From a virus, in the IMG/VR virus record IMGVR_UViG_3300033141_000720, positions 1 to 51,112 of that record: a stretch of 51,112 nucleotides of DNA, one strand, 5' to 3'. Both the position numbers and the translations under genes were made by a program. The notes beneath the pieces were generated by a model. It searched no databases. It worked only from the letters and a program-made list of their open reading frames with translations, and was not told where the DNA came from. How positions within the stretch are numbered: position 1 is the stretch's first letter; each line of letters opens with the position of its first letter. Shown in pieces: positions 1 through 51,112 of this stretch.

Positions 1-792
1 GTGCAAGTTCCTTGCATGGAAATGTATGGCGAAAAAGATGCAATCTTAGACGAAGTTCGTACTTGGTTTAAAGATCCTTCATTAGAAGATATGGGTCGCA
101 AATACTGGAAGAAACGTACATACTTGTTTCAAGGTTTAGTACGCCAGGACCCAATGAATGGTAAGACCCCAGAAAACCCAATTCGTCGTTTCATGATTAG
201 CCCACAGATCTTTACGTTAATTAAGAACAGCTTAATGGATCCTGAAATTGAAAACTTGCCTACTGATAGTAACGCAGGCTTAGATTTCCGTATTCAAAAG
301 CAGATGAAAAGCGGTTACGCAGATTACACAACTTCAAGTTGGGCACGTAAAGAAACAGCATTAACTGATGACGACTTAGCAGCTATTGAAGCTAATAGTA
401 TCAGCAATCTTGCTGACTTCCTTCCACCTAAACCAACTGAAGAAGTTCAGAAAGTTATCCGTGAGATGTTTGAAGCATCTGTTGAAGGTGAACCATACGA
501 CCCAGCACGTTGGGGCGCATACTTTACACCACCTGGCATGGCTAAGACCAAAACTGATGATGATGATGCAGCAGCAACACCAGCAGCTACAGCACCTGTA
601 ACAGCACCTGTAACAGCACCTGTAACAGCACCGGTTGAAGCAGCACCGGTTGAAGCAGTTGTTGAAACGGCACCAGTCGTTGAACCAGCAGTAGAAGCAG
701 CCGCAGCGGTTACCGAGTCTGAAGACACTCCAGCACCTAATACACAAAAGGCGCAAGACATTCTGAAGATGATCCGTTCACGTCAACAGTAA
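1..792 (+). CDS. 32: Single-stranded DNA-binding protein gp32-like, 5' partial
   Basis: This is the C-terminal part of a T4 gp32-type SSB, which coats ssDNA in replication, recombination and repair. The frame is open from base 1, so the true start probably lies outside the window and the GTG at base 1 is only an edge codon. The core keeps the gp32-like stretch GRKYWKKRTYLFQGLV, followed by the rest of the OB-fold region. From about residue 185 the protein becomes a low-complexity tail: an Asp run, then Ala/Pro/Val/Thr repeats, then acidic residues and a short basic end (KMIRSRQQ). In T4 the acidic tail recruits replication proteins. The Thr-Ala-Pro-Val repeats are unusual. uvsX follows after a hairpin, as expected for a recombination cluster. 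Confidence 0.82.
   Translation: MQVPCMEMYGEKDAILDEVRTWFKDPSLEDMGRKYWKKRTYLFQGLVRQDPMNGKTPENPIRRFMISPQIFTLIKNSLMDPEIENLPTDSNAGLDFRIQKQMKSGYADYTTSSWARKETALTDDDLAAIEANSISNLADFLPPKPTEEVQKVIREMFEASVEGEPYDPARWGAYFTPPGMAKTKTDDDDAAATPAATAPVTAPVTAPVTAPVEAAPVEAVVETAPVVEPAVEAAAAVTESEDTPAPNTQKAQDILKMIRSRQQ
589..636 (+). repeat. 12-bp tandem repeat in the gp32 tail
   Basis: The unit acagcacctgta occurs three times without change (589-624), then as a variant acagcaccggtt (625-636), followed by two related 15-bp units. Because 12 is a multiple of 3, copy-number changes only add or remove Thr-Ala-Pro-Val in the linker before the acidic tip. Confidence 0.9.
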
Positions 793-806
793 GACATCAA
801 GAACCT

Positions 807-832
807 ACTAGGGTGGATTTCTCCACCCTAGT
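807..832 (+). terminator. Strong hairpin between gp32 and uvsX, no U-tract
   Basis: A perfect 11-bp stem (808-817 with 822-831, plus the A807-T832 pair) closes on a TTTC tetraloop. It is followed by TTCAAGG rather than a run of T. It could be a weak terminator, or a stabilising or processing hairpin that sets the very high expression typical of gp32. Confidence 0.5.
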
Positions 833-862
833 TCAAGGTATACTAATTTAGGAGAATAATAA

Positions 863-1960
863 ATGAGTACTAAGCCCTTCGATGTCAGTAAATTTCGCAA
901 AGACATCACAAAATCAATTGACGGCCTGACAACAGGCTTTCACGATCCAAAAGATTGGATCTCAACAGGTAGTTATGCACTTAACTATCTAGTTAGTGGA
1001 GACTTTAATAAAGGTATTCCACTTGGTAAGGTAACAATCTTCGCTGGCGAGTCTGGTGCAGGTAAAAGTTACTTTGCATCTGGTAATATTGTTAAGAATG
1101 CACAAGAACAAGGTATCTTTGTTGTTCTTATCGATAGCGAGAACGCGCTCGACGAAACATGGTTACATGCACTTGGCGTCGACACAAGCGAAGATAAGTT
1201 AATTAAGTTATCAATGTCAATGATTGATGACGTAGCCAAAACAATCAGCACATTCATGAAAGACTATAAAGCATTAGACGAAGAAGATCGTCCTAAAGTT
1301 TTATTTGTAGTCGATTCGCTAGGTATGTTACTTACACCTACAGACGTTAAGCAGTTTGACGCGGGCGACATGAAAGGTGATCTTGGACGTAAACCAAAAG
1401 CACTTACAGCACTTGTTCGCAATACTGTAAATATGTTTGGCGCGTACAATGTAGGTTTGGTAGCAACCAATCACACATACGAAAGTCAAGACATGTTCAA
1501 CCCAGATGAAGTTATTAGTGGTGGACGCGGATTTATCTTTGCATCATCAATAGTAATTGCAATGAAGAAAATGAAACTTAAAGAAGATGAAGAAGGTAAC
1601 AAGACTACAGCGGTACACGGTATTCGTGCAGGCTGTAAAGTAATGAAAACACGTTACGCAAAACCATTTGAAAACATTCAGGTTAAGATTCCTTATAAGA
1701 CTGGTATGAACCCGTACAGTGGTCTATTTGACTTAGCTGAACAAAAAGAATTGTTAGTTAAGCAAGGTAACAGTTATATCTATACTACTAAATCCGGTGA
1801 AGAAATTAAAGCCTTCCGTAAGAAATGGGAAAGGAATGAAAACGGCATGTTGGATAGATTAATGAAAGACATGGCAATGTCAGACGAAGCCGAACTTGAA
1901 GCAGGCATAGACTTAGATGAAGTAACAGACCTGTCTGACATTGATGGTAGTCTTCGTTAA
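863..1960 (+). CDS. uvsX: RecA-like recombinase UvsX
   Basis: This is the T4-type strand-exchange protein (365 aa; T4 UvsX is of similar length). It forms filaments on ssDNA and drives recombination-dependent replication with gp32 and UvsY. The Walker A motif GESGAGKS lies at residues 62-69 with K68 and S69. A Walker B-like strand (VLFVVDSLGML) and a RecA-like L2/ISGG region (VISGGRGFIF) follow. The ATG start has an AGGAG ribosome site 8 bases upstream. The gene follows gp32, and a UvsY-like gene comes three genes later, so the whole recombination set sits together. Confidence 0.95.
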   Translation: MSTKPFDVSKFRKDITKSIDGLTTGFHDPKDWISTGSYALNYLVSGDFNKGIPLGKVTIFAGESGAGKSYFASGNIVKNAQEQGIFVVLIDSENALDETWLHALGVDTSEDKLIKLSMSMIDDVAKTISTFMKDYKALDEEDRPKVLFVVDSLGMLLTPTDVKQFDAGDMKGDLGRKPKALTALVRNTVNMFGAYNVGLVATNHTYESQDMFNPDEVISGGRGFIFASSIVIAMKKMKLKEDEEGNKTTAVHGIRAGCKVMKTRYAKPFENIQVKIPYKTGMNPYSGLFDLAEQKELLVKQGNSYIYTTKSGEEIKAFRKKWERNENGMLDRLMKDMAMSDEAELEAGIDLDEVTDLSDIDGSLR

Positions 1961-1968
1961 GATAAGCA

Positions 1969-2529
1969 ATGCGGTATGCGATATATTATAGCGGTGCCAG
2001 CGGCGGCTTCATGTTTTATTATAGTTTGTATTTGGCACTTGGGCATGATGTTTCAGAAGACATTGAAAAGAACTGGGATATACCAGAATATTCTAGTTGG
2101 AGACAATCGGAACGCCTAGTTGATAGTGACGTTGTTGAATTAAACTGCAATGTTAGAAATGTAGCACATGCAGTCGATGTAACAACACTAACTATATATA
2201 CGGATATTAGTACTCAGCTTGCACTAGCAGAATTGAAAGCCGCTAAATGGTTTTATGATCCTGCCGACTGGTCATCAATGACTAGAGAGAATGTGATAAC
2301 AAGGGTGCATGAGTCTGCCGTTAAATTTAATAATATGGACGTCTATCCATTATCGAAGCAATTGATAAATGCAGTTGATCATTCATTCCTGTTACAAGAT
2401 GTAATAAAAACAAAGTTTAAATGTGTAACAGATGCACTTGGATTAGAATATACTCAAGCAGTAGCTGATCACATAGACAAATGGGTTACATTACACCCGG
2501 AAAACATACAAGAATTATTTTATAAATGA
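1969..2529 (+). CDS. Small protein with glycine-rich N-terminal loop, copy 1 of a tandem pair
   Basis: Function not recognised (186 aa). It opens with a beta-strand and glycine loop (IYYSGASGG) followed by a hydrophobic helix and LALGHDV. It ends with a helical region FKCVTDALG...IDKWV.LHPENIQELFYK. The general layout recalls small sulfotransferase-like P-loop proteins, but no PAPS-binding motif can be confirmed by eye. The stop overlaps the start of copy 2 by four bases (ATGA). The C-terminal 45 residues are nearly identical to copy 2 while the N-terminal halves have diverged, which suggests duplication with later homogenisation. Confidence 0.75.
   Translation: MRYAIYYSGASGGFMFYYSLYLALGHDVSEDIEKNWDIPEYSSWRQSERLVDSDVVELNCNVRNVAHAVDVTTLTIYTDISTQLALAELKAAKWFYDPADWSSMTRENVITRVHESAVKFNNMDVYPLSKQLINAVDHSFLLQDVIKTKFKCVTDALGLEYTQAVADHIDKWVTLHPENIQELFYK
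2381..2445 (+). repeat. 65-bp direct repeat, copy 1 (partner at 2983-3047)
   Basis: These 65 bases match 2983-3047 exactly. They lie at the same place near the 3' end of the two tandem paralogues. Confidence 0.95.
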
Positions 2530-3137
2530 AACCATACAATGTATATTATAGCGGTGGTTGCGGGGGAAACGTATTTTTCTGGAGTTTGCAACTTGCGCTT
2601 GGGAATGATGTTGCCGATCAGATCGACAAGCAATGGGATATATCTGAATATTCTAAATGGCGAGAATTTGAACAAGTCTCACTAAGCTCTCCGTGGAATG
2701 GCAATTCGCATAGATTAAACAATGTTGAATTATTTTGCAATGCAGGGATCGACCTGCCTACTGACGCAATAACTTTAGTTGCATATACCGATACTGAGAC
2801 TCAGATTGCATTAGCTGAACTAAAAGCAGCAAATTGGTTTCGCATTGATGGAGATTGTCCTGATCCGGTTGCTGATTTTGAAAAACGAAAAGAGACTACG
2901 GCCCTTATTCGTAAATACAGCATCGAACACAATGGTATTTTAGTTTATCATTTGTCGAAAGAGTTAATTGATGCAGCTGATTATTCATTCCTGTTACAAG
3001 ATGTAATAAAAACAAAGTTTAAATGTGTAACAGATGCACTTGGATTAATACATACACAAGAAATAGCAGATCATATTGACAAGTGGGTTGCATTACACCC
3101 GGAAAATATACAAGAACTGTTTTATAAAGATATATAA
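2526..3137 (+). CDS. Small protein with glycine-rich N-terminal loop, copy 2 of a tandem pair
   Basis: Paralogue of the preceding gene (203 aa) with the same architecture: VYYSGGCGG loop, LALGNDV, a D(I/P)-EYS-WR block, and the C-terminal LLQDVIKTKF...HPENIQELFYK block. It carries about 17 extra residues in the middle. The role is unknown. Its start overlaps the upstream stop (ATGA), so translation is probably coupled. Similar glycine-loop openings occur in the genes at 11574, 28592 and 39724. Confidence 0.75.
   Translation: MKPYNVYYSGGCGGNVFFWSLQLALGNDVADQIDKQWDISEYSKWREFEQVSLSSPWNGNSHRLNNVELFCNAGIDLPTDAITLVAYTDTETQIALAELKAANWFRIDGDCPDPVADFEKRKETTALIRKYSIEHNGILVYHLSKELIDAADYSFLLQDVIKTKFKCVTDALGLIHTQEIADHIDKWVALHPENIQELFYKDI
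2983..3047 (+). repeat. 65-bp direct repeat, copy 2 (partner at 2381-2445)
   Basis: Exact match to 2381-2445. See the entry for copy 1. Confidence 0.95.
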
Positions 3138-3163
3138 AACAAAACAGCTAGGAGATTGAAACA

Positions 3164-3418
3164 TTGGAACAAGATATAGAAACACATTTACAAATTTGGA
3201 AAGAGCTGAAACCGCATCTAATGGGCGGCGACGTAACGGCCGCGGCAGCAGATTTCGTACATGTCTTATTAGAACATGGTGTTGATGCAAATGATATTAT
3301 GGAGTTTGCAGTAGACAGCGATTTAAAGTCAGTCTTGCGAGAATATGCAGATGACGAGCACTTCGACGATGAAGAAATCGAAGACGAGTGGGGCGACATT
3401 GATGGCGGAGGCTGTTAA
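3164..3418 (+). CDS. Small acidic protein of the uvsX cluster, TTG start
   Basis: 84 aa, function unknown. It is helical in the first half and strongly acidic at the C-terminus (DDEHFDDEEIEDEWGD). The start is TTG: an AGGAG ribosome site sits nine bases upstream at 3150-3154, and no in-frame ATG gives a sensible product. A short helical protein of this kind near uvsX is, as I recall, common in marine T4-like phages. The acidic tail suggests a protein-protein or DNA-mimic role, but this is inference. Confidence 0.7.
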   Translation: MEQDIETHLQIWKELKPHLMGGDVTAAAADFVHVLLEHGVDANDIMEFAVDSDLKSVLREYADDEHFDDEEIEDEWGDIDGGGC

Positions 3419-3420
3419 AA

Positions 3421-3876
3421 ATGATAAGGTATAATAAAGTTGTTACAAATTTAGCATTACTTCCTAACTTTATTACTTATTATGAAACCGAGTTAGAAGA
3501 TGCTCGGCGTGATGCTAGAATTGCTGGAAGTGTTGAAAAACAACTTCGAGACTTGCCGGGTATTACAGAGCATCGATTTAATCAGTTACAGGAAATTGAA
3601 GCGGTACTTAATTTTCTAAATGTCACACAAAGAAAAACCCGCCACAAACATTATAAAAAATATCTAGAGGGGTACGGTAAAGCACTGTCAAGCCGAGATG
3701 CACAAATATATTCAGATGCAGAAGATGAAGTAATCGATGGAGATATTTTAATAAACGAAATTGCATTACTTCGGAATAAGTTCCTGGGTATTATGAAAGC
3801 ACTAGAGTCTAAGAACTTCCAACTAGGCCATATTACACGTTTACGGACAGCTGGTCTTGAAGATATAAGTGTATAA
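3421..3876 (+). CDS. uvsY: UvsY-like recombination mediator
   Basis: A 151-aa helical protein. Its C-terminal block (ILINEIALLRNKFLGIMKALESKNFQ... split here as NEIALLRNKF and ALESKNFQLGHITRLRTAG) lines up by eye with the end of T4 UvsY (LDFCSGALDAIKSRGFAIKH). It also has the basic YKKYLEGYG region that corresponds to the UvsY Tyr/Lys DNA-binding segment. UvsY loads UvsX on gp32-coated ssDNA, and the position beside uvsX and gp32 supports the call. T4 UvsY is 137 aa. The stop shares one base with the next start (TAATG). Confidence 0.7.
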   Translation: MIRYNKVVTNLALLPNFITYYETELEDARRDARIAGSVEKQLRDLPGITEHRFNQLQEIEAVLNFLNVTQRKTRHKHYKKYLEGYGKALSSRDAQIYSDAEDEVIDGDILINEIALLRNKFLGIMKALESKNFQLGHITRLRTAGLEDISV

Positions 3877-4649
3877 TGTTAATAAATCCATTTATTTTTA
3901 CATCGACTAACGCAAGTCATAGGCATGCACGTGACACGCTTGACCTATTAGGTGGCTATGTTGATTTCATGCGTAGTGTTGATTCCGTATGTGACATAGG
4001 CTGCGGCACAGGCCAAGATTTAGAGTGGTGGGCATCACGTACTATCAATGATGATGCTGGTACCTCAGTACCATATGACATTAAATGTACTGGTATTGAT
4101 ATCCTGCCGAAATTAAACATCGCAGATCGTTACGAGAATATTCAATATATTAAACGTGACTTTGAACTTAAACCTGCTAATAAAACAGCATACGATATAC
4201 TATGGTGTCACGATGCATTCCAGTATGCAATAAACCCACTTAAGACCCTTACGCATTTTTATAATATGTTAACGCCTGGCGGAATGCTATGTATAATAGT
4301 ACCGCAGACAACAAATGTTATATATCATAAGCAAGAGTTCGATCAGCCAAACGGCCAATTCTTTAATTATACATTAGTGAGTTTAATTCATATGCTTGCG
4401 ATGTCGGGATTCGATTGCAACACTGGATTCTTTAAAAAGAATTTTGAAGATCCGTGGATACATGCAATAGTATACAAATCAGATCATAAACCAATGAACC
4501 CCCGTACTACCACTTGGCACGATCTCTTAGAAAAAGGATTACTGCCAGCAAGTGCAGAAAAAAGTGTTAATCGCTGCGGTTATGTTAGGCAGTGTGATTT
4601 AGTGTTACCGTGGCTTGACAAGAGTAATAGAGATTATGGCCAACAATAA
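3876..4649 (+). CDS. SAM-dependent methyltransferase
   Basis: A class I Rossmann methyltransferase (257 aa). Motif I is VCDIGCGTGQDLEWW at about residues 38-52. An acidic motif II region follows (CTGIDILPKL), then a DxxxCHDAFQY motif IV-like segment and LTPGGMLCIIVPQ, the usual post-motif. The substrate cannot be told; small-molecule or sugar methylation fits the layout better than a DNA methylase, because no target-recognition domain or NPPY/PCQ motif is seen. It is translationally coupled to the uvsY-like gene and overlaps the next gene, a sugar-type enzyme, so the two may act in one modification pathway. Confidence 0.85.
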   Translation: MLINPFIFTSTNASHRHARDTLDLLGGYVDFMRSVDSVCDIGCGTGQDLEWWASRTINDDAGTSVPYDIKCTGIDILPKLNIADRYENIQYIKRDFELKPANKTAYDILWCHDAFQYAINPLKTLTHFYNMLTPGGMLCIIVPQTTNVIYHKQEFDQPNGQFFNYTLVSLIHMLAMSGFDCNTGFFKKNFEDPWIHAIVYKSDHKPMNPRTTTWHDLLEKGLLPASAEKSVNRCGYVRQCDLVLPWLDKSNRDYGQQ

Positions 4650-5439
4650 AAATATTAGATTGGTATCGGGTGGATTTGATCCAATACATTCCGGACACAT
4701 TGCCCTGTTAAAAGCAGCAAAGGCTGATTTAGGTGATCACATTGATACTATTGTTGCATTGAATTCAGACGATTGGTTGGTGCGTAAGAAAGGTAGTTAC
4801 TTCCTGACATGGAAAGAACGCGCAGCTATCATTAATAATATGAAAGACGTCCAGCAAGTTATAAAGTTTAACGATGATGACGGCACAGCATGTGACGCAA
4901 TAGAAATTCTTAAGAAAAAATGGCCAGACTATACGATACATTTCTATAACGGTGGCGATAGGGACGAAGGAAACATCATGGAAATAATGAAGTATGCTGG
5001 AGATCCGTTAGTAGAATTTCATTTTGGTGCTGGCGGCACTGAAAAACAAACTAGCTCGTCTGAGATATTAGTAGATTGGCTTAGTCGACATCAACAAGTT
5101 ACAGATCGACCATGGGGCGCGTACAATGTCCTCAGTGAGATAAACTATTCAAAGGTAAAAAATCTTAGAGTTGAACCTGGCAAATCGCTTAGTATGCAGA
5201 AACACGAACATCGTAGCGAACACTGGTTTGTGGCATGGGGTACAGCAACGGTAGAATATCAGCCCAACTTAGAGTCAGAGATTATAACTCAAGAACTAGG
5301 AAGGCATTCAATTATTACAATCCCTGTGGGTTGCTGGCACAAACTTCGTAATAATAGTACCGATAAGTTATTACTTGTAGAAATACAGTTTGGCAGCCAA
5401 TGCGAAGAATTAGATATAGAACGGCAAGTAGATAAATAA
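4636..5439 (+). CDS. Fused cytidylyltransferase-like / mannose-6-phosphate isomerase type II (cupin) protein
   Basis: 267 aa with two domains. Residues 8-150 form a nucleotidyltransferase with GGFDPIHSGH: the HxGH nucleotide-binding motif is H18-S-G-H21. This is the fold of glycerol-3-phosphate and HldE/TagD-type cytidylyltransferases. Residues 155-267 match the cupin domain of AlgA-type phosphomannose isomerase: DRPWGAYNVL opening, a metal-binding QKHEHRSEHW block with H190, H192, E195 and H196, GTATVEY, and a later GCWHKLRN with H235. The ATG at 4636 is chosen over a TTG at 4615; it overlaps the methyltransferase end by 14 bases. The fusion suggests activation of a sugar or sugar-alcohol phosphate, perhaps for virion or envelope glycan modification. 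Confidence 0.85.
   Translation: MANNKNIRLVSGGFDPIHSGHIALLKAAKADLGDHIDTIVALNSDDWLVRKKGSYFLTWKERAAIINNMKDVQQVIKFNDDDGTACDAIEILKKKWPDYTIHFYNGGDRDEGNIMEIMKYAGDPLVEFHFGAGGTEKQTSSSEILVDWLSRHQQVTDRPWGAYNVLSEINYSKVKNLRVEPGKSLSMQKHEHRSEHWFVAWGTATVEYQPNLESEIITQELGRHSIITIPVGCWHKLRNNSTDKLLLVEIQFGSQCEELDIERQVDK
5431..5438 (+). promoter_or_regulatory. T4-late-like promoter octamer GATAAATA
   Basis: One mismatch from the T4 late consensus TATAAATA. It overlaps the stop codon of the upstream gene (TAA 5437-5439) and lies 24 bases before the ATG of a virion-type gene with its own AGGAG site. Confidence 0.6.
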
Positions 5440-5462
5440 AGTTAAATATTAGGAGAAACACA

Positions 5463-6110
5463 ATGGCGTTACGTACAATTCAAGTTATTGGTAAAGCATA
5501 CGCAGAGGCGGGTACTGTTACCATTCACGCAGTTGTTAATGGAACAACAGTTTTCAATGGTGTTGTACCAACAACAGCAGGCCTACCACCTATCCAGACC
5601 AATGATATTGAAACTTTATTTCAATTTGATGTACCTGATACAATGTATGGCATTGTAGTACCGAGTTCGTTTACAGTAACTGGCGGCACAGCGTATATTG
5701 CCGGGATTTCAGCAAACAATATCATTCCAAATGATCTTGCAGCATTTGATCCATTATGGCAATTTGCCCCTTCACTAAAAACAAACATAAAGTTAGATGG
5801 CACATTAATTGATGCAGTTGAACCAGAGGATGGATGGCACTACGGAGTTCAGGATGGTTCAACCATGACAATTGATTGGAATCTACCAGAACTTAAATTT
5901 GACATTCCAGGACATATGAAACTTCCGGTAACTGATATGATAGTCGGAGCGAAGTACAGAATACATTTTTTAGGCAATACTGATTTTACCCCACTAGGTT
6001 CAGCAAACAATAACTTATATACTATATTTACATGCACCCAGGTTGGCGTAACTGAAACGTCACCACTGGTAACAGGTATTGTATATCCAGTTGATGGTGA
6101 GCTTATATAA
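5463..6110 (+). CDS. Probable virion structural protein
   Basis: 215 aa, beta-rich, without recognised catalytic motifs. The opening MALRTIQVIGKAYAE and the repeated short strands resemble small virion proteins of marine T4-like phages. The C-terminal part (VGAKYRIHFLGNTDFTPLGSA...) is a copy of a module found twice in the fibre-like protein at 29181, which supports a tail or fibre role. It is expressed from a late-type octamer just upstream, has a clear AGGAG ribosome site, and is followed at once by a strong terminator, so it is probably a single-gene late unit. Confidence 0.7.
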   Translation: MALRTIQVIGKAYAEAGTVTIHAVVNGTTVFNGVVPTTAGLPPIQTNDIETLFQFDVPDTMYGIVVPSSFTVTGGTAYIAGISANNIIPNDLAAFDPLWQFAPSLKTNIKLDGTLIDAVEPEDGWHYGVQDGSTMTIDWNLPELKFDIPGHMKLPVTDMIVGAKYRIHFLGNTDFTPLGSANNNLYTIFTCTQVGVTETSPLVTGIVYPVDGELI

Positions 6111-6128
6111 TCTCGCAACACCCACCAA

Positions 6129-6156
6129 AATACCCGCTTTATGCGGGTATTTTTTT
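6129..6156 (+). terminator. Rho-independent terminator
   Basis: A 9-bp stem (6129-6137 with 6143-6151, core ATACCCGC/GCGGGTAT) and a 5-nt loop are followed by an unbroken T-run at 6150-6156. It closes the late unit ending at 6110. Confidence 0.9.
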
Positions 6157-6162
6157 GAACTC

Positions 6163-6244
6163 TAATAAAATCAATAACTTACAACCCTAGTAAAAACAAC
6201 AGTTTACAATTATTTTCCAAACCTTAATAAAATCAATAGCTTAC
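6163..6244 (+). repeat. Three 20-bp direct repeats in the gap before the AAA+ gene
   Basis: The unit TAATAAAATCAATA(A/G)CTTAC occurs at 6163-6182 and 6225-6244 with one mismatch. A degenerate copy (TAGTAAAAACAACAGTTTAC) lies at 6188-6207. They sit between a terminator and a promoter, where operator or activator sites are expected. The 241-base gap 6111-6351 holds only these, the terminator and the promoter. Confidence 0.75.
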
Positions 6245-6269
6245 CCGTAAAATGAGTTCGCCGCAAAGG

Positions 6270-6297
6270 TAGACCTTTTGGCTAGATTTGCTATACT
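6270..6297 (+). promoter_or_regulatory. Sigma70-like promoter with extended -10
   Basis: TAGACC (6270-6275), a 16-base spacer, then TATACT (6292-6297) preceded by TG at 6289-6290 (extended -10). Predicted +1 near 6304 gives a leader of about 48 bases with an AGGAG site before the ATG at 6352. Confidence 0.5.
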
Positions 6298-6351
6298 TAG
6301 TATAACAATTAAAACATATTACATTAATCCGAACTTAACAGGAGTTCAAAA

Positions 6352-7389
6352 ATGCAAGTAACAATAAACCAAGGTACGTATCGTGGCGCGGAAGTTCATA
6401 ATCAAACTTTCGAACTCGTTACAGATGTTAAAGAGTGTAAGAAGGGTTTTCAAATTACTGTCCGCCCAAACGCTGAGATAGGTAAGGGCCGTGACAAGAT
6501 CCGCGTTATTCTACAAAATCCAAAAGATGTTGTTTACCCAGAAGGCTATGCTTCCGCTGAAAAGGCTCCAGTAGCTGAGGCAGTGGCTAAAGCAGTTAAG
6601 CCAGTTAAGGTAGAAACTGACAAAGAGGTTATTGCGCGTATAGCAGACCGCTTTGAAATACTAGAGGAAATGACTGCCGCTGCCATTGAAGCTAAGATAC
6701 GCGGTATGATTGTTGTAGGACCTCCTGGTGTTGGTAAATCATACGGTGTAATCCGTCAGCTGGAAAGAGCCCACTTGTTTGATCAAGTTGCTAACCGCCC
6801 ACCCAAGTATGAAATTGTTAAAGGCGCGATGTCGGCACTAGGTTTGTACATTAAACTTTACAATAACAATGATGCAAATCAAGTTATTGTGTTTGATGAT
6901 TGTGACGGAATTTTGATGGACGACTTGAGTCTTAACTTGCTGAAGGCAGCACTGGACAGTGGCAAGCGCCGCAAAATATGTTGGAACTTAGATTCAAATG
7001 CACTTCGCGCAGAAGGTATCCCAGATAACTTCGACTTTAAAGGTAGCGTGATCTTTATCACTAACATACAGTTTGATAATATCCGCTCCAAGAAGCTGCA
7101 AGATCATTTGCAAGCCCTTCAGTCACGTTGTCATTACTTGGATCTTACAATGAATACGATGCGAGATCGCATGTTACGTATTAAGCAGATCCACAACACG
7201 GGCGAACTGTTCAGCCATTACCGCTTTAAGAAGAATGAAGGCGATACGATAGTTGCATTCATGGAAGAGAACCAGGAACGCTTACGTGAATTATCATTGC
7301 GTATGGCAGTGAAGATCGCGGACTTAGTTGATATGACTGATAACTGGAAACGGTTAGCCGAATCAACTGTAATGAAGAACAGCTTCTAA
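6352..7389 (+). CDS. AAA+ family ATPase
   Basis: 345 aa. The N-terminal 90 residues are a beta-rich/charged domain ending in an Ala-Lys-Val linker. The ATPase core has Walker A GPPGVGKS (residues 123-130), Walker B VIVFDDCD (D182, D183) and a sensor-1-like VIFITNIQF. It is not the clamp loader gp44: there is no SRC arginine-finger motif and no gp62 next door. The role is unknown; a phage-specific DNA-remodelling or replication ATPase is a reasonable guess. It has its own promoter and a clear AGGAG site. A 52-aa gene with a strong ribosome site follows 10 bases downstream. Confidence 0.8.
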   Translation: MQVTINQGTYRGAEVHNQTFELVTDVKECKKGFQITVRPNAEIGKGRDKIRVILQNPKDVVYPEGYASAEKAPVAEAVAKAVKPVKVETDKEVIARIADRFEILEEMTAAAIEAKIRGMIVVGPPGVGKSYGVIRQLERAHLFDQVANRPPKYEIVKGAMSALGLYIKLYNNNDANQVIVFDDCDGILMDDLSLNLLKAALDSGKRRKICWNLDSNALRAEGIPDNFDFKGSVIFITNIQFDNIRSKKLQDHLQALQSRCHYLDLTMNTMRDRMLRIKQIHNTGELFSHYRFKKNEGDTIVAFMEENQERLRELSLRMAVKIADLVDMTDNWKRLAESTVMKNSF

Positions 7390-7399
7390 GGAGATTGAA

Positions 7400-7558
7400 A
7401 TGTTTGGTCATAATGATATATTAAAGTACTTACCGGGTGGTGTTACAGTAACAGTCACTGAAGTACATGACAGACATATTGTAGCAGTAACCGATATGGA
7501 AGAGCATATTGATATTTACGAAGACGAATATGATCAATACGAGAAGGTAAATTCTTAA
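7400..7558 (+). CDS. 52-aa acidic small protein
   Basis: A short reading frame beginning MFGHNDILKYLPGG and ending with acidic residues (YEDEYDQYEKVNS). AAGGAGAT lies at 7388-7394, an excellent ribosome site at ideal distance from the ATG, and the frame stops before a terminator. It forms a two-gene operon with the AAA+ ATPase, so an adaptor or regulator of that ATPase is possible. No homologue recognised. Confidence 0.7.
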   Translation: MFGHNDILKYLPGGVTVTVTEVHDRHIVAVTDMEEHIDIYEDEYDQYEKVNS

Positions 7559-7620
7559 AGTTTAGAGAAAATGGGCATTTAATATCCATGTTGAACTCCT
7601 GTAAAATGTCCAATTACTCA

Positions 7621-7644
7621 AAAGCCCCGAAAGGGGCTTTTTTT
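7621..7644 (+). terminator. Rho-independent terminator
   Basis: An 8-bp stem AAAGCCCC/GGGGCTTT (7621-7628 with 7633-7640) closes on a GAAA tetraloop and runs into a T-tract to 7644. It ends the AAA+ operon. Confidence 0.95.
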
Positions 7645-7657
7645 CCTTTGAAAATTG

Positions 7658-7666
7658 TGCTATAAT
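7658..7666 (+). promoter_or_regulatory. Extended -10 promoter giving a leaderless message
   Basis: TGCTATAAT is a perfect extended -10. The TATAAT ends at 7666, so the predicted +1 is 7673, which is the A of the ATG of the next gene. No ribosome site is present between them. Confidence 0.65.
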
Positions 7667-7672
7667 TAATAT

Positions 7673-8872
7673 ATGCAAAACCTAAACGAGATACTTAATA
7701 TGACAGCCAAACCAAAACCTGTAATTGAGAAGATTATACTTCCACACAATCGTGATAGGTTGCACGCCGACCTAATGAACAAGGTGCGGCTTAACAGGTA
7801 TGACTTACGGTTTATGTCTAACATAGATGTGAAGTACTTGTCCAAGGACAAGCCGCTTAGTGAAGGTCAGAATGAACTGTATGAAAAGATTATACACAAA
7901 TACAGGAAGCAGTTAAAGAAGCTTGGTGTACAGTACAGAGATATAATTGAGTTACCGTGGGAAAATGGTATCATTGAACTTGATACATTAAATCAAAACA
8001 CCTACCTTAAACTAGTTAAGATAGAAGATGGCACAACTGAGATACAGTTCTACTTCAACTTCAACAAGAAACAGATCGAAAATGTTCGTGAAATAGTACA
8101 CGACGATGCAGGCAATCATTTAAATCGCGGCAACTTAAATAGTTTCGGCAACGGACAGAAGTATAACTTCACATGGGATAACTCCGAGAAGGTTTGGTCT
8201 GGTCCATTCAACGTATATTTGTTTAAGAAGATATTCCAGTTCGCCCAGGACATCAATGTGCAAATAGATAAATCAGCAGTAGCACTTATGATTGCAATGG
8301 AATCGTATGGGTCAAAGCAAGACTGGACACCAAGCATACGTATAGTCAATGACAGACTATATGTCAATCACATTGTTGAATCGATGCTTCCGGCACTAGA
8401 AACAATTGATCCTACTGACCTATCAATAGCTAACATTGAACGGTTCACTGTTATGGGTTTAGCAGCGCCAGCGTCGCTGGAATACATTGCAGAATATGTT
8501 AACAGTATATCACCTAGTGTTAAGCATGACGTTATGGATTCCTCAGGAGTTGATACATTAAGACACTACATAAAAGACAGTGGGCGCAAGGTAGTTTTTT
8601 ATACGTCAACAGGCTGGAACAGAGCTGTTCCACCAATACCAGAAGAGTTTGCAGACTTAGACGAGATTGCAAACTGGGACGTTAATGTTAAACGTTTCGA
8701 CAGTGACACACAATGGGCCGACGACGAGGTTGACAAATTGCTCGCAGCAGGGTATAATACGTTAATATCGACAACGCCTATAGCCGAACTGTTCCGTAGT
8801 CAGGATCAGATTGGTAAGTTTGCTCTTGCAGCAGACAAAGTAATATATCTTTCAATAGCAGGGAAAACGTGA
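7673..8872 (+). CDS. Conserved-type protein paired with UvsW, function unknown
   Basis: 399 aa, no recognised motif. It contains charged helical segments at the N-terminus (PLSEGQNELYEKIIHKYRKQL split: EGQNELYEKI, HKYRKQL), a beta-rich middle with SGPFNVYLFKKIFQF, and a C-terminal part resembling a nucleotide-fold strand series (RKVVFYTSTGW, NTLISTTPI, DKVIYLSIAG). It overlaps uvsW by four bases (GTGA), so the two are translated together, and a partner role in helicase function is plausible. The predicted transcript begins at its ATG. The ATG is chosen because it fits the promoter. Confidence 0.75.
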   Translation: MQNLNEILNMTAKPKPVIEKIILPHNRDRLHADLMNKVRLNRYDLRFMSNIDVKYLSKDKPLSEGQNELYEKIIHKYRKQLKKLGVQYRDIIELPWENGIIELDTLNQNTYLKLVKIEDGTTEIQFYFNFNKKQIENVREIVHDDAGNHLNRGNLNSFGNGQKYNFTWDNSEKVWSGPFNVYLFKKIFQFAQDINVQIDKSAVALMIAMESYGSKQDWTPSIRIVNDRLYVNHIVESMLPALETIDPTDLSIANIERFTVMGLAAPASLEYIAEYVNSISPSVKHDVMDSSGVDTLRHYIKDSGRKVVFYTSTGWNRAVPPIPEEFADLDEIANWDVNVKRFDSDTQWADDEVDKLLAAGYNTLISTTPIAELFRSQDQIGKFALAADKVIYLSIAGKT

Positions 8873-10332
8873 CGACAGCAACAATACTAATAACTGATGA
8901 AGTCAATTGTAAAATAGAAAATCTCGATTTAACTACAAAACAAAAATTAGTAAAACGATTTAAGTACCAGGTGCCTTATGCTAGGCACCTGCCTTCGGTT
9001 AAACTTGGAAGATGGGATGGCAAAATAGCGTTCTTCCAACTCAGTGGCCGAACATATATAAACATGCTAGAAGAAATCCTTCCTATATTAATAGACGAAG
9101 GGTACGAAATACAAATAGACGATCGCCGCAGCTACAGTTCATACTTTGAATTTCCGAAAGTAGATGTAAATACATTCTCGCATATTACATGGCCGAAAGG
9201 ACATCGCTTTGAAGGCGAACCCATTGTATTAAACGATCATCAAGTTGAAACAATAAACAACTACCTTGAAAATCCACAGTCCATGCAGGAAATAGCGACT
9301 GGCGCAGGCAAGACAATTATTACTGCCGCCCTTAGTTTGTTCGCAGAGGCATACGGCAGGAGTGTTATTATTGTGCCTAACAAATCACTTGTAACACAGA
9401 CAGAAGAAGACTACATTAACATGGGCTTGGACGTTGGTGTGTATTACGGTAATAGAAAAGAGTGGAACAAGACGCACACCATTTGTACATGGCAAAGTCT
9501 TAACCAACTGTTTAAAGATTCCAAGAGTGGCAAAGCCCAGCTTACATTTAAAGACTTTATAGATGGTGTAAATTGCGTTATTGTAGACGAAGTCCATAGT
9601 GCTAAGGCAGACGCACTAAAGGCAATGCTCACAGATCCAATGGCACACATACCTTTAAGGTGGGGCCTAACGGGCACAATACCAAAAGAAGCATTTGAGT
9701 TTAAGACTATTGAGTGTAGCATTGGCAAAGTAATAGGACAGGTAACAGCGGCAGAGCTACAGAAGAAAGGGTTACTTGCTAACTGTCACGTACACATTAA
9801 GCAGCTACAAGACAATAGAGACTTAGGCAACTATCAGTCAGAATTAAAATACCTGCTTACAGACGGCGACAGGCTAGATCATATAGCTGAAATGATTATA
9901 AGCCAGTCATTGACTGGCAATACGTTGGTACTGGTAGACAGGGTTGGCGCAGCACAAGAACTAGCCCTGCGCCTACCACCGGATCGTGTATCTGTGGTAA
10001 CAGGTAAAGTAAAAGTTGAAAAACGCAAAGAAGAATACGATGAAATCGCAGATGTAGATAACAAAATTATTATTGCTACGTATGGTGTAGCAGCCGTAGG
10101 ACTTAACATACCGCGCATCTTTAACCTTGTGTTAATTGAACCAGGCAAGTCTTTTGTGCGTGTAATACAAAGCATAGGACGAAGCCTACGTGTAGCAGAC
10201 GACAAAGATTATGCAGACGTGTACGATATTACAAGTAATTGCAAGTTTTCGAAACGACATCTTACTAAGCGTAAGCAGTTCTATAGAGAAGCTGAGTATC
10301 CATTTAAAGTAGAGAAGATATATTGGAAATAA
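8869..10332 (+). CDS. uvsW: DNA/RNA-DNA helicase UvsW
   Basis: A superfamily 2 helicase (487 aa; T4 UvsW is about 500 aa). It branch-migrates recombination intermediates and unwinds R-loops, switching T4 from origin- to recombination-dependent replication. N-terminal region: PSVKLGRWDGKIAFF, typical for UvsW. Motif I ATGAGKT at residues 143-149, motif II DEVH at 240-243, motif III LTGT, and a motif VI region QSIGRSLR. The start is GTG in a GTGA overlap with the upstream stop. T4 expresses uvsW late; here it appears to follow a sigma70-type promoter at 7658. Confidence 0.93.
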   Translation: MTTATILITDEVNCKIENLDLTTKQKLVKRFKYQVPYARHLPSVKLGRWDGKIAFFQLSGRTYINMLEEILPILIDEGYEIQIDDRRSYSSYFEFPKVDVNTFSHITWPKGHRFEGEPIVLNDHQVETINNYLENPQSMQEIATGAGKTIITAALSLFAEAYGRSVIIVPNKSLVTQTEEDYINMGLDVGVYYGNRKEWNKTHTICTWQSLNQLFKDSKSGKAQLTFKDFIDGVNCVIVDEVHSAKADALKAMLTDPMAHIPLRWGLTGTIPKEAFEFKTIECSIGKVIGQVTAAELQKKGLLANCHVHIKQLQDNRDLGNYQSELKYLLTDGDRLDHIAEMIISQSLTGNTLVLVDRVGAAQELALRLPPDRVSVVTGKVKVEKRKEEYDEIADVDNKIIIATYGVAAVGLNIPRIFNLVLIEPGKSFVRVIQSIGRSLRVADDKDYADVYDITSNCKFSKRHLTKRKQFYREAEYPFKVEKIYWK

Positions 10333-10342
10333 GATACTTGTA

Positions 10343-10807
10343 ATGGCAACTCTTGCACACCCGTATGGTCCGGAGGTAATACATATTAACACAAAGGATC
10401 GTATAATCGAACCACGTGATAGTATGCCACAACTCAATATCGCAGTGGGCGACAAAAGATCACAAGCGAGCTATAGATTTGATTGTATGGAAGGACTAGC
10501 ACACCCAATGGCAATTGAATCACATCGGTATACACTAGTTCCTGTTTGTGCAGATAGTATAGACTCTACCGTGTTTGATCAGGATTACAGAGTACCTGCT
10601 AATACATCGTTTAACGAGCACGAGATGGCATTCATTGATGCAATACGGGGTCGGCCAGAAGTGGAATGGGCAATTGATAATTCGTTCGATGGCTTGTATG
10701 TAAAGAGATTCGAAGATCCTTCTCTTACAAGAACGCAATTTAGATTTGCAGTATATTTAAAGGATGAACACGTTACATTCTGGAAACTAAAGTACAATGG
10801 CCGATAA
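10343..10807 (+). CDS. Hypothetical protein
   Basis: 154 aa, not recognised. Mixed alpha/beta with no signal peptide or membrane segment. Distinctive stretches are FDCMEGLAHPMAIESHRYTL and DNSFDGLYVKRFEDP. It begins 10 bases after uvsW and overlaps the next frame by 11 bases, so it belongs to the uvsW operon. Confidence 0.65.
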   Translation: MATLAHPYGPEVIHINTKDRIIEPRDSMPQLNIAVGDKRSQASYRFDCMEGLAHPMAIESHRYTLVPVCADSIDSTVFDQDYRVPANTSFNEHEMAFIDAIRGRPEVEWAIDNSFDGLYVKRFEDPSLTRTQFRFAVYLKDEHVTFWKLKYNGR

Positions 10808-11039
10808 AGGTAAACCACTGGATCTGTTTGGGCAGCCTATTAACGCCGGCGACGTTGTCATAGGCGGGCAAGGCCACGAACTTGCAGTATATAGAGTTTT
10901 AAGAATTACACCAAAGATGGTACGCATTGCGAGCGTCAAAGCAAAAACGGATGCAGCCAAAAAAGGAAAGTTGCGTTACAGCAACGAACTATTTAAAGTA
11001 GACGATAAGTTAGTTACATTCTACTTAATGAAAAGCTAG
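10797..11039 (+). CDS. Small basic protein, probable SH3-like barrel
   Basis: 80 aa. The pattern DLFGQPINAGDVVIGGQGHEL-type opening (LDLFGQPINAGDVV) followed by short strands (YRVLRITPKMVRIASV) and a basic loop (AKTDAAKKGKLRY) suggests a small beta-barrel nucleic-acid or protein binding fold. It is coupled to the upstream gene by overlap. Its stop codon lies in the -35 element of the next promoter. Confidence 0.65.
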   Translation: MADKGKPLDLFGQPINAGDVVIGGQGHELAVYRVLRITPKMVRIASVKAKTDAAKKGKLRYSNELFKVDDKLVTFYLMKS

Positions 11040-11065
11040 ACAAACACAGCCAAAGGCTATATAAT
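11037..11065 (+). promoter_or_regulatory. Sigma70-like promoter giving a leaderless message
   Basis: TAGACA (11037-11042, five of six to TTGACA), a 17-base spacer, then TATAAT (11060-11065). Predicted +1 is 11072, the A of the next ATG. The -35 overlaps the stop codon of the previous gene. Confidence 0.75.
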
Positions 11066-11071
11066 ATAACT

Positions 11072-11572
11072 ATGAGAATTCACACACTAAACGATACAAG
11101 TTTTGAACTTAACACCCTCCCAGAAGAGATAGACGACATGAGGTTTGCTATACTTGATAATAGCAACCCATCAGACCCAGACTTTATGTACATTCCGTTA
11201 ATCTTCCTCGAGAGCTTTACTAGTCCAGCACTAGTATTAAAGATAGGCAATCATAAAATTAAGATGCCAGTAGACTGGGAGATTATTATCGGTGAAGATG
11301 AAGTAGGCGACCTCGAAACATTGCCGCTCACCTCCATTAACGATAGGGACTTTAAAGCATTTCAATTTAACAGCTTGTCGGCATTCAGACCAACATTTGA
11401 ATTGATTGAAATTATAGATGTATACAGTGAAGTAAACTGGTACGCACCTAAGCTAAAGAATGGACAGTTCCTTGCAGTACCGATTGAGGAAGGTCCTAAA
11501 CCAAAGTGCGTGTATTTCATTAAAGAGATTTCACGTAACTGTGAAGTAATTGATTACAACAATTTATGGTAA
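11072..11572 (+). CDS. Hypothetical protein heading the gp62-like operon
   Basis: 166 aa, not recognised by function. It is beta-rich and acidic, with a two-part look: a target-like strand LVLKIGNHKIKMPVDWEIIIG and a later RPTFELIEIIDVYSEVNWYAPKLKNGQFL. I have the impression of a conserved protein of marine T4-like phages, but cannot name it. It is first in a run of tightly packed genes (next gap one base) that includes the gp62-like clamp-loader subunit and the DnaE-like mini protein. Its transcript should start at the ATG. Confidence 0.7.
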   Translation: MRIHTLNDTSFELNTLPEEIDDMRFAILDNSNPSDPDFMYIPLIFLESFTSPALVLKIGNHKIKMPVDWEIIIGEDEVGDLETLPLTSINDRDFKAFQFNSLSAFRPTFELIEIIDVYSEVNWYAPKLKNGQFLAVPIEEGPKPKCVYFIKEISRNCEVIDYNNLW

Positions 11573-11573
11573 C

Positions 11574-12092
11574 ATGTCTGAGACTATTATAATTAGTTAC
11601 CCGCTTGGCGCAAACGGAAAGTTTATTATTAACTGTTTAGGACTAGGTGATAACGCAGTACTTCAAGATAAAAATCTTGCATTGAAGAAGATCAATAACG
11701 AGTTAGATACGTTGTCTGAATTGATTCATAGGCTTAACCAAGTTGAGGATAACTGGAATGACTTGGAACTTGGATGCTTCCAGCTCTACGGGTTTAATGC
11801 AAGGCACGGCGAGACAATTAATAATATAGTTAAAGAGGCAAATGCCTTAGGGTATTTTACATTTATAATTGCACATGATAGTGATCAGATTAATAAATTG
11901 CAGACTATCTTTCCTACTTCGAAAGTAATACATCTTATGGATTCGGATCGCTGGATACATAATTTTGACGTACTAGCAGATTATGTAAAATCTTTATACG
12001 ATGAGATTGGTGTTACAGGTTTTGACATAGATGCAATTAAGCAGTACTATACACTGTATATACAAAAATTGATTAAGGTTAATAGAATATAA
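11574..12092 (+). CDS. Small glycine-loop protein, possible sulfotransferase-like fold
   Basis: 172 aa. It opens with a hydrophobic strand and a glycine-rich loop (IIISYPLGANGKFIINCLGLG) similar in layout to the tandem pair at 1969 and 2526. A central strand (FTFIIAHDSDQ), an FPTSKVIHLMDSDRWI segment and a C-terminal helix (YVKSLYDEIGVTGFDIDAI) follow. This order, with a loop near residue 13, a central His-containing strand and a V-I-x-L strand, resembles small sulfotransferase-like P-loop proteins. No biochemical role can be assigned. The ATG at 11574, one base after the upstream stop, is preferred to a TTG at 11550. Confidence 0.7.
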   Translation: MSETIIISYPLGANGKFIINCLGLGDNAVLQDKNLALKKINNELDTLSELIHRLNQVEDNWNDLELGCFQLYGFNARHGETINNIVKEANALGYFTFIIAHDSDQINKLQTIFPTSKVIHLMDSDRWIHNFDVLADYVKSLYDEIGVTGFDIDAIKQYYTLYIQKLIKVNRI

Positions 12093-12538
12093 TGGCAGCA
12101 CCGCAGATACCACTAAATCAAATACTATCAGCAATGGATCGTAAAGACAGAGATTTTTACGACAACTTGTCTGATGAATTAAAGAAGAAGTTTAGTCCAT
12201 TCCTGATGTTAAAATATAGTGCATCTGTACAATCATCAGCTGAGATGGAACACTATTATATAGCAAGCACAAATCATTATGCTAATATGAATATGTTCGA
12301 CCTCGCTAAACATCCTAAGCTACAATGGTTGATGCTTACAGCAGCCAGCCCGGGTGCAGGCACACAACATCATAAATGGATTAAACAAAAGCCTAAACCT
12401 AAGAATGTTTCTGCTCCAATTAAAAAGAAACTACTTGAATTGTTTCCTTCAATGAAGGAAGACGATATTGATACATTAAGTACACTAACAACCAAAAAAG
12501 AATTAAACCAATATGTCAAAGACCACGGCGAACCTTGA
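12092..12538 (+). CDS. 62: gp62-like clamp-loader small subunit
   Basis: 148 aa. In T4, gp62 with gp44 loads the gp45 sliding clamp. By eye, the middle (KLQWLMLTAASPGAGTQHHKWIK) lines up with the T4 gp62 segment FNYLMAAVPRGKRYGKWAK. The following FPSMKEDDIDTLSTL matches YQVNTNDAINYKSIL in register. T4 gp62 is 187 aa; this one is nearer the shorter marine-phage form. gp44 and gp45 are not in the window. The start shares one base with the upstream stop (TAATG). Confidence 0.58.
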   Translation: MAAPQIPLNQILSAMDRKDRDFYDNLSDELKKKFSPFLMLKYSASVQSSAEMEHYYIASTNHYANMNMFDLAKHPKLQWLMLTAASPGAGTQHHKWIKQKPKPKNVSAPIKKKLLELFPSMKEDDIDTLSTLTTKKELNQYVKDHGEP

Positions 12539-13211
12539 CACGCTAACATGCCAGTATTGTCACAAAGATTTTAAGAGTGAACGAACACTCTTAATACATG
12601 TCTGCGAGCAAAAACGCAGATGGAAAGCCAAGGATGAGAAAGGTGTGACACTTGGTATGCATACGTATGTTAAGTTTTATCAGTACAATCAAGATAGAAC
12701 AAAGACTAGAACATTTGAAGACTTTGCAACAAGTCCGTACTACACTGCCTTTGTGAAGTTCGGTAACTATTGCATCAATACAAAGTGTATTAAGCTAGAC
12801 AGGTATATAGATTGGGTAGTGGCTTCCGGAATCAAATTAGATAAATGGGCAACCGACGCAACTTATACACACTTCTTAGACTCGGCATTAAAGACGGAGA
12901 ATGTTAATGATGCATTAACACGGGCAGTTGAATATAGTTTGGAATGGGGCGAAGAAAAGAGCATGAAGCCCGAAGATATTATGCGTTATGGTAGCGAGAA
13001 CAGACTCTGTCATGCTATAATAACAGGTAAGATAAGTCCCTGGATAATCTATCAGTCACTTAGCGGGCAAGAGTTTTTGAGCAGACTGTCAACAGAACAA
13101 ATGGGAATGATTTGGACAGTAATTGATCCTGATCATTGGACGCCAATATTCGAAAAGAAAGTAGCAGACGTTAAGTACGTTGAGGATATATTACATGATG
13201 CCGGTTGGTAA
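12513..13211 (+). CDS. C2H2 zinc-finger protein
   Basis: 232 aa. Residues 12-31 form a classical single finger: CQYCHKDFKSERTLLIHVC, i.e. C-x2-C then H-x-C (the last ligand is Cys). The rest is helical (DWVVASGIKLDKWATDATY, RYGSENRLCHAII) without further recognised motifs. The finger suggests DNA binding or protein contact in the replication operon. It overlaps the upstream gene by 26 bases and the next by 17. A similar protein in other marine T4-like phages is likely, but I cannot name a function. Confidence 0.75.
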   Translation: MSKTTANLDTLTCQYCHKDFKSERTLLIHVCEQKRRWKAKDEKGVTLGMHTYVKFYQYNQDRTKTRTFEDFATSPYYTAFVKFGNYCINTKCIKLDRYIDWVVASGIKLDKWATDATYTHFLDSALKTENVNDALTRAVEYSLEWGEEKSMKPEDIMRYGSENRLCHAIITGKISPWIIYQSLSGQEFLSRLSTEQMGMIWTVIDPDHWTPIFEKKVADVKYVEDILHDAGW

Positions 13212-13452
13212 AAAAATATTTGATAAGATTTATAGTGCGTTTGTAGTGGAGTTACCTGAGTTACCGTGGGAAAAGGAAGAACGTATTTTCAACAGCCTCA
13301 CCGAGGAAGAAAAGACATGGGCGAGGTTAAATGATGATGGCAAGCCCAAGCGTTACAACATTGATATTGGCAATATGACATTTAAACAAGCGTCAAAGGT
13401 AACAGACATTGTAGCTAAACGAATTAAAGAAGGTAAACATATTGTCAGCTGA
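13195..13452 (+). CDS. Hypothetical protein, 85 aa
   Basis: A small charged protein (MMPVGKKIFDKIYSAF...ARLNDDGKPKRYNIDIGN). Two adjacent in-frame ATGs at 13195 and 13198 are better starts than the upstream TTG at 13180. It is embedded in a chain of overlapping genes (17 bases with the zinc-finger gene, 11 with the mini DnaE), so it is real by context. No function recognised. Confidence 0.65.
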   Translation: MMPVGKKIFDKIYSAFVVELPELPWEKEERIFNSLTEEEKTWARLNDDGKPKRYNIDIGNMTFKQASKVTDIVAKRIKEGKHIVS

Positions 13453-14005
13453 TATTGACATTGATTTCGCGAACAGGCTTGATATACTACAGCATATTAA
13501 GCACACACCAGCGCGGAAGTTACACAAGGGAAAACCCGAACGTCACAACAGTGGTGTCTACGTACAGCCTGTTCCTTATGACCCAATGCTTGATGCTTCT
13601 TCTTTGCACTTTAAAGAAGCAGACGCCCGCGGTTACTTTAAAATTGACTTTCTGAATGTATCTGTATACCAACATATTAAAGACGAAGCACATTATCAAG
13701 AAATGTTAAATCGTACACCACCCTGGGCGCGGTTAAAAGAACGCGAGTTCGTTGAGCAGATAGTACACATTGCGAACTACCCTACGCAAGTGGCACAATG
13801 CATGCCAGACACTATACCACGCATGGCCATGTTTATAGCAGCTCTAAGACCTGCTAAGAAGCACTTAATAGGTAAACCCTGGAAGGAAATATCAGAAACC
13901 ATATGGGATAAGGTTGAAGATGGGTATGCGTTTAAGCAATCGCATTCTGTTAGCTATGCAGTGTTAGTCACTCTACACATGAACATAATTGATACTATGG
14001 CATGA
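13442..14005 (+). CDS. Miniature DnaE (C-family DNA polymerase)-like protein
   Basis: 187 aa, TTG start. Several blocks follow the order of the bacterial Pol III alpha catalytic core. ADIDIDF (residues 3-9) matches the DnaE PDxDxDF motif with two catalytic Asp (here D4, D6). RHNSGVYVQP (34-43) matches KHAGGVVIAP. ARGYFKIDFLNV (62-73) matches the strand with the third catalytic Asp (here D69). MAMFIAALRPAK matches the ALFRPGP block. DGYAFKQSHSVSYAVL matches GYGFNKSHSAAYAL. The intervening several hundred residues of a normal DnaE are missing, as are the PHP, beta-binding and OB domains. I believe related mini proteins are widespread in marine T4-like phages. Whether it polymerises DNA is unknown. 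Confidence 0.72.
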   Translation: MSADIDIDFANRLDILQHIKHTPARKLHKGKPERHNSGVYVQPVPYDPMLDASSLHFKEADARGYFKIDFLNVSVYQHIKDEAHYQEMLNRTPPWARLKEREFVEQIVHIANYPTQVAQCMPDTIPRMAMFIAALRPAKKHLIGKPWKEISETIWDKVEDGYAFKQSHSVSYAVLVTLHMNIIDTMA

Positions 14006-15078
14006 GTACATTAGTTTATCTCGTGAACTATCCACATACTGTATTCCATGGTTTTGTTAATCTTCACAATCTCCCTCCTACTACAAGAGACTTCGCTACA
14101 TTTCAAGACTCCAATGCCGACTTGAAGATTGCAATAGTCGAGTATGATTACAGAACTGTATTACCGCCAACTCAGATAATTGAGCAATTAGAAAGTTTGT
14201 CTTTTGCAGATCAAGTAATTTTCGTATCAATCGAAGGCACTTCCGAGATTGAAATTATAATACGTAAATTAGACAGACTTAATTATACTTTCTTTCTTGG
14301 ATTCATTCCGTCGTTTGAAATAAAACATGCAAGCGTACATTATGACATGTACTGGCTTAAGTCAACAGCAAGCTATTATCTCAATGATTATAAATCTTTC
14401 GATCTTAAAATTGACACAACTAGCAAAAAAGAAATCCCATTTGAGGTGTTGTACGGAACAGAAAAACCGCATAGGCGGTTTGTAAAAGATTATATTAACG
14501 GCAATCCGAATTTTCTTGAATCAACCTTTTTAGCTAGGGGTTCTGTGTTTAATGAATCGTATGGAGATTCCAGTGAAATATTTTGGGAGGAAGGTGTGTC
14601 GGTATACCCAGGCCGTGCCAACGTAGAGTACAGAGGAAACAAAATGGTAGGCTCGCAAGTATTACCATTTAAGGTTTACAATAAAACAGCATACAGTATA
14701 ATTTGTGAAACTATTTATACTAATCCATTTGTCTTTCCAACTGAGAAAACAGCTAAGCCAATGATAGCTGCCAGACTCTTTATTATAATAGGTGTGAAGG
14801 GTTTTTTACAAGGACTACATAAACTTGGTTTTAGAACATTTGATGGCATCATAGATGAATCGTACGACTCAATTTCAGACAATCATCTTAGATGGAAAAC
14901 TGCAATGGACCAAGCTATGAAGTTAGTGCAAATGGACCAGGAGGAAGTTATTGAGCGGTGTGCGCCTATATTTGCACATAATCAAGACCAGTTAATTAAA
15001 CTGCAATTCCCTTATTTTATGCTTGACCGATACTTAGAGGATTATATTTCTAGGAATCCATCCGACGCACAAGAGTAA
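14002..15078 (+). CDS. Glycosyltransferase-like protein
   Basis: 358 aa. The C-terminal half contains FPTEKTAKPMIAARLFIIIG (E248-K-T-A-K-P region) followed by GLHKLGFRTFDGIIDESYD. This EKxxKPxxxxxPFxxxG...LxxLGFxTF pattern is typical of fucosyltransferase/exostosin-like phage proteins that bind nucleotide sugars. The N-terminal half (VYLVNYPHTVFHGF) shows no clear motif. It could glycosylate virion proteins or host surface. The ATG overlaps the mini DnaE stop by four bases (ATGA). Its 3' end overlaps the inverted gene at 15050 by 29 bases. Family assignment is tentative. Confidence 0.6.
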   Translation: MSTLVYLVNYPHTVFHGFVNLHNLPPTTRDFATFQDSNADLKIAIVEYDYRTVLPPTQIIEQLESLSFADQVIFVSIEGTSEIEIIIRKLDRLNYTFFLGFIPSFEIKHASVHYDMYWLKSTASYYLNDYKSFDLKIDTTSKKEIPFEVLYGTEKPHRRFVKDYINGNPNFLESTFLARGSVFNESYGDSSEIFWEEGVSVYPGRANVEYRGNKMVGSQVLPFKVYNKTAYSIICETIYTNPFVFPTEKTAKPMIAARLFIIIGVKGFLQGLHKLGFRTFDGIIDESYDSISDNHLRWKTAMDQAMKLVQMDQEEVIERCAPIFAHNQDQLIKLQFPYFMLDRYLEDYISRNPSDAQE

Positions 15079-15436
15079 TCGATTTGCGTTTCTTCTTTTT
15101 ATGTACAATTTCATTTAAGCTGGTAGCAGGACCACTTAGTATTTCAAGTGATTTGTTAGTAAATGTCTTAGTGTACGGTTTAAAGACTGCCCATTCTTGA
15201 CGAAGGAATATGTTAATTGGCATGGATCTGTTCGATTCCCACCACCATACCTCGCCTAATTCTAAGAATAGTTCTTTAAGCTCTGTATTAGGTAATGCAC
15301 CAAAGTTATATAAACTAGTAATAGCACTATCGCGATTCTGTACAATACCTACAAATTCTTCGTCAGCGTACCTACATACCGTAAGGAATGGATATTTTTC
15401 TGTTAATTTTTCAAATAAGCTATTGTTATTTTCCAT
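15050..15436 (-). CDS. Conserved WWWESNR-type phage protein
   Basis: 128 aa on the minus strand, one of only two genes in that orientation. It carries GEVWWWESNRSMPINIFLRQEW in the middle and a basic tail (HKKKKRKSITLVRRM). I recognise this as a conserved protein of T4-like cyanophages with unknown function. Its 3' end overlaps the tail of the glycosyltransferase-like gene by 29 bases. Its ATG (complement of CAT 15434-15436) lies inside the late-type octamer that faces the other way. Confidence 0.75.
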   Translation of the reverse strand: MENNNSLFEKLTEKYPFLTVCRYADEEFVGIVQNRDSAITSLYNFGALPNTELKELFLELGEVWWWESNRSMPINIFLRQEWAVFKPYTKTFTNKSLEILSGPATSLNEIVHKKKKRKSITLVRRMDS

Positions 15437-15441
15437 AAATA
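15434..15441 (+). promoter_or_regulatory. T4-late-like octamer CATAAATA, leaderless geometry
   Basis: One mismatch to TATAAATA. The octamer ends seven bases before the ATG at 15448, so the late start site would fall within one base of the ATG. Its first three bases are the start codon of the minus-strand gene. Confidence 0.6.
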
Positions 15442-15447
15442 TATATT

Positions 15448-16188
15448 ATGCACTCTACCAAAATATATTTATATCATCAACGCCACAAGGTTATTCTTTT
15501 AGATACCAGTGGTGCTTATTTCAGCAGGAGGTTCCGTCAAGTGTACACAAAAAACTTAATAGCCCACAGGGGTACAGATAATCAGATTCTAATAGAGTTT
15601 GTTAACCAGGATCAGAAACGTGTAGACGTTACCGGGATGGAATTTACATGCCGCTTAATATCACATAATGGTAACAAGCTATTACTAGAAAAGCCGTTAG
15701 AAATGGTACAAGAATTGCAAGGACAGACTAAGTTGGTTCTCTCAGAACAAGAACTAGATTTGATTGCCCCGGGTAAAGTAGGGTGGAGTGTGGAGCAAGT
15801 ATCCACCGGCAAACCATACGAACCTGTATATGTAGACGATAACGCAGGTGGACGCGGCGTTATGGACGTAGTAGATAGCATTATGCCTTCGTTTATTGAA
15901 AGCGAAATCCTTACAATACCAGACGGGCAGCCAGGTCCAACCGTTGTTACAAGTGTTTTAAATACAGACGACACAGACTTACACACATTCCAAATTGATA
16001 TGGATCAATTTAGCGGCGATGTTGTTGTCGAAGGCGCAGCAGACATAGATGGTATGTGGTACGAAATCCAAACTGAAAACATCGTAACAAGCGATCTACA
16101 TGCATTTAGTGTTGATGGCTATCATCCTTACATTAGGTTTAGTATTACAACAACCGCAGGCACAATAGAACTAATCCAACACAGGTAA
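15448..16188 (+). CDS. Virion structural protein (probable)
   Basis: 246 aa, beta-rich. The opening KIYLYHQRHKVILL and the block NQDQKRVDVTGMEFTCRLIS resemble virion proteins of T4-like cyanophages (baseplate or neck associated). The middle holds an Ig-like or jelly-roll strand series (GWSVEQVSTGKPYEPVYVDD). It ends with a stretch seen in adhesin-like repeats (HAFSVDGYHPYIRFSITT). No ribosome site is visible, in line with a leaderless late message from the octamer immediately upstream. Confidence 0.7.
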   Translation: MHSTKIYLYHQRHKVILLDTSGAYFSRRFRQVYTKNLIAHRGTDNQILIEFVNQDQKRVDVTGMEFTCRLISHNGNKLLLEKPLEMVQELQGQTKLVLSEQELDLIAPGKVGWSVEQVSTGKPYEPVYVDDNAGGRGVMDVVDSIMPSFIESEILTIPDGQPGPTVVTSVLNTDDTDLHTFQIDMDQFSGDVVVEGAADIDGMWYEIQTENIVTSDLHAFSVDGYHPYIRFSITTTAGTIELIQHR

Positions 16189-16224
16189 TTGGCACCACTA
16201 AAATTATAACCCTATATATCACCT

Positions 16225-16232
16225 AATAAATA
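16225..16232 (+). promoter_or_regulatory. T4-late-like octamer AATAAATA
   Basis: One mismatch to TATAAATA, 20 bases before the ATG of the broken SGNH gene, with TAGGAAT as a ribosome site in the leader. Confidence 0.5.
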
Positions 16233-16252
16233 GTGCTAACGTAGGAATAGAT

Positions 16253-16920
16253 ATGATTAAGAATTTAGTTTCATTTGGGTGTAGTTGGACGCGTGGTGAT
16301 GAGTTGCTTGACCCAGCACTTGAAGGCAAAGGCATAGAACCTTTTCAAAAGGAAAACGATGCTTACCGTACATCTCACGCATTTCCAGGATTAGTAGCCA
16401 ACCATTATGGATGGACATACGAAGATATTTCATAGTCATTGTTGGCTTAACAGATGAATCACGCATGAGCTGGTACAATACCAATTACTTACAGTCTAAG
16501 CGCACAGGCCAACACGATGCACATCGTTACGTACACTCAATTTGGATAGAGAAAGACTTTGATATTCGTGGTGAAGAAGGCCGTATGGATCATTGGCGCG
16601 ATCTACATAAGTTGCATTATGGCCTATCCGATTGCAACGATTGGCGCGAAACTAATTATGGTACTATAGTGCGAGCATTTGATGGCATTGCAGCAAGAAA
16701 TAATATTTCGATGTTACAGTTTAATGTACTTACACGTCAGCATAAACTTAAGGTTCCAACTCTAATAGAATCATCGTCCGCACTCGAAATGCTAGTCATT
16801 CGGGACAAGCCACGTAAGAATCCATTGTTCCTTCCAAAGAAACACCCTAATGAAAAAGGTCACGCAATTATATCAGAATTCTTGATTGACAAGATAGATT
16901 CTGTTATACTTAATGAATGA
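16253..16920 (+). pseudogene. SGNH/GDSL hydrolase broken by an out-of-frame internal deletion
   Basis: Two frames together make one SGNH hydrolase. The first (16253-16435) holds the nucleophile block VSFGCSWTRGDELLDP and FPGLVANHYGWTYEDI, then stops at TAG. The second, in another frame and readable from about 16411 to 16920, begins with the strand VIVGLTDESRMSWYN and ends with the catalytic HPNEKGH block (block V). In intact homologues a segment of roughly 40 residues with the GxND-type block would be expected between them, so an out-of-frame deletion near 16420-16440 is more likely than a one-base error. It may be a true pseudogene, two peptides that reassemble, or an assembly error at a variable site. 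Confidence 0.7.
16882..16910 (+). promoter_or_regulatory. Sigma70-like promoter giving a leaderless primase message
   Basis: TTGATT (16882-16887), a 17-base spacer, then TATACT (16905-16910) with TG at 16902-16903 (extended -10). Predicted +1 is 16917, the A of the primase ATG. It is embedded in the 3' end of the broken hydrolase gene. Confidence 0.65.
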
Positions 16921-17930
16921 TCGACATCTTACAGTACCTACCGCCAAGGACCAAGAAGAGTCCAAGCGGATGGTTCTCATTTAATGCACCGTGTTGTATA
17001 CACAACGGAGAAACACCCGATAAGCGTAAACGTGGTGGGCTAATTCTCAATGGTGATGATTGGTCGTATCATTGTTTTAACTGCGGATTCAAAACACGCT
17101 TTGTAAGCGGACAGCAGCTTAGTTTAAAATCTAAGAAACTATTGCAATGGTTAGGTGTTAGTTCGGATGTAATTCAAAAGATCAATTTAGATAGCTTAAA
17201 GAACAAGAAGATTTATGATATTGCAAAGGATCGCACAAACTCACGCAACGAAGTTATTCAACGCAACATATTCTTTAAGAAGCAAACACTCCCACCGGCA
17301 GCACGAAGCATTATGACATGCGATAATTGGGCAATTGATTACATTAAGAACGAGCGTGGCTTAGACTATCACGATTATCCTTTTAAAATTACACCGCAAG
17401 CACAAGGACGTAATAAGCAGCGCATATTAATACCATATATGTACGGCGAAGATGTAGTAGGATGGACGTCACGTTACTTAGATGATAAGTTTCCAAAGTA
17501 CCTGAATGAACATCAACAACCGGGCTATGTGTTCGGATTAGAAATGCAAAAGGAAGACTGGGATTACATATTAGTAATGGAAGGTGTGTTCTGTGCTATT
17601 AGTATGCGTGGTACAGCAGTATTACACAACGAACTAAGCGAACAGCAAACATCAATACTTCGCCGGCAAGGCAAAGAAGTTATAGTTATTCCAGATCAAG
17701 ACAAGGCAGGGCTTGTATTAGCTGAACAAGCACTAGAAGCAGGATTCAGCATAAGTGTTCCGGAGTGGCCAGAGCACGTTAAAGACGTGAATGACGCAGT
17801 AAAAGAATTTGGTAAACTCGGTGCTCTACTAAGTATTATTAATGCAAAAACATCTAGTAAAGTAAGAGCAAAGGTTATGATTAACAACCTTATAAAAAGA
17901 AAAAAGATAAAGACAAAAGTACATGACTGA
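16917..17930 (+). CDS. 61: DNA primase gp61-like
   Basis: 337 aa, equal in length to T4 gp61 (342 aa). It makes RNA primers for lagging-strand synthesis with the gp41 helicase. The N-terminal zinc ribbon shows C26-C-I-H29 and later YHCFNCGF (CHC2/CHCC type). The TOPRIM domain has VMEGVFCAI with the catalytic Glu and EVIVIPDQDKAG with the DxD pair. A TOPRIM-preceding GRNKQRILIPY block follows the DnaG layout. An out-of-frame ATG lies at 16913, but only 16917 opens this frame. It overlaps gp41 by eight bases. Confidence 0.92.
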   Translation: MIDILQYLPPRTKKSPSGWFSFNAPCCIHNGETPDKRKRGGLILNGDDWSYHCFNCGFKTRFVSGQQLSLKSKKLLQWLGVSSDVIQKINLDSLKNKKIYDIAKDRTNSRNEVIQRNIFFKKQTLPPAARSIMTCDNWAIDYIKNERGLDYHDYPFKITPQAQGRNKQRILIPYMYGEDVVGWTSRYLDDKFPKYLNEHQQPGYVFGLEMQKEDWDYILVMEGVFCAISMRGTAVLHNELSEQQTSILRRQGKEVIVIPDQDKAGLVLAEQALEAGFSISVPEWPEHVKDVNDAVKEFGKLGALLSIINAKTSSKVRAKVMINNLIKRKKIKTKVHD

Positions 17931-19293
17931 TTATACATACGATATACAAAAATTATTCCTAGAGATGATGATTGCAGACGCACAGACATTTGTGCGCGTA
18001 CAAAACATTTTTAATGTTGAAAACTTCCATCCTGACTTAAGACCAGCAGCTGAGTTCATAGAGAAACATTCCGACAAGTACGGAACGTTACCTGAGTTAA
18101 AACAACTTCAAGCAATGACAAATGTTAAACTTGAAGCACTACCTGAAGAGATTAACGAAGGACATTACGATTGGTTCTTTGAAGAGTTTGAAGGTTTTAC
18201 AAAGAGACAAGAGCTTGAACGTGCAGTACTAACATCTGCAGACCTACTTGAGAAGGGTGATTTTGAACCTGTATTACCATTGGTAAAAGCGGCTGTAGAA
18301 ATTAGTCTTACTAAAGACATGGGCATAAACTATTTTGAAGATCCCAAGGCACGTTTAAAAGCAATCAAAGATAACAACGGTCAGACAAGTACTGGCTGGG
18401 CAACAATGGATGCCAAGTTATACGGTGGGTTCAACAAGGGCGAACTACAAATATTTGCAGGTGGGTCGGGTTCGGGTAAATCATTATTCATGCAGAACCT
18501 AGCAGTTAACTGGGTTGAAGCAGGACTCAACGGTATCTTCGTTACACTTGAACTTAGTGAAGACTTATGTGCAATGCGACTTGATAGCATGATGACCGGC
18601 ACTCCAAGCAAATCAATTTTCAGGAACATTGATGATGTTGAAATGAAAGTTAAGATGAAAGCTAAAGCAGCAGGTAATTTGCAGATTAAATACTTCCCAG
18701 CACAAAGCAACATTAATGATATTAGAGCATTTGTTAAAGAATTGCAAGTTAAGACAGGTGGGCGTATTGATTTTATGTGCATTGATTATCTTGACTTGTT
18801 AATGCCTGTATCTGCTAAAGTTAGCCCAAGTGATTTGTTTGTTAAGGACAAGTATGTATCAGAAGAAATACGCAACCTTGGCAAAGAGCTTGACATTGTA
18901 ATGGTAACAGCGTCACAGCTTAACAGGTCGGCTGTTGAAGAAGTAGAATTCGATCACAGTATGATCTCGGGTGGTATATCTAAGATTAATACAGCTGATA
19001 ACGTATTTGGTATCTTCACATCACGTGCGATGCGTGAGCGCGGCAAATACCAATTGCAGCTTATGAAGACACGTAGTTCAGCAGGTGTAGGACAAAAGAT
19101 TGATCTAGACTTTGACGTAGATACTTTGCGTATTGTAGATAATGGTCAGCCAGGCATGGGCCATAGCAGTTCACCTTCTAATATATTAAGCAGCATTAAA
19201 GCAAAATCAACTATTTCCACAGAAGACGGCCCGGCACCCGGCGATGTACAGTCTGCTAAGTTGAATTCTTTGCTTAATAAAATCAAAAAATAA
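17923..19293 (+). CDS. 41: Replicative DNA helicase gp41-like (DnaB family)
   Basis: 456 aa, near T4 gp41 (475 aa). The hexameric 5'-3' helicase unwinds the fork and works with primase. The N-terminal helical domain (to about residue 130) precedes a RecA-like core with Walker A GGSGSGKS (180-187, K186), a Walker B FMCIDYLDLL, and motif H4 QLNRSAVEEVEFDHSMISGG. A flexible C-terminal tail follows (from about residue 408). It overlaps the primase gene, so the two subunits of the primosome are translated together. Confidence 0.93.
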   Translation: MTDYTYDIQKLFLEMMIADAQTFVRVQNIFNVENFHPDLRPAAEFIEKHSDKYGTLPELKQLQAMTNVKLEALPEEINEGHYDWFFEEFEGFTKRQELERAVLTSADLLEKGDFEPVLPLVKAAVEISLTKDMGINYFEDPKARLKAIKDNNGQTSTGWATMDAKLYGGFNKGELQIFAGGSGSGKSLFMQNLAVNWVEAGLNGIFVTLELSEDLCAMRLDSMMTGTPSKSIFRNIDDVEMKVKMKAKAAGNLQIKYFPAQSNINDIRAFVKELQVKTGGRIDFMCIDYLDLLMPVSAKVSPSDLFVKDKYVSEEIRNLGKELDIVMVTASQLNRSAVEEVEFDHSMISGGISKINTADNVFGIFTSRAMRERGKYQLQLMKTRSSAGVGQKIDLDFDVDTLRIVDNGQPGMGHSSSPSNILSSIKAKSTISTEDGPAPGDVQSAKLNSLLNKIKK

Positions 19294-19295
19294 TT

Positions 19296-20450
19296 ATGAA
19301 ATCACAATATTGTCCTGATGTATGGAAAGGATTGTACATCGAAAAGGCACCTGATAATTTAGTACACGTTGGTTTCTGTTGTCAAAATGCGCTCACGCAT
19401 AATGTTAGTATTGACGATCTAGAAGATGTATTGAAATCTAAACGACAAAGTTACGTTGACAATTATAATGACAAACAATGTAATAGTTGTTGGCGCAATG
19501 ATCATGCATATTCAAGGCGAGCACAATCGATTCGCTGGTTTGAAAATAATGATGTTGCATTGGATGAACTAATAGAATTAAAAACGTTAGATTTTAATAC
19601 TGAAAAATTATGTAACCTAGCATGTATTACATGTGGTCCTATTTTTAGTAGCAAATGGATGACAGAAATAAAAAAACACTCGTTTGATAATCTAGATAAA
19701 AATAATAGAGTAAAAGAGAAGTACACCAACACATTAAATAATGTCGAATGGGAATCAATTGATTTATCAGGCCTATCGAAATTATATTTTAATGGCGGTG
19801 AGCCATTACTAACGACTGATCATATTCGAGTATTAAAACGATTAGATGATATCGGAAGACTAAGTGAAGTCGAAATTTCGTATAACACTAATTGTACAGT
19901 AATTCCGTCAGCTGAAGTATTAAGTCTTTGGAAAAAAGCAAAATTAGTTCGAATAATGTTAAGTATTGACGGTATAGGTGAGACATTTAATTTCGTACGT
20001 TGGCCTGGTAAATGGTCAGCAGTGTCTGAACTAGTTCGAGTATTAAACAGCCAAGACTATAATATTATCATTGATATAACATGTGTAGTTGGTGTTCATA
20101 ATATACTAGAAATTGATCAACTAATAAAATGGAAGATGTTGAATTTAAATACAAACGCCCAAGGTGATCACGTATCCTTAAACTTTCAATGCGCTGGCCC
20201 AATATCATACGGCGGCGATATTCTTAGTATCCAAAAAGCTGATGCTGAATTGTCAGCTTTTATATTGGAACGGGCGGTCGGCATCAACGATTTTGAAATT
20301 TGGAATGTTATTGAATCGTATTTAAAAAATAATGTTACAGAAAAACAGAAAAACAATGAGTACATATCTTACTTAGATGAAATATCAGCCACACGTGGTA
20401 TTTCGTGGCACAAGGCCTTACCTGGGCTATATGATTTTACTCATAAATAG
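19296..20450 (+). CDS. Radical SAM protein with a second Cys-rich (twitch-like) region
   Basis: 384 aa. The radical SAM cluster motif CNLACITC (C106, C110, C113; CxxxCxxC) is followed by YFNGGEP (G167-G-E-P170), which binds SAM. A further SIDGIGETFNFVRWPG matches the SPASM/twitch radical SAM layout. Near the N-terminus FCCQNA and QCNSCWRND add Cys that could hold an auxiliary cluster. I recall a twitch-domain radical SAM protein as common in cyanophages. The substrate is unknown; peptide or nucleotide modification is possible. Its stop TAG lies in the late octamer at 20442. It begins three bases after gp41. Confidence 0.85.
   Translation: MKSQYCPDVWKGLYIEKAPDNLVHVGFCCQNALTHNVSIDDLEDVLKSKRQSYVDNYNDKQCNSCWRNDHAYSRRAQSIRWFENNDVALDELIELKTLDFNTEKLCNLACITCGPIFSSKWMTEIKKHSFDNLDKNNRVKEKYTNTLNNVEWESIDLSGLSKLYFNGGEPLLTTDHIRVLKRLDDIGRLSEVEISYNTNCTVIPSAEVLSLWKKAKLVRIMLSIDGIGETFNFVRWPGKWSAVSELVRVLNSQDYNIIIDITCVVGVHNILEIDQLIKWKMLNLNTNAQGDHVSLNFQCAGPISYGGDILSIQKADAELSAFILERAVGINDFEIWNVIESYLKNNVTEKQKNNEYISYLDEISATRGISWHKALPGLYDFTHK
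20442..20449 (+). promoter_or_regulatory. T4-late-like octamer CATAAATA
   Basis: One mismatch to TATAAATA. It contains most of the radical SAM stop codon (TAG 20448-20450) and lies 25 bases before the ATG of a virion-associated gene. The start of the transcribed region (AGTAGTAATAACG) resembles that of other late leaders here. Confidence 0.6.
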
Positions 20451-20474
20451 TAGTAATAACGAGATCTTATATCA

Positions 20475-20723
20475 ATGAAAAAGCACACACGAAGTATCTT
20501 AGAAGAACTTGAATTAATGCACACAGAGCGAGATTCGCGATATGTGATTGAAAATCGTGCCGAAAATATCATTGCTAGTGCCATTAATTTAATTAAGTTA
20601 ATGGAAGAAACTTACACTACAGAAGAAGTTGAGGATTTAACCCGCAAGCTTCTAAATTCAATCAAACAAAAAGACTCGTTAAAATTCAAAAGAAGCCTAG
20701 GACGAGTTAATGAGAGCAAATGA
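20475..20723 (+). CDS. Small helical protein, virion-associated
   Basis: 82 aa, almost entirely alpha-helical and charged (RSILEELELMHTERDSRYVI, then NRAENIIASAINLIKLMEET). I believe related short proteins precede head-associated genes in marine T4-like phages. Function unknown; a scaffold-like or head-internal role fits the location and late promoter. It overlaps the next gene by 14 bases. Confidence 0.65.
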   Translation: MKKHTRSILEELELMHTERDSRYVIENRAENIIASAINLIKLMEETYTTEEVEDLTRKLLNSIKQKDSLKFKRSLGRVNESK

Positions 20724-21795
20724 GTTTATAGTCGAAGAAGGTCCAGTAAGTAAACTTGGCGGGTGGATGTCTCGACAATCCGTTGAGCGCAAGCAAATGG
20801 ATAAAGAGAAAGCTATAAAACGCAATGTACCTAAGATTGTTACTGCCGTGCAGGAACTTTTATCAAATTATGTTGCTGATGCACCGCAAGAACAGATAAA
20901 CGATATCGTAATAGCGGTACTGGCGAAGAGCACCAAAGTTGATTTAGAAAGCAACGCAGATCTGTTTGCTAAGCCTATACAAGATTTATTAAATACAATA
21001 AGCACTAACCCATCAGAAATTGAATCAAGTGGTCAGGTACGTAAACTTCTAACTGATATCATTGGTAAAGCATTTACATTAAAACACTCGCCTAAGTACA
21101 CTAATGCCGCTGCATTGAAATATTATAAGGCTCAGCGTAAAGAAGGCAAGAGCAAAGAAGAAGCGACTGCCGCAACTGTCAAAAAATATGACGTAGAACC
21201 AGAAGACATTGGTGCGCCAGGAGATGAAAGGCCGAGCGCAACCGGCAGGAAATATCCAGAGACACCAACAACAGAAGTTCCTGAGAGAACAGAAACTGGC
21301 ATGGATGTTAGCGACCTTATTACAGATCTACAAGATTTCTTAAAAGCTGATCCTAAGACATACGCAGATGATGAAGATACTTTAGCTGTTATTAAACAGC
21401 ATCTCGAGAAAGATGAAGTTGGCTTGCCAAATGTTGATGTTCGTGACGCTATTATTGATGAAATAATGAGTGATCCAAATCTACCATCATCCCCCGCTGT
21501 ATTTGACGACGAGTTCAGAGCACTAGTACATTCACCAAATGGTCTTAGACATAAGAAAGATGGAGACGGTGACGGAGATAACGTAGCATTCGTTAAGCAC
21601 AAAGGTAAATGGTCAAGATGGCATATCGGCGAAAGAAGTAGCTGGCGTCTAATAGATAAGAAAATTACAAGTGAACGCGATCTGAAATCATTGTTTAACT
21701 TAGATCAAGCCGGATCAACAGCATTACAACCGCTGATGTTCAGGAAGGAAGAAATTGAAGGCGCCAAGAACCTGTACAGAGTATCTACTAGATGA
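20710..21795 (+). CDS. Head-associated protein with capsid-targeting-like leader (probable)
   Basis: 361 aa. The leader MRANEFIVEE resembles the T4 capsid-targeting sequence MKTYQEFIAE of the internal proteins, which is cut by the gp21 protease after Glu. A basic helical region follows (LGGWMSRQSVERKQMDKEKAIKR), then a linker rich in Glu/Pro/Thr (about 170-200), and a C-terminal domain with a DGDGDN loop (FKHKDGDGDGDN-type; NGLRHKKDGDGDGDN) and KWSRWHIGERSSW. The protein may be packed into the head. It overlaps its neighbours at both ends (14 and 4 bases). Confidence 0.55.
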   Translation: MRANEFIVEEGPVSKLGGWMSRQSVERKQMDKEKAIKRNVPKIVTAVQELLSNYVADAPQEQINDIVIAVLAKSTKVDLESNADLFAKPIQDLLNTISTNPSEIESSGQVRKLLTDIIGKAFTLKHSPKYTNAAALKYYKAQRKEGKSKEEATAATVKKYDVEPEDIGAPGDERPSATGRKYPETPTTEVPERTETGMDVSDLITDLQDFLKADPKTYADDEDTLAVIKQHLEKDEVGLPNVDVRDAIIDEIMSDPNLPSSPAVFDDEFRALVHSPNGLRHKKDGDGDGDNVAFVKHKGKWSRWHIGERSSWRLIDKKITSERDLKSLFNLDQAGSTALQPLMFRKEEIEGAKNLYRVSTR

Positions 21796-23726
21796 GCGTA
21801 ACCACATACTATAAGTTATTTGAAGGTGGCAACATTTTCAAAGATACCAACAAACGCCCAATGACTGTACGTATTCCAAAGGATAGTATTGCACCATCAC
21901 TTGCCTTTGTTGAAAAGATACTTGGCATTCCTCTTGATGTGTGGCTTGGTACAACAGGTAAGAAAGAATCAAGTGGCGACATAGACGTAGCTGTAGATGC
22001 AGCAAAGTACGATAAGAAAGAAGTTGCAAACAAATTAAAAGCGTGGGCAAAGAGCCAAGGCCAAGCACCTAGCGAATGGGTTAAATTAAGCGGCGATAAC
22101 GTACACTTTAAAACACCTATACGTGACAGGAAAGGCAATGAGCTAGGCGAGTTTGCACAGTTAGATTTAATGTTTGGTAACCCAAAATTCCAAGCGTGGT
22201 CGATGCGCGGTGAGCCAGGCGAGTATAAAGGTATGCATCGTCACATTATAATGGCAAGCATTGCAAAAGCACAAGGCATGAAGTGGTCTTATAAGGCCGG
22301 ACTTGTTAATCGTGCAACAAACGAAACTATTTCACAGGATCCAAAAGAGATTGTAAGAACATTACTGCCAGGGTATTCCAGTAACCCGATGGACCTAAGT
22401 GTAAAAAGTATATTAGATTATGTGTATAAAAAGTATAAAGACCAACCAGAAAAGATTGAAGCATTAATAGGCGAAGCCGCAGCAACATTAGCTGAACACC
22501 ACGGCGTTCAATTACCAATGCCAAACGATGAAGCAGTACACGAATCAAATGATCCAGACGAGTACTTCCTTGCACGGTTACGTGACAGGATGGTTAATAT
22601 GGGTTACACACCACTATTTGAAGAGCCTGCGTTTATAACAGAAGGCAAGCTAAGAGATATGAACCACCTTGAGGACCTAGTGTTAGACGAAGGACCAAGT
22701 GGCTTATACAGAGCAATAAAGATTTTACGTGCGTTTGCCGAAGGCACCGCACATGGAGAAACGACCATTAAATGGGATGGCAGTCCTGCTATAGTATTTG
22801 GCAGAGACGACAGTGGTCAATTCTTCTTAACTGACAAGTCGGGTTATGCAGCCAAAGGTTACGATGGCAAAGCTAAGTCGGCTAAACAACTAGGGAAGAT
22901 GTTTGCGAATCGCAAGGCACCAATGGACGATAGCCGTAAACAGTTTGTTGCTAACATGATGGACATATTTAATGAATATCAAAAGGCAACCCCAAAAGAC
23001 TTCCGCGGCATGATGAGCGGAGACTTAATGTATTACACCACTCCACCGCTTGTAAGCAATGAGTTCGTGTTCCAGCCTAACGTAGTACGTTACGAAGTGA
23101 ATAAAGACTCTAAGCTAGGACAGCGCATTAGTCAAAGCAAGACAGGCATTGTGGTACACAAGTACATAGGCGATCAATTTAATACAACAGAAGAAGCAAT
23201 CAAGCAGATGCAAGGTACTGACGTATTTGTTATTCCACCAGTGCATGTGCAAACACCATCAAAGATTAATACTAAGCCAATTGATAAGCTAGAAGCATTT
23301 GCTAACACACATGCAGGCGAAATTAAAGCATTGTTTGATCCAAGTGGCCTTAAAGGCATTGCAAACATTCACGCATTGTTCTACAAGTACATTAATAACA
23401 GTGTAGATACAGGACTTGAAAACTTAGGCAACGACTTCGAACAGTGGCTAAACACAGAAAACTTAACCGATAAGAAACGTGCTAATATTGCAAACTACTT
23501 AAAAGAAAATAAGAAGGGCGTAAATGCATTGTGGACACTTATTAGAGGCGTTATGAAGTTAAAGGATTGGTTAGTAGATGAATTTGATTCTCACCCAAGT
23601 GACGTAGAACAGTCAATTGGTGGTGAGAAGGGCGGCGAAGGATATGTGGTAAAAACTGCTACAGGTCCAGTTAAACTGGTATCCAGAAGCAAATTTACTG
23701 CCGCAAATCGAGCATTACATCGCTAA
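21792..23726 (+). CDS. Fused nucleotidyltransferase / KxDG ligase-like protein
   Basis: 644 aa in one reading frame. N-terminal Pol-beta-type nucleotidyltransferase: GTTGKKESSGDIDVAVD with the metal-binding pair D63 and D65, followed by a third acidic strand (FAQLDLMFG). The C-terminal half has a nucleotidyl-transfer ligase signature: TTIKWDGSPAIVFG with the probable adenylated Lys at 327, and near the end GGEGYVVKTATGPVKLVSRSK, which matches ligase motifs IV-V. This looks like a nucleic-acid repair enzyme, e.g. tRNA or RNA end repair, but the substrate is unknown. I recall related large proteins (DUF6267 type) in cyanophages. It sits among head-associated genes, so it may be packaged. Confidence 0.78.
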   Translation: MSVTTYYKLFEGGNIFKDTNKRPMTVRIPKDSIAPSLAFVEKILGIPLDVWLGTTGKKESSGDIDVAVDAAKYDKKEVANKLKAWAKSQGQAPSEWVKLSGDNVHFKTPIRDRKGNELGEFAQLDLMFGNPKFQAWSMRGEPGEYKGMHRHIIMASIAKAQGMKWSYKAGLVNRATNETISQDPKEIVRTLLPGYSSNPMDLSVKSILDYVYKKYKDQPEKIEALIGEAAATLAEHHGVQLPMPNDEAVHESNDPDEYFLARLRDRMVNMGYTPLFEEPAFITEGKLRDMNHLEDLVLDEGPSGLYRAIKILRAFAEGTAHGETTIKWDGSPAIVFGRDDSGQFFLTDKSGYAAKGYDGKAKSAKQLGKMFANRKAPMDDSRKQFVANMMDIFNEYQKATPKDFRGMMSGDLMYYTTPPLVSNEFVFQPNVVRYEVNKDSKLGQRISQSKTGIVVHKYIGDQFNTTEEAIKQMQGTDVFVIPPVHVQTPSKINTKPIDKLEAFANTHAGEIKALFDPSGLKGIANIHALFYKYINNSVDTGLENLGNDFEQWLNTENLTDKKRANIANYLKENKKGVNALWTLIRGVMKLKDWLVDEFDSHPSDVEQSIGGEKGGEGYVVKTATGPVKLVSRSKFTAANRALHR

Positions 23727-23741
23727 AAATTTGCCAAGAGA

Positions 23742-23749
23742 GATAAATA
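23742..23749 (+). promoter_or_regulatory. T4-late-like octamer GATAAATA
   Basis: One mismatch to TATAAATA. The 48-base leader holds an inverted repeat (GGGATCTTTAAGATACCC, 23758-23775) before an AGGAG ribosome site. Confidence 0.6.
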
Positions 23750-23797
23750 ATTATAACGGGATCTTTAAGATACCCACTTAAATTAGGAGAATATAAA

Positions 23798-24067
23798 ATG
23801 GCAGGCGTAACAAAAGTAAACGGTACATATCATACAGAAGAATTGGTCCATCGCGACTTGTTCTTTAAAGTTGTCGGTAACGGCGGTGGCGCAATTTCAC
23901 AAGCTGAATTTGACGCAATCATGCAAGAAGTACACTTAACTTCTACTATTGAAGTAATTGGCGATTTTGTTGCTGATAGCTCAACAGCAGTTAACGTTGT
24001 AATTTCAGGCGCAGATGTAACAGCACTTAGCGGTTCTGGTACAATTGGTGATATTGCTGGCTTCTAA
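23798..24067 (+). CDS. Small structural-type protein, 89 aa
   Basis: A short beta-rich protein (MAGVTKVNGTYHTEELVHRD opening, then FFKVVGNGGGAISQAEFD, ending with SGADVTALSGSGTIGDIAGF). It has a late-type octamer, a perfect AGGAG site and a terminator of its own, i.e. a single-gene late unit like the gene at 5463. This suggests high expression; a head-decoration or tail protein is likely but not proven. Confidence 0.72.
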   Translation: MAGVTKVNGTYHTEELVHRDLFFKVVGNGGGAISQAEFDAIMQEVHLTSTIEVIGDFVADSSTAVNVVISGADVTALSGSGTIGDIAGF

Positions 24068-24092
24068 GTAATACTTAGAATATAGTTTAAAG

Positions 24093-24115
24093 AGCCTCGG
24101 AGACGGGGCTTTTTT
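24093..24115 (+). terminator. Rho-independent terminator
   Basis: A 6-bp stem AGCCTC/GGGGCT (24093-24098 with 24105-24110, one G-U pair) and GGAGAC loop are followed by a T-run 24110-24115. Confidence 0.85.
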
Positions 24116-24135
24116 ATGGCCTGAGTTTCTGCCTA

Positions 24136-24143
24136 GTTAAATA
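24136..24143 (+). promoter_or_regulatory. Late-like octamer GTTAAATA, leaderless geometry
   Basis: Two mismatches to TATAAATA. It ends five bases before the ATG at 24148 and follows a terminator, so the next message should start at or beside the ATG. No ribosome site is visible. Confidence 0.45.
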
Positions 24144-24147
24144 CAAT

Positions 24148-24561
24148 ATGCCGCAGCACATCAAGATACATACAGATTTTGACATAACAAACACAGGTGT
24201 GGTACGTAACTTTAAAGAAGCATTGTTGCCAGCAACAGTTAACGGAAGAATAATTTACACAGAGGAAGAATGGATTCGTTGCAGACGACAGCAAACGAAC
24301 TGGGAGACAATGGTACAAGTAATCTCCTTGCGTACACAGCCGTATAATATACGGACCGATGTTACTGAGTCTGGCTGGGTCTTAGAATTTGATGTAGGTT
24401 TTTCAGGATTGTATGAGCTTGATAGTGATAAGTTAGGATTGCTTAAAGAAGATTTTAATAATGTTCCGTTGCTAGTAGGATTAACAGAGCATACAAAAAC
24501 TGATGTTTACGAGTTTATAGCCATTGATGAAAATATAAGGTTTGAATCTTATGAATTATAA
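24148..24561 (+). CDS. Hypothetical protein, virion-associated region
   Basis: 137 aa, unknown. It opens PQHIKIHTDFDITNTGVVRNF, which resembles conserved proteins of marine T4-like phages. A later beta series (WVLEFDVGFSGLYELD) has no catalytic motif. It overlaps the next gene by 11 bases. Expression is probably late, from the octamer immediately upstream. Confidence 0.68.
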   Translation: MPQHIKIHTDFDITNTGVVRNFKEALLPATVNGRIIYTEEEWIRCRRQQTNWETMVQVISLRTQPYNIRTDVTESGWVLEFDVGFSGLYELDSDKLGLLKEDFNNVPLLVGLTEHTKTDVYEFIAIDENIRFESYEL

Positions 24562-25021
24562 GAAGGTCAGTAAGTCGTTACGTAAAATAGCCGACAAGAC
24601 GCTAACACAAGATGATTTAGCTCAGCAGATTATTATTCAGAAAGGTACCACGTATCATGTCTTTAGAGATTATAAGATTGAGGAAACAGTGTTTGGGTGG
24701 GAGATATCTGCAAACATGTTTGACGGTATAATACTGTTTAATACAGCTAAGACCGCGCTTGCATGGTGTATAGCCCATAAACATAATAAGTATGACTTAA
24801 TAAGAAACTTAGAAATATACGATAAGCGGGTTGCAGCAAAGCAGTTTGATATTGATATCGTAACTCACCAACTGGACAACGGTGTAACAGATTCGGATAC
24901 TAGGGCGGTTTTAACAGCAAGATTAACGGAAGACATTAATTCCAGACAGACATATAAGAAACAATTAGCAAAATGTATAGAAACGGCTAAATACATAAAA
25001 TTAAAGGAACAAACCAAATGA
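24551..25021 (+). CDS. Helical protein of the late cluster
   Basis: 156 aa from the ATG at 24551, preferred over a TTG at 24542. Strongly helical and basic at both ends (MNYKKVSKSLRKIADKT; YKKQLAKCIETAKYIKLKEQ). The centre has a short beta region (VFRDYKIEETVFGWEISA). Function unknown. The overlap with both neighbours (11 and 4 bases, ATGA) places it in one translation unit with the acidic protein downstream. Confidence 0.68.
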   Translation: MNYKKVSKSLRKIADKTLTQDDLAQQIIIQKGTTYHVFRDYKIEETVFGWEISANMFDGIILFNTAKTALAWCIAHKHNKYDLIRNLEIYDKRVAAKQFDIDIVTHQLDNGVTDSDTRAVLTARLTEDINSRQTYKKQLAKCIETAKYIKLKEQTK

Positions 25022-25923
25022 ATTTAACAGATTTAACAAAACCAGTAGATGCTAAAAAGATTACTGATTTAATTAAAACCCAGTTTGGCACTGAATATAA
25101 TATAGTCAACCTGAACTTGAAAGAGTCAGTCAAGCTACTCAATAAAACAGACCAAATGATTGTTGAGTTCAAACAGACTAAGAATTTACATTCAAGTGAA
25201 AATGACGCTTCATATATGAAGTTGCTTATGGTAAACGAAGCAGCAGATAAACGTGCTATTGACTTAACCAAAACTACACAAATACAGGAATCCGAGATGG
25301 AAAACAAACTATTAACCAAGGCCCTTAAGATTGCTGCATACGGCGGCCAATTATCAGAAGACCAATTACAGGCACTACGTATATCAGAAGATATGGCGTC
25401 TGTTTTACGTAACCAAAAAACAGCACAGACTTTCATGCGTAAGATTGTTGAAAGCAAGAAAGCTAAGAAGTTAATGGAAAACGAAATCGGTCAAGCACAG
25501 ACTACTATTGCAGCACAAGACATTGCAGATCAAATTCAAGCAATGATTGAAAAGTTTGCAGACATTAAGTACAAAGAACTTCCAGCATTACATGACAGCA
25601 TCCGTAACGCACAGGGCGTTGATGCAGCAGAAGCGTTTAACACTCAGTTAACTGGTTCACTAGACACACTAACATCATCACTTGAAACTACTAAAGTAGA
25701 CGTTAACAATGCAGTTGCAGAGTTAACTGGTCAAGAAGTTGCAAGTAGCGCAGGCGACTTAGACTTAGACGACTTTGAAGGCGGTGATGAGATGGGTGGC
25801 GAACTTGACTTAGGCATGGGCGATGATGAGATGGGTATGGGCGACGAACTCGGCGGTGATGAGTTTGATTTGGACCTTGAAGCAGACGACGAAGAGATTG
25901 ATTTAGGCCGCGAGCGCCGCTAA
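25018..25923 (+). CDS. Coiled-coil protein with highly acidic C-terminus, scaffold-like
   Basis: 301 aa. Residues 1-235 are mainly helical, with coiled-coil character. The last 60 residues are an acidic, Gly/Met-rich run (DLDLDDFEGGDEMGGELDLG and repeats of DDEMGMGDEL). The layout recalls scaffolding or head-internal proteins, and conserved relatives occur in cyanophages as far as I recall. No enzyme motif is visible. It may be a virion or prohead component. Next gene begins two bases after the stop. Confidence 0.65.
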   Translation: MNLTDLTKPVDAKKITDLIKTQFGTEYNIVNLNLKESVKLLNKTDQMIVEFKQTKNLHSSENDASYMKLLMVNEAADKRAIDLTKTTQIQESEMENKLLTKALKIAAYGGQLSEDQLQALRISEDMASVLRNQKTAQTFMRKIVESKKAKKLMENEIGQAQTTIAAQDIADQIQAMIEKFADIKYKELPALHDSIRNAQGVDAAEAFNTQLTGSLDTLTSSLETTKVDVNNAVAELTGQEVASSAGDLDLDDFEGGDEMGGELDLGMGDDEMGMGDELGGDEFDLDLEADDEEIDLGRERR

Positions 25924-25924
25924 G

Positions 25925-26353
25925 ATGGGCGACAAAATACTAACTGAAGCTTTTGATAAAATAAAAGCTATTGAAGAATCCAACGATCCGTTTTGTGTTG
26001 GTGCTGAGGGCGATGCCCCAGCTAATGGATACACAGAAGTTAAAGAAGATGATGGCCCGTCTAGGTTAGATAACCTAGGTAGACTTGAACATGAAATGGA
26101 TAATATGCGTGACGGCATAGGCGAGCTTACTGAAATCCAAGAAGAGTTATTCCAAATAATCGAACGTTTAAATGATGCAATTAGAGGCTATGTTCCAAAT
26201 AAACATGCTTATTGGAAATCATACGGGTTGGCCCAACTATCTGTTGTTGCTGGCACTGAGGAATACTTATCCGCAGATAAAAATATTGGTTCGTTAATTG
26301 AAGAATTAACTGACGAATATGAAGCTATGAAAAGAGAAGTAGGCGGCGCATAA
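25925..26353 (+). CDS. Hypothetical helical protein
   Basis: 142 aa, acidic, mostly helical, with a likely coiled coil at 55-85 (LGRLEHEMDNMRDGIGELTE). No recognised domain. It shares its last base with the next start (TAATG), within a run of short late genes. Confidence 0.62.
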   Translation: MGDKILTEAFDKIKAIEESNDPFCVGAEGDAPANGYTEVKEDDGPSRLDNLGRLEHEMDNMRDGIGELTEIQEELFQIIERLNDAIRGYVPNKHAYWKSYGLAQLSVVAGTEEYLSADKNIGSLIEELTDEYEAMKREVGGA

Positions 26354-26718
26354 TGTATCCAGATATGCGTCAGCTAATGAACAAGATAACTGAAGAAGAT
26401 GCTAACAACGAAGAACAGATTGCAGCTATTAGTCAGTTGATTGCTGATCGCACTGAAGATGAAAATTCACCATCCAAACTTAGTACTGAAGCGTTTATAA
26501 GTATTGTAAACAAAATGGGACTTCCACTTACCAAAGAAACATTATTTGACCTTGCAGAAAAAGGCAATCTTGGATCTGTTATTAAAGATGTTAACCCAGA
26601 AGAAATACATTTCAGAGGACAGCAGGATATCGATTCAACTGATATGACTGTAGATAAAGCAAAAGACGTAGTGGCTGGGATGGCTAAACGTGCGGCTAAG
26701 AAAGGAATTCACAAGTGA
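26353..26718 (+). CDS. Hypothetical acidic protein
   Basis: 121 aa. The opening MYPDMRQLMNKITEEDANNE is helical and acidic. The centre (FISIVNKMGLPLTKETLFDLAEKG) looks like a compact helical domain. A C-terminal basic end (VAGMAKRAAKKGIHK) may contact nucleic acid. Coupled to the next gene by GTGA. Confidence 0.62.
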   Translation: MYPDMRQLMNKITEEDANNEEQIAAISQLIADRTEDENSPSKLSTEAFISIVNKMGLPLTKETLFDLAEKGNLGSVIKDVNPEEIHFRGQQDIDSTDMTVDKAKDVVAGMAKRAAKKGIHK

Positions 26719-27293
26719 AAGAAACCAAACAGCTTAGAAACTTAATGGAATCATTGGACAAAGAAGTCGATCTCCCAAACGATAAAAAAGAAAATTGTTC
26801 AAACTGTGGCGACCCGTACAACAAAGACGGTGTATGTACAAACTGTGGTGATAAAGCACTTAACGAAGATGACGATGACATATATGCAGGTCAAGGCTGG
26901 AGCGGCAGTGATTGGTACCAACCTCTTAAAAACATGGATGAGTACATTGACAAGCACGGTCTAAGTCCAGACTCAATTATGCAGGCAGCAAACAACGAAG
27001 CTGAATTTTATTCAAGGCCTATGGGCTATGGCGGAGATTGGACAGCAGGTGCCTTAGCACTTAAAGATGCTTGGATACGCATGACAGATCGTGGACAGAA
27101 ACTTCAGAGAATGTTCGCAACAAAAGAATCAGTACACGAAGCAGGCGACAACGGCGAGTTAACGTGGGGCTTCAACGTAGATTTTGAAGATGTTGAATTA
27201 TCATATAAAGGCAAAACTATTGCCGTTATGTCAATGGATGACTGGGATGGTTTAGTTAACCAAGCCAGACGTGTTCATAGCAAAAGACAGTAA
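26715..27293 (+). CDS. Zinc-ribbon-containing protein, GTG start
   Basis: 192 aa. Residues 27-52 hold two CxxC pairs (NCSNCG and VCTNCGDK), a zinc ribbon. The opening MKETKQLRNLMESLD resembles leaders of head-associated proteins in marine T4-like phages. The C-terminal part (NVDFEDVELSYKGKTIAVMS) is beta-rich. The start is GTG in a GTGA overlap, with AAAGGA at 26701 as ribosome site. Role unknown. Confidence 0.65.
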   Translation: MKETKQLRNLMESLDKEVDLPNDKKENCSNCGDPYNKDGVCTNCGDKALNEDDDDIYAGQGWSGSDWYQPLKNMDEYIDKHGLSPDSIMQAANNEAEFYSRPMGYGGDWTAGALALKDAWIRMTDRGQKLQRMFATKESVHEAGDNGELTWGFNVDFEDVELSYKGKTIAVMSMDDWDGLVNQARRVHSKRQ

Positions 27294-27294
27294 C

Positions 27295-27891
27295 ATGCGC
27301 TATTCGGAATTCGTTACCGAATCAATATCCACTCCGTACGATATGAATTTTCAGAACAATGTTTCTTGGAATCTCAAAGGCAGTAGAAAATCAAAAGGTG
27401 TATCAGCAGACTTCAAAACTAGCGACGGTATTAAATACGTAGTACGCGGTATGTATATCGGCCCAACAAAGAAAGAGCGCGACGATGATGCAGCATACAA
27501 AGCAGCCATTGAAAGAAAACGCGCCGCTGGCAAAGACGAAATATATCTACCATCAACATTAAATGACAGGTATGGTGGAATATGGGAAGTACATTTTGAT
27601 ATGTTTGATGAGGCTGACCCAGAAGGTGATCGTCAAGGCTACAAGAATAAGCTGACAGGAACAGGCGACGAGTTTAGAGTATTTGCAACAATTATTGCAT
27701 TCATTCAGCGATTAATAAGTGAGTTCCACCCTGTAGTTGTTAGCATAAAATCAGATAACTCCGAACCGAAGCGTGTTTCATTATATGCGAAGTTAGCAAA
27801 ACGATTTGCTAGTCAAGTAGGATACGAAGTAGTTAAGACAACAGTCACTGGCGACACTTCAAGAATGGAACTAAGGAAGATTGACAAGTAG
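27295..27891 (+). CDS. Head-associated-type protein with capsid-targeting-like leader
   Basis: 198 aa. The leader MRYSEFVTESIS again resembles the T4 capsid-targeting sequence. The rest is alpha/beta with a charged helix (GPTKKERDDDAAYKAAIERK) and a block EVHFDMFDEADPEGDRQGYK. I know no function. The ATG at 27295 is chosen over a GTG at 27271 because it yields the conserved leader. Confidence 0.6.
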   Translation: MRYSEFVTESISTPYDMNFQNNVSWNLKGSRKSKGVSADFKTSDGIKYVVRGMYIGPTKKERDDDAAYKAAIERKRAAGKDEIYLPSTLNDRYGGIWEVHFDMFDEADPEGDRQGYKNKLTGTGDEFRVFATIIAFIQRLISEFHPVVVSIKSDNSEPKRVSLYAKLAKRFASQVGYEVVKTTVTGDTSRMELRKIDK

Positions 27892-27909
27892 TATCATTTT
27901 TGTTATACT
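27881..27909 (+). promoter_or_regulatory. Consensus sigma70 promoter giving a leaderless message
   Basis: Perfect TTGACA (27881-27886), a 17-base spacer ending in TGT, then TATACT (27904-27909). Predicted +1 is 27916, the A of the nuclease ATG. This is the strongest consensus promoter in the window, set inside a late gene cluster. Confidence 0.85.
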
Positions 27910-27915
27910 TGTTGA

Positions 27916-28602
27916 ATGATTACTCACAAATTCGATTACAAATCAATAAAACGACAAAACGTAAACGGCAAAAGACACTACCTATTAGAAGGCGCTGATT
28001 CATACGCACCAATGCCGTCCGTCACAACAGTACTAGACAGAACCAAACCGAGAGAAGACCGCGAAGCACTTGAACGCTGGAAGCGAAATGTTGGCAAAGC
28101 AAATGCACAAGCTATTACAACAGAAGCAGCCGGACGTGGTACTCGTATGCACAAATACCTAGAAGATTACTGTATAACAGATGAACTAGCAATTCCAGGC
28201 ACCAACCCATACGCTCAGCAAGCTAACAAAATGGCAGGCATTATCATTGATAAGGGTCTATCAAAAGTAGATGAAATATGGGGTGTTGAAGTTGCGGTAG
28301 CTCATCCTAACATTTACGCAGGAACAACAGATTGCGTGGGTGTACATGCAGGCTCTGAAGCTATAATAGATTTTAAGCAGACTAACAAGCCTAAGAAACT
28401 AGAGTGGGTGCAGGACTATTTCTTACAGTTAACAGCGTACGGCGAAGCACACAACGCACTATACGGTTCTAATATCCGCAAGGGTGTTATTATGATGTGT
28501 AGCAAGGATTATGAATATCAAGAATTTGTTATAGACCTTGAAGAGTTTGACAAGCACCGTAAACGCTGGTGGGCCAGAGTTGAAAAGTATTTTGAAATGT
28601 AA
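27916..28602 (+). CDS. PD-(D/E)XK nuclease, Cas4/exonuclease-like
   Basis: 228 aa. Active-site elements in the usual order: E125 (GVEVAV), D139 (GTTDCVG), D152-x-K154 (IIDFKQT) and a downstream Gln/Tyr helix (FLQLTAYGEAHN). The N-terminal MPSVTTVLDRT and the RGTRMHKYLEDY helix with His also fit the exonuclease/Cas4-type PD-(D/E)XK family found in phages. Likely a DNA end-processing or host-DNA degrading exonuclease. It is read from a consensus promoter inside a late cluster, so it can be expressed early. Confidence 0.85.
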   Translation: MITHKFDYKSIKRQNVNGKRHYLLEGADSYAPMPSVTTVLDRTKPREDREALERWKRNVGKANAQAITTEAAGRGTRMHKYLEDYCITDELAIPGTNPYAQQANKMAGIIIDKGLSKVDEIWGVEVAVAHPNIYAGTTDCVGVHAGSEAIIDFKQTNKPKKLEWVQDYFLQLTAYGEAHNALYGSNIRKGVIMMCSKDYEYQEFVIDLEEFDKHRKRWWARVEKYFEM

Positions 28603-29158
28603 GTACAGCATTGTCTCACCAATTGGTGGGTTTGGTAATCATTTACGTTGGCTGGCACTACTAGATTCTAAATTTACCTCAAATTCTCCCAGTGAGCAAG
28701 TTGATTATATATTATCGACTATATATTTCGTTGATCGAACCTGGCATAACTGGCTAATAGTGGAATGGAATCATCGTAACTCTTTAAATAAAAAAATTTA
28801 CTTTAGTCATAACAATCTTATTACTGCTGAAAACACTATTTTTCTAAAAGCAGACCCAGAGTTAGCATATAAATCATATCTAAAATTTAACTCAAATCTA
28901 AATAACGAGTCTAAGAATCAATTTTTACGTTATGTTAATAATTTTAGTAATGTAATAGGTACATCTAACAACACAGTCTTAGACAGCACAAAGCTATTTA
29001 CTGAAACACTAGATCGAGATCTCTACACTCAACTAATAACAGCATTTGATTTAGATGATAATTACGAATCAGCACAAATTATACATAGTCGATGGTACCA
29101 GCTACACAAACAGGCGGAAATTGATATTATTAATGATCTGACAGAAATCTATAAATAG
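28592..29158 (+). CDS. Glycine-loop protein, GT11- or sulfotransferase-like, TTG start
   Basis: 188 aa from a TTG at 28592. The opening KYSIVSPIGGFGNHLRWLALLD matches the GGxGN loop of fucosyltransferase-type enzymes and the layout of other glycine-loop genes here. The C-terminal LITAFDLDDNYESAQIIHSR-W pattern resembles the end of those genes. No ATG fits; TTG at 28580 or 28592 gives a start that fits the family. It overlaps the nuclease by 11 bases. I recall similar cyanophage proteins of unknown function. Confidence 0.6.
   Translation: MKCKYSIVSPIGGFGNHLRWLALLDSKFTSNSPSEQVDYILSTIYFVDRTWHNWLIVEWNHRNSLNKKIYFSHNNLITAENTIFLKADPELAYKSYLKFNSNLNNESKNQFLRYVNNFSNVIGTSNNTVLDSTKLFTETLDRDLYTQLITAFDLDDNYESAQIIHSRWYQLHKQAEIDIINDLTEIYK
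29150..29157 (+). promoter_or_regulatory. Perfect T4 late promoter octamer TATAAATA
   Basis: Exact match to the T4 late consensus, containing the start of the upstream stop codon (TAG 29156-29158), 23 bases before the ATG of the fibre-like gene. Confidence 0.75.
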
Positions 29159-29180
29159 TAATAAGAAATAGGAATTAATA

Positions 29181-31055
29181 ATGGCAATATTGCAATTAAG
29201 TCGAATAACACACCGCAAGGGATTAAGTGAAAACCTACCGCAACTAGCTGGCGCAGAATTTGGCTGGGTACTTGATGATCGTAAACTTTATATTGGTAAC
29301 GGTACGATAGTTGACGGTGCACCAGTAATTGGTAACACTGAAATATTAACAGAGTTTAGTAATATTTTAGCACTAGGATCGTCTTATACATATAAAGGCG
29401 CTGAAGCTGGTTATGTTGTTAGTACAGACAGCGGCAGCGGAGAAATTATTCGTAGCTTGCAGAGCAAGTATGATGATTTTGCAAGTGTTAAGGACTTTGG
29501 TGCTGTCGGTAATGGCGTAGCAGACGATACAGCAGCGATCAACAAAGCATTATTTGAAATATTTTGTCGTCAAACAAATCCGCAGATTAGACGTAGCTTG
29601 TATTTCCCAGCAGGAACTTACAAAGTATCTGGCACTATTAAAATTCCACCACATGCTAGACTTTGGGGCGAAGGCTTAACAAGTTCTATTATTAATTTTG
29701 TTAGTCCAGCCGCTATTGATGCCACTGCTATTGTAGCTGGCACACGTTATGCAATTTCAACAGTAGGTACAACAGACTTTGTAGCAGAACAGGGTGCAGG
29801 ATCCAATGCCGTTGATGTTGTGTTTGTTGCAACAGGCGTAGGTACAGGCACTGGTACAATTAGAGAAGTTAAAGAATATGTTGTCGAAACAGCTGATAGC
29901 AACCACCAAACAGGATCAGACATTGCCCAAGACATTGGTAGTGGTGTTGGCACAGCACCAACTGGTATCGAAATGGCAAGCATGTCAATTTATTCCGAAG
30001 AAGAAAACACATTATTAAAATTGGATAGCGTTACCAACAGCGGCTTTTATTACTTAGGACTACATGGTCCAAATACAGACGCAACATCAATTGGCTATTC
30101 AACATCAGCTATCGAAATTGCCACTAGCGTTTCTTCAACACATGATGTTACTATTAGCAAACTTGATACCTACGGTACAACATACGCACTAAGAGCCGCA
30201 GGTGATGTTAAAGGTGTCGTACTTGAGAACAGTGGTTTAGATTTCCACTACCAAGGCGTACACATTCACAATCCTACCATTGTAGCCACCGGTACAGTCG
30301 CAGCTACTAGATATAAAGTTATATCACTTGGTACTACAGACTTTACATTAATTGGCGCAGACTTTAACCGCGTTGGTTTAACATTTACAGCGTCAGGTGC
30401 CGGAGCAGGCACAGGCGAAGTTATATCAATGGATGATCCAGGTCCAACAGGCGTCATTGTTTCACGTAACATATTTGATAACATTGCGCGTGAAGGTGTT
30501 CACTTCCATAATACATTATTTAACAGTACAGGATATAACGTATTTTACAATGTTGGTAACGACCTCGGCACAATCCCAATATCACCAGTTATCCATATGG
30601 AGACAGACCAGTGTGTTAGCCTTGGCGATTTATTTGAACGTGACGACGAAAGCATTTACCCACGCGTCGACCTAAAAGGAAATGGCGGCATTGCATTCGA
30701 CGGAACACATTCTATCCACTTAGGTTCATATGAACGTCAAGTTGGAATTCAAGCTGTTCTAATAGATAATACAGCAGTTGCAGAATCAGTATTTGAGCTT
30801 GATAGCAGTGACTCTATTGCTTACAAACTCGATTATAATATTGAGCGCGGCACAGAAGCTAGAATGGGATCAATACTTATTACAGATAATACGGCCACTG
30901 TTACATATAACGATGAATTCCAGGAGTCAGCAGACTTAGGCGTAATATTAGATGTAATTCATTCAGGTGTTAATGGCAATACAGAGCTACAATTTACATC
31001 AACTAACACAGGCGCTGATGCAACAATCAACTATTCAATCGTTCGTTTAGATTAA
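29181..31055 (+). CDS. Tail fibre/spike-like protein with pectate-lyase-type beta helix
   Basis: 624 aa. The N-terminal 60 residues (LSRITHRKGLSENLPQLAGA, FGWVLDDRKLYIGNG) are typical of phage fibre or baseplate attachment regions. Then KDFGAVGNGVADDTAAINKA marks a pectate-lyase/right-handed beta-helix domain. Two copies of a GTTDF module are inserted in the helix (29721-29861 and 30290-30424). The protein most likely binds or cleaves a surface glycan. The ATG has a weak AGGAA site 8 bases upstream; transcription is from a perfect late octamer. Confidence 0.82.
   Translation: MAILQLSRITHRKGLSENLPQLAGAEFGWVLDDRKLYIGNGTIVDGAPVIGNTEILTEFSNILALGSSYTYKGAEAGYVVSTDSGSGEIIRSLQSKYDDFASVKDFGAVGNGVADDTAAINKALFEIFCRQTNPQIRRSLYFPAGTYKVSGTIKIPPHARLWGEGLTSSIINFVSPAAIDATAIVAGTRYAISTVGTTDFVAEQGAGSNAVDVVFVATGVGTGTGTIREVKEYVVETADSNHQTGSDIAQDIGSGVGTAPTGIEMASMSIYSEEENTLLKLDSVTNSGFYYLGLHGPNTDATSIGYSTSAIEIATSVSSTHDVTISKLDTYGTTYALRAAGDVKGVVLENSGLDFHYQGVHIHNPTIVATGTVAATRYKVISLGTTDFTLIGADFNRVGLTFTASGAGAGTGEVISMDDPGPTGVIVSRNIFDNIAREGVHFHNTLFNSTGYNVFYNVGNDLGTIPISPVIHMETDQCVSLGDLFERDDESIYPRVDLKGNGGIAFDGTHSIHLGSYERQVGIQAVLIDNTAVAESVFELDSSDSIAYKLDYNIERGTEARMGSILITDNTATVTYNDEFQESADLGVILDVIHSGVNGNTELQFTSTNTGADATINYSIVRLD
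29721..29861 (+). repeat. GTTDF module, copy 1 in the fibre gene
   Basis: Encodes AGTRYAISTVGTTDF...GVGTGTGTI. It has one copy at 30290 and a diverged one at the end of the gene at 5463 (about 5935-6090). Confidence 0.75.
30290..30424 (+). repeat. GTTDF module, copy 2 in the fibre gene
   Basis: Encodes AATRYKVISLGTTDFTLIGA...GAGAGTGEV. Conserved Tyr, GTTDF, Gly-Ala and GTG positions match copy 1. Confidence 0.75.
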
Positions 31056-31056
31056 A

Positions 31057-31479
31057 ATGTGGACTACTTCATATGCAGACTTGCTCTTAGAGTGGGCAGC
31101 ACTAAGGGAAGATGCCAAAGCACTTCCCCTTGATGAAGCTCTTACTTTAATACATGATTGGTGGTGGCGCGCCCCAATTGTGAACAATACCATCCACTTC
31201 ACCGACTCTGATAATTGGCCACTTCCGTGGGAACTTCTGGCTCAAACCGCTTACTGCGATGTTGCTAAATGCCTCGGACTATGTTATACTATTCTACTAA
31301 TAGAGCACGAAGATATAAACTCTCTACATATGGTGCAAACTGATAACTATACACTAGTACAAGTGAACGAAGGTCAGTTTACACTAAATGATGAGCCAGG
31401 CAGCATTACAGCCGACCAGTCAGATCTTCGTATTAGATTCTCGTATAATTGTGAGGACCTAAGCAGTAAAATAAAATAA
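31057..31479 (+). CDS. Conserved phage protein with WWWR motif
   Basis: 140 aa. It carries LTLIHDWWWRAPIVNNTIHF and DNWPLPWELLAQTAYCDVAK, a pattern I recall from T4-like cyanophage proteins of unknown function. Not membrane-bound; acidic at the end. It begins one base after the fibre stop. Confidence 0.7.
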   Translation: MWTTSYADLLLEWAALREDAKALPLDEALTLIHDWWWRAPIVNNTIHFTDSDNWPLPWELLAQTAYCDVAKCLGLCYTILLIEHEDINSLHMVQTDNYTLVQVNEGQFTLNDEPGSITADQSDLRIRFSYNCEDLSSKIK

Positions 31480-31495
31480 TAACAAGAGGACCTCG

Positions 31496-33760
31496 ATGAG
31501 CGAGATTTTAGTGACCAAGCGTAATGGTCGTGTTGAGCCACTCGATATAGAAAAGTTACACAAAGTAACATTATGGGCGACAGAGAACACAACAGGCACT
31601 TCAGCAAGTGAAGTAGAAATAAAAAGCCACATTCAGTTTTACAACAAGATAAAAACAGCAGATATACAGGAAACATTAATTAAGTCCGCAGCGGATTTGA
31701 TTAACGAAGACACTCCGAATTATCAATATGTTGCTGGACGTTTAATTGCATACCATATTCGCAAGGGTGTGTACGGATCTTTTACCCCGTGGCATATTAA
31801 AAAACTAGTAGACCAAAATACCAAACTTGGATTGTACGATACTGAGTTAGCAAATCTTTATGACGAAGATGAATGGGAAACTATTAATAACTTTATCAAG
31901 CACGAGCGTGATGAATCCTTAACGTATGCCGCAATGGAACAGATGCGTGGCAAGTACCTTGTACAAAACAGGGTAACAAAACAAATTTACGAAACACCTC
32001 AAATAGCATACGCTTTAATCGCTGTGACACTTTTTGGTCACTATCCAAAAGAAGTTCGCTTGCAATGGGCAAAAGAATACTACGATGCAATCAGTACACA
32101 TCAGTTTAGTTTGCCTACGCCTATCATGGCAGGTGTACGTACATCACAACGCCAGTTTAGTTCATGCGTATTAATTGACACCGACGATAGCCTAGACAGC
32201 TTAAACGCTACAGCATCAGCCATTGTAAAGTATGTAAGCCAACGCGCAGGCATTGGTATCAACGCAGGAAAGATTCGTGCATTGGGCAGTCCTATTAGGG
32301 GCGGAGATGCATATCACACTGGATTAATTCCTTTCCTCAAGTACTTCGAGAGCGCAGTTAACTCATGCAGTCAAGGTGGAATACGCAAAGGTTCCGCTAC
32401 TGTATACTATCCAATGTGGCACCTCGAAGTTGAAGACCTTTTAGTACTTAAAAACAATAAAGGCATAGACGAGAATCGTGTACGTAACATGGACTATGCC
32501 GTACAGATGAATAAGCTAATGTATGAACGCCTTGTAGAAGGTGGAGACATTACATTGTTTAGCCCAAGTGATGTACCTGGTTTGTATGATGCATTCTTTA
32601 ACGATCAAGATAAGTTTAAAGAGCTATACGAAACGGCAGAACGTAACACACGGTTACGTAAGAAAACAATTCCAGCAATAGACTTGTTCAAACAGTTTAT
32701 GCAAGAACGAAAAGACACAGGCCGTATTTATTTGATGAATGTTGACCATTGCAACACTCACTCGTCTTTTAAGGAAGAGATTGCGCCAATTCAAATGTCG
32801 AACCTGTGTCTTGAGATTACTTTACCAACAACACCACTTAAAAATATATACGATGAGGAAGGCGAAATATCATTGTGTACGTTAAGTGCTATTAACTGGG
32901 GAGCATTTAAGAATCCAGAAGATATGGAAAAGGCATGTACGCTTGCAATACGCGGACTTGACGCATTGCTAAGTTATCAGCACTATCCTGTTATTGCAGC
33001 GCAAGTAGGCACAGAGAAACGCAGACCGCTTGGTGTTGGTATTATTAACTTTGCATACTTCCTTGCTAAACACGATGTGAAGTACAGTGATGATAGTGCC
33101 TTAGAGTTAGTTGATACGTGGGCGCAACATTGGTCCTATTACTTAATTAAAGCCAGCGCAGATTTAGCAGCAGACTTTGGCGCCTGCCCGGGCAATGACG
33201 AAACCAAGTACAGTGATGGTATCCTTCCAATTGATACGTATAAGCAAGAAGTTAACGAACTTGTTAAGCACAAAAACAAAGTTGACTGGAAAGGCTTGCG
33301 TAAGCAGCTTAAGAAAACAGGAATAAGAAACAGTACTGTGATGGCATGTATGCCAGCTGAAACATCGGCGCAAATTGCAAATGCAACAAATGGTCTTGAA
33401 CCACCACGTAGTTTCGTTTCTATTAAGCAGAGCAAGGATGGTGTACTAACACAGGTAGTACCTGAGTACCGTCGTTTGAAAAACAAGTATGAACTACTAT
33501 GGACACAGGAGTCGCCTGAGGGTTACTTAAAGATTATTGCAGTACTACAGAAATACGTGGATCAAACTATTAGTGCAAACACTTCATACAATCCACAGCA
33601 CTACGAAGATGAACAGATCCCGATGAGCGAATTGCTGAAGCACATGCTAATCGCATACAAGTACGGAGTTAAGACTCTATATTATCTTAATACGTATGAC
33701 GGACAAGGCGAGGTAGATATTACAGACTTAGAAGAAATCTGTGATACGTGTTCAATATAA
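31496..33760 (+). CDS. nrdA: Ribonucleoside-diphosphate reductase, large subunit NrdA
   Basis: 754 aa, class Ia alpha subunit (E. coli NrdA is 761 aa). It reduces NDPs to dNDPs with NrdB. An ATP-cone-like N-terminus (KRNGRVEPLDIEKLHKV) allows allosteric control. The catalytic core shows FSSCVLIDTDDSLDS, NLCLEITLP with the radical Cys, and MACMPAETSAQIANATNG. The end EEICDTCSI carries the swivelling redox pair C749/C752 served by thioredoxin or glutaredoxin. An AGAGG site precedes the ATG. NrdB starts two bases later and a glutaredoxin lies 1.4 kb downstream, making a complete reduction set. Confidence 0.96.
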   Translation: MSEILVTKRNGRVEPLDIEKLHKVTLWATENTTGTSASEVEIKSHIQFYNKIKTADIQETLIKSAADLINEDTPNYQYVAGRLIAYHIRKGVYGSFTPWHIKKLVDQNTKLGLYDTELANLYDEDEWETINNFIKHERDESLTYAAMEQMRGKYLVQNRVTKQIYETPQIAYALIAVTLFGHYPKEVRLQWAKEYYDAISTHQFSLPTPIMAGVRTSQRQFSSCVLIDTDDSLDSLNATASAIVKYVSQRAGIGINAGKIRALGSPIRGGDAYHTGLIPFLKYFESAVNSCSQGGIRKGSATVYYPMWHLEVEDLLVLKNNKGIDENRVRNMDYAVQMNKLMYERLVEGGDITLFSPSDVPGLYDAFFNDQDKFKELYETAERNTRLRKKTIPAIDLFKQFMQERKDTGRIYLMNVDHCNTHSSFKEEIAPIQMSNLCLEITLPTTPLKNIYDEEGEISLCTLSAINWGAFKNPEDMEKACTLAIRGLDALLSYQHYPVIAAQVGTEKRRPLGVGIINFAYFLAKHDVKYSDDSALELVDTWAQHWSYYLIKASADLAADFGACPGNDETKYSDGILPIDTYKQEVNELVKHKNKVDWKGLRKQLKKTGIRNSTVMACMPAETSAQIANATNGLEPPRSFVSIKQSKDGVLTQVVPEYRRLKNKYELLWTQESPEGYLKIIAVLQKYVDQTISANTSYNPQHYEDEQIPMSELLKHMLIAYKYGVKTLYYLNTYDGQGEVDITDLEEICDTCSI

Positions 33761-33761
33761 T

Positions 33762-34880
33762 ATGAGCGTATTTAAAAAGAATAAAAAAGCAGCTACTAAG
33801 CGCAAAATGTTTCTTGATGGTGGAGTAGACATTCAGCGTTACGATGATTTAAAGTACAAGCAAATTGATAAGATGACTGAGCGACAGCTTGGTTTCTTTT
33901 GGCAGCCAAGTGAAGTTGACCTTAGTCGCGACAGTAAAGACTTTAAAGAACTTTCGGCGTCAGAACAACATATCTTTACGTCAAACCTTAAGCGTCAAAT
34001 ACTTCTTGACAGTGTTCAAGGGAGAGCACCGTCACTTACATTGCTACCACTTGTAAGTATTCCAGAACTTGAAAACTGGTTAACTAAATGGACAGAAAAT
34101 GAATCATTACATAGTAGGAGTTACACTCATATCATCCGCAATATTTACCCTGACCCCGCGGTTGTTTTTGATCACTTGTTGGATATTAAAGAGATCGTTG
34201 ATTGTGCAGGAGCGGTTACTAAGTACTACGATGGATTACATACTGCGGCACTGGAATGGCAACTACTGGGGCCAGGAACTCATACTGTTAACGGTAAAAA
34301 GATCGTTGTGGATGAGTATGAGATTAAGAAAAAGATTTGGTTGGCAATAAACAGCATTAACGTACTTGAAGGCATCCGCTTTTATGTATCGTTTGCATGT
34401 AGTTGGGCATTTGCTGAACTAAAACAAATGGAAGGCAATGCAAAAGAAATTAAGTTAATATGTCGAGACGAAAATTTACATTTAGGTTTTACCCAGACCA
34501 TGCTTAAACTTCTACCAAAGGACGATAAGGCCTTTGTTAAGATTAAAAAGGAATGCTTCGATGAGGTAAGGCAAATGTTCATTGATGCGGTCGAACAAGA
34601 GATTGAATGGGCAGATTACTTATTTAAAGATGGATCAATGATTGGTTTGAACAAGGAACTTCTTACCGATTATGTCCATTGGATTGCAAACAAGCGTATG
34701 CATAGCTTAGGAATTGATTGTCCTTACAAAGGCGGCACCAATCCTCTGCCGTGGACTCAAAAGTGGATTGCTGGTGGTGACGTACAAGTAGCACCGCAGG
34801 AAGTACAGCTTTCGAGTTATATTGTAGGTGGAACCAAACAAGATGTAAATAACGATACGTTCAAAGGATTTGACCTTTAA
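33762..34880 (+). CDS. nrdB: Ribonucleoside-diphosphate reductase, small subunit NrdB
   Basis: 372 aa, class I beta subunit (E. coli NrdB 376 aa). It holds the di-iron centre and tyrosyl radical. Iron-ligand motifs: TENESLHSRSYTHI (ExxH) and CRDENLHLGFTQ (ExxH), with the EGIRFYVSFACSWAF helix between. The C-terminal tail is the peptide that docks on NrdA. The ATG at 33762 is chosen over a GTG at 33741; the stop of nrdA is one base upstream. A CCTAAGAT inverted repeat follows the stop. Confidence 0.95.
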   Translation: MSVFKKNKKAATKRKMFLDGGVDIQRYDDLKYKQIDKMTERQLGFFWQPSEVDLSRDSKDFKELSASEQHIFTSNLKRQILLDSVQGRAPSLTLLPLVSIPELENWLTKWTENESLHSRSYTHIIRNIYPDPAVVFDHLLDIKEIVDCAGAVTKYYDGLHTAALEWQLLGPGTHTVNGKKIVVDEYEIKKKIWLAINSINVLEGIRFYVSFACSWAFAELKQMEGNAKEIKLICRDENLHLGFTQTMLKLLPKDDKAFVKIKKECFDEVRQMFIDAVEQEIEWADYLFKDGSMIGLNKELLTDYVHWIANKRMHSLGIDCPYKGGTNPLPWTQKWIAGGDVQVAPQEVQLSSYIVGGTKQDVNNDTFKGFDL

Positions 34881-34899
34881 CCTAAGATTATTATATAAT
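34870..34899 (+). promoter_or_regulatory. Sigma70-like promoter after nrdB
   Basis: TTGACC (34870-34875), an 18-base spacer, then TATAAT (34894-34899), overlapping the nrdB stop. It precedes the small gene at 34920 and glutaredoxin. Confidence 0.6.
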
Positions 34900-34909
34900 A
34901 CATCTTAGG
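34881..34909 (+). repeat. Inverted repeat spanning the -10 and ribosome site
   Basis: CCTAAGAT (34881-34888) and ATCTTAGG (34902-34909) are perfect reverse complements separated by 13 bases holding the TATAAT. The right arm overlaps the AGGAG ribosome site. It could be a repressor operator or an RNA hairpin that hides the ribosome site. Confidence 0.7.
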
Positions 34910-34919
34910 AGAATATATT

Positions 34920-35144
34920 ATGGCATGTAGCGGACCAAGTAAAGAATTTTCAGTAATCAAATCGCAAGACGCATTTGATGAGATTATGCAGTTATTAAAG
35001 GATAAGTATCAAGTTGAACGCCCAGAGATGATTAACAATATTGGCATCTACAAGAAATGGCAAGACGAGTGGGACGCAGACGAAGATAAATTTAGGGAGT
35101 TGCTGGCAGAACTATTTTGGCATAGTGACGCTGCCAGTTTTTAA
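34920..35144 (+). CDS. Conserved MACSGPSKE small protein
   Basis: 74 aa, helical. The opening MACSGPSKEFSV and AFDEIMQLLKDKYQV match a conserved protein of T4-like cyanophages that I recall near nrd genes; function unknown. The ribosome site AGGAG sits 8 bases upstream inside the inverted repeat. A link to nucleotide metabolism is suggested only by location. Confidence 0.75.
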   Translation: MACSGPSKEFSVIKSQDAFDEIMQLLKDKYQVERPEMINNIGIYKKWQDEWDADEDKFRELLAELFWHSDAASF

Positions 35145-35170
35145 CATAACAATAATAAACGGGGATTAAG

Positions 35171-35431
35171 ATGATTAAGGTTTTTAGTAAGGAAGGCTGT
35201 CCACAATGTGATCGAGCCAAAGCGTTATTAACGCGACACGGATTTATATACGATGAAGTACGTATTGATGAAAATGAAGAAGCTCGTGAGTTTGTAATAA
35301 GCGAAGGGCATCGTTCAGTACCTCAGTTATACGTAAACGAGTCATTGCTTGTTGAGGGCGGATTTACTGGCTTAAAGGAATTGACTATTAAACAAATACA
35401 ACAGAGGATAAACGAGATTAATGGAAATTAA
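35171..35431 (+). CDS. nrdC: Glutaredoxin
   Basis: 86 aa, the size of a dithiol glutaredoxin. The active site is C10-P-Q-C13, with the cis-Pro SVPQLYV and a GGFTGLKEL end. It can deliver electrons to NrdA, as T4 NrdC does. GGGG/GGGATT upstream supplies a ribosome site. It overlaps the next gene by 11 bases and lies in the nrd operon region. Confidence 0.92.
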   Translation: MIKVFSKEGCPQCDRAKALLTRHGFIYDEVRIDENEEAREFVISEGHRSVPQLYVNESLLVEGGFTGLKELTIKQIQQRINEINGN

Positions 35432-35726
35432 GAAAGATGAAATTTACGCAATTAAACTAACTTGCGGACAAGAAGTAGTAGCTAGGATTACTGAAATAAC
35501 TGATGACGGTTACACTTTAGAAGCACCACTAACAATTGGGCAAGGTAATAAAGGCATGGAATTCTTGCCTGTTATGTTCACAGCAGAGTTCGGAAAGCCA
35601 GCTGTAATGAAACATATTGGTATAGCAATGATACTACCATGTCGCGAAGATGTTAAAGAAGCATGGGAAGCGTCAGTTGATCCAAAGAAAATTGTTACAC
35701 CAAAAAAGCAAATTATCACTGGATAA
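35421..35726 (+). CDS. Small beta-barrel (Sm-like?) protein
   Basis: 101 aa. Strand pattern EIYAIKLTCGQEVVARITEI, YTLEAPLTIGQG and PVMKHIGIAMILPCREDV-type segments suggests an Sm/LSm-like or SH3 barrel, which in phages may bind RNA or protein. This is a weak fold guess. Its stop TAA lies in the late octamer GATAAATA. Confidence 0.55.
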   Translation: MEIKKDEIYAIKLTCGQEVVARITEITDDGYTLEAPLTIGQGNKGMEFLPVMFTAEFGKPAVMKHIGIAMILPCREDVKEAWEASVDPKKIVTPKKQIITG

Positions 35727-35729
35727 ATA
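35722..35729 (+). promoter_or_regulatory. T4-late-like octamer GATAAATA, leaderless geometry
   Basis: One mismatch to TATAAATA, includes the stop TAA of the upstream gene (35724-35726), and ends six bases before the ATG at 35735, which puts the expected late +1 on the A of the start codon. Confidence 0.65.
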
Positions 35730-35734
35730 CATAC

Positions 35735-36022
35735 ATGCCAAAAGTAGTTAGGAAGGGAGATGTTAATGCAGCAGGAGGAGTCGCCCTGGGCGGCGCTGGA
35801 ACTGTAAAAGCTGAAGGTAGTGCAGTAATGCTACCTGGAGCGTCTGTGACGCCACATCCGTGTTGGCCAAACAAAGGTTGTTCTGCTCATGCTAGTGCAA
35901 CCACAAAAGGCGGTAGCTCTACAGTTAAATGCGAAGGTAAGCCCATTATCCATACCGGCGACATTGATACCTGCGGGCATGGCCGGGCATCTGGCGCTGG
36001 CACTGTTAGCGTAGGCGGATAA
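35735..36022 (+). CDS. 5.4: PAAR-repeat spike tip protein
   Basis: 95 aa. A PAAR fold, the sharp tip of contractile tails (T4 gp5.4): GDVNAAGGVALGGAGTVKAEG, PHPCWPNKGCSAHASAT, then IIHTGDIDTCGHGRASGAG. His and Cys at the end can bind the tip metal. It is followed at once by a large structural protein, as in other contractile-tail phages. Confidence 0.92.
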   Translation: MPKVVRKGDVNAAGGVALGGAGTVKAEGSAVMLPGASVTPHPCWPNKGCSAHASATTKGGSSTVKCEGKPIIHTGDIDTCGHGRASGAGTVSVGG

Positions 36023-36023
36023 T

Positions 36024-37967
36024 ATGCCCGGTTCTCTAACTCCTTTAATAATGATGGCAGGCGAAGGGTTGATTGCAGACGCAGGTCTAGTAATTAATCC
36101 TAATCTGGATACTAGCTTATATACTAGCCAGCCAATCGTAGTTGATTTTAAGACAACAATCGCCGCATTTGAGGGTGATCTATTTGAACCAGCAGAAGAA
36201 GATCCGTTTAATCCAGGCGAGACACTCTTCGGCACCGGCAACCCAAGTGGTATATCTCCTAGTCTTGCCGAGCAATTTGTTCATTCAATGGATGATACAT
36301 TACCGTTCTTAACTAATGTGAATCCAGCAGCTACAAATGTTAGCACACGATATTATGATGCGTTTCTTGCTAACCACCTAACTAACATATTTCCATCTAG
36401 TGGACGATACGTACAGTATCTACAAATTGCAATGGGGCAAAAAGACACAGCAAACCAATATATAAATAGCGCAGTCAACGGTGCTAATTTATCCAAACAA
36501 ACCTTTACCACTATGGATGCATTGATGACTGGCAATCTTACAGCAGTTAGCAGAGATGTAAATACGTGGGGCTTGGACCTACTTAAGACAGGTAGTTTGT
36601 TTGACTTTGCAAAAATAGATAATATTGGCACACCACAATCATTAGTAGAAGCACTAATGAGAACAAACATGCTATCAACAATAGCAGACGAATTAGAAGC
36701 ACAGGGCGTTGATGTATTTGACATAAAGAAAGCAATTAACAACGAGCCTGATATAACATTGCAACCAACCGCACAGAAACGTTGTTATGATGCATTTACA
36801 CAAGTCACCGGAGAACAGTTAGAAGAAATTCTATTTGTCTTAGGAGTAGAAACAATTGGTATCACAGCATTGTCAGACTTATTAGATTTAACTAAAGTGT
36901 TTCCAAATAGTTTCTTTACAATTACATCACCAAACCACGGTACACCAGAAAACATTTATATTACCCCCGAGGGTGAAATTGCATTGTGGGTGCTGAAACT
37001 AAACACACCTGCAACAGTTTACATGCCTGGAGACTTAGCCAGAACAAACTATGTGTTTACGATTGCACTGGGCCAAATAAAAGGCATTATTAATTCAACG
37101 CCAGAAAATATTGGAACACAAGCATCTACTATCGAAGGGAATGATGGACTATCAGCAACAGGTAGTTTAGCAGAGGCACTACCAGCCGCGACAACAGCGT
37201 TCTTTAAAAGCTCAATGGGCGGTGGCACAGGTCCCGACACTACATTTTACCTAACCGACCTTGCAGGTTCGCCGGCGGGCATTCCTCATGTTAATAATAT
37301 TACAACCATGAATGATGTTATTGAACAGTTTCAAAATAACGGCGACCTAGATGATATAGCAGAGATATTTCTTGTTATGCGTAACGTTATAGCTGGTGTT
37401 TACACTGTGCAAGATGATCCTCCAATGGATCCACCAGAAGAATATGACGCAACGTTCTCTATTGTTATTCCTAATCCGTTGCCTGCTGAAGGAACGCATC
37501 GAAATAAAAATGCAGCATTGAGCGCACTGATGCGTGAATTAACAACAGCTAGTGAAGATTTAATAGCAGCATATCCAACAGAAACAGAAAATGCTACCGC
37601 AGCATTTACCGGTTCAGTTAATGGTATCATAATAGAACTAGAACAACTTTGGGATGCTGAATTAAAATTTCAAACCACGTATCTTCCAGAGTTTGAAACA
37701 AACGATCCGTTACAGAACGGTATGCCAAGAAACAAAAAGACCATCTTGGGCTTTGCAGAAAACTTACATTCACATGGAAAGAAAACAAGCAAAGGTGATA
37801 TTGTAGAAATATTAGAAGCAATGGCAACAGATACACAATCTGGCAATGCAATAATTGCGGCCATGCGCGAAGGCAGAAATTTATCAAAACTATCTGAAGC
37901 TGGAGTATCATCTGATAATCTTATTGACGATCAGAATTCAGTTATCGAACCAGGTAATATATCCTAA
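36024..37967 (+). CDS. Large virion structural protein next to PAAR (baseplate-type)
   Basis: 647 aa. It contains LDLTKVFPNSFFTITSP, which I recall from baseplate-associated proteins of cyanophages, and many turn-rich regions without enzyme motifs. Helical segment in the middle (LVEALMRTNMLSTIADELEA). An Ala-rich C-terminal part (AALSALMRELTTASEDLIAA-type). It directly follows PAAR, so a baseplate hub or tail-tip role is probable. The next gene begins 10 bases downstream with a good AAGGAG site. Confidence 0.72.
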   Translation: MPGSLTPLIMMAGEGLIADAGLVINPNLDTSLYTSQPIVVDFKTTIAAFEGDLFEPAEEDPFNPGETLFGTGNPSGISPSLAEQFVHSMDDTLPFLTNVNPAATNVSTRYYDAFLANHLTNIFPSSGRYVQYLQIAMGQKDTANQYINSAVNGANLSKQTFTTMDALMTGNLTAVSRDVNTWGLDLLKTGSLFDFAKIDNIGTPQSLVEALMRTNMLSTIADELEAQGVDVFDIKKAINNEPDITLQPTAQKRCYDAFTQVTGEQLEEILFVLGVETIGITALSDLLDLTKVFPNSFFTITSPNHGTPENIYITPEGEIALWVLKLNTPATVYMPGDLARTNYVFTIALGQIKGIINSTPENIGTQASTIEGNDGLSATGSLAEALPAATTAFFKSSMGGGTGPDTTFYLTDLAGSPAGIPHVNNITTMNDVIEQFQNNGDLDDIAEIFLVMRNVIAGVYTVQDDPPMDPPEEYDATFSIVIPNPLPAEGTHRNKNAALSALMRELTTASEDLIAAYPTETENATAAFTGSVNGIIIELEQLWDAELKFQTTYLPEFETNDPLQNGMPRNKKTILGFAENLHSHGKKTSKGDIVEILEAMATDTQSGNAIIAAMREGRNLSKLSEAGVSSDNLIDDQNSVIEPGNIS

Positions 37968-37977
37968 GGAGAAAACA

Positions 37978-38379
37978 ATGTTTAAGAAATACATGAAGAA
38001 ACTCTTGGCGGCCTATCATGTGGCAATCACAGGAGCAATAACAGCGTACCAATATGTCGTAGTTCGCCTGGCAAAAAACATGCCACTAACAAATGACGAG
38101 ATTTTTGACTACAGAGTAGACGTAGCATCGGGCAAATTAACTTACCTAAAGCCGGGTCTTTCAGAAGCTAACAAATTAATCCATTTACTTGGATTAAGTG
38201 TGGGATTCGACAAATCAGGCAAATTCTGGTGGGCAGAAGACGAAAATGGCGAGTATATGCGTGGTAAGAGTCTGGAAGAGGTTGTTCTTTTGATCGCAGT
38301 AGTATATAATAGTGAGCATATAAACAATTTCAAACCGGAGTATGAGCTAGATGCCACAGAATTGGATACACAAACTTAA
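37978..38379 (+). CDS. Small protein with hydrophobic N-terminus
   Basis: 133 aa. The start ATG has TAAGGAGAA 8 bases upstream. Residues 8-31 are a hydrophobic stretch (LLAAYHVAITGAITAYQYVV), perhaps a membrane anchor or amphipathic helix. The rest is charged and ends acidic. Function unknown. It overlaps the DNA ligase start by 29 bases. Confidence 0.6.
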   Translation: MFKKYMKKLLAAYHVAITGAITAYQYVVVRLAKNMPLTNDEIFDYRVDVASGKLTYLKPGLSEANKLIHLLGLSVGFDKSGKFWWAEDENGEYMRGKSLEEVVLLIAVVYNSEHINNFKPEYELDATELDTQT

Positions 38380-39727
38380 CGAATCAAACAGCAAATTACA
38401 CAAACTTGATGTAATTGAACAAGCACTCGAAGCCGCTAATATAGGTGCTGAGGATGCCAAGCAGTTTTTAACACTTGCCTGGTTTGCTTACAATCCCTTC
38501 GAAGTGTTCAACGTAAAAAAGATCCAACACACAAATGGTATAACAAGTGAAGATAATGATATTTCATTGTTTATCCAGATGTTGGGCGATTTAAAAAGTC
38601 GCAAAGTAACAGGTAATAAAGCCGCAGCATATATTGAAAGGGTGAGCATGAATTTCAATAGTGATTTATGGAACAGTTTACTTCGTCCAGTCATACTTAA
38701 AGACCTTCGCATTGGCGCAACAATAAAATCATTTAACAAAGTTCTCAAAGGAACGAAATACGAAATTCCAGTATTTGATTGTCAGCTTGCAGTTGACTCT
38801 AAGAAGCACCCAAAGAAACTTGTAGGTAAGAAAATACTTGAGCCTAAGTTAGATGGTGTTCGTGCTCTGGCAATAGTTGATAGATCATTTCCTGAACAAA
38901 CAAAAGTTACCATTTACAGCCGCAATGGCAAACCACTTAATAACTTTCCACACATTGAAGACCAACTCAGAGAATGTTTAAAAGTACATGAAGCATCCGC
39001 ACCGTGGAACGAAAACAGAATGGAACAATTTGTGTTTGATGGTGAAATTGTAAGTGAAAACTTTCAAGCACTAATGAAGCAAGCACAACGCAAAACAGAT
39101 ATTGACACTAGCGATTCCGTGTTTACTATTTTTGATGTTATTCCACTTGTTAATTTTAACAAGGGCAAATGGAGCATGCCACAAGAAAAACGTAGCAAGG
39201 ATTGGCTCGGTACCATTAAGGATCGTGTAAATACAAATTGTCCTAGCTTACATATAATCAGCGGGATCGACGTTGACCTTGACACAGCCGAGGGCCGCGA
39301 CATTATGCAACGCTTTGGCGAAGATCAAGTTGCAATGGGTTATGAAGGCATTATGATTAAAAGCGTTGATGCGCCTTATACATGCAAGCGCCGCACAGAT
39401 TGGATGAAATGGAAACCAACTATTACCGTAGATTTAAAAATTGTTGGATTTGAGCTTGGCAAGGAAGGTGGCAAGAACGAACATAGACTTGGCGCACTTG
39501 TATGTGAAGGCATTGATGGTGGCAAGTTCATCCAAGTTAATGCAGGCGGTGGGTACACTGATAAACAACGCGATGATTTCTGGGAACAACAAGATGACTT
39601 ACTGGGTCACATTGTAGAAATTGAAGCTGATTGTTTAACACTAAGTGAAAACTCAGACGATGTATATAGCTTACGTTTTCCGCGATTCAAACGCTTCCGA
39701 GGCTTCGAAGTTGATGAAAAGATTTGA
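38351..39727 (+). CDS. 30: ATP-dependent DNA ligase, gp30-like
   Basis: 458 aa (T4 gp30 is 487 aa). It seals nicks in dsDNA, chiefly Okazaki fragments. The adenylated Lys lies in EPKLDGVRAL (K166, motif I). Motif III is FVFDGEIV, motif IV YEGIMIKSVDAPY, and motif V TDWMKWKPT. A C-terminal OB fold with the GGYTDKQRDDFWE region follows. The N-terminal helical domain is T4-type. Its TGA overlaps the TTG start of the next gene. Confidence 0.93.
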   Translation: MPQNWIHKLNESNSKLHKLDVIEQALEAANIGAEDAKQFLTLAWFAYNPFEVFNVKKIQHTNGITSEDNDISLFIQMLGDLKSRKVTGNKAAAYIERVSMNFNSDLWNSLLRPVILKDLRIGATIKSFNKVLKGTKYEIPVFDCQLAVDSKKHPKKLVGKKILEPKLDGVRALAIVDRSFPEQTKVTIYSRNGKPLNNFPHIEDQLRECLKVHEASAPWNENRMEQFVFDGEIVSENFQALMKQAQRKTDIDTSDSVFTIFDVIPLVNFNKGKWSMPQEKRSKDWLGTIKDRVNTNCPSLHIISGIDVDLDTAEGRDIMQRFGEDQVAMGYEGIMIKSVDAPYTCKRRTDWMKWKPTITVDLKIVGFELGKEGGKNEHRLGALVCEGIDGGKFIQVNAGGGYTDKQRDDFWEQQDDLLGHIVEIEADCLTLSENSDDVYSLRFPRFKRFRGFEVDEKI

Positions 39728-40569
39728 TAGCTCATACTCTAATAGATTTTGATAGCGGGCAACACGGGCATTTTCTTGAATATGTAATTAGTACTTATAT
39801 TTTTAATCAACGCCCAGTCCCACTTAGTGAATTGTTTGATGCTGTTGGATCGTGTGACGGCTTTAATCTTGATATTGAATACAGGAAAAATAGATCGGTT
39901 CGTTGCGGTCATTTTTCATTTTATTATCACACAGGGGAACACCCCTACCCTAAGGTAGATCAAATAATTTATATTAAGCAACCCGACGATCTTGGACACG
40001 AGTTTATCTTAATGGTAAACGCATTTCACAAAGCGGGATTCGTTACAAATAATTTTCAAGATACTACACACGAACATATATCCAATGTACTCGAAGTAAC
40101 AGATTTAAGAACAGCGTGGGAAGATCGACTTGCTGTTAGTTTTAAAAGTCGCCAAGGGGGTACTAGTTGTTCCTTTCCGGGCGAAATTTATAATTTCGAT
40201 TATCGAACATTTTTTAGTTTACCTAAATTTATGATTGAACTTAGGAGAGTGGCAAAATTTCTAAATAGAAGTTTTCAATATGATGAATCATTGATTGTCC
40301 TCTGGGAAGATTTTATGGCACAGAATCAAGGATACACATTGTATAGTGTAGCTGATCGGTTATTAAATAAGATTGCTTTAGGTGAATCAGATGAGATACC
40401 AAATGAATGGAAAATACATGCATATCTAAATGTACAATTAGGAAGGATGTATAATGTTTACGAGTGTGATCTTTTAAACGACCCTGATTCTTATCCAACA
40501 GATACAAAAGAAGTACATGACATAATAATGAAATCCGTAAAGGAAGCGATTGCATCAACAGTTTACTAA
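39724..40569 (+). CDS. Glycine-loop protein, large form, TTG start
   Basis: 281 aa from a TTG that overlaps the ligase stop (TTGA). It opens HTLIDFDSGQHGHFLEYVIS, the same strand-loop-helix plan as the glycine-loop genes at 1969, 2526, 11574 and 28592. Later segments VDQIIYIKQPDD and FHKAGFVTNNF show alternating strands and helices. I recall similar cyanophage proteins of unknown function. A sulfotransferase-like fold is possible but not shown. Confidence 0.6.
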   Translation: MIAHTLIDFDSGQHGHFLEYVISTYIFNQRPVPLSELFDAVGSCDGFNLDIEYRKNRSVRCGHFSFYYHTGEHPYPKVDQIIYIKQPDDLGHEFILMVNAFHKAGFVTNNFQDTTHEHISNVLEVTDLRTAWEDRLAVSFKSRQGGTSCSFPGEIYNFDYRTFFSLPKFMIELRRVAKFLNRSFQYDESLIVLWEDFMAQNQGYTLYSVADRLLNKIALGESDEIPNEWKIHAYLNVQLGRMYNVYECDLLNDPDSYPTDTKEVHDIIMKSVKEAIASTVY

Positions 40570-40593
40570 TGCATAACCAAATTGGAGACATCC

Positions 40594-41292
40594 ATGTTAC
40601 ACCCAAAACAACAACTCATAAAAGATGCATACGGCAAAGTGCCAGAGACCTTAGCGGAAATTGCAGAGGCTTGTATTGCGGTAATTAACAGAACCGATCC
40701 GGTCGTTGGTTTTGCATGGGAACTAAAGTATTCACCTGAGGTCGGTAATTCACATTATGCACCAATTGCAGGCCACACAAATTGGGGAGGCAGAAACCCA
40801 GCAGCAAAAGGTGTGCGGAGTTATCCAGGCTTTTTTGGCCGCGTATGGATTCGATATGCTGATCATTGCAATGATTCATTTGGTGAATCGGGCAATTTTG
40901 CAAAAACGTTAACATGGCCTGGCAGCGGTGGCTATGGCGCGTATGACGGACTTTGGCAACCTATTGCACATGCAGCATACCAAACAGATGGCCATAATAG
41001 AGGTGAGAGTTATCCAGAACTTAGATTATTCAGTTGGGATTATCGCTTATTCCTAACAGACTTTCCAGGGTATGAAGAAGAATTTAACAGATTGCTAGAT
41101 GAGTTTAATCAGGAAGCTGAGTGGGATTTACTTAAAGGTCGTAATTTTAATTCATCCTTTGCAGTGTCTCACAGATTTAAGTGGGAAGATCCTACAGTTA
41201 AAGCAGCTGATGATGCATTTATTGAGTACTATAAACAAATGCAGGAGATGGACCCAAAGAACAATCCACGACACGAAACGGTAGAACCATAA
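40594..41292 (+). CDS. Hypothetical protein
   Basis: 232 aa. GGAG lies 7 bases before the ATG. Blocks HYAPIAGHTNWGGRNPAAK, PGFFGRVWIRYADH and GSGGYGAYDGLWQPI are distinctive but not linked to a known activity by eye. Soluble, no signal peptide. Its stop overlaps the late octamer CATAAATA. Confidence 0.62.
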   Translation: MLHPKQQLIKDAYGKVPETLAEIAEACIAVINRTDPVVGFAWELKYSPEVGNSHYAPIAGHTNWGGRNPAAKGVRSYPGFFGRVWIRYADHCNDSFGESGNFAKTLTWPGSGGYGAYDGLWQPIAHAAYQTDGHNRGESYPELRLFSWDYRLFLTDFPGYEEEFNRLLDEFNQEAEWDLLKGRNFNSSFAVSHRFKWEDPTVKAADDAFIEYYKQMQEMDPKNNPRHETVEP

Positions 41293-41295
41293 ATA
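41288..41295 (+). promoter_or_regulatory. T4-late-like octamer CATAAATA, leaderless geometry
   Basis: One mismatch to TATAAATA, includes the upstream stop TAA (41290-41292), and ends seven bases before the ATG at 41302, so the expected +1 is within one base of the start codon. Confidence 0.6.
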
Positions 41296-41301
41296 CACTA
41301 T

Positions 41302-43176
41302 ATGTTGAATAACAGACTTGGGTACATAGCCCTATTTTCAGCTCTATTTATTAGTAGCATTGCAATTTATTTTAGCGTAGCTGGTCTTGCTGCGATTTTC
41401 AGCGCGTATGCTATTTCAATTATAATAATGGGCACATCAATCGAGCTTGGTAAACTGGTAGCAGTTACCTGGTTACACTATAATTGGCGCGATCCCAATA
41501 TATTACTTAAAGGTGGCCTATCGTTTTTCGTAGTGGGTGTTATGTTTATCACGTCAATGGGTATCTTCGGATACCTATCAAAATCACATGTTGAACAAAC
41601 TGCTGAATCAGCAGAGAGCGTAGAACAAGTTAAACGTATAGATTCAGAGATAGGTAGACACAAATCCATTATCATCCGTTCCGAAGAAAAGATCGATGGT
41701 TACGAAAGCAATGGCTCCGGCGTAGATGCAAGTCTTAATGCACAAATAGATAAAGAACAAGGACGTATTGATTCTGCTTACGATCGTGTAAAGCCTGTTA
41801 TCCAAGTCCAATTACAAATTATAAAAGACGGACAGACTAATTCCGAAGGACGTTCTGCACCGTATAAGAAAGAACTTACAGAAATTAATCAGACATTGAC
41901 TGAGTTGCAAACCGCACTTAGCGATAAGAAAATTAGAGTAGCACAGGGAATAGTTGGCACAAGGCCAGATGGTTCGTACAGGGAAAAGACACAGGCTGCA
42001 ATTAAAGCCTTCCGCACACGTAAAGAAGCAAGGCGCGATGAGCTACTTAAAAAGATTGACGGCATACTAGGCAAGCCAACTTCAGCGCAAGTTGAAGCTC
42101 AAGCGGAGATTAAACGTATCCGCGCCTCAGTCCAAAGCGAGATTAACGAAAGTAATGCAACCATTAAACGCTTACGGTCACGTATGGGCCAGTCCAATGC
42201 TAATGACATTGAAACATTAATTACAGACGAACGTGCAAAGATTAAAGAATCAAATGCTCTACTTGATACGTTAACACAAGACAAGTTCACACGCGAAGCC
42301 AACGTTCGTAAGTTAGAAGCTGAAGTAGGACCTATTAAATATATCGCTGAGTTTGTTTACGATAGAGAAGCAGACGCAAACCTATTAGAGAAGGCTGTTA
42401 AGTGGCTTATTATATTAATCATATTTGTGTTTGACCCGTTTGCTGTATTCTTATTGATTGCAGCGCAACACTCATTTGATAGACACCGAGCCGACAACCC
42501 AGAACTCTTTAAAAAGGTACTCGGCAATCCGACGTCCGCCGAAGATGCAGTAACAAAAGAATATGTTGAACAACAATGGACAAGCAACGAGTCTGAAGTA
42601 CCGGATGACATTCCTGAGTTTACTAGTGACAATGGCGGGTATCAACCTACACATGGTGAGTTGGATGATAATGATCCACCTACCGAAGATGGCGACACAT
42701 TTGATTTTGAGAAAGTTAATGGGATACAAGAGCCGTGGAAGGATCTAAATGAGTTAGGCGAGATTGCAAAGGAGTTACATCTTCCAAACTATAATAGCAA
42801 AGGTAAGATTTCCTTAACTAAAACGAGCGAACATTACATTAATTTTAATGGAAAAGTCTATAGAGTTGAAGCATTGATTCAGGCATTTCCGGAACTCGGG
42901 TTTGATTTTGATAAAGAAGTTAAATCAGGAATAGTGTTTCCGCCACCTGCTAGAGTTGGTATGATGTTCTTGCGTACTGATGGTGAGCCAACGCAATTGT
43001 ATATTTTCAATGGCGCTAGTTGGGACAGGATTGATAAGAATATTTTAAATTTTAACGCTTATAGTCACGAGTACATTAAGACGTTAATTAAACGGGTCGG
43101 CAATAGCAATTATAATCCAGAGCTATTGAACGAAGCAGAGAAGAAGCACATCGAGGAACTGCTAGGTCGAGAATAA
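41302..43176 (+). CDS. Membrane protein with long coiled coil
   Basis: 624 aa. Three N-terminal membrane segments (about residues 7-27, 30-50 and 73-92), then a long charged coiled coil (about 100-350), then a fourth membrane segment (369-388, LIILIIFVFDPFAVFLLIAA) and an acidic C-terminal domain ending with FPPPARVGMMFLRTDGEPTQ and a short helix. The coiled coil between membrane parts could extend into the periplasm. A superinfection-exclusion, membrane-remodelling or lysis-linked role is possible. No ribosome site; a late octamer sits just upstream. Similar proteins exist in marine phages, I believe. Confidence 0.72.
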   Translation: MLNNRLGYIALFSALFISSIAIYFSVAGLAAIFSAYAISIIIMGTSIELGKLVAVTWLHYNWRDPNILLKGGLSFFVVGVMFITSMGIFGYLSKSHVEQTAESAESVEQVKRIDSEIGRHKSIIIRSEEKIDGYESNGSGVDASLNAQIDKEQGRIDSAYDRVKPVIQVQLQIIKDGQTNSEGRSAPYKKELTEINQTLTELQTALSDKKIRVAQGIVGTRPDGSYREKTQAAIKAFRTRKEARRDELLKKIDGILGKPTSAQVEAQAEIKRIRASVQSEINESNATIKRLRSRMGQSNANDIETLITDERAKIKESNALLDTLTQDKFTREANVRKLEAEVGPIKYIAEFVYDREADANLLEKAVKWLIILIIFVFDPFAVFLLIAAQHSFDRHRADNPELFKKVLGNPTSAEDAVTKEYVEQQWTSNESEVPDDIPEFTSDNGGYQPTHGELDDNDPPTEDGDTFDFEKVNGIQEPWKDLNELGEIAKELHLPNYNSKGKISLTKTSEHYINFNGKVYRVEALIQAFPELGFDFDKEVKSGIVFPPPARVGMMFLRTDGEPTQLYIFNGASWDRIDKNILNFNAYSHEYIKTLIKRVGNSNYNPELLNEAEKKHIEELLGRE

Positions 43177-43191
43177 GAAGAGGGTAGTACA

Positions 43192-44355
43192 ATGACTAAG
43201 TCATGTAACTTTTGTAATAAAACCCAACACGAGGTTAAGAAATTAGTATTAGGTGAAAAAGTAGGCATCTGTGATTCCTGCATTAATTTATGTCTAAAAA
43301 TACTCGATAACGAGCATTTCGAAGAAACAGACGAATTAGATAAACTTGATGATATTGATCCAATGGAATTAAAGGATTATCTTGACATGTATGTAACAAG
43401 TCAAGACGATGCGAAAACTGTATTAAGCGTAGCAGTTGCAAATCATGTCAAACGGTTGAATACACGCGATGTCACATTAGATAAGAGTAATGTAATGTTA
43501 TTAGGCCCAACAGGCTCTGGCAAGACACTACTTGCAAAAACGATAGCCGGATACTTAGAAGTACCGTTTGTAATAGCAGATGCAACTACCCTAACTGAGT
43601 CAGGTTATGTTGGTGAAGATGTTGAATCGGTACTAGTTAAGTTATTAAATGCAGCTGGCGGCGACATTGCTGAAGCTGAACGTGGCATCGTCTTTATAGA
43701 TGAAATCGACAAGATTGCTAAGACTCGTGGCACATTATCAGCTGGCAAAGAACCAGGTGGTGAAGGTGTACAGCAAGCACTATTAAAGCTAGTTGAAGGC
43801 ACAGTGTTTACAGTTGAGATTAGTAGGAAGTCAGAAACAACAGTTGAAATTGACACAAGTAACATTTTGTTTATTGCTAGTGGTGCATTTGTAGGACTAG
43901 ACAAGATTAAGAAAAGAAAGCAGCAACCATCACAAATTGGTTTTACTGCTGATGTTGACAATAGGTACATCAAAGACGCAGAAGCAACCGATCTTATTGA
44001 GTTTGGCTTAATACCTGAGTTTGTTAGTAGATTTCCTATTGTTGCAGAAGTTCAAGAGCTAACACAGGACGATATGCTTAATGTGTTAGCAGGTGTGGAA
44101 AATAATTTAGTATCACAGTACAAACACTTATTTAAATATAACGATGTACGGTTAACATTTGATAAGGAAGCATTGCGCCAAGTTGTAAATATTGCAATTG
44201 GCAAGAAGACCGGGGCACGTAGCCTACGTTCAATTATGGAGAAGGCTTTATTGCCGCACATGTTCAATATTAATAAGTATGCACATAATAATATAAATAA
44301 AGTACGAATTACAAAATCGCTAGTTAACAACCCAGTGGAGGTGAAGAAAAAATAA
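43192..44355 (+). CDS. clpX: ClpX unfoldase, phage-encoded
   Basis: 387 aa (E. coli ClpX 424). AAA+ unfoldase that feeds proteins to ClpP. Zinc-binding N-domain with C5-x2-C8 and C27-x2-C30. Walker A GPTGSGKT (105-112), GYVGE pore loop (138-142), Walker B VFIDEID (167-173, D170/E171) and FGLIPEFVSRFP. The ClpP-docking IGF loop is intact (I249-G-F251), so it should use host ClpP. The RKH loop, which helps choose substrates, reads R212-K-S214 and is shorter than in E. coli. AGAGGG gives the ribosome site. S21 begins directly at its stop. Confidence 0.95.
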   Translation: MTKSCNFCNKTQHEVKKLVLGEKVGICDSCINLCLKILDNEHFEETDELDKLDDIDPMELKDYLDMYVTSQDDAKTVLSVAVANHVKRLNTRDVTLDKSNVMLLGPTGSGKTLLAKTIAGYLEVPFVIADATTLTESGYVGEDVESVLVKLLNAAGGDIAEAERGIVFIDEIDKIAKTRGTLSAGKEPGGEGVQQALLKLVEGTVFTVEISRKSETTVEIDTSNILFIASGAFVGLDKIKKRKQQPSQIGFTADVDNRYIKDAEATDLIEFGLIPEFVSRFPIVAEVQELTQDDMLNVLAGVENNLVSQYKHLFKYNDVRLTFDKEALRQVVNIAIGKKTGARSLRSIMEKALLPHMFNINKYAHNNINKVRITKSLVNNPVEVKKK

Positions 44356-44568
44356 ATGCCAAGCGTACGAGTATATGAGGGACAGTTTGATAAAGCCCTT
44401 AGAAAATTTAAAAAGAAAGTATCCAACGCAGGAGTTCTAGAAGAAGTTAGGAGACGTCAAACATATGAAAAGCCATGCACAGTTCGCCAACGTAAGAAAG
44501 CGGCAGCAAAGGCACGTCACCGTAAGAAACTTCGTCTTGAACTGCCAGTCCCACCACGTAGACGGTAA
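44356..44568 (+). CDS. rpsU: Ribosomal protein S21 (bS21), phage-encoded
   Basis: 70 aa, aligning end to end with bS21: [19 protein letters not shown], then [16 protein letters not shown] and a basic tail ([17 protein letters not shown]). bS21 sits near the mRNA channel and helps initiation. Phage S21 can replace the host protein in ribosomes and favour phage mRNA (established for marine phage S21 in general). It has no gap from clpX, so the two are coupled. The stop lies in a GGTAATATTACC palindrome. Confidence 0.93.
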
Positions 44569-44615
44569 TATTACCAAATAACTTGCAATAAATCTCCAGT
44601 CATAGTATTATATAA

Positions 44616-44623
44616 GCTAAATA
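44616..44623 (+). promoter_or_regulatory. Late-like octamer GCTAAATA in the hsp20 leader
   Basis: Two mismatches to TATAAATA. The 122-base gap 44569-44690 also holds the inverted repeat TATAAGA/TCTTATA (44628-44634, 44651-44657) and a strong AAGGAG site before the ATG at 44691. Confidence 0.4.
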
Positions 44624-44690
44624 AATGTATAAGATGCTGCATAAGGCGGGTCTTATATTTTGATCTTGCTTTAGATAAGGAGAACATATC

Positions 44691-45137
44691 ATGCAAAACA
44701 AACACCTCACCACTATAAATCTGGAACCATTCTTGCGTAACGCAATTGGTATGGATCGTATTTTTGAAAATATGATGCACAGAGTAGAACATTCAAACAG
44801 CGGAAATTATCCTCCGTATAACATTATTGAAGTAGACGATGATCATTATCGTCTTGAAGTTGCAGTAGCAGGTTTCAACAAGGACGAAATTATTGTAACA
44901 GTTGACAACGGACAGTTGTTAATTGCCAGCCATATCGTTGATGTTGACGAAGCTAAGGAAATAGATAGCGAAACTTACCTTCATAAAGGTATTAGCGCAA
45001 GACACTTTCAGCGTCAGTTTACATTATCTGATCACGTTGAAGTCATTGGTGCAGAAGTAGTTAACGGCGTACTTAAAGTTGAACTGGAACGTAACATTCC
45101 AGAAAGTTTAAAGCCGAAGACAATTGAAGTTAAATAA
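44691..45137 (+). CDS. hsp20: Small heat-shock protein Hsp20 (IbpA-like)
   Basis: 148 aa. An alpha-crystallin domain: NIIEVDDDHYRLEVAVAGFN, then VTVDNGQLLIAS and HLHKGISARHFQRQFTLSD-type segments, with VVNGVLKVELERNIP at the end. The C-terminal TIEVK serves as the IxI-like tail motif. Holds unfolded proteins; phage versions occur in cyanophages. TAAGGAG lies 7 bases upstream. It sits between S21 and clpS. Confidence 0.93.
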   Translation: MQNKHLTTINLEPFLRNAIGMDRIFENMMHRVEHSNSGNYPPYNIIEVDDDHYRLEVAVAGFNKDEIIVTVDNGQLLIASHIVDVDEAKEIDSETYLHKGISARHFQRQFTLSDHVEVIGAEVVNGVLKVELERNIPESLKPKTIEVK

Positions 45138-45150
45138 ATTTAGCCAATAA

Positions 45151-45182
45151 TATTGTACACGGTTATCAGACCGTGTACAATA
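45151..45182 (+). terminator. Perfect hairpin between hsp20 and clpS, no U-tract
   Basis: A perfect 12-bp stem (45151-45162 with 45171-45182) and 8-nt loop. It is not followed by a T-run but by the late-like octamer GCTAAATA. It may stop or process the hsp20 message, or protect its 3' end. Confidence 0.6.
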
Positions 45183-45190
45183 GCTAAATA
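45183..45190 (+). promoter_or_regulatory. Late-like octamer GCTAAATA before clpS
   Basis: Two mismatches to TATAAATA; same octamer as at 44616. It follows a hairpin and lies 20 bases before the clpS ATG at 45211. Confidence 0.4.
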
Positions 45191-45210
45191 ATTACATGAA
45201 GGATAATAAA

Positions 45211-45513
45211 ATGACTAACACACAAGTCGCAATTAAAACTAACTTAGACCTTAAAGAGCCACCAATGTTTAAGGTTATCTATGTTAACGATAACAAGACC
45301 AGTATGAAGTTTGTAATAGATAGTCTTGTTGAACACTTCAGCTATGTGGAAGACACCGCCGAAAGAATAGCAAACACTATTCACACTGACGGCGCGGCGG
45401 TGGCAGCAGTCTTGCCATTTGAAGTAGCAGAGCAGAAAGGTATCGAAGTAACAGTAGATGCACGTAAGCAAGGCTACCCACTCCAAATACGAATTGAAAA
45501 AGAAAAAGATTAA
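45211..45513 (+). CDS. clpS: ClpS adaptor (N-degron adaptor), phage-encoded
   Basis: 100 aa. The pattern [20 protein letters not shown] aligns with E. coli ClpS [28 protein letters not shown]...FEVAEQKG follows. Pocket residues for N-terminal hydrophobic residues are kept: Asn-Asp, Thr and Met of NDxxTxM, and the His of IHTDG. ClpS normally delivers N-end rule substrates to ClpA or ClpC, which is not in this window. The ATG at 45211 with GAAGGA at 45198-45203 is preferred over the ATG at 45196. Its stop shares the TTAA with the minus-strand gene. Confidence 0.93.
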   Translation: [100 protein letters not shown]

Positions 45514-46280
45514 GGTTTAATTATTTTCGGATAGTAGATACTTAGGTCTTTACTCTGCCCTGAGTTATTTACAAAGCGAACACCATCAACTGTATAATCA
45601 ACGTCTCCAGGATATTTTCCAAAGAGCCAGGTTGTTATTTTCTTTTTGGTGTCGTTCTCTAGACAAGCGACAATGCCTTTGTTTCCGGCCATGTCGCCAA
45701 GTATTGTACCATCGTAATCATCATCGTGTACTATAAACTCCGACTTGGGTACTGAGTTTGATATAACAATAACATTCGTAACATCTTCCATATCCTGACA
45801 GGCTTCAACACTGTTAAGCATATAGTGTTGATCCGTCACGGCAAGTTTAAGAATTTTATCGGATATATCTAGTGGAACACTTCCACGATCGTCCATAAAG
45901 TCTAGTATCTCTTCCACAGGTCGATTACTTGTAAAATCAAATGTTGTCCAACCGTTTGTCGCTAATAATGTTACATTAGGTAGGATAACAATATTCTCAT
46001 GTAGAAAAAATACCTTTTCCATCTCAAAAAGATTCTCTCTTATTGAAGCATAACTCTTATCAAAATCTCCATTGTAATGGTAATGCTCGAGATCGCCATC
46101 TATAAAAAATACAGCTTCGTAGTACTGAGATATATTCTCTAAGAATTCAAATAACACATCATGATCGGAAGAAATATTTCCTGCTACTATACAGAAGAGG
46201 CTGGTCGCCTTTCCTTCCCATGAGAACTTATCTATTGAATGTAGATATAGGTCGCTTATTAAGTCAAAATTTATTGTCAT
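45510..46280 (-). CDS. Degenerate metallophosphoesterase-like protein
   Basis: 256 aa on the minus strand. The fold signs of calcineurin-like phosphoesterases are visible but the metal ligands are mostly replaced: DLISDLYLH keeps D10 but has Y12 where His is expected; VAGNIS has Asn for the GD Asp; FIDGDLEHY replaces GNHE; VISNSV lacks His; WLFGKYPGD replaces GHxH. It is probably inactive, acting as a binding protein. It forms a tail-to-tail pair with clpS (TTAA shared by both stops) and is divergent from the next gene. Other readings are possible, since homology rests on pattern only. Confidence 0.65.
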   Translation of the reverse strand: MTINFDLISDLYLHSIDKFSWEGKATSLFCIVAGNISSDHDVLFEFLENISQYYEAVFFIDGDLEHYHYNGDFDKSYASIRENLFEMEKVFFLHENIVILPNVTLLATNGWTTFDFTSNRPVEEILDFMDDRGSVPLDISDKILKLAVTDQHYMLNSVEACQDMEDVTNVIVISNSVPKSEFIVHDDDYDGTILGDMAGNKGIVACLENDTKKKITTWLFGKYPGDVDYTVDGVRFVNNSGQSKDLSIYYPKIIKP

Positions 46281-46303
46281 TGTAAAATTCTTATAATTAT
46301 AGT
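46274..46303. promoter_or_regulatory. Divergent promoter region
   Basis: The 35-base gap between the minus-strand gene and the gene at 46316 holds TATAAT on the plus strand (46292-46297) and TATAAT on the minus strand (46296-46301). The minus element would give an 8-base leader. -35 matches are weak, so strength cannot be judged. Confidence 0.4.
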
Positions 46304-46315
46304 ATAGGAGACAGT

Positions 46316-46693
46316 ATGTACATAGTTTATGAAACCAACAATGAAATTGATTCTCTCCGTTCTAAATATTTAGTTCTGGAATTGGATACCGTAGAGTTTT
46401 CTAATGGAAAAACAGTAAGAACGTTCGCGGTGGTAGATAACGACCATATAGTCTTTCAAGAAATACCAATGCTTGAAAATTTAACTGACTTACACGAAAA
46501 TCTTATTAAGAACTATCGTTTAAAGAACTGGGATTACTGTACACAAGCTATGGACCATTTAATGGGTAGTTTCAAGGGCGAACTAGATACGTTTTATGAA
46601 GAATTATCAAAACGTATCAAGGTCCTTGAAGATATACCACTAGCAGATGATTGGACAGGTAACATTCTAACTGAACAAACAGAATCATTCTGA
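46316..46693 (+). CDS. Hypothetical protein
   Basis: 125 aa, acidic, unknown. TAGGAG precedes the ATG. It opens MYIVYETNNEIDSLRSKYLV and has a helical part (NYRLKNWDYCTQAMDHLMGS). Its TGA ends in the late octamer AATAAATA. Confidence 0.62.
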   Translation: MYIVYETNNEIDSLRSKYLVLELDTVEFSNGKTVRTFAVVDNDHIVFQEIPMLENLTDLHENLIKNYRLKNWDYCTQAMDHLMGSFKGELDTFYEELSKRIKVLEDIPLADDWTGNILTEQTESF

Positions 46694-46700
46694 ATAAATA
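46693..46700 (+). promoter_or_regulatory. T4-late-like octamer AATAAATA
   Basis: One mismatch to TATAAATA. It overlaps the last base of the upstream stop codon and lies 24 bases before the ATG at 46725, with AAGGAT as ribosome site. Confidence 0.55.
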
Positions 46701-46724
46701 TAAAGAACAACTAAGGATTATAAT

Positions 46725-47333
46725 ATGCGAGTAAGCGAAATATTACGAAATTTGGCAGATCTAGTGGACCAGACTGAAGATGCGGCAGTTCAAGATGCTA
46801 CTGGGCAAATGCCTGTACAAGCTGAACAACCGTGCGATCAACCAGGCGAACAGGGTGCTGAAGTTACAGTAACACATTTGGAGCCAGTGGAAGTAAGCAG
46901 CGATGATGGTTCAGAACCTGCAACAATGATATCACCATTGCAACAAGAACACGAGTTACTTAAAAAGTCACAAGGTGTTGATAACAATGTTGCTGAATTT
47001 GCCGGCGATGACGGCGACGAGCAAATGGTGCCAACAGAATTAAACTCAGAAGAAGAACAGCCATGGGCAAGCACTGAAAAAGATGGATCACCTCTTCAGA
47101 GGGAACCAGAAGATAATGGCCAGTGGGCAAGCTCAGAAAGAGACAGCACACCAACAAGCGACAACGAAGACGAAGTTGATGAAGGCAATGATTTATCACG
47201 TATGCGTAAAATGGCAGGCATTGGCGAAAAACAAGGGCCACATAATTATGCAGAAGATTCTAAGCCAGCGTCTGTTAACCCAAAAAGGAATGCTGCATTA
47301 GCTTTTCACAAATCAACAAATAGATCCGAATAA
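46725..47333 (+). CDS. Acidic low-complexity protein, virion-associated
   Basis: 202 aa. The N-terminus MRVSEILRNLADLVDQTED is helical. The rest is acidic and Gln/Glu/Ser-rich, with a conserved-looking block MISPLQQEHELLKKSQGVDN and two similar segments (QPWASTEKDGSPLQREPED and QWASSERDSTPTSD). A short helix (LSRMRKMAGIGEKQ) ends it. Similar proteins with the LQxKLELLKKxAGVDN block occur in cyanophages, as I recall. Late promoter upstream suggests a virion or head-internal protein. Confidence 0.65.
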   Translation: MRVSEILRNLADLVDQTEDAAVQDATGQMPVQAEQPCDQPGEQGAEVTVTHLEPVEVSSDDGSEPATMISPLQQEHELLKKSQGVDNNVAEFAGDDGDEQMVPTELNSEEEQPWASTEKDGSPLQREPEDNGQWASSERDSTPTSDNEDEVDEGNDLSRMRKMAGIGEKQGPHNYAEDSKPASVNPKRNAALAFHKSTNRSE

Positions 47334-47346
47334 GGAACGTTAGTCG

Positions 47347-48585
47347 ATGACGATTAGAAAAATCAAAGGATCGTTAGTTAAGGTCGAGATAGATGATTAT
47401 CTATGCGAAAGCTCGTATCTTTTCTATGACATTATTACAGGTTGCATTAGAATAGCCGATGGTACGCCTGGTGGCATGCCAGCGTGTATTGAAGGACTTA
47501 CATCTACCTCATCATTTAGCACAATTGCAGTAAGTGGACAGAGTGATGTTGTTGCCACGTCGGCCATCGACACGCTAACTTTAGTTGCCGGTGCAAATAT
47601 AACAATTACAACAAATGCAGGCACAGATGAAATTACTATTGCTTCATCCGGTGGTGGTGCTGGTGACCCAGATCAAAACCTGTGGGAAACGATCAGTTCC
47701 GATTCAGGTTCCACAGTTGCTAACTCACTAACAGATACACTAACAGTTACTGGTGGTACTGGAATTAATACAGCCATCGTAGGCGATGTGCTTACCATTT
47801 CAGCAACAGGCGGAGTAGGGTCCGACGAACTTAGTAAAATATCTGTAAATGATACAACAGCTGGTTTCCTAAATGGTAAATTAGTATCCGGTACCGGCAT
47901 AACATTAACAGAAAATAATGATGGCGCCAACGAAACATTAACTATTGCATATGATAGCGCAGCATCAGATCAGAATCTATTCTCAACTATTGCAGTTGCA
48001 ACGCAGAGCAATATCGTAGCTGACACAGCAGCAGACACATTAACTTTAGTAGCCGGCACAAATGTAACAATCACAACAAACGCCGGCACTGATGAAATTA
48101 CAATTAACGCAACAGGCGGCGCTGGCGGAGATCCAGATCAAAACTTATGGGAAACAGTCAGCGGCGATTCGGGTTCAGCAGTAGCTAACACCATAACAGA
48201 TACATTAACTATTGCTGGTGGTGCCGGTATAACTACAGCAGTATCGGGCGATACATTAACTATTACCAATGATGATGCCCAGATATATAATACTTACACA
48301 AACATCACAACAGTAACAACAGTAGATTCAGTAGTTGCTGAAATGGGTAAATGGATTATTAGGGTAATCGAAACAGCAACGCCTACAAATGTGTTAACGG
48401 AAGAAATTTTAGCTACGCATGATGGAACAAACCCAAAATTTACAGAGTACGCAATTTTAAAAATGGGTAGCAACATTACAGGATTAAGCATTGATGTTAC
48501 TTTAACCGGTGGCAACACATTAAACGTAACAGTCACATCAACGCCTGGCGTTGATGTACAAATTAAACAAGTGGCGGTATTTTAA
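47347..48585 (+). CDS. Repeat-built tail fibre-type protein
   Basis: 412 aa. A short N-terminal domain (KIKGSLVKVEIDDYLCESSY) is followed by two long copies of a beta-solenoid-like unit containing TLTLVAGANITITTNAGTDE and DPDQNLWETISSDSGS (copies at about 47515-47811 and 47980-48270) with a shorter module between. The C-terminal domain (KWIIRVIETATPTNVLTEEI) looks globular. The Ala/Thr/Gly-rich repeats are typical of fibre shafts. AAGGAA precedes the ATG. Confidence 0.8.
   Translation: MTIRKIKGSLVKVEIDDYLCESSYLFYDIITGCIRIADGTPGGMPACIEGLTSTSSFSTIAVSGQSDVVATSAIDTLTLVAGANITITTNAGTDEITIASSGGGAGDPDQNLWETISSDSGSTVANSLTDTLTVTGGTGINTAIVGDVLTISATGGVGSDELSKISVNDTTAGFLNGKLVSGTGITLTENNDGANETLTIAYDSAASDQNLFSTIAVATQSNIVADTAADTLTLVAGTNVTITTNAGTDEITINATGGAGGDPDQNLWETVSGDSGSAVANTITDTLTIAGGAGITTAVSGDTLTITNDDAQIYNTYTNITTVTTVDSVVAEMGKWIIRVIETATPTNVLTEEILATHDGTNPKFTEYAILKMGSNITGLSIDVTLTGGNTLNVTVTSTPGVDVQIKQVAVF
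47515..48270 (+). repeat. Duplicated unit of about 290 bp in the fibre gene
   Basis: Copy A (47515-47811) and copy B (47980-48270) share protein blocks STIAV, DTLTLVAG, NAGTDEIT, DPDQNLWET, DTLT(V/I) and are 465 bases apart. Confidence 0.85.
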
Positions 48586-48601
48586 ATGAAGGAGAAACAC
48601 A

Positions 48602-51112
48602 TTGGCAGCTAATTTTCCAATCAGCAGTTTAACATTAGACGACTTAGTTGATATCGCACAAACTTCTGTTGACCCGTCGAGTGCAGGATATACAGCACCA
48701 ATTGGTTCAGTTCTATTACGAACCACAGGCCAACTTTGGATTAAGGTTGGAGCAACAGATACAGACTGGGACCTAATTAAATCAGGCACGCAAATTGGTG
48801 TAGACCAAATGGCATCAACTGGTTTATTAGACGGCGGCGAACTAAGCATTAATGTAGACCCTACTAAATTTGATGTAGCAGCAGGCATTGGCCTTATTGT
48901 TGACAACTACACAGACACACTAAACCCTACAGCGGCCTTAGTAACATGGGGGGCTTCCGCAGCGGTTGTAGTAACAAACCTTGCAATAACAACACGTTCA
49001 TTTATTGCAATCAATTCTGTAGGCAGTATTGTACAGTCAGGCGCATCATGGACGAACACCGAACACAAAGATAACATCGTGCTTGGTAACCTAGGACACG
49101 CTAATCTTACTAGTATTGTTGGTTTGCGTAATAACCCAGACCCGGCAATTGATGCCACAGCACGTTTAGCTGACCTAGCAAGAGCTATTGGTTCGTTGAA
49201 TATTGAAGGTAACATTTTCGGACCAAACGGTAATAACATATTACTTAATAAGAGCTCAGGTACTACATATAGACTTGGTAATAACTTTGCAAACAATAAG
49301 AGAGACACAGATTCAAATACTGACGCGTCAGGAACGATTGTACCATTTATTTACAGCTACCAAAATGGTGGTGGTGGTCACACATTAGTAACACCACCAG
49401 CTACGTCTGTTGACTCAAGCAACTATGATGATGGAACCGGTACACTTTCATCAATGCCAAATGGACGCTGGCAGATACAAATTATTAAATACTTCTCAGG
49501 AATTTCCGGCGCAGCAACAACACGTATTGAATACGGACAACAAACATTCTCAACTAAAGCCGCCGCATTAGACGTATTGCCAGATGCACAGCACGTTCAT
49601 AACGCAGCGTTCGCAGAAGGCGTTATTAGAGCATACTTACTAGTATCTGCAGGCGCAACAGATTTAAGTGATCCAGCACAGGCTGAATTCATTGAAGCAG
49701 CCAAGTTTGGACAAGGTGGTGGCGGCCAGTTCTCTGGATCAGTAACTACTTTGCAACAAGCATACGATAACAGTGTTAATCCAGAAATATTAACAGACGC
49801 AACTCGCGGTGCTGTTACTATTACAGAAGGTGCCGCAGTTGGCGGTAACTTAATCGAGGGTATTGACGATGGCGCAACTACTGTATTCGCAGTTGCGGTG
49901 GATGGCAGCTTAACAGCAACACCAATTAATAATTTAAATGATGTTAATGCAACACCAATAGCTAACGATGTTTTAACATGGAGCGGCACAGAATGGCAGG
50001 CAGCAGCGCCTCCAGGAGCAGGTGGCGGCGAAGCTAATACAGCATCTAATGTTGGCGTGGGAGGCACAGGTTTATATCTTCAGAAGGTCGGTGTAGGATT
50101 ACAATTTAAGAATATCAATGCAGGTAGTAACTTAATTAGTATTACTGATGATGTTGCAAACTCTGAGGTTGATATTGATGTTAATCAGGCCAACATTGTA
50201 ATTACTGAAAGTCAAATTAGTGACTTGCAGGCGTACTCATTAACTGACACAACAGATCACACATTGTTTAGCAATATCGGTACCAACTCTCATGCAGCTA
50301 TAGATGCTCATATCGTAGATGGTACTATACATTATACGCAGGCATCAATTAGTATTACTGAAAGTCAAATTAGTGACCTTGGTAGTTATTCATTAACAAC
50401 TCACGTACACGAAGGTACAGAAATCGATGCAAGCGCAATTACAGATGGTTTTGTATTAACAGCTGATGGGTTAGGCAATTCAGTATGGGAAGCACCAGGC
50501 GCTGGCGTATCTGCAATTGGTGATTTATCAGACGTTATAATAACAACGCCAAGTAACGGTGAAGTATTAACATACGCAGGCGGCGACTGGGTTAACCAAC
50601 CAGCAGGAGCAGGCTCAGACGTATTAGTCAAAGTGTCTGCAAACGATACAACAAGTGGTTACTTAAATGGTAAGTTAGTAGCTGGCACAGGCGTGTCACT
50701 AGTAGAGAATAACGATGCTGGAAACGAAACATTATCTGTTAATGCTGATGGATTAGTACTTAATAACTTAACAGATGTTAACACAACCGCACCAGCCTCT
50801 GGTGATGTTGTATATTACGATGGCGGCGCAGGTGAATGGCAGAATACACAGTTGTTTACGCCAGGTACAGAACAATCAATTCAACAAGTTTCTGGCACAG
50901 TTCCGGCTTTGTCAGGTACAACGATTATCGTACAGACAACAACAGCACCACTAATTACAGAAGGCACTGAACTTTGGTCACAGGTGTTTACGCCAAGCCA
51001 AACAGGCGGATCATTGAAAATATCACAGTCATTTGCATTCTTAGTTACAAACGCATCATCAGCAATTATTGTGGCATTGTTTAGAGATAACGTATGTATC
51101 GGCGTTATGAAT
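48602..51112 (+). CDS. Large tail fibre-type protein, 3' partial, TTG start
   Basis: At least 837 codons, open to the window end. It starts with a TTG seven bases after AAGGAG (48589-48594); the first residues are MAANFPISSLTLDDLVDIAQ. A fibre-type N-domain with GSVLLRTTGQLWIKVG follows. The middle carries a series of tail modules: ITESQISDL (two copies, 50201-50224 and 50354-50377 identical over 24 bases), three (N/S)LxDVN-type repeats ending in a Trp (about 49928, 50519 and 50761), and a cassette NDTTSGYLNGKLVAGTG shared with the gene at 47347. The end, TPSQTGGSLKISQSFAFLV, looks like a trimerisation head. It is a receptor-binding candidate. Confidence 0.82.
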   Translation, partial: MAANFPISSLTLDDLVDIAQTSVDPSSAGYTAPIGSVLLRTTGQLWIKVGATDTDWDLIKSGTQIGVDQMASTGLLDGGELSINVDPTKFDVAAGIGLIVDNYTDTLNPTAALVTWGASAAVVVTNLAITTRSFIAINSVGSIVQSGASWTNTEHKDNIVLGNLGHANLTSIVGLRNNPDPAIDATARLADLARAIGSLNIEGNIFGPNGNNILLNKSSGTTYRLGNNFANNKRDTDSNTDASGTIVPFIYSYQNGGGGHTLVTPPATSVDSSNYDDGTGTLSSMPNGRWQIQIIKYFSGISGAATTRIEYGQQTFSTKAAALDVLPDAQHVHNAAFAEGVIRAYLLVSAGATDLSDPAQAEFIEAAKFGQGGGGQFSGSVTTLQQAYDNSVNPEILTDATRGAVTITEGAAVGGNLIEGIDDGATTVFAVAVDGSLTATPINNLNDVNATPIANDVLTWSGTEWQAAAPPGAGGGEANTASNVGVGGTGLYLQKVGVGLQFKNINAGSNLISITDDVANSEVDIDVNQANIVITESQISDLQAYSLTDTTDHTLFSNIGTNSHAAIDAHIVDGTIHYTQASISITESQISDLGSYSLTTHVHEGTEIDASAITDGFVLTADGLGNSVWEAPGAGVSAIGDLSDVIITTPSNGEVLTYAGGDWVNQPAGAGSDVLVKVSANDTTSGYLNGKLVAGTGVSLVENNDAGNETLSVNADGLVLNNLTDVNTTAPASGDVVYYDGGAGEWQNTQLFTPGTEQSIQQVSGTVPALSGTTIIVQTTTAPLITEGTELWSQVFTPSQTGGSLKISQSFAFLVTNASSAIIVALFRDNVCIGVMN
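50201..50377 (+). repeat. Identical 24-bp repeats encoding ITESQISD in the terminal fibre gene
   Basis: attactgaaagtcaaattag plus tgac occurs at 50201-50224 and 50354-50377, 153 bases apart. Confidence 0.9.

Follow-up and report, generated by a model that had tools for sequence, protein, structure and literature searches.

Clade-restricted divergence of the pore-2 and RKH loops in the ClpX of a huge phage with further Clp genes

Most knowledge of phage Clp proteins comes from annotation. The stretch of DNA analysed here (the window, i.e., the 51,112-base virus record IMGVR_UViG_3300033141_000720, in whose positions coordinates are given) raises the question of their targets in a specific form: it encodes a ClpX in which the ClpP-docking tripeptide is kept and loops at the pore entrance are changed. 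Which ClpP would such an enzyme serve, and would it still take ssrA-tagged proteins?

The window carries genes for, among others, a single-strand binding protein, UvsX, a primase, a DnaB-like helicase, a ribonucleotide reductase, an ATP-dependent ligase, and a baseplate-type protein, a gene content that indicates T4-like replication in a tailed phage; tRNA genes were not found in the window. A related ClpX is encoded on contigs as long as 344 and 293 kb, which marks the window as part of a huge phage. A 78,393-base record (G001) overlaps the window by ~14.7 kb: one of its ends matches positions 36397-51112 at 100% identity, a single 36-bp intergenic indel excepted, and the record runs on past the window's right end. 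The 36-bp stretch (44573-44608, between the bS21 and hsp20 genes) is present in the window, missing from the otherwise identical G001/L002, and, judged by spacing, also present in L003. Host assignment via the matches of the DNA ligase, the baseplate protein, and Hsp20 was abandoned, as the signals were mixed (Bacillus-type phages, pelagiphages, and cyanophages). A defence-system identity was likewise rejected, the match being generic AAA similarity only.

A genuine ClpX with altered loops at the pore entrance

The open reading frame at 43192-44355 encodes a genuine ClpX. Its product passes both NCBIfam equivalog cut-offs (NF003745, 461.9 bits against 359; TIGR00382, 432.6 bits against 370.75), and its Pfam domains, namely PF06689 (zf-C4_ClpX), PF07724 (AAA_2), and PF10431, amount to a C4 zinc-binding N domain and one AAA+ module. 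The four zinc-domain cysteines are invariant in a 30-row alignment, and the best structural matches of the AlphaFold model (mean pLDDT 83) are ClpX structures. In the related L005 (L005:6001-7095), 22 small-domain residues of ClpX are missing in frame, by either a true deletion or an assembly error.

IGF loops serve in the broad docking of ClpX onto ClpP (ClpXP). The IGF reported in an earlier note on this DNA at residues 249-251 was found intact, and the docking that it expected is probably retained. The surrounding residues 240-255 are identical to those of two relatives at 16/16 (L007) and 15/16 (L004) positions. The tripeptide of L004, a close large relative, reads IGY; since the xGY form is frequent in bacterial ClpX (30 of 80 sequences), this is no sign of lost docking.

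In E. coli ClpX, the ssrA tag is held by Y153 and V154 (pore-1), T199 and V202 (pore-2), and R228 and H230 (RKH loop), and mutation of each of these six residues has a strong effect (Fei 2020, PMC7652416). Km rises greatly with T199A/V, V202A, or H230A; with R228A, the increase is at least 50-fold, and specificity turns away from ssrA and towards an N-degron substrate (PMC7652416). In human ClpX, Leu stands in place of both T199 and H230, and ssrA substrates are not degraded (PMC7652416).

Alignment of the window ClpX to that of E. coli shows that the pore-1 pair is kept and that three of the six residues (T199, V202, and H230) are replaced, with RKH itself gone and the loop bearing R228 and H230 shortened. 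Counted from the EGT glycine up to the DT in the strand that follows, the RKH segment has 20 residues vs 24 in E. coli, with RKS at residues 212-214 as its tip, which agrees with the earlier note; the matching pore-2 change (T199G, V202P) adds to what it described. In the AlphaFold model, the RKH segment folds into a hairpin whose strands span 205-209 and 217-221; pLDDT is <50 in the pore-2 and IGF loops, and their geometry is a low-confidence prediction. The window protein thus does not have the E. coli-type ssrA features (RKH loop plus pore-2 T199/V202), which leaves its membership of the ClpX family unaffected. Because key tag-holding residues and loop length are lost, ssrA-tagged proteins are probably recognised poorly.

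Distribution and tempo of the loop change

The window ClpX belongs to a clade of seven members (the window, L004, L005, L006, L007, L008, and L087), in which the RKH segment is 4-7 residues short. Its tips read RKS, RRE, RRE, KKS, KSM, KHE, and GNE, i.e., six different forms, with the proviso that the aligner may place the gap on the tripeptide itself. Conservation of RKS among phage copies, for which the earlier note had proposed an alignment, was therefore not borne out, and RKS was rejected as a conserved phage motif, its full window-like context occurring, within this family, only in contigs with an identical ClpX. The 20-residue length is shared by five of the seven members, and the GEG end of pore-2 is kept in most.

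Across 146 unique related phage ClpX sequences, 134 have a segment of 24-25 residues and 109 have RKH. Replacement of V202 by Pro was found in 3/121 phage sequences, all from the window clade, and in 0/80 bacterial ones. The 80 nearest bacterial ClpX keep T199 (78), V202 (80), and H230 (75), nearly all with a 24-25 residue segment; in a second bacterial set (n=32, mostly drawn from Pseudomonadota genomes, with a few repeats of the first), all have the full loop with RKH or RKN. Neither RKS nor a loop four residues short occurs in either set (0/80 and 0/32). The earlier note had named RKS-like loops in ClpX of the host lineage as what would speak against its reading; these counts, which come from the bacteria sampled, go the other way, though indirectly.

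In a ClpX tree made by a quick method with the loop columns left out (SH-aLRT support, no bootstrap), the window clade (SH-aLRT 99) is nested in a phage ClpX clade (SH-aLRT 99), the rest of which has loops of 22-25 residues, mostly RKH. RKH loops flank the window clade on the tree, and by parsimony their loss is derived; the loop change is derived and clade-restricted. Independent pairs for a joint loss of RKH and T199 are few across the tree.

Some other sequences on the tree also depart from the common form. A separate phage group (L033, L092, L235, L244, L249, L260, and L268) has RKT/RRT-type loops and, in most cases, Ser in place of T199; this is a milder and separate drift of both loops. 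Two of the five bacterial H230 exceptions, which show other departures too, stand beside phage sequences: L122, from a 'Deltaproteobacteria' MAG, is without RKH and T199, and L160, from a 'Clostridiales' MAG contig, pairs with the gut phage ClpX L280 (SH-aLRT 100). Both are possibly phage contigs in bacterial bins.

Both loops of the window clade diverge far faster than the remaining enzyme, i.e., the acceleration is loop-specific. Where the rest of the protein is ~90% identical, identity in the loops falls to 43% for the window clade (one pair) vs a mean of 96% and a minimum of 79% in other phages; at 80%, it is 37% (two pairs) vs 89%, and at 60-70%, 26% (nine pairs) vs 66%, the window-clade pairs being few and non-independent. 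Together with the near-identical docking region, this indicates that the ClpP-facing side has been held and the substrate-facing loops have not. The ratio pN/pS is 0.41-0.71 in the loops and 0.12-0.22 elsewhere in ClpX, and whole-gene dN/dS is 0.07-0.15 where computable, with synonymous sites near saturation. Given pN/pS below 1 and pS near saturation, relaxed constraint fits these values equally well as selection for new substrates.

Clp partners on the window and the continuing contig

The clpX gene is the first of a same-strand cassette, clpX-S21-hsp20-clpS (Table 1). A bS21 gene lies directly 3' of clpX in most related loci as well, and among the 108 unique related loci with sufficient downstream sequence, Hsp20 and ClpS follow clpX in 107, and bS21 as well in 88. 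This gene order, as S21-Hsp20-ClpS or as Hsp20-ClpS alone, recurs in L095-L101, where no ClpX was found in the stretch examined. In the window ClpS, the equivalents of the ligand-pocket residues D35/T38/H66 and the ClpA-facing residues E79/A81/K84 are kept in the alignment, M62 is A throughout the clade, and the score lies below the NCBIfam ClpS equivalog cut-offs.

Table 1. Features of the clpX locus and of the contig that continues it
Feature	Position	Strand	Evidence or remark
clpX, AAA+ unfoldase, 387 aa, ATG start	43192..44355	+	NCBIfam, Pfam, AlphaFold model
N-terminal C4 zinc domain (C5, C8, C27, C30)	43204..43293	+	PF06689, 44.8 bits
Walker A GPTGSGKT, residues 105-112	43504..43527	+	sequence
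Pore-1 loop GYVG, residues 138-141	43603..43614	+	Y153/V154 equivalents kept
Pore-2 loop, residues 176-192, AKTRGTLSAGKEPGGEG	43717..43767	+	E. coli T199 replaced by G, V202 by P
RKH-loop segment, residues 203-222, GTVFTVEISRKSETTVEIDT	43798..43857	+	tip RKS; four residues short
IGF ClpP-docking tripeptide, residues 249-251	43936..43944	+	sequence/alignment
bS21 homologue, 70 aa	44356..44568	+	PF01165, 61.4 bits; immediately after clpX
Hsp20 small heat-shock protein, 148 aa	44691..45137	+	PF00011, 64.3 bits; phrog_432
clpS adaptor, 105 aa	45196..45513	+	PF02617, 72.4 bits (cut-off 23)
ClpP, S14 family	G001:46303-46839 (67987-68523 on extended window coordinates)		PF00574, 238 bits
ClpA-like gene	91862-94177 on extended window coordinates (G001)		~48 kb beyond clpX

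Outside the window, ~24 kb beyond clpX, G001 encodes a ClpP in which Ser, His, and Asp align with the catalytic triad of E. coli ClpP and which scores under the TIGR00493 cut-off and over that of NF001368. Its ClpA-like protein has a Clp_N match (30.8 bits), two AAA modules, and an IGF loop; the best NCBIfam model is ClpA, at 769.5 and below the cut-off of 993. A ClpP is likewise encoded in 14/15 large related records. The earlier note had suggested that the phage enzyme may use host ClpP; as the continuing contig encodes a ClpA-like protein and a ClpP that has the triad, this is probably wrong.

A second, divergent ClpP-like protein with aligned Ser, His, and Asp lies 2-4 kb from the main clpP in four records outside the window clade (L211, L212, L213, and L214; records G009, G012, G010, and G011, respectively); both large window-clade records yielded none. 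In five huge-phage records (L198-L202), the ClpA-like gene adjoins a DnaJ-like gene. A phage tmRNA was searched for in 13 records (including those of 344, 343, and 293 kb, the contigs possibly being incomplete) and gave no match over the Rfam cut-off, a search of limited sensitivity in which 9/14 control genomes reached the cut-off; a search for a phage SspB adaptor found none.

Possible roles of the phage ClpX and relation to known systems

The explanation moderately favoured here is that the phage owns a set of Clp protease components and that recognition of ssrA by its ClpX has been weakened or lost. The phage Clp system would comprise ClpX, bS21, Hsp20, and ClpS from one cassette plus the distant ClpP and ClpA-like protein. 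The IGF loop would dock ClpX on ClpP, most likely the phage's own, and the intact ATPase core would unfold and pull the substrate. At the pore entrance, the pore-2 and RKH loops, their key residues and length gone, would fit the C-terminal ssrA tag poorly, and different degrons or adaptors would probably steer ClpX towards other substrates; N-degron substrates could go to the phage ClpS-ClpA pair (ClpAPS). The partnership with ClpP, the lost recognition of ssrA, and the kind of substrate now taken are what we infer from sequence. The earlier suggestion of different substrates, perhaps not ssrA-tagged ones, thus stands in part: with three of six residues replaced and a short loop, weakened ssrA recognition is plausible, and the substrate range would follow by conjecture. 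A stronger version, considered rather doubtful, holds that the Clp system is self-contained and that ClpX has been freed from tmRNA quality control, its loops diversifying under selection for phage- or host-specific targets; if so, each phage lineage would turn its own ClpXP on a different protein set.

The chief rival is that the loops are relaxed and have drifted without gaining a new specificity, substrates being delivered via adaptors or the N domain, or ClpX acting mainly as a remodelling chaperone. The six tips among seven members, a pN/pS that is below 1 and raised in the loops only, and a zinc (adaptor) domain that diverges too (31/45 residues identical to L004) would all be expected from such drift. 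Against this stand the 20-residue length common to five members, the GEG end kept in most, and the strong constraint on the rest of ClpX, so that drift is seen as possible and not as the likelier course. Redirection of the host protease to new proteins, by a phage ClpX docked on host ClpP, is unlikely: the near clade strongly conserves the IGF region and IGF loops dock broadly onto ClpP, but a triad-bearing ClpP is encoded by the same phage, and a ClpP by nearly all large related records. Host and phage ClpP may also both be used. Co-adaptation to a host with a different ssrA tag, recognition being kept through other contacts, appears improbable. The host's tag may be of such a kind; however, the loops differ between close relatives (ClpX 84% identical), which a conserved tag end would not need, and RKH/RKN loops are kept in the bacterial ClpX sampled.

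Compared with bacterial ClpX (E. coli, TIGR00382/NF003745), the window protein has in common the zinc domain, Walker motifs, GYVG, IGF, sensor-2 GAR, and overall fold, and differs in the segment four residues short, the RKS tip, and G and P in place of T199 and V202. Human mitochondrial CLPX is likewise without the T199 and H230 residues (PMC7652416), but it has Leu at those positions and belongs to an organellar lineage, so that the shared trait is at most convergent. The ClpX of Salicola phage SCTP-2 and Pseudomonas phage Callisto also have neither RKH nor T199; they form long, unsure branches elsewhere in the tree and are probably separate losses.

Jumbo-phage Clp sets are already known by annotation. 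Agrobacterium phage Atu_ph07 encodes ClpX, ClpA, ClpB, ClpP, and ClpS (PMC6102473); like the window phage it is of jumbo size, and it possesses an almost complete Clp network together with DnaJ. Its ClpX, unlike that of the window, keeps a 24-residue RKN loop and V202, and its clpX adjoins IF-3, with no clpX-S21-hsp20-clpS cassette. A jumbo-phage survey listed ClpP, ClpS, ClpA, and ClpX in some groups (PMC7824862), and in bS21-encoding huge phages, Hsp20 and Clp proteases are among the common bS21 neighbours (PMC9723584), although the main text of the latter paper does not name ClpX, ClpS, or ClpP and does not treat the loops. In the open-licence literature, no description was found of the change in both loops, of its confinement to one clade, or of its tempo, nor any paper on phage-encoded ClpX as a topic. 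Naturally altered recognition loops on a conserved ClpX core, together with a phage ClpP, would allow a direct test of how specificity depends on the pore loops, and of whether host proteins are subject to targeted proteolysis by phages.
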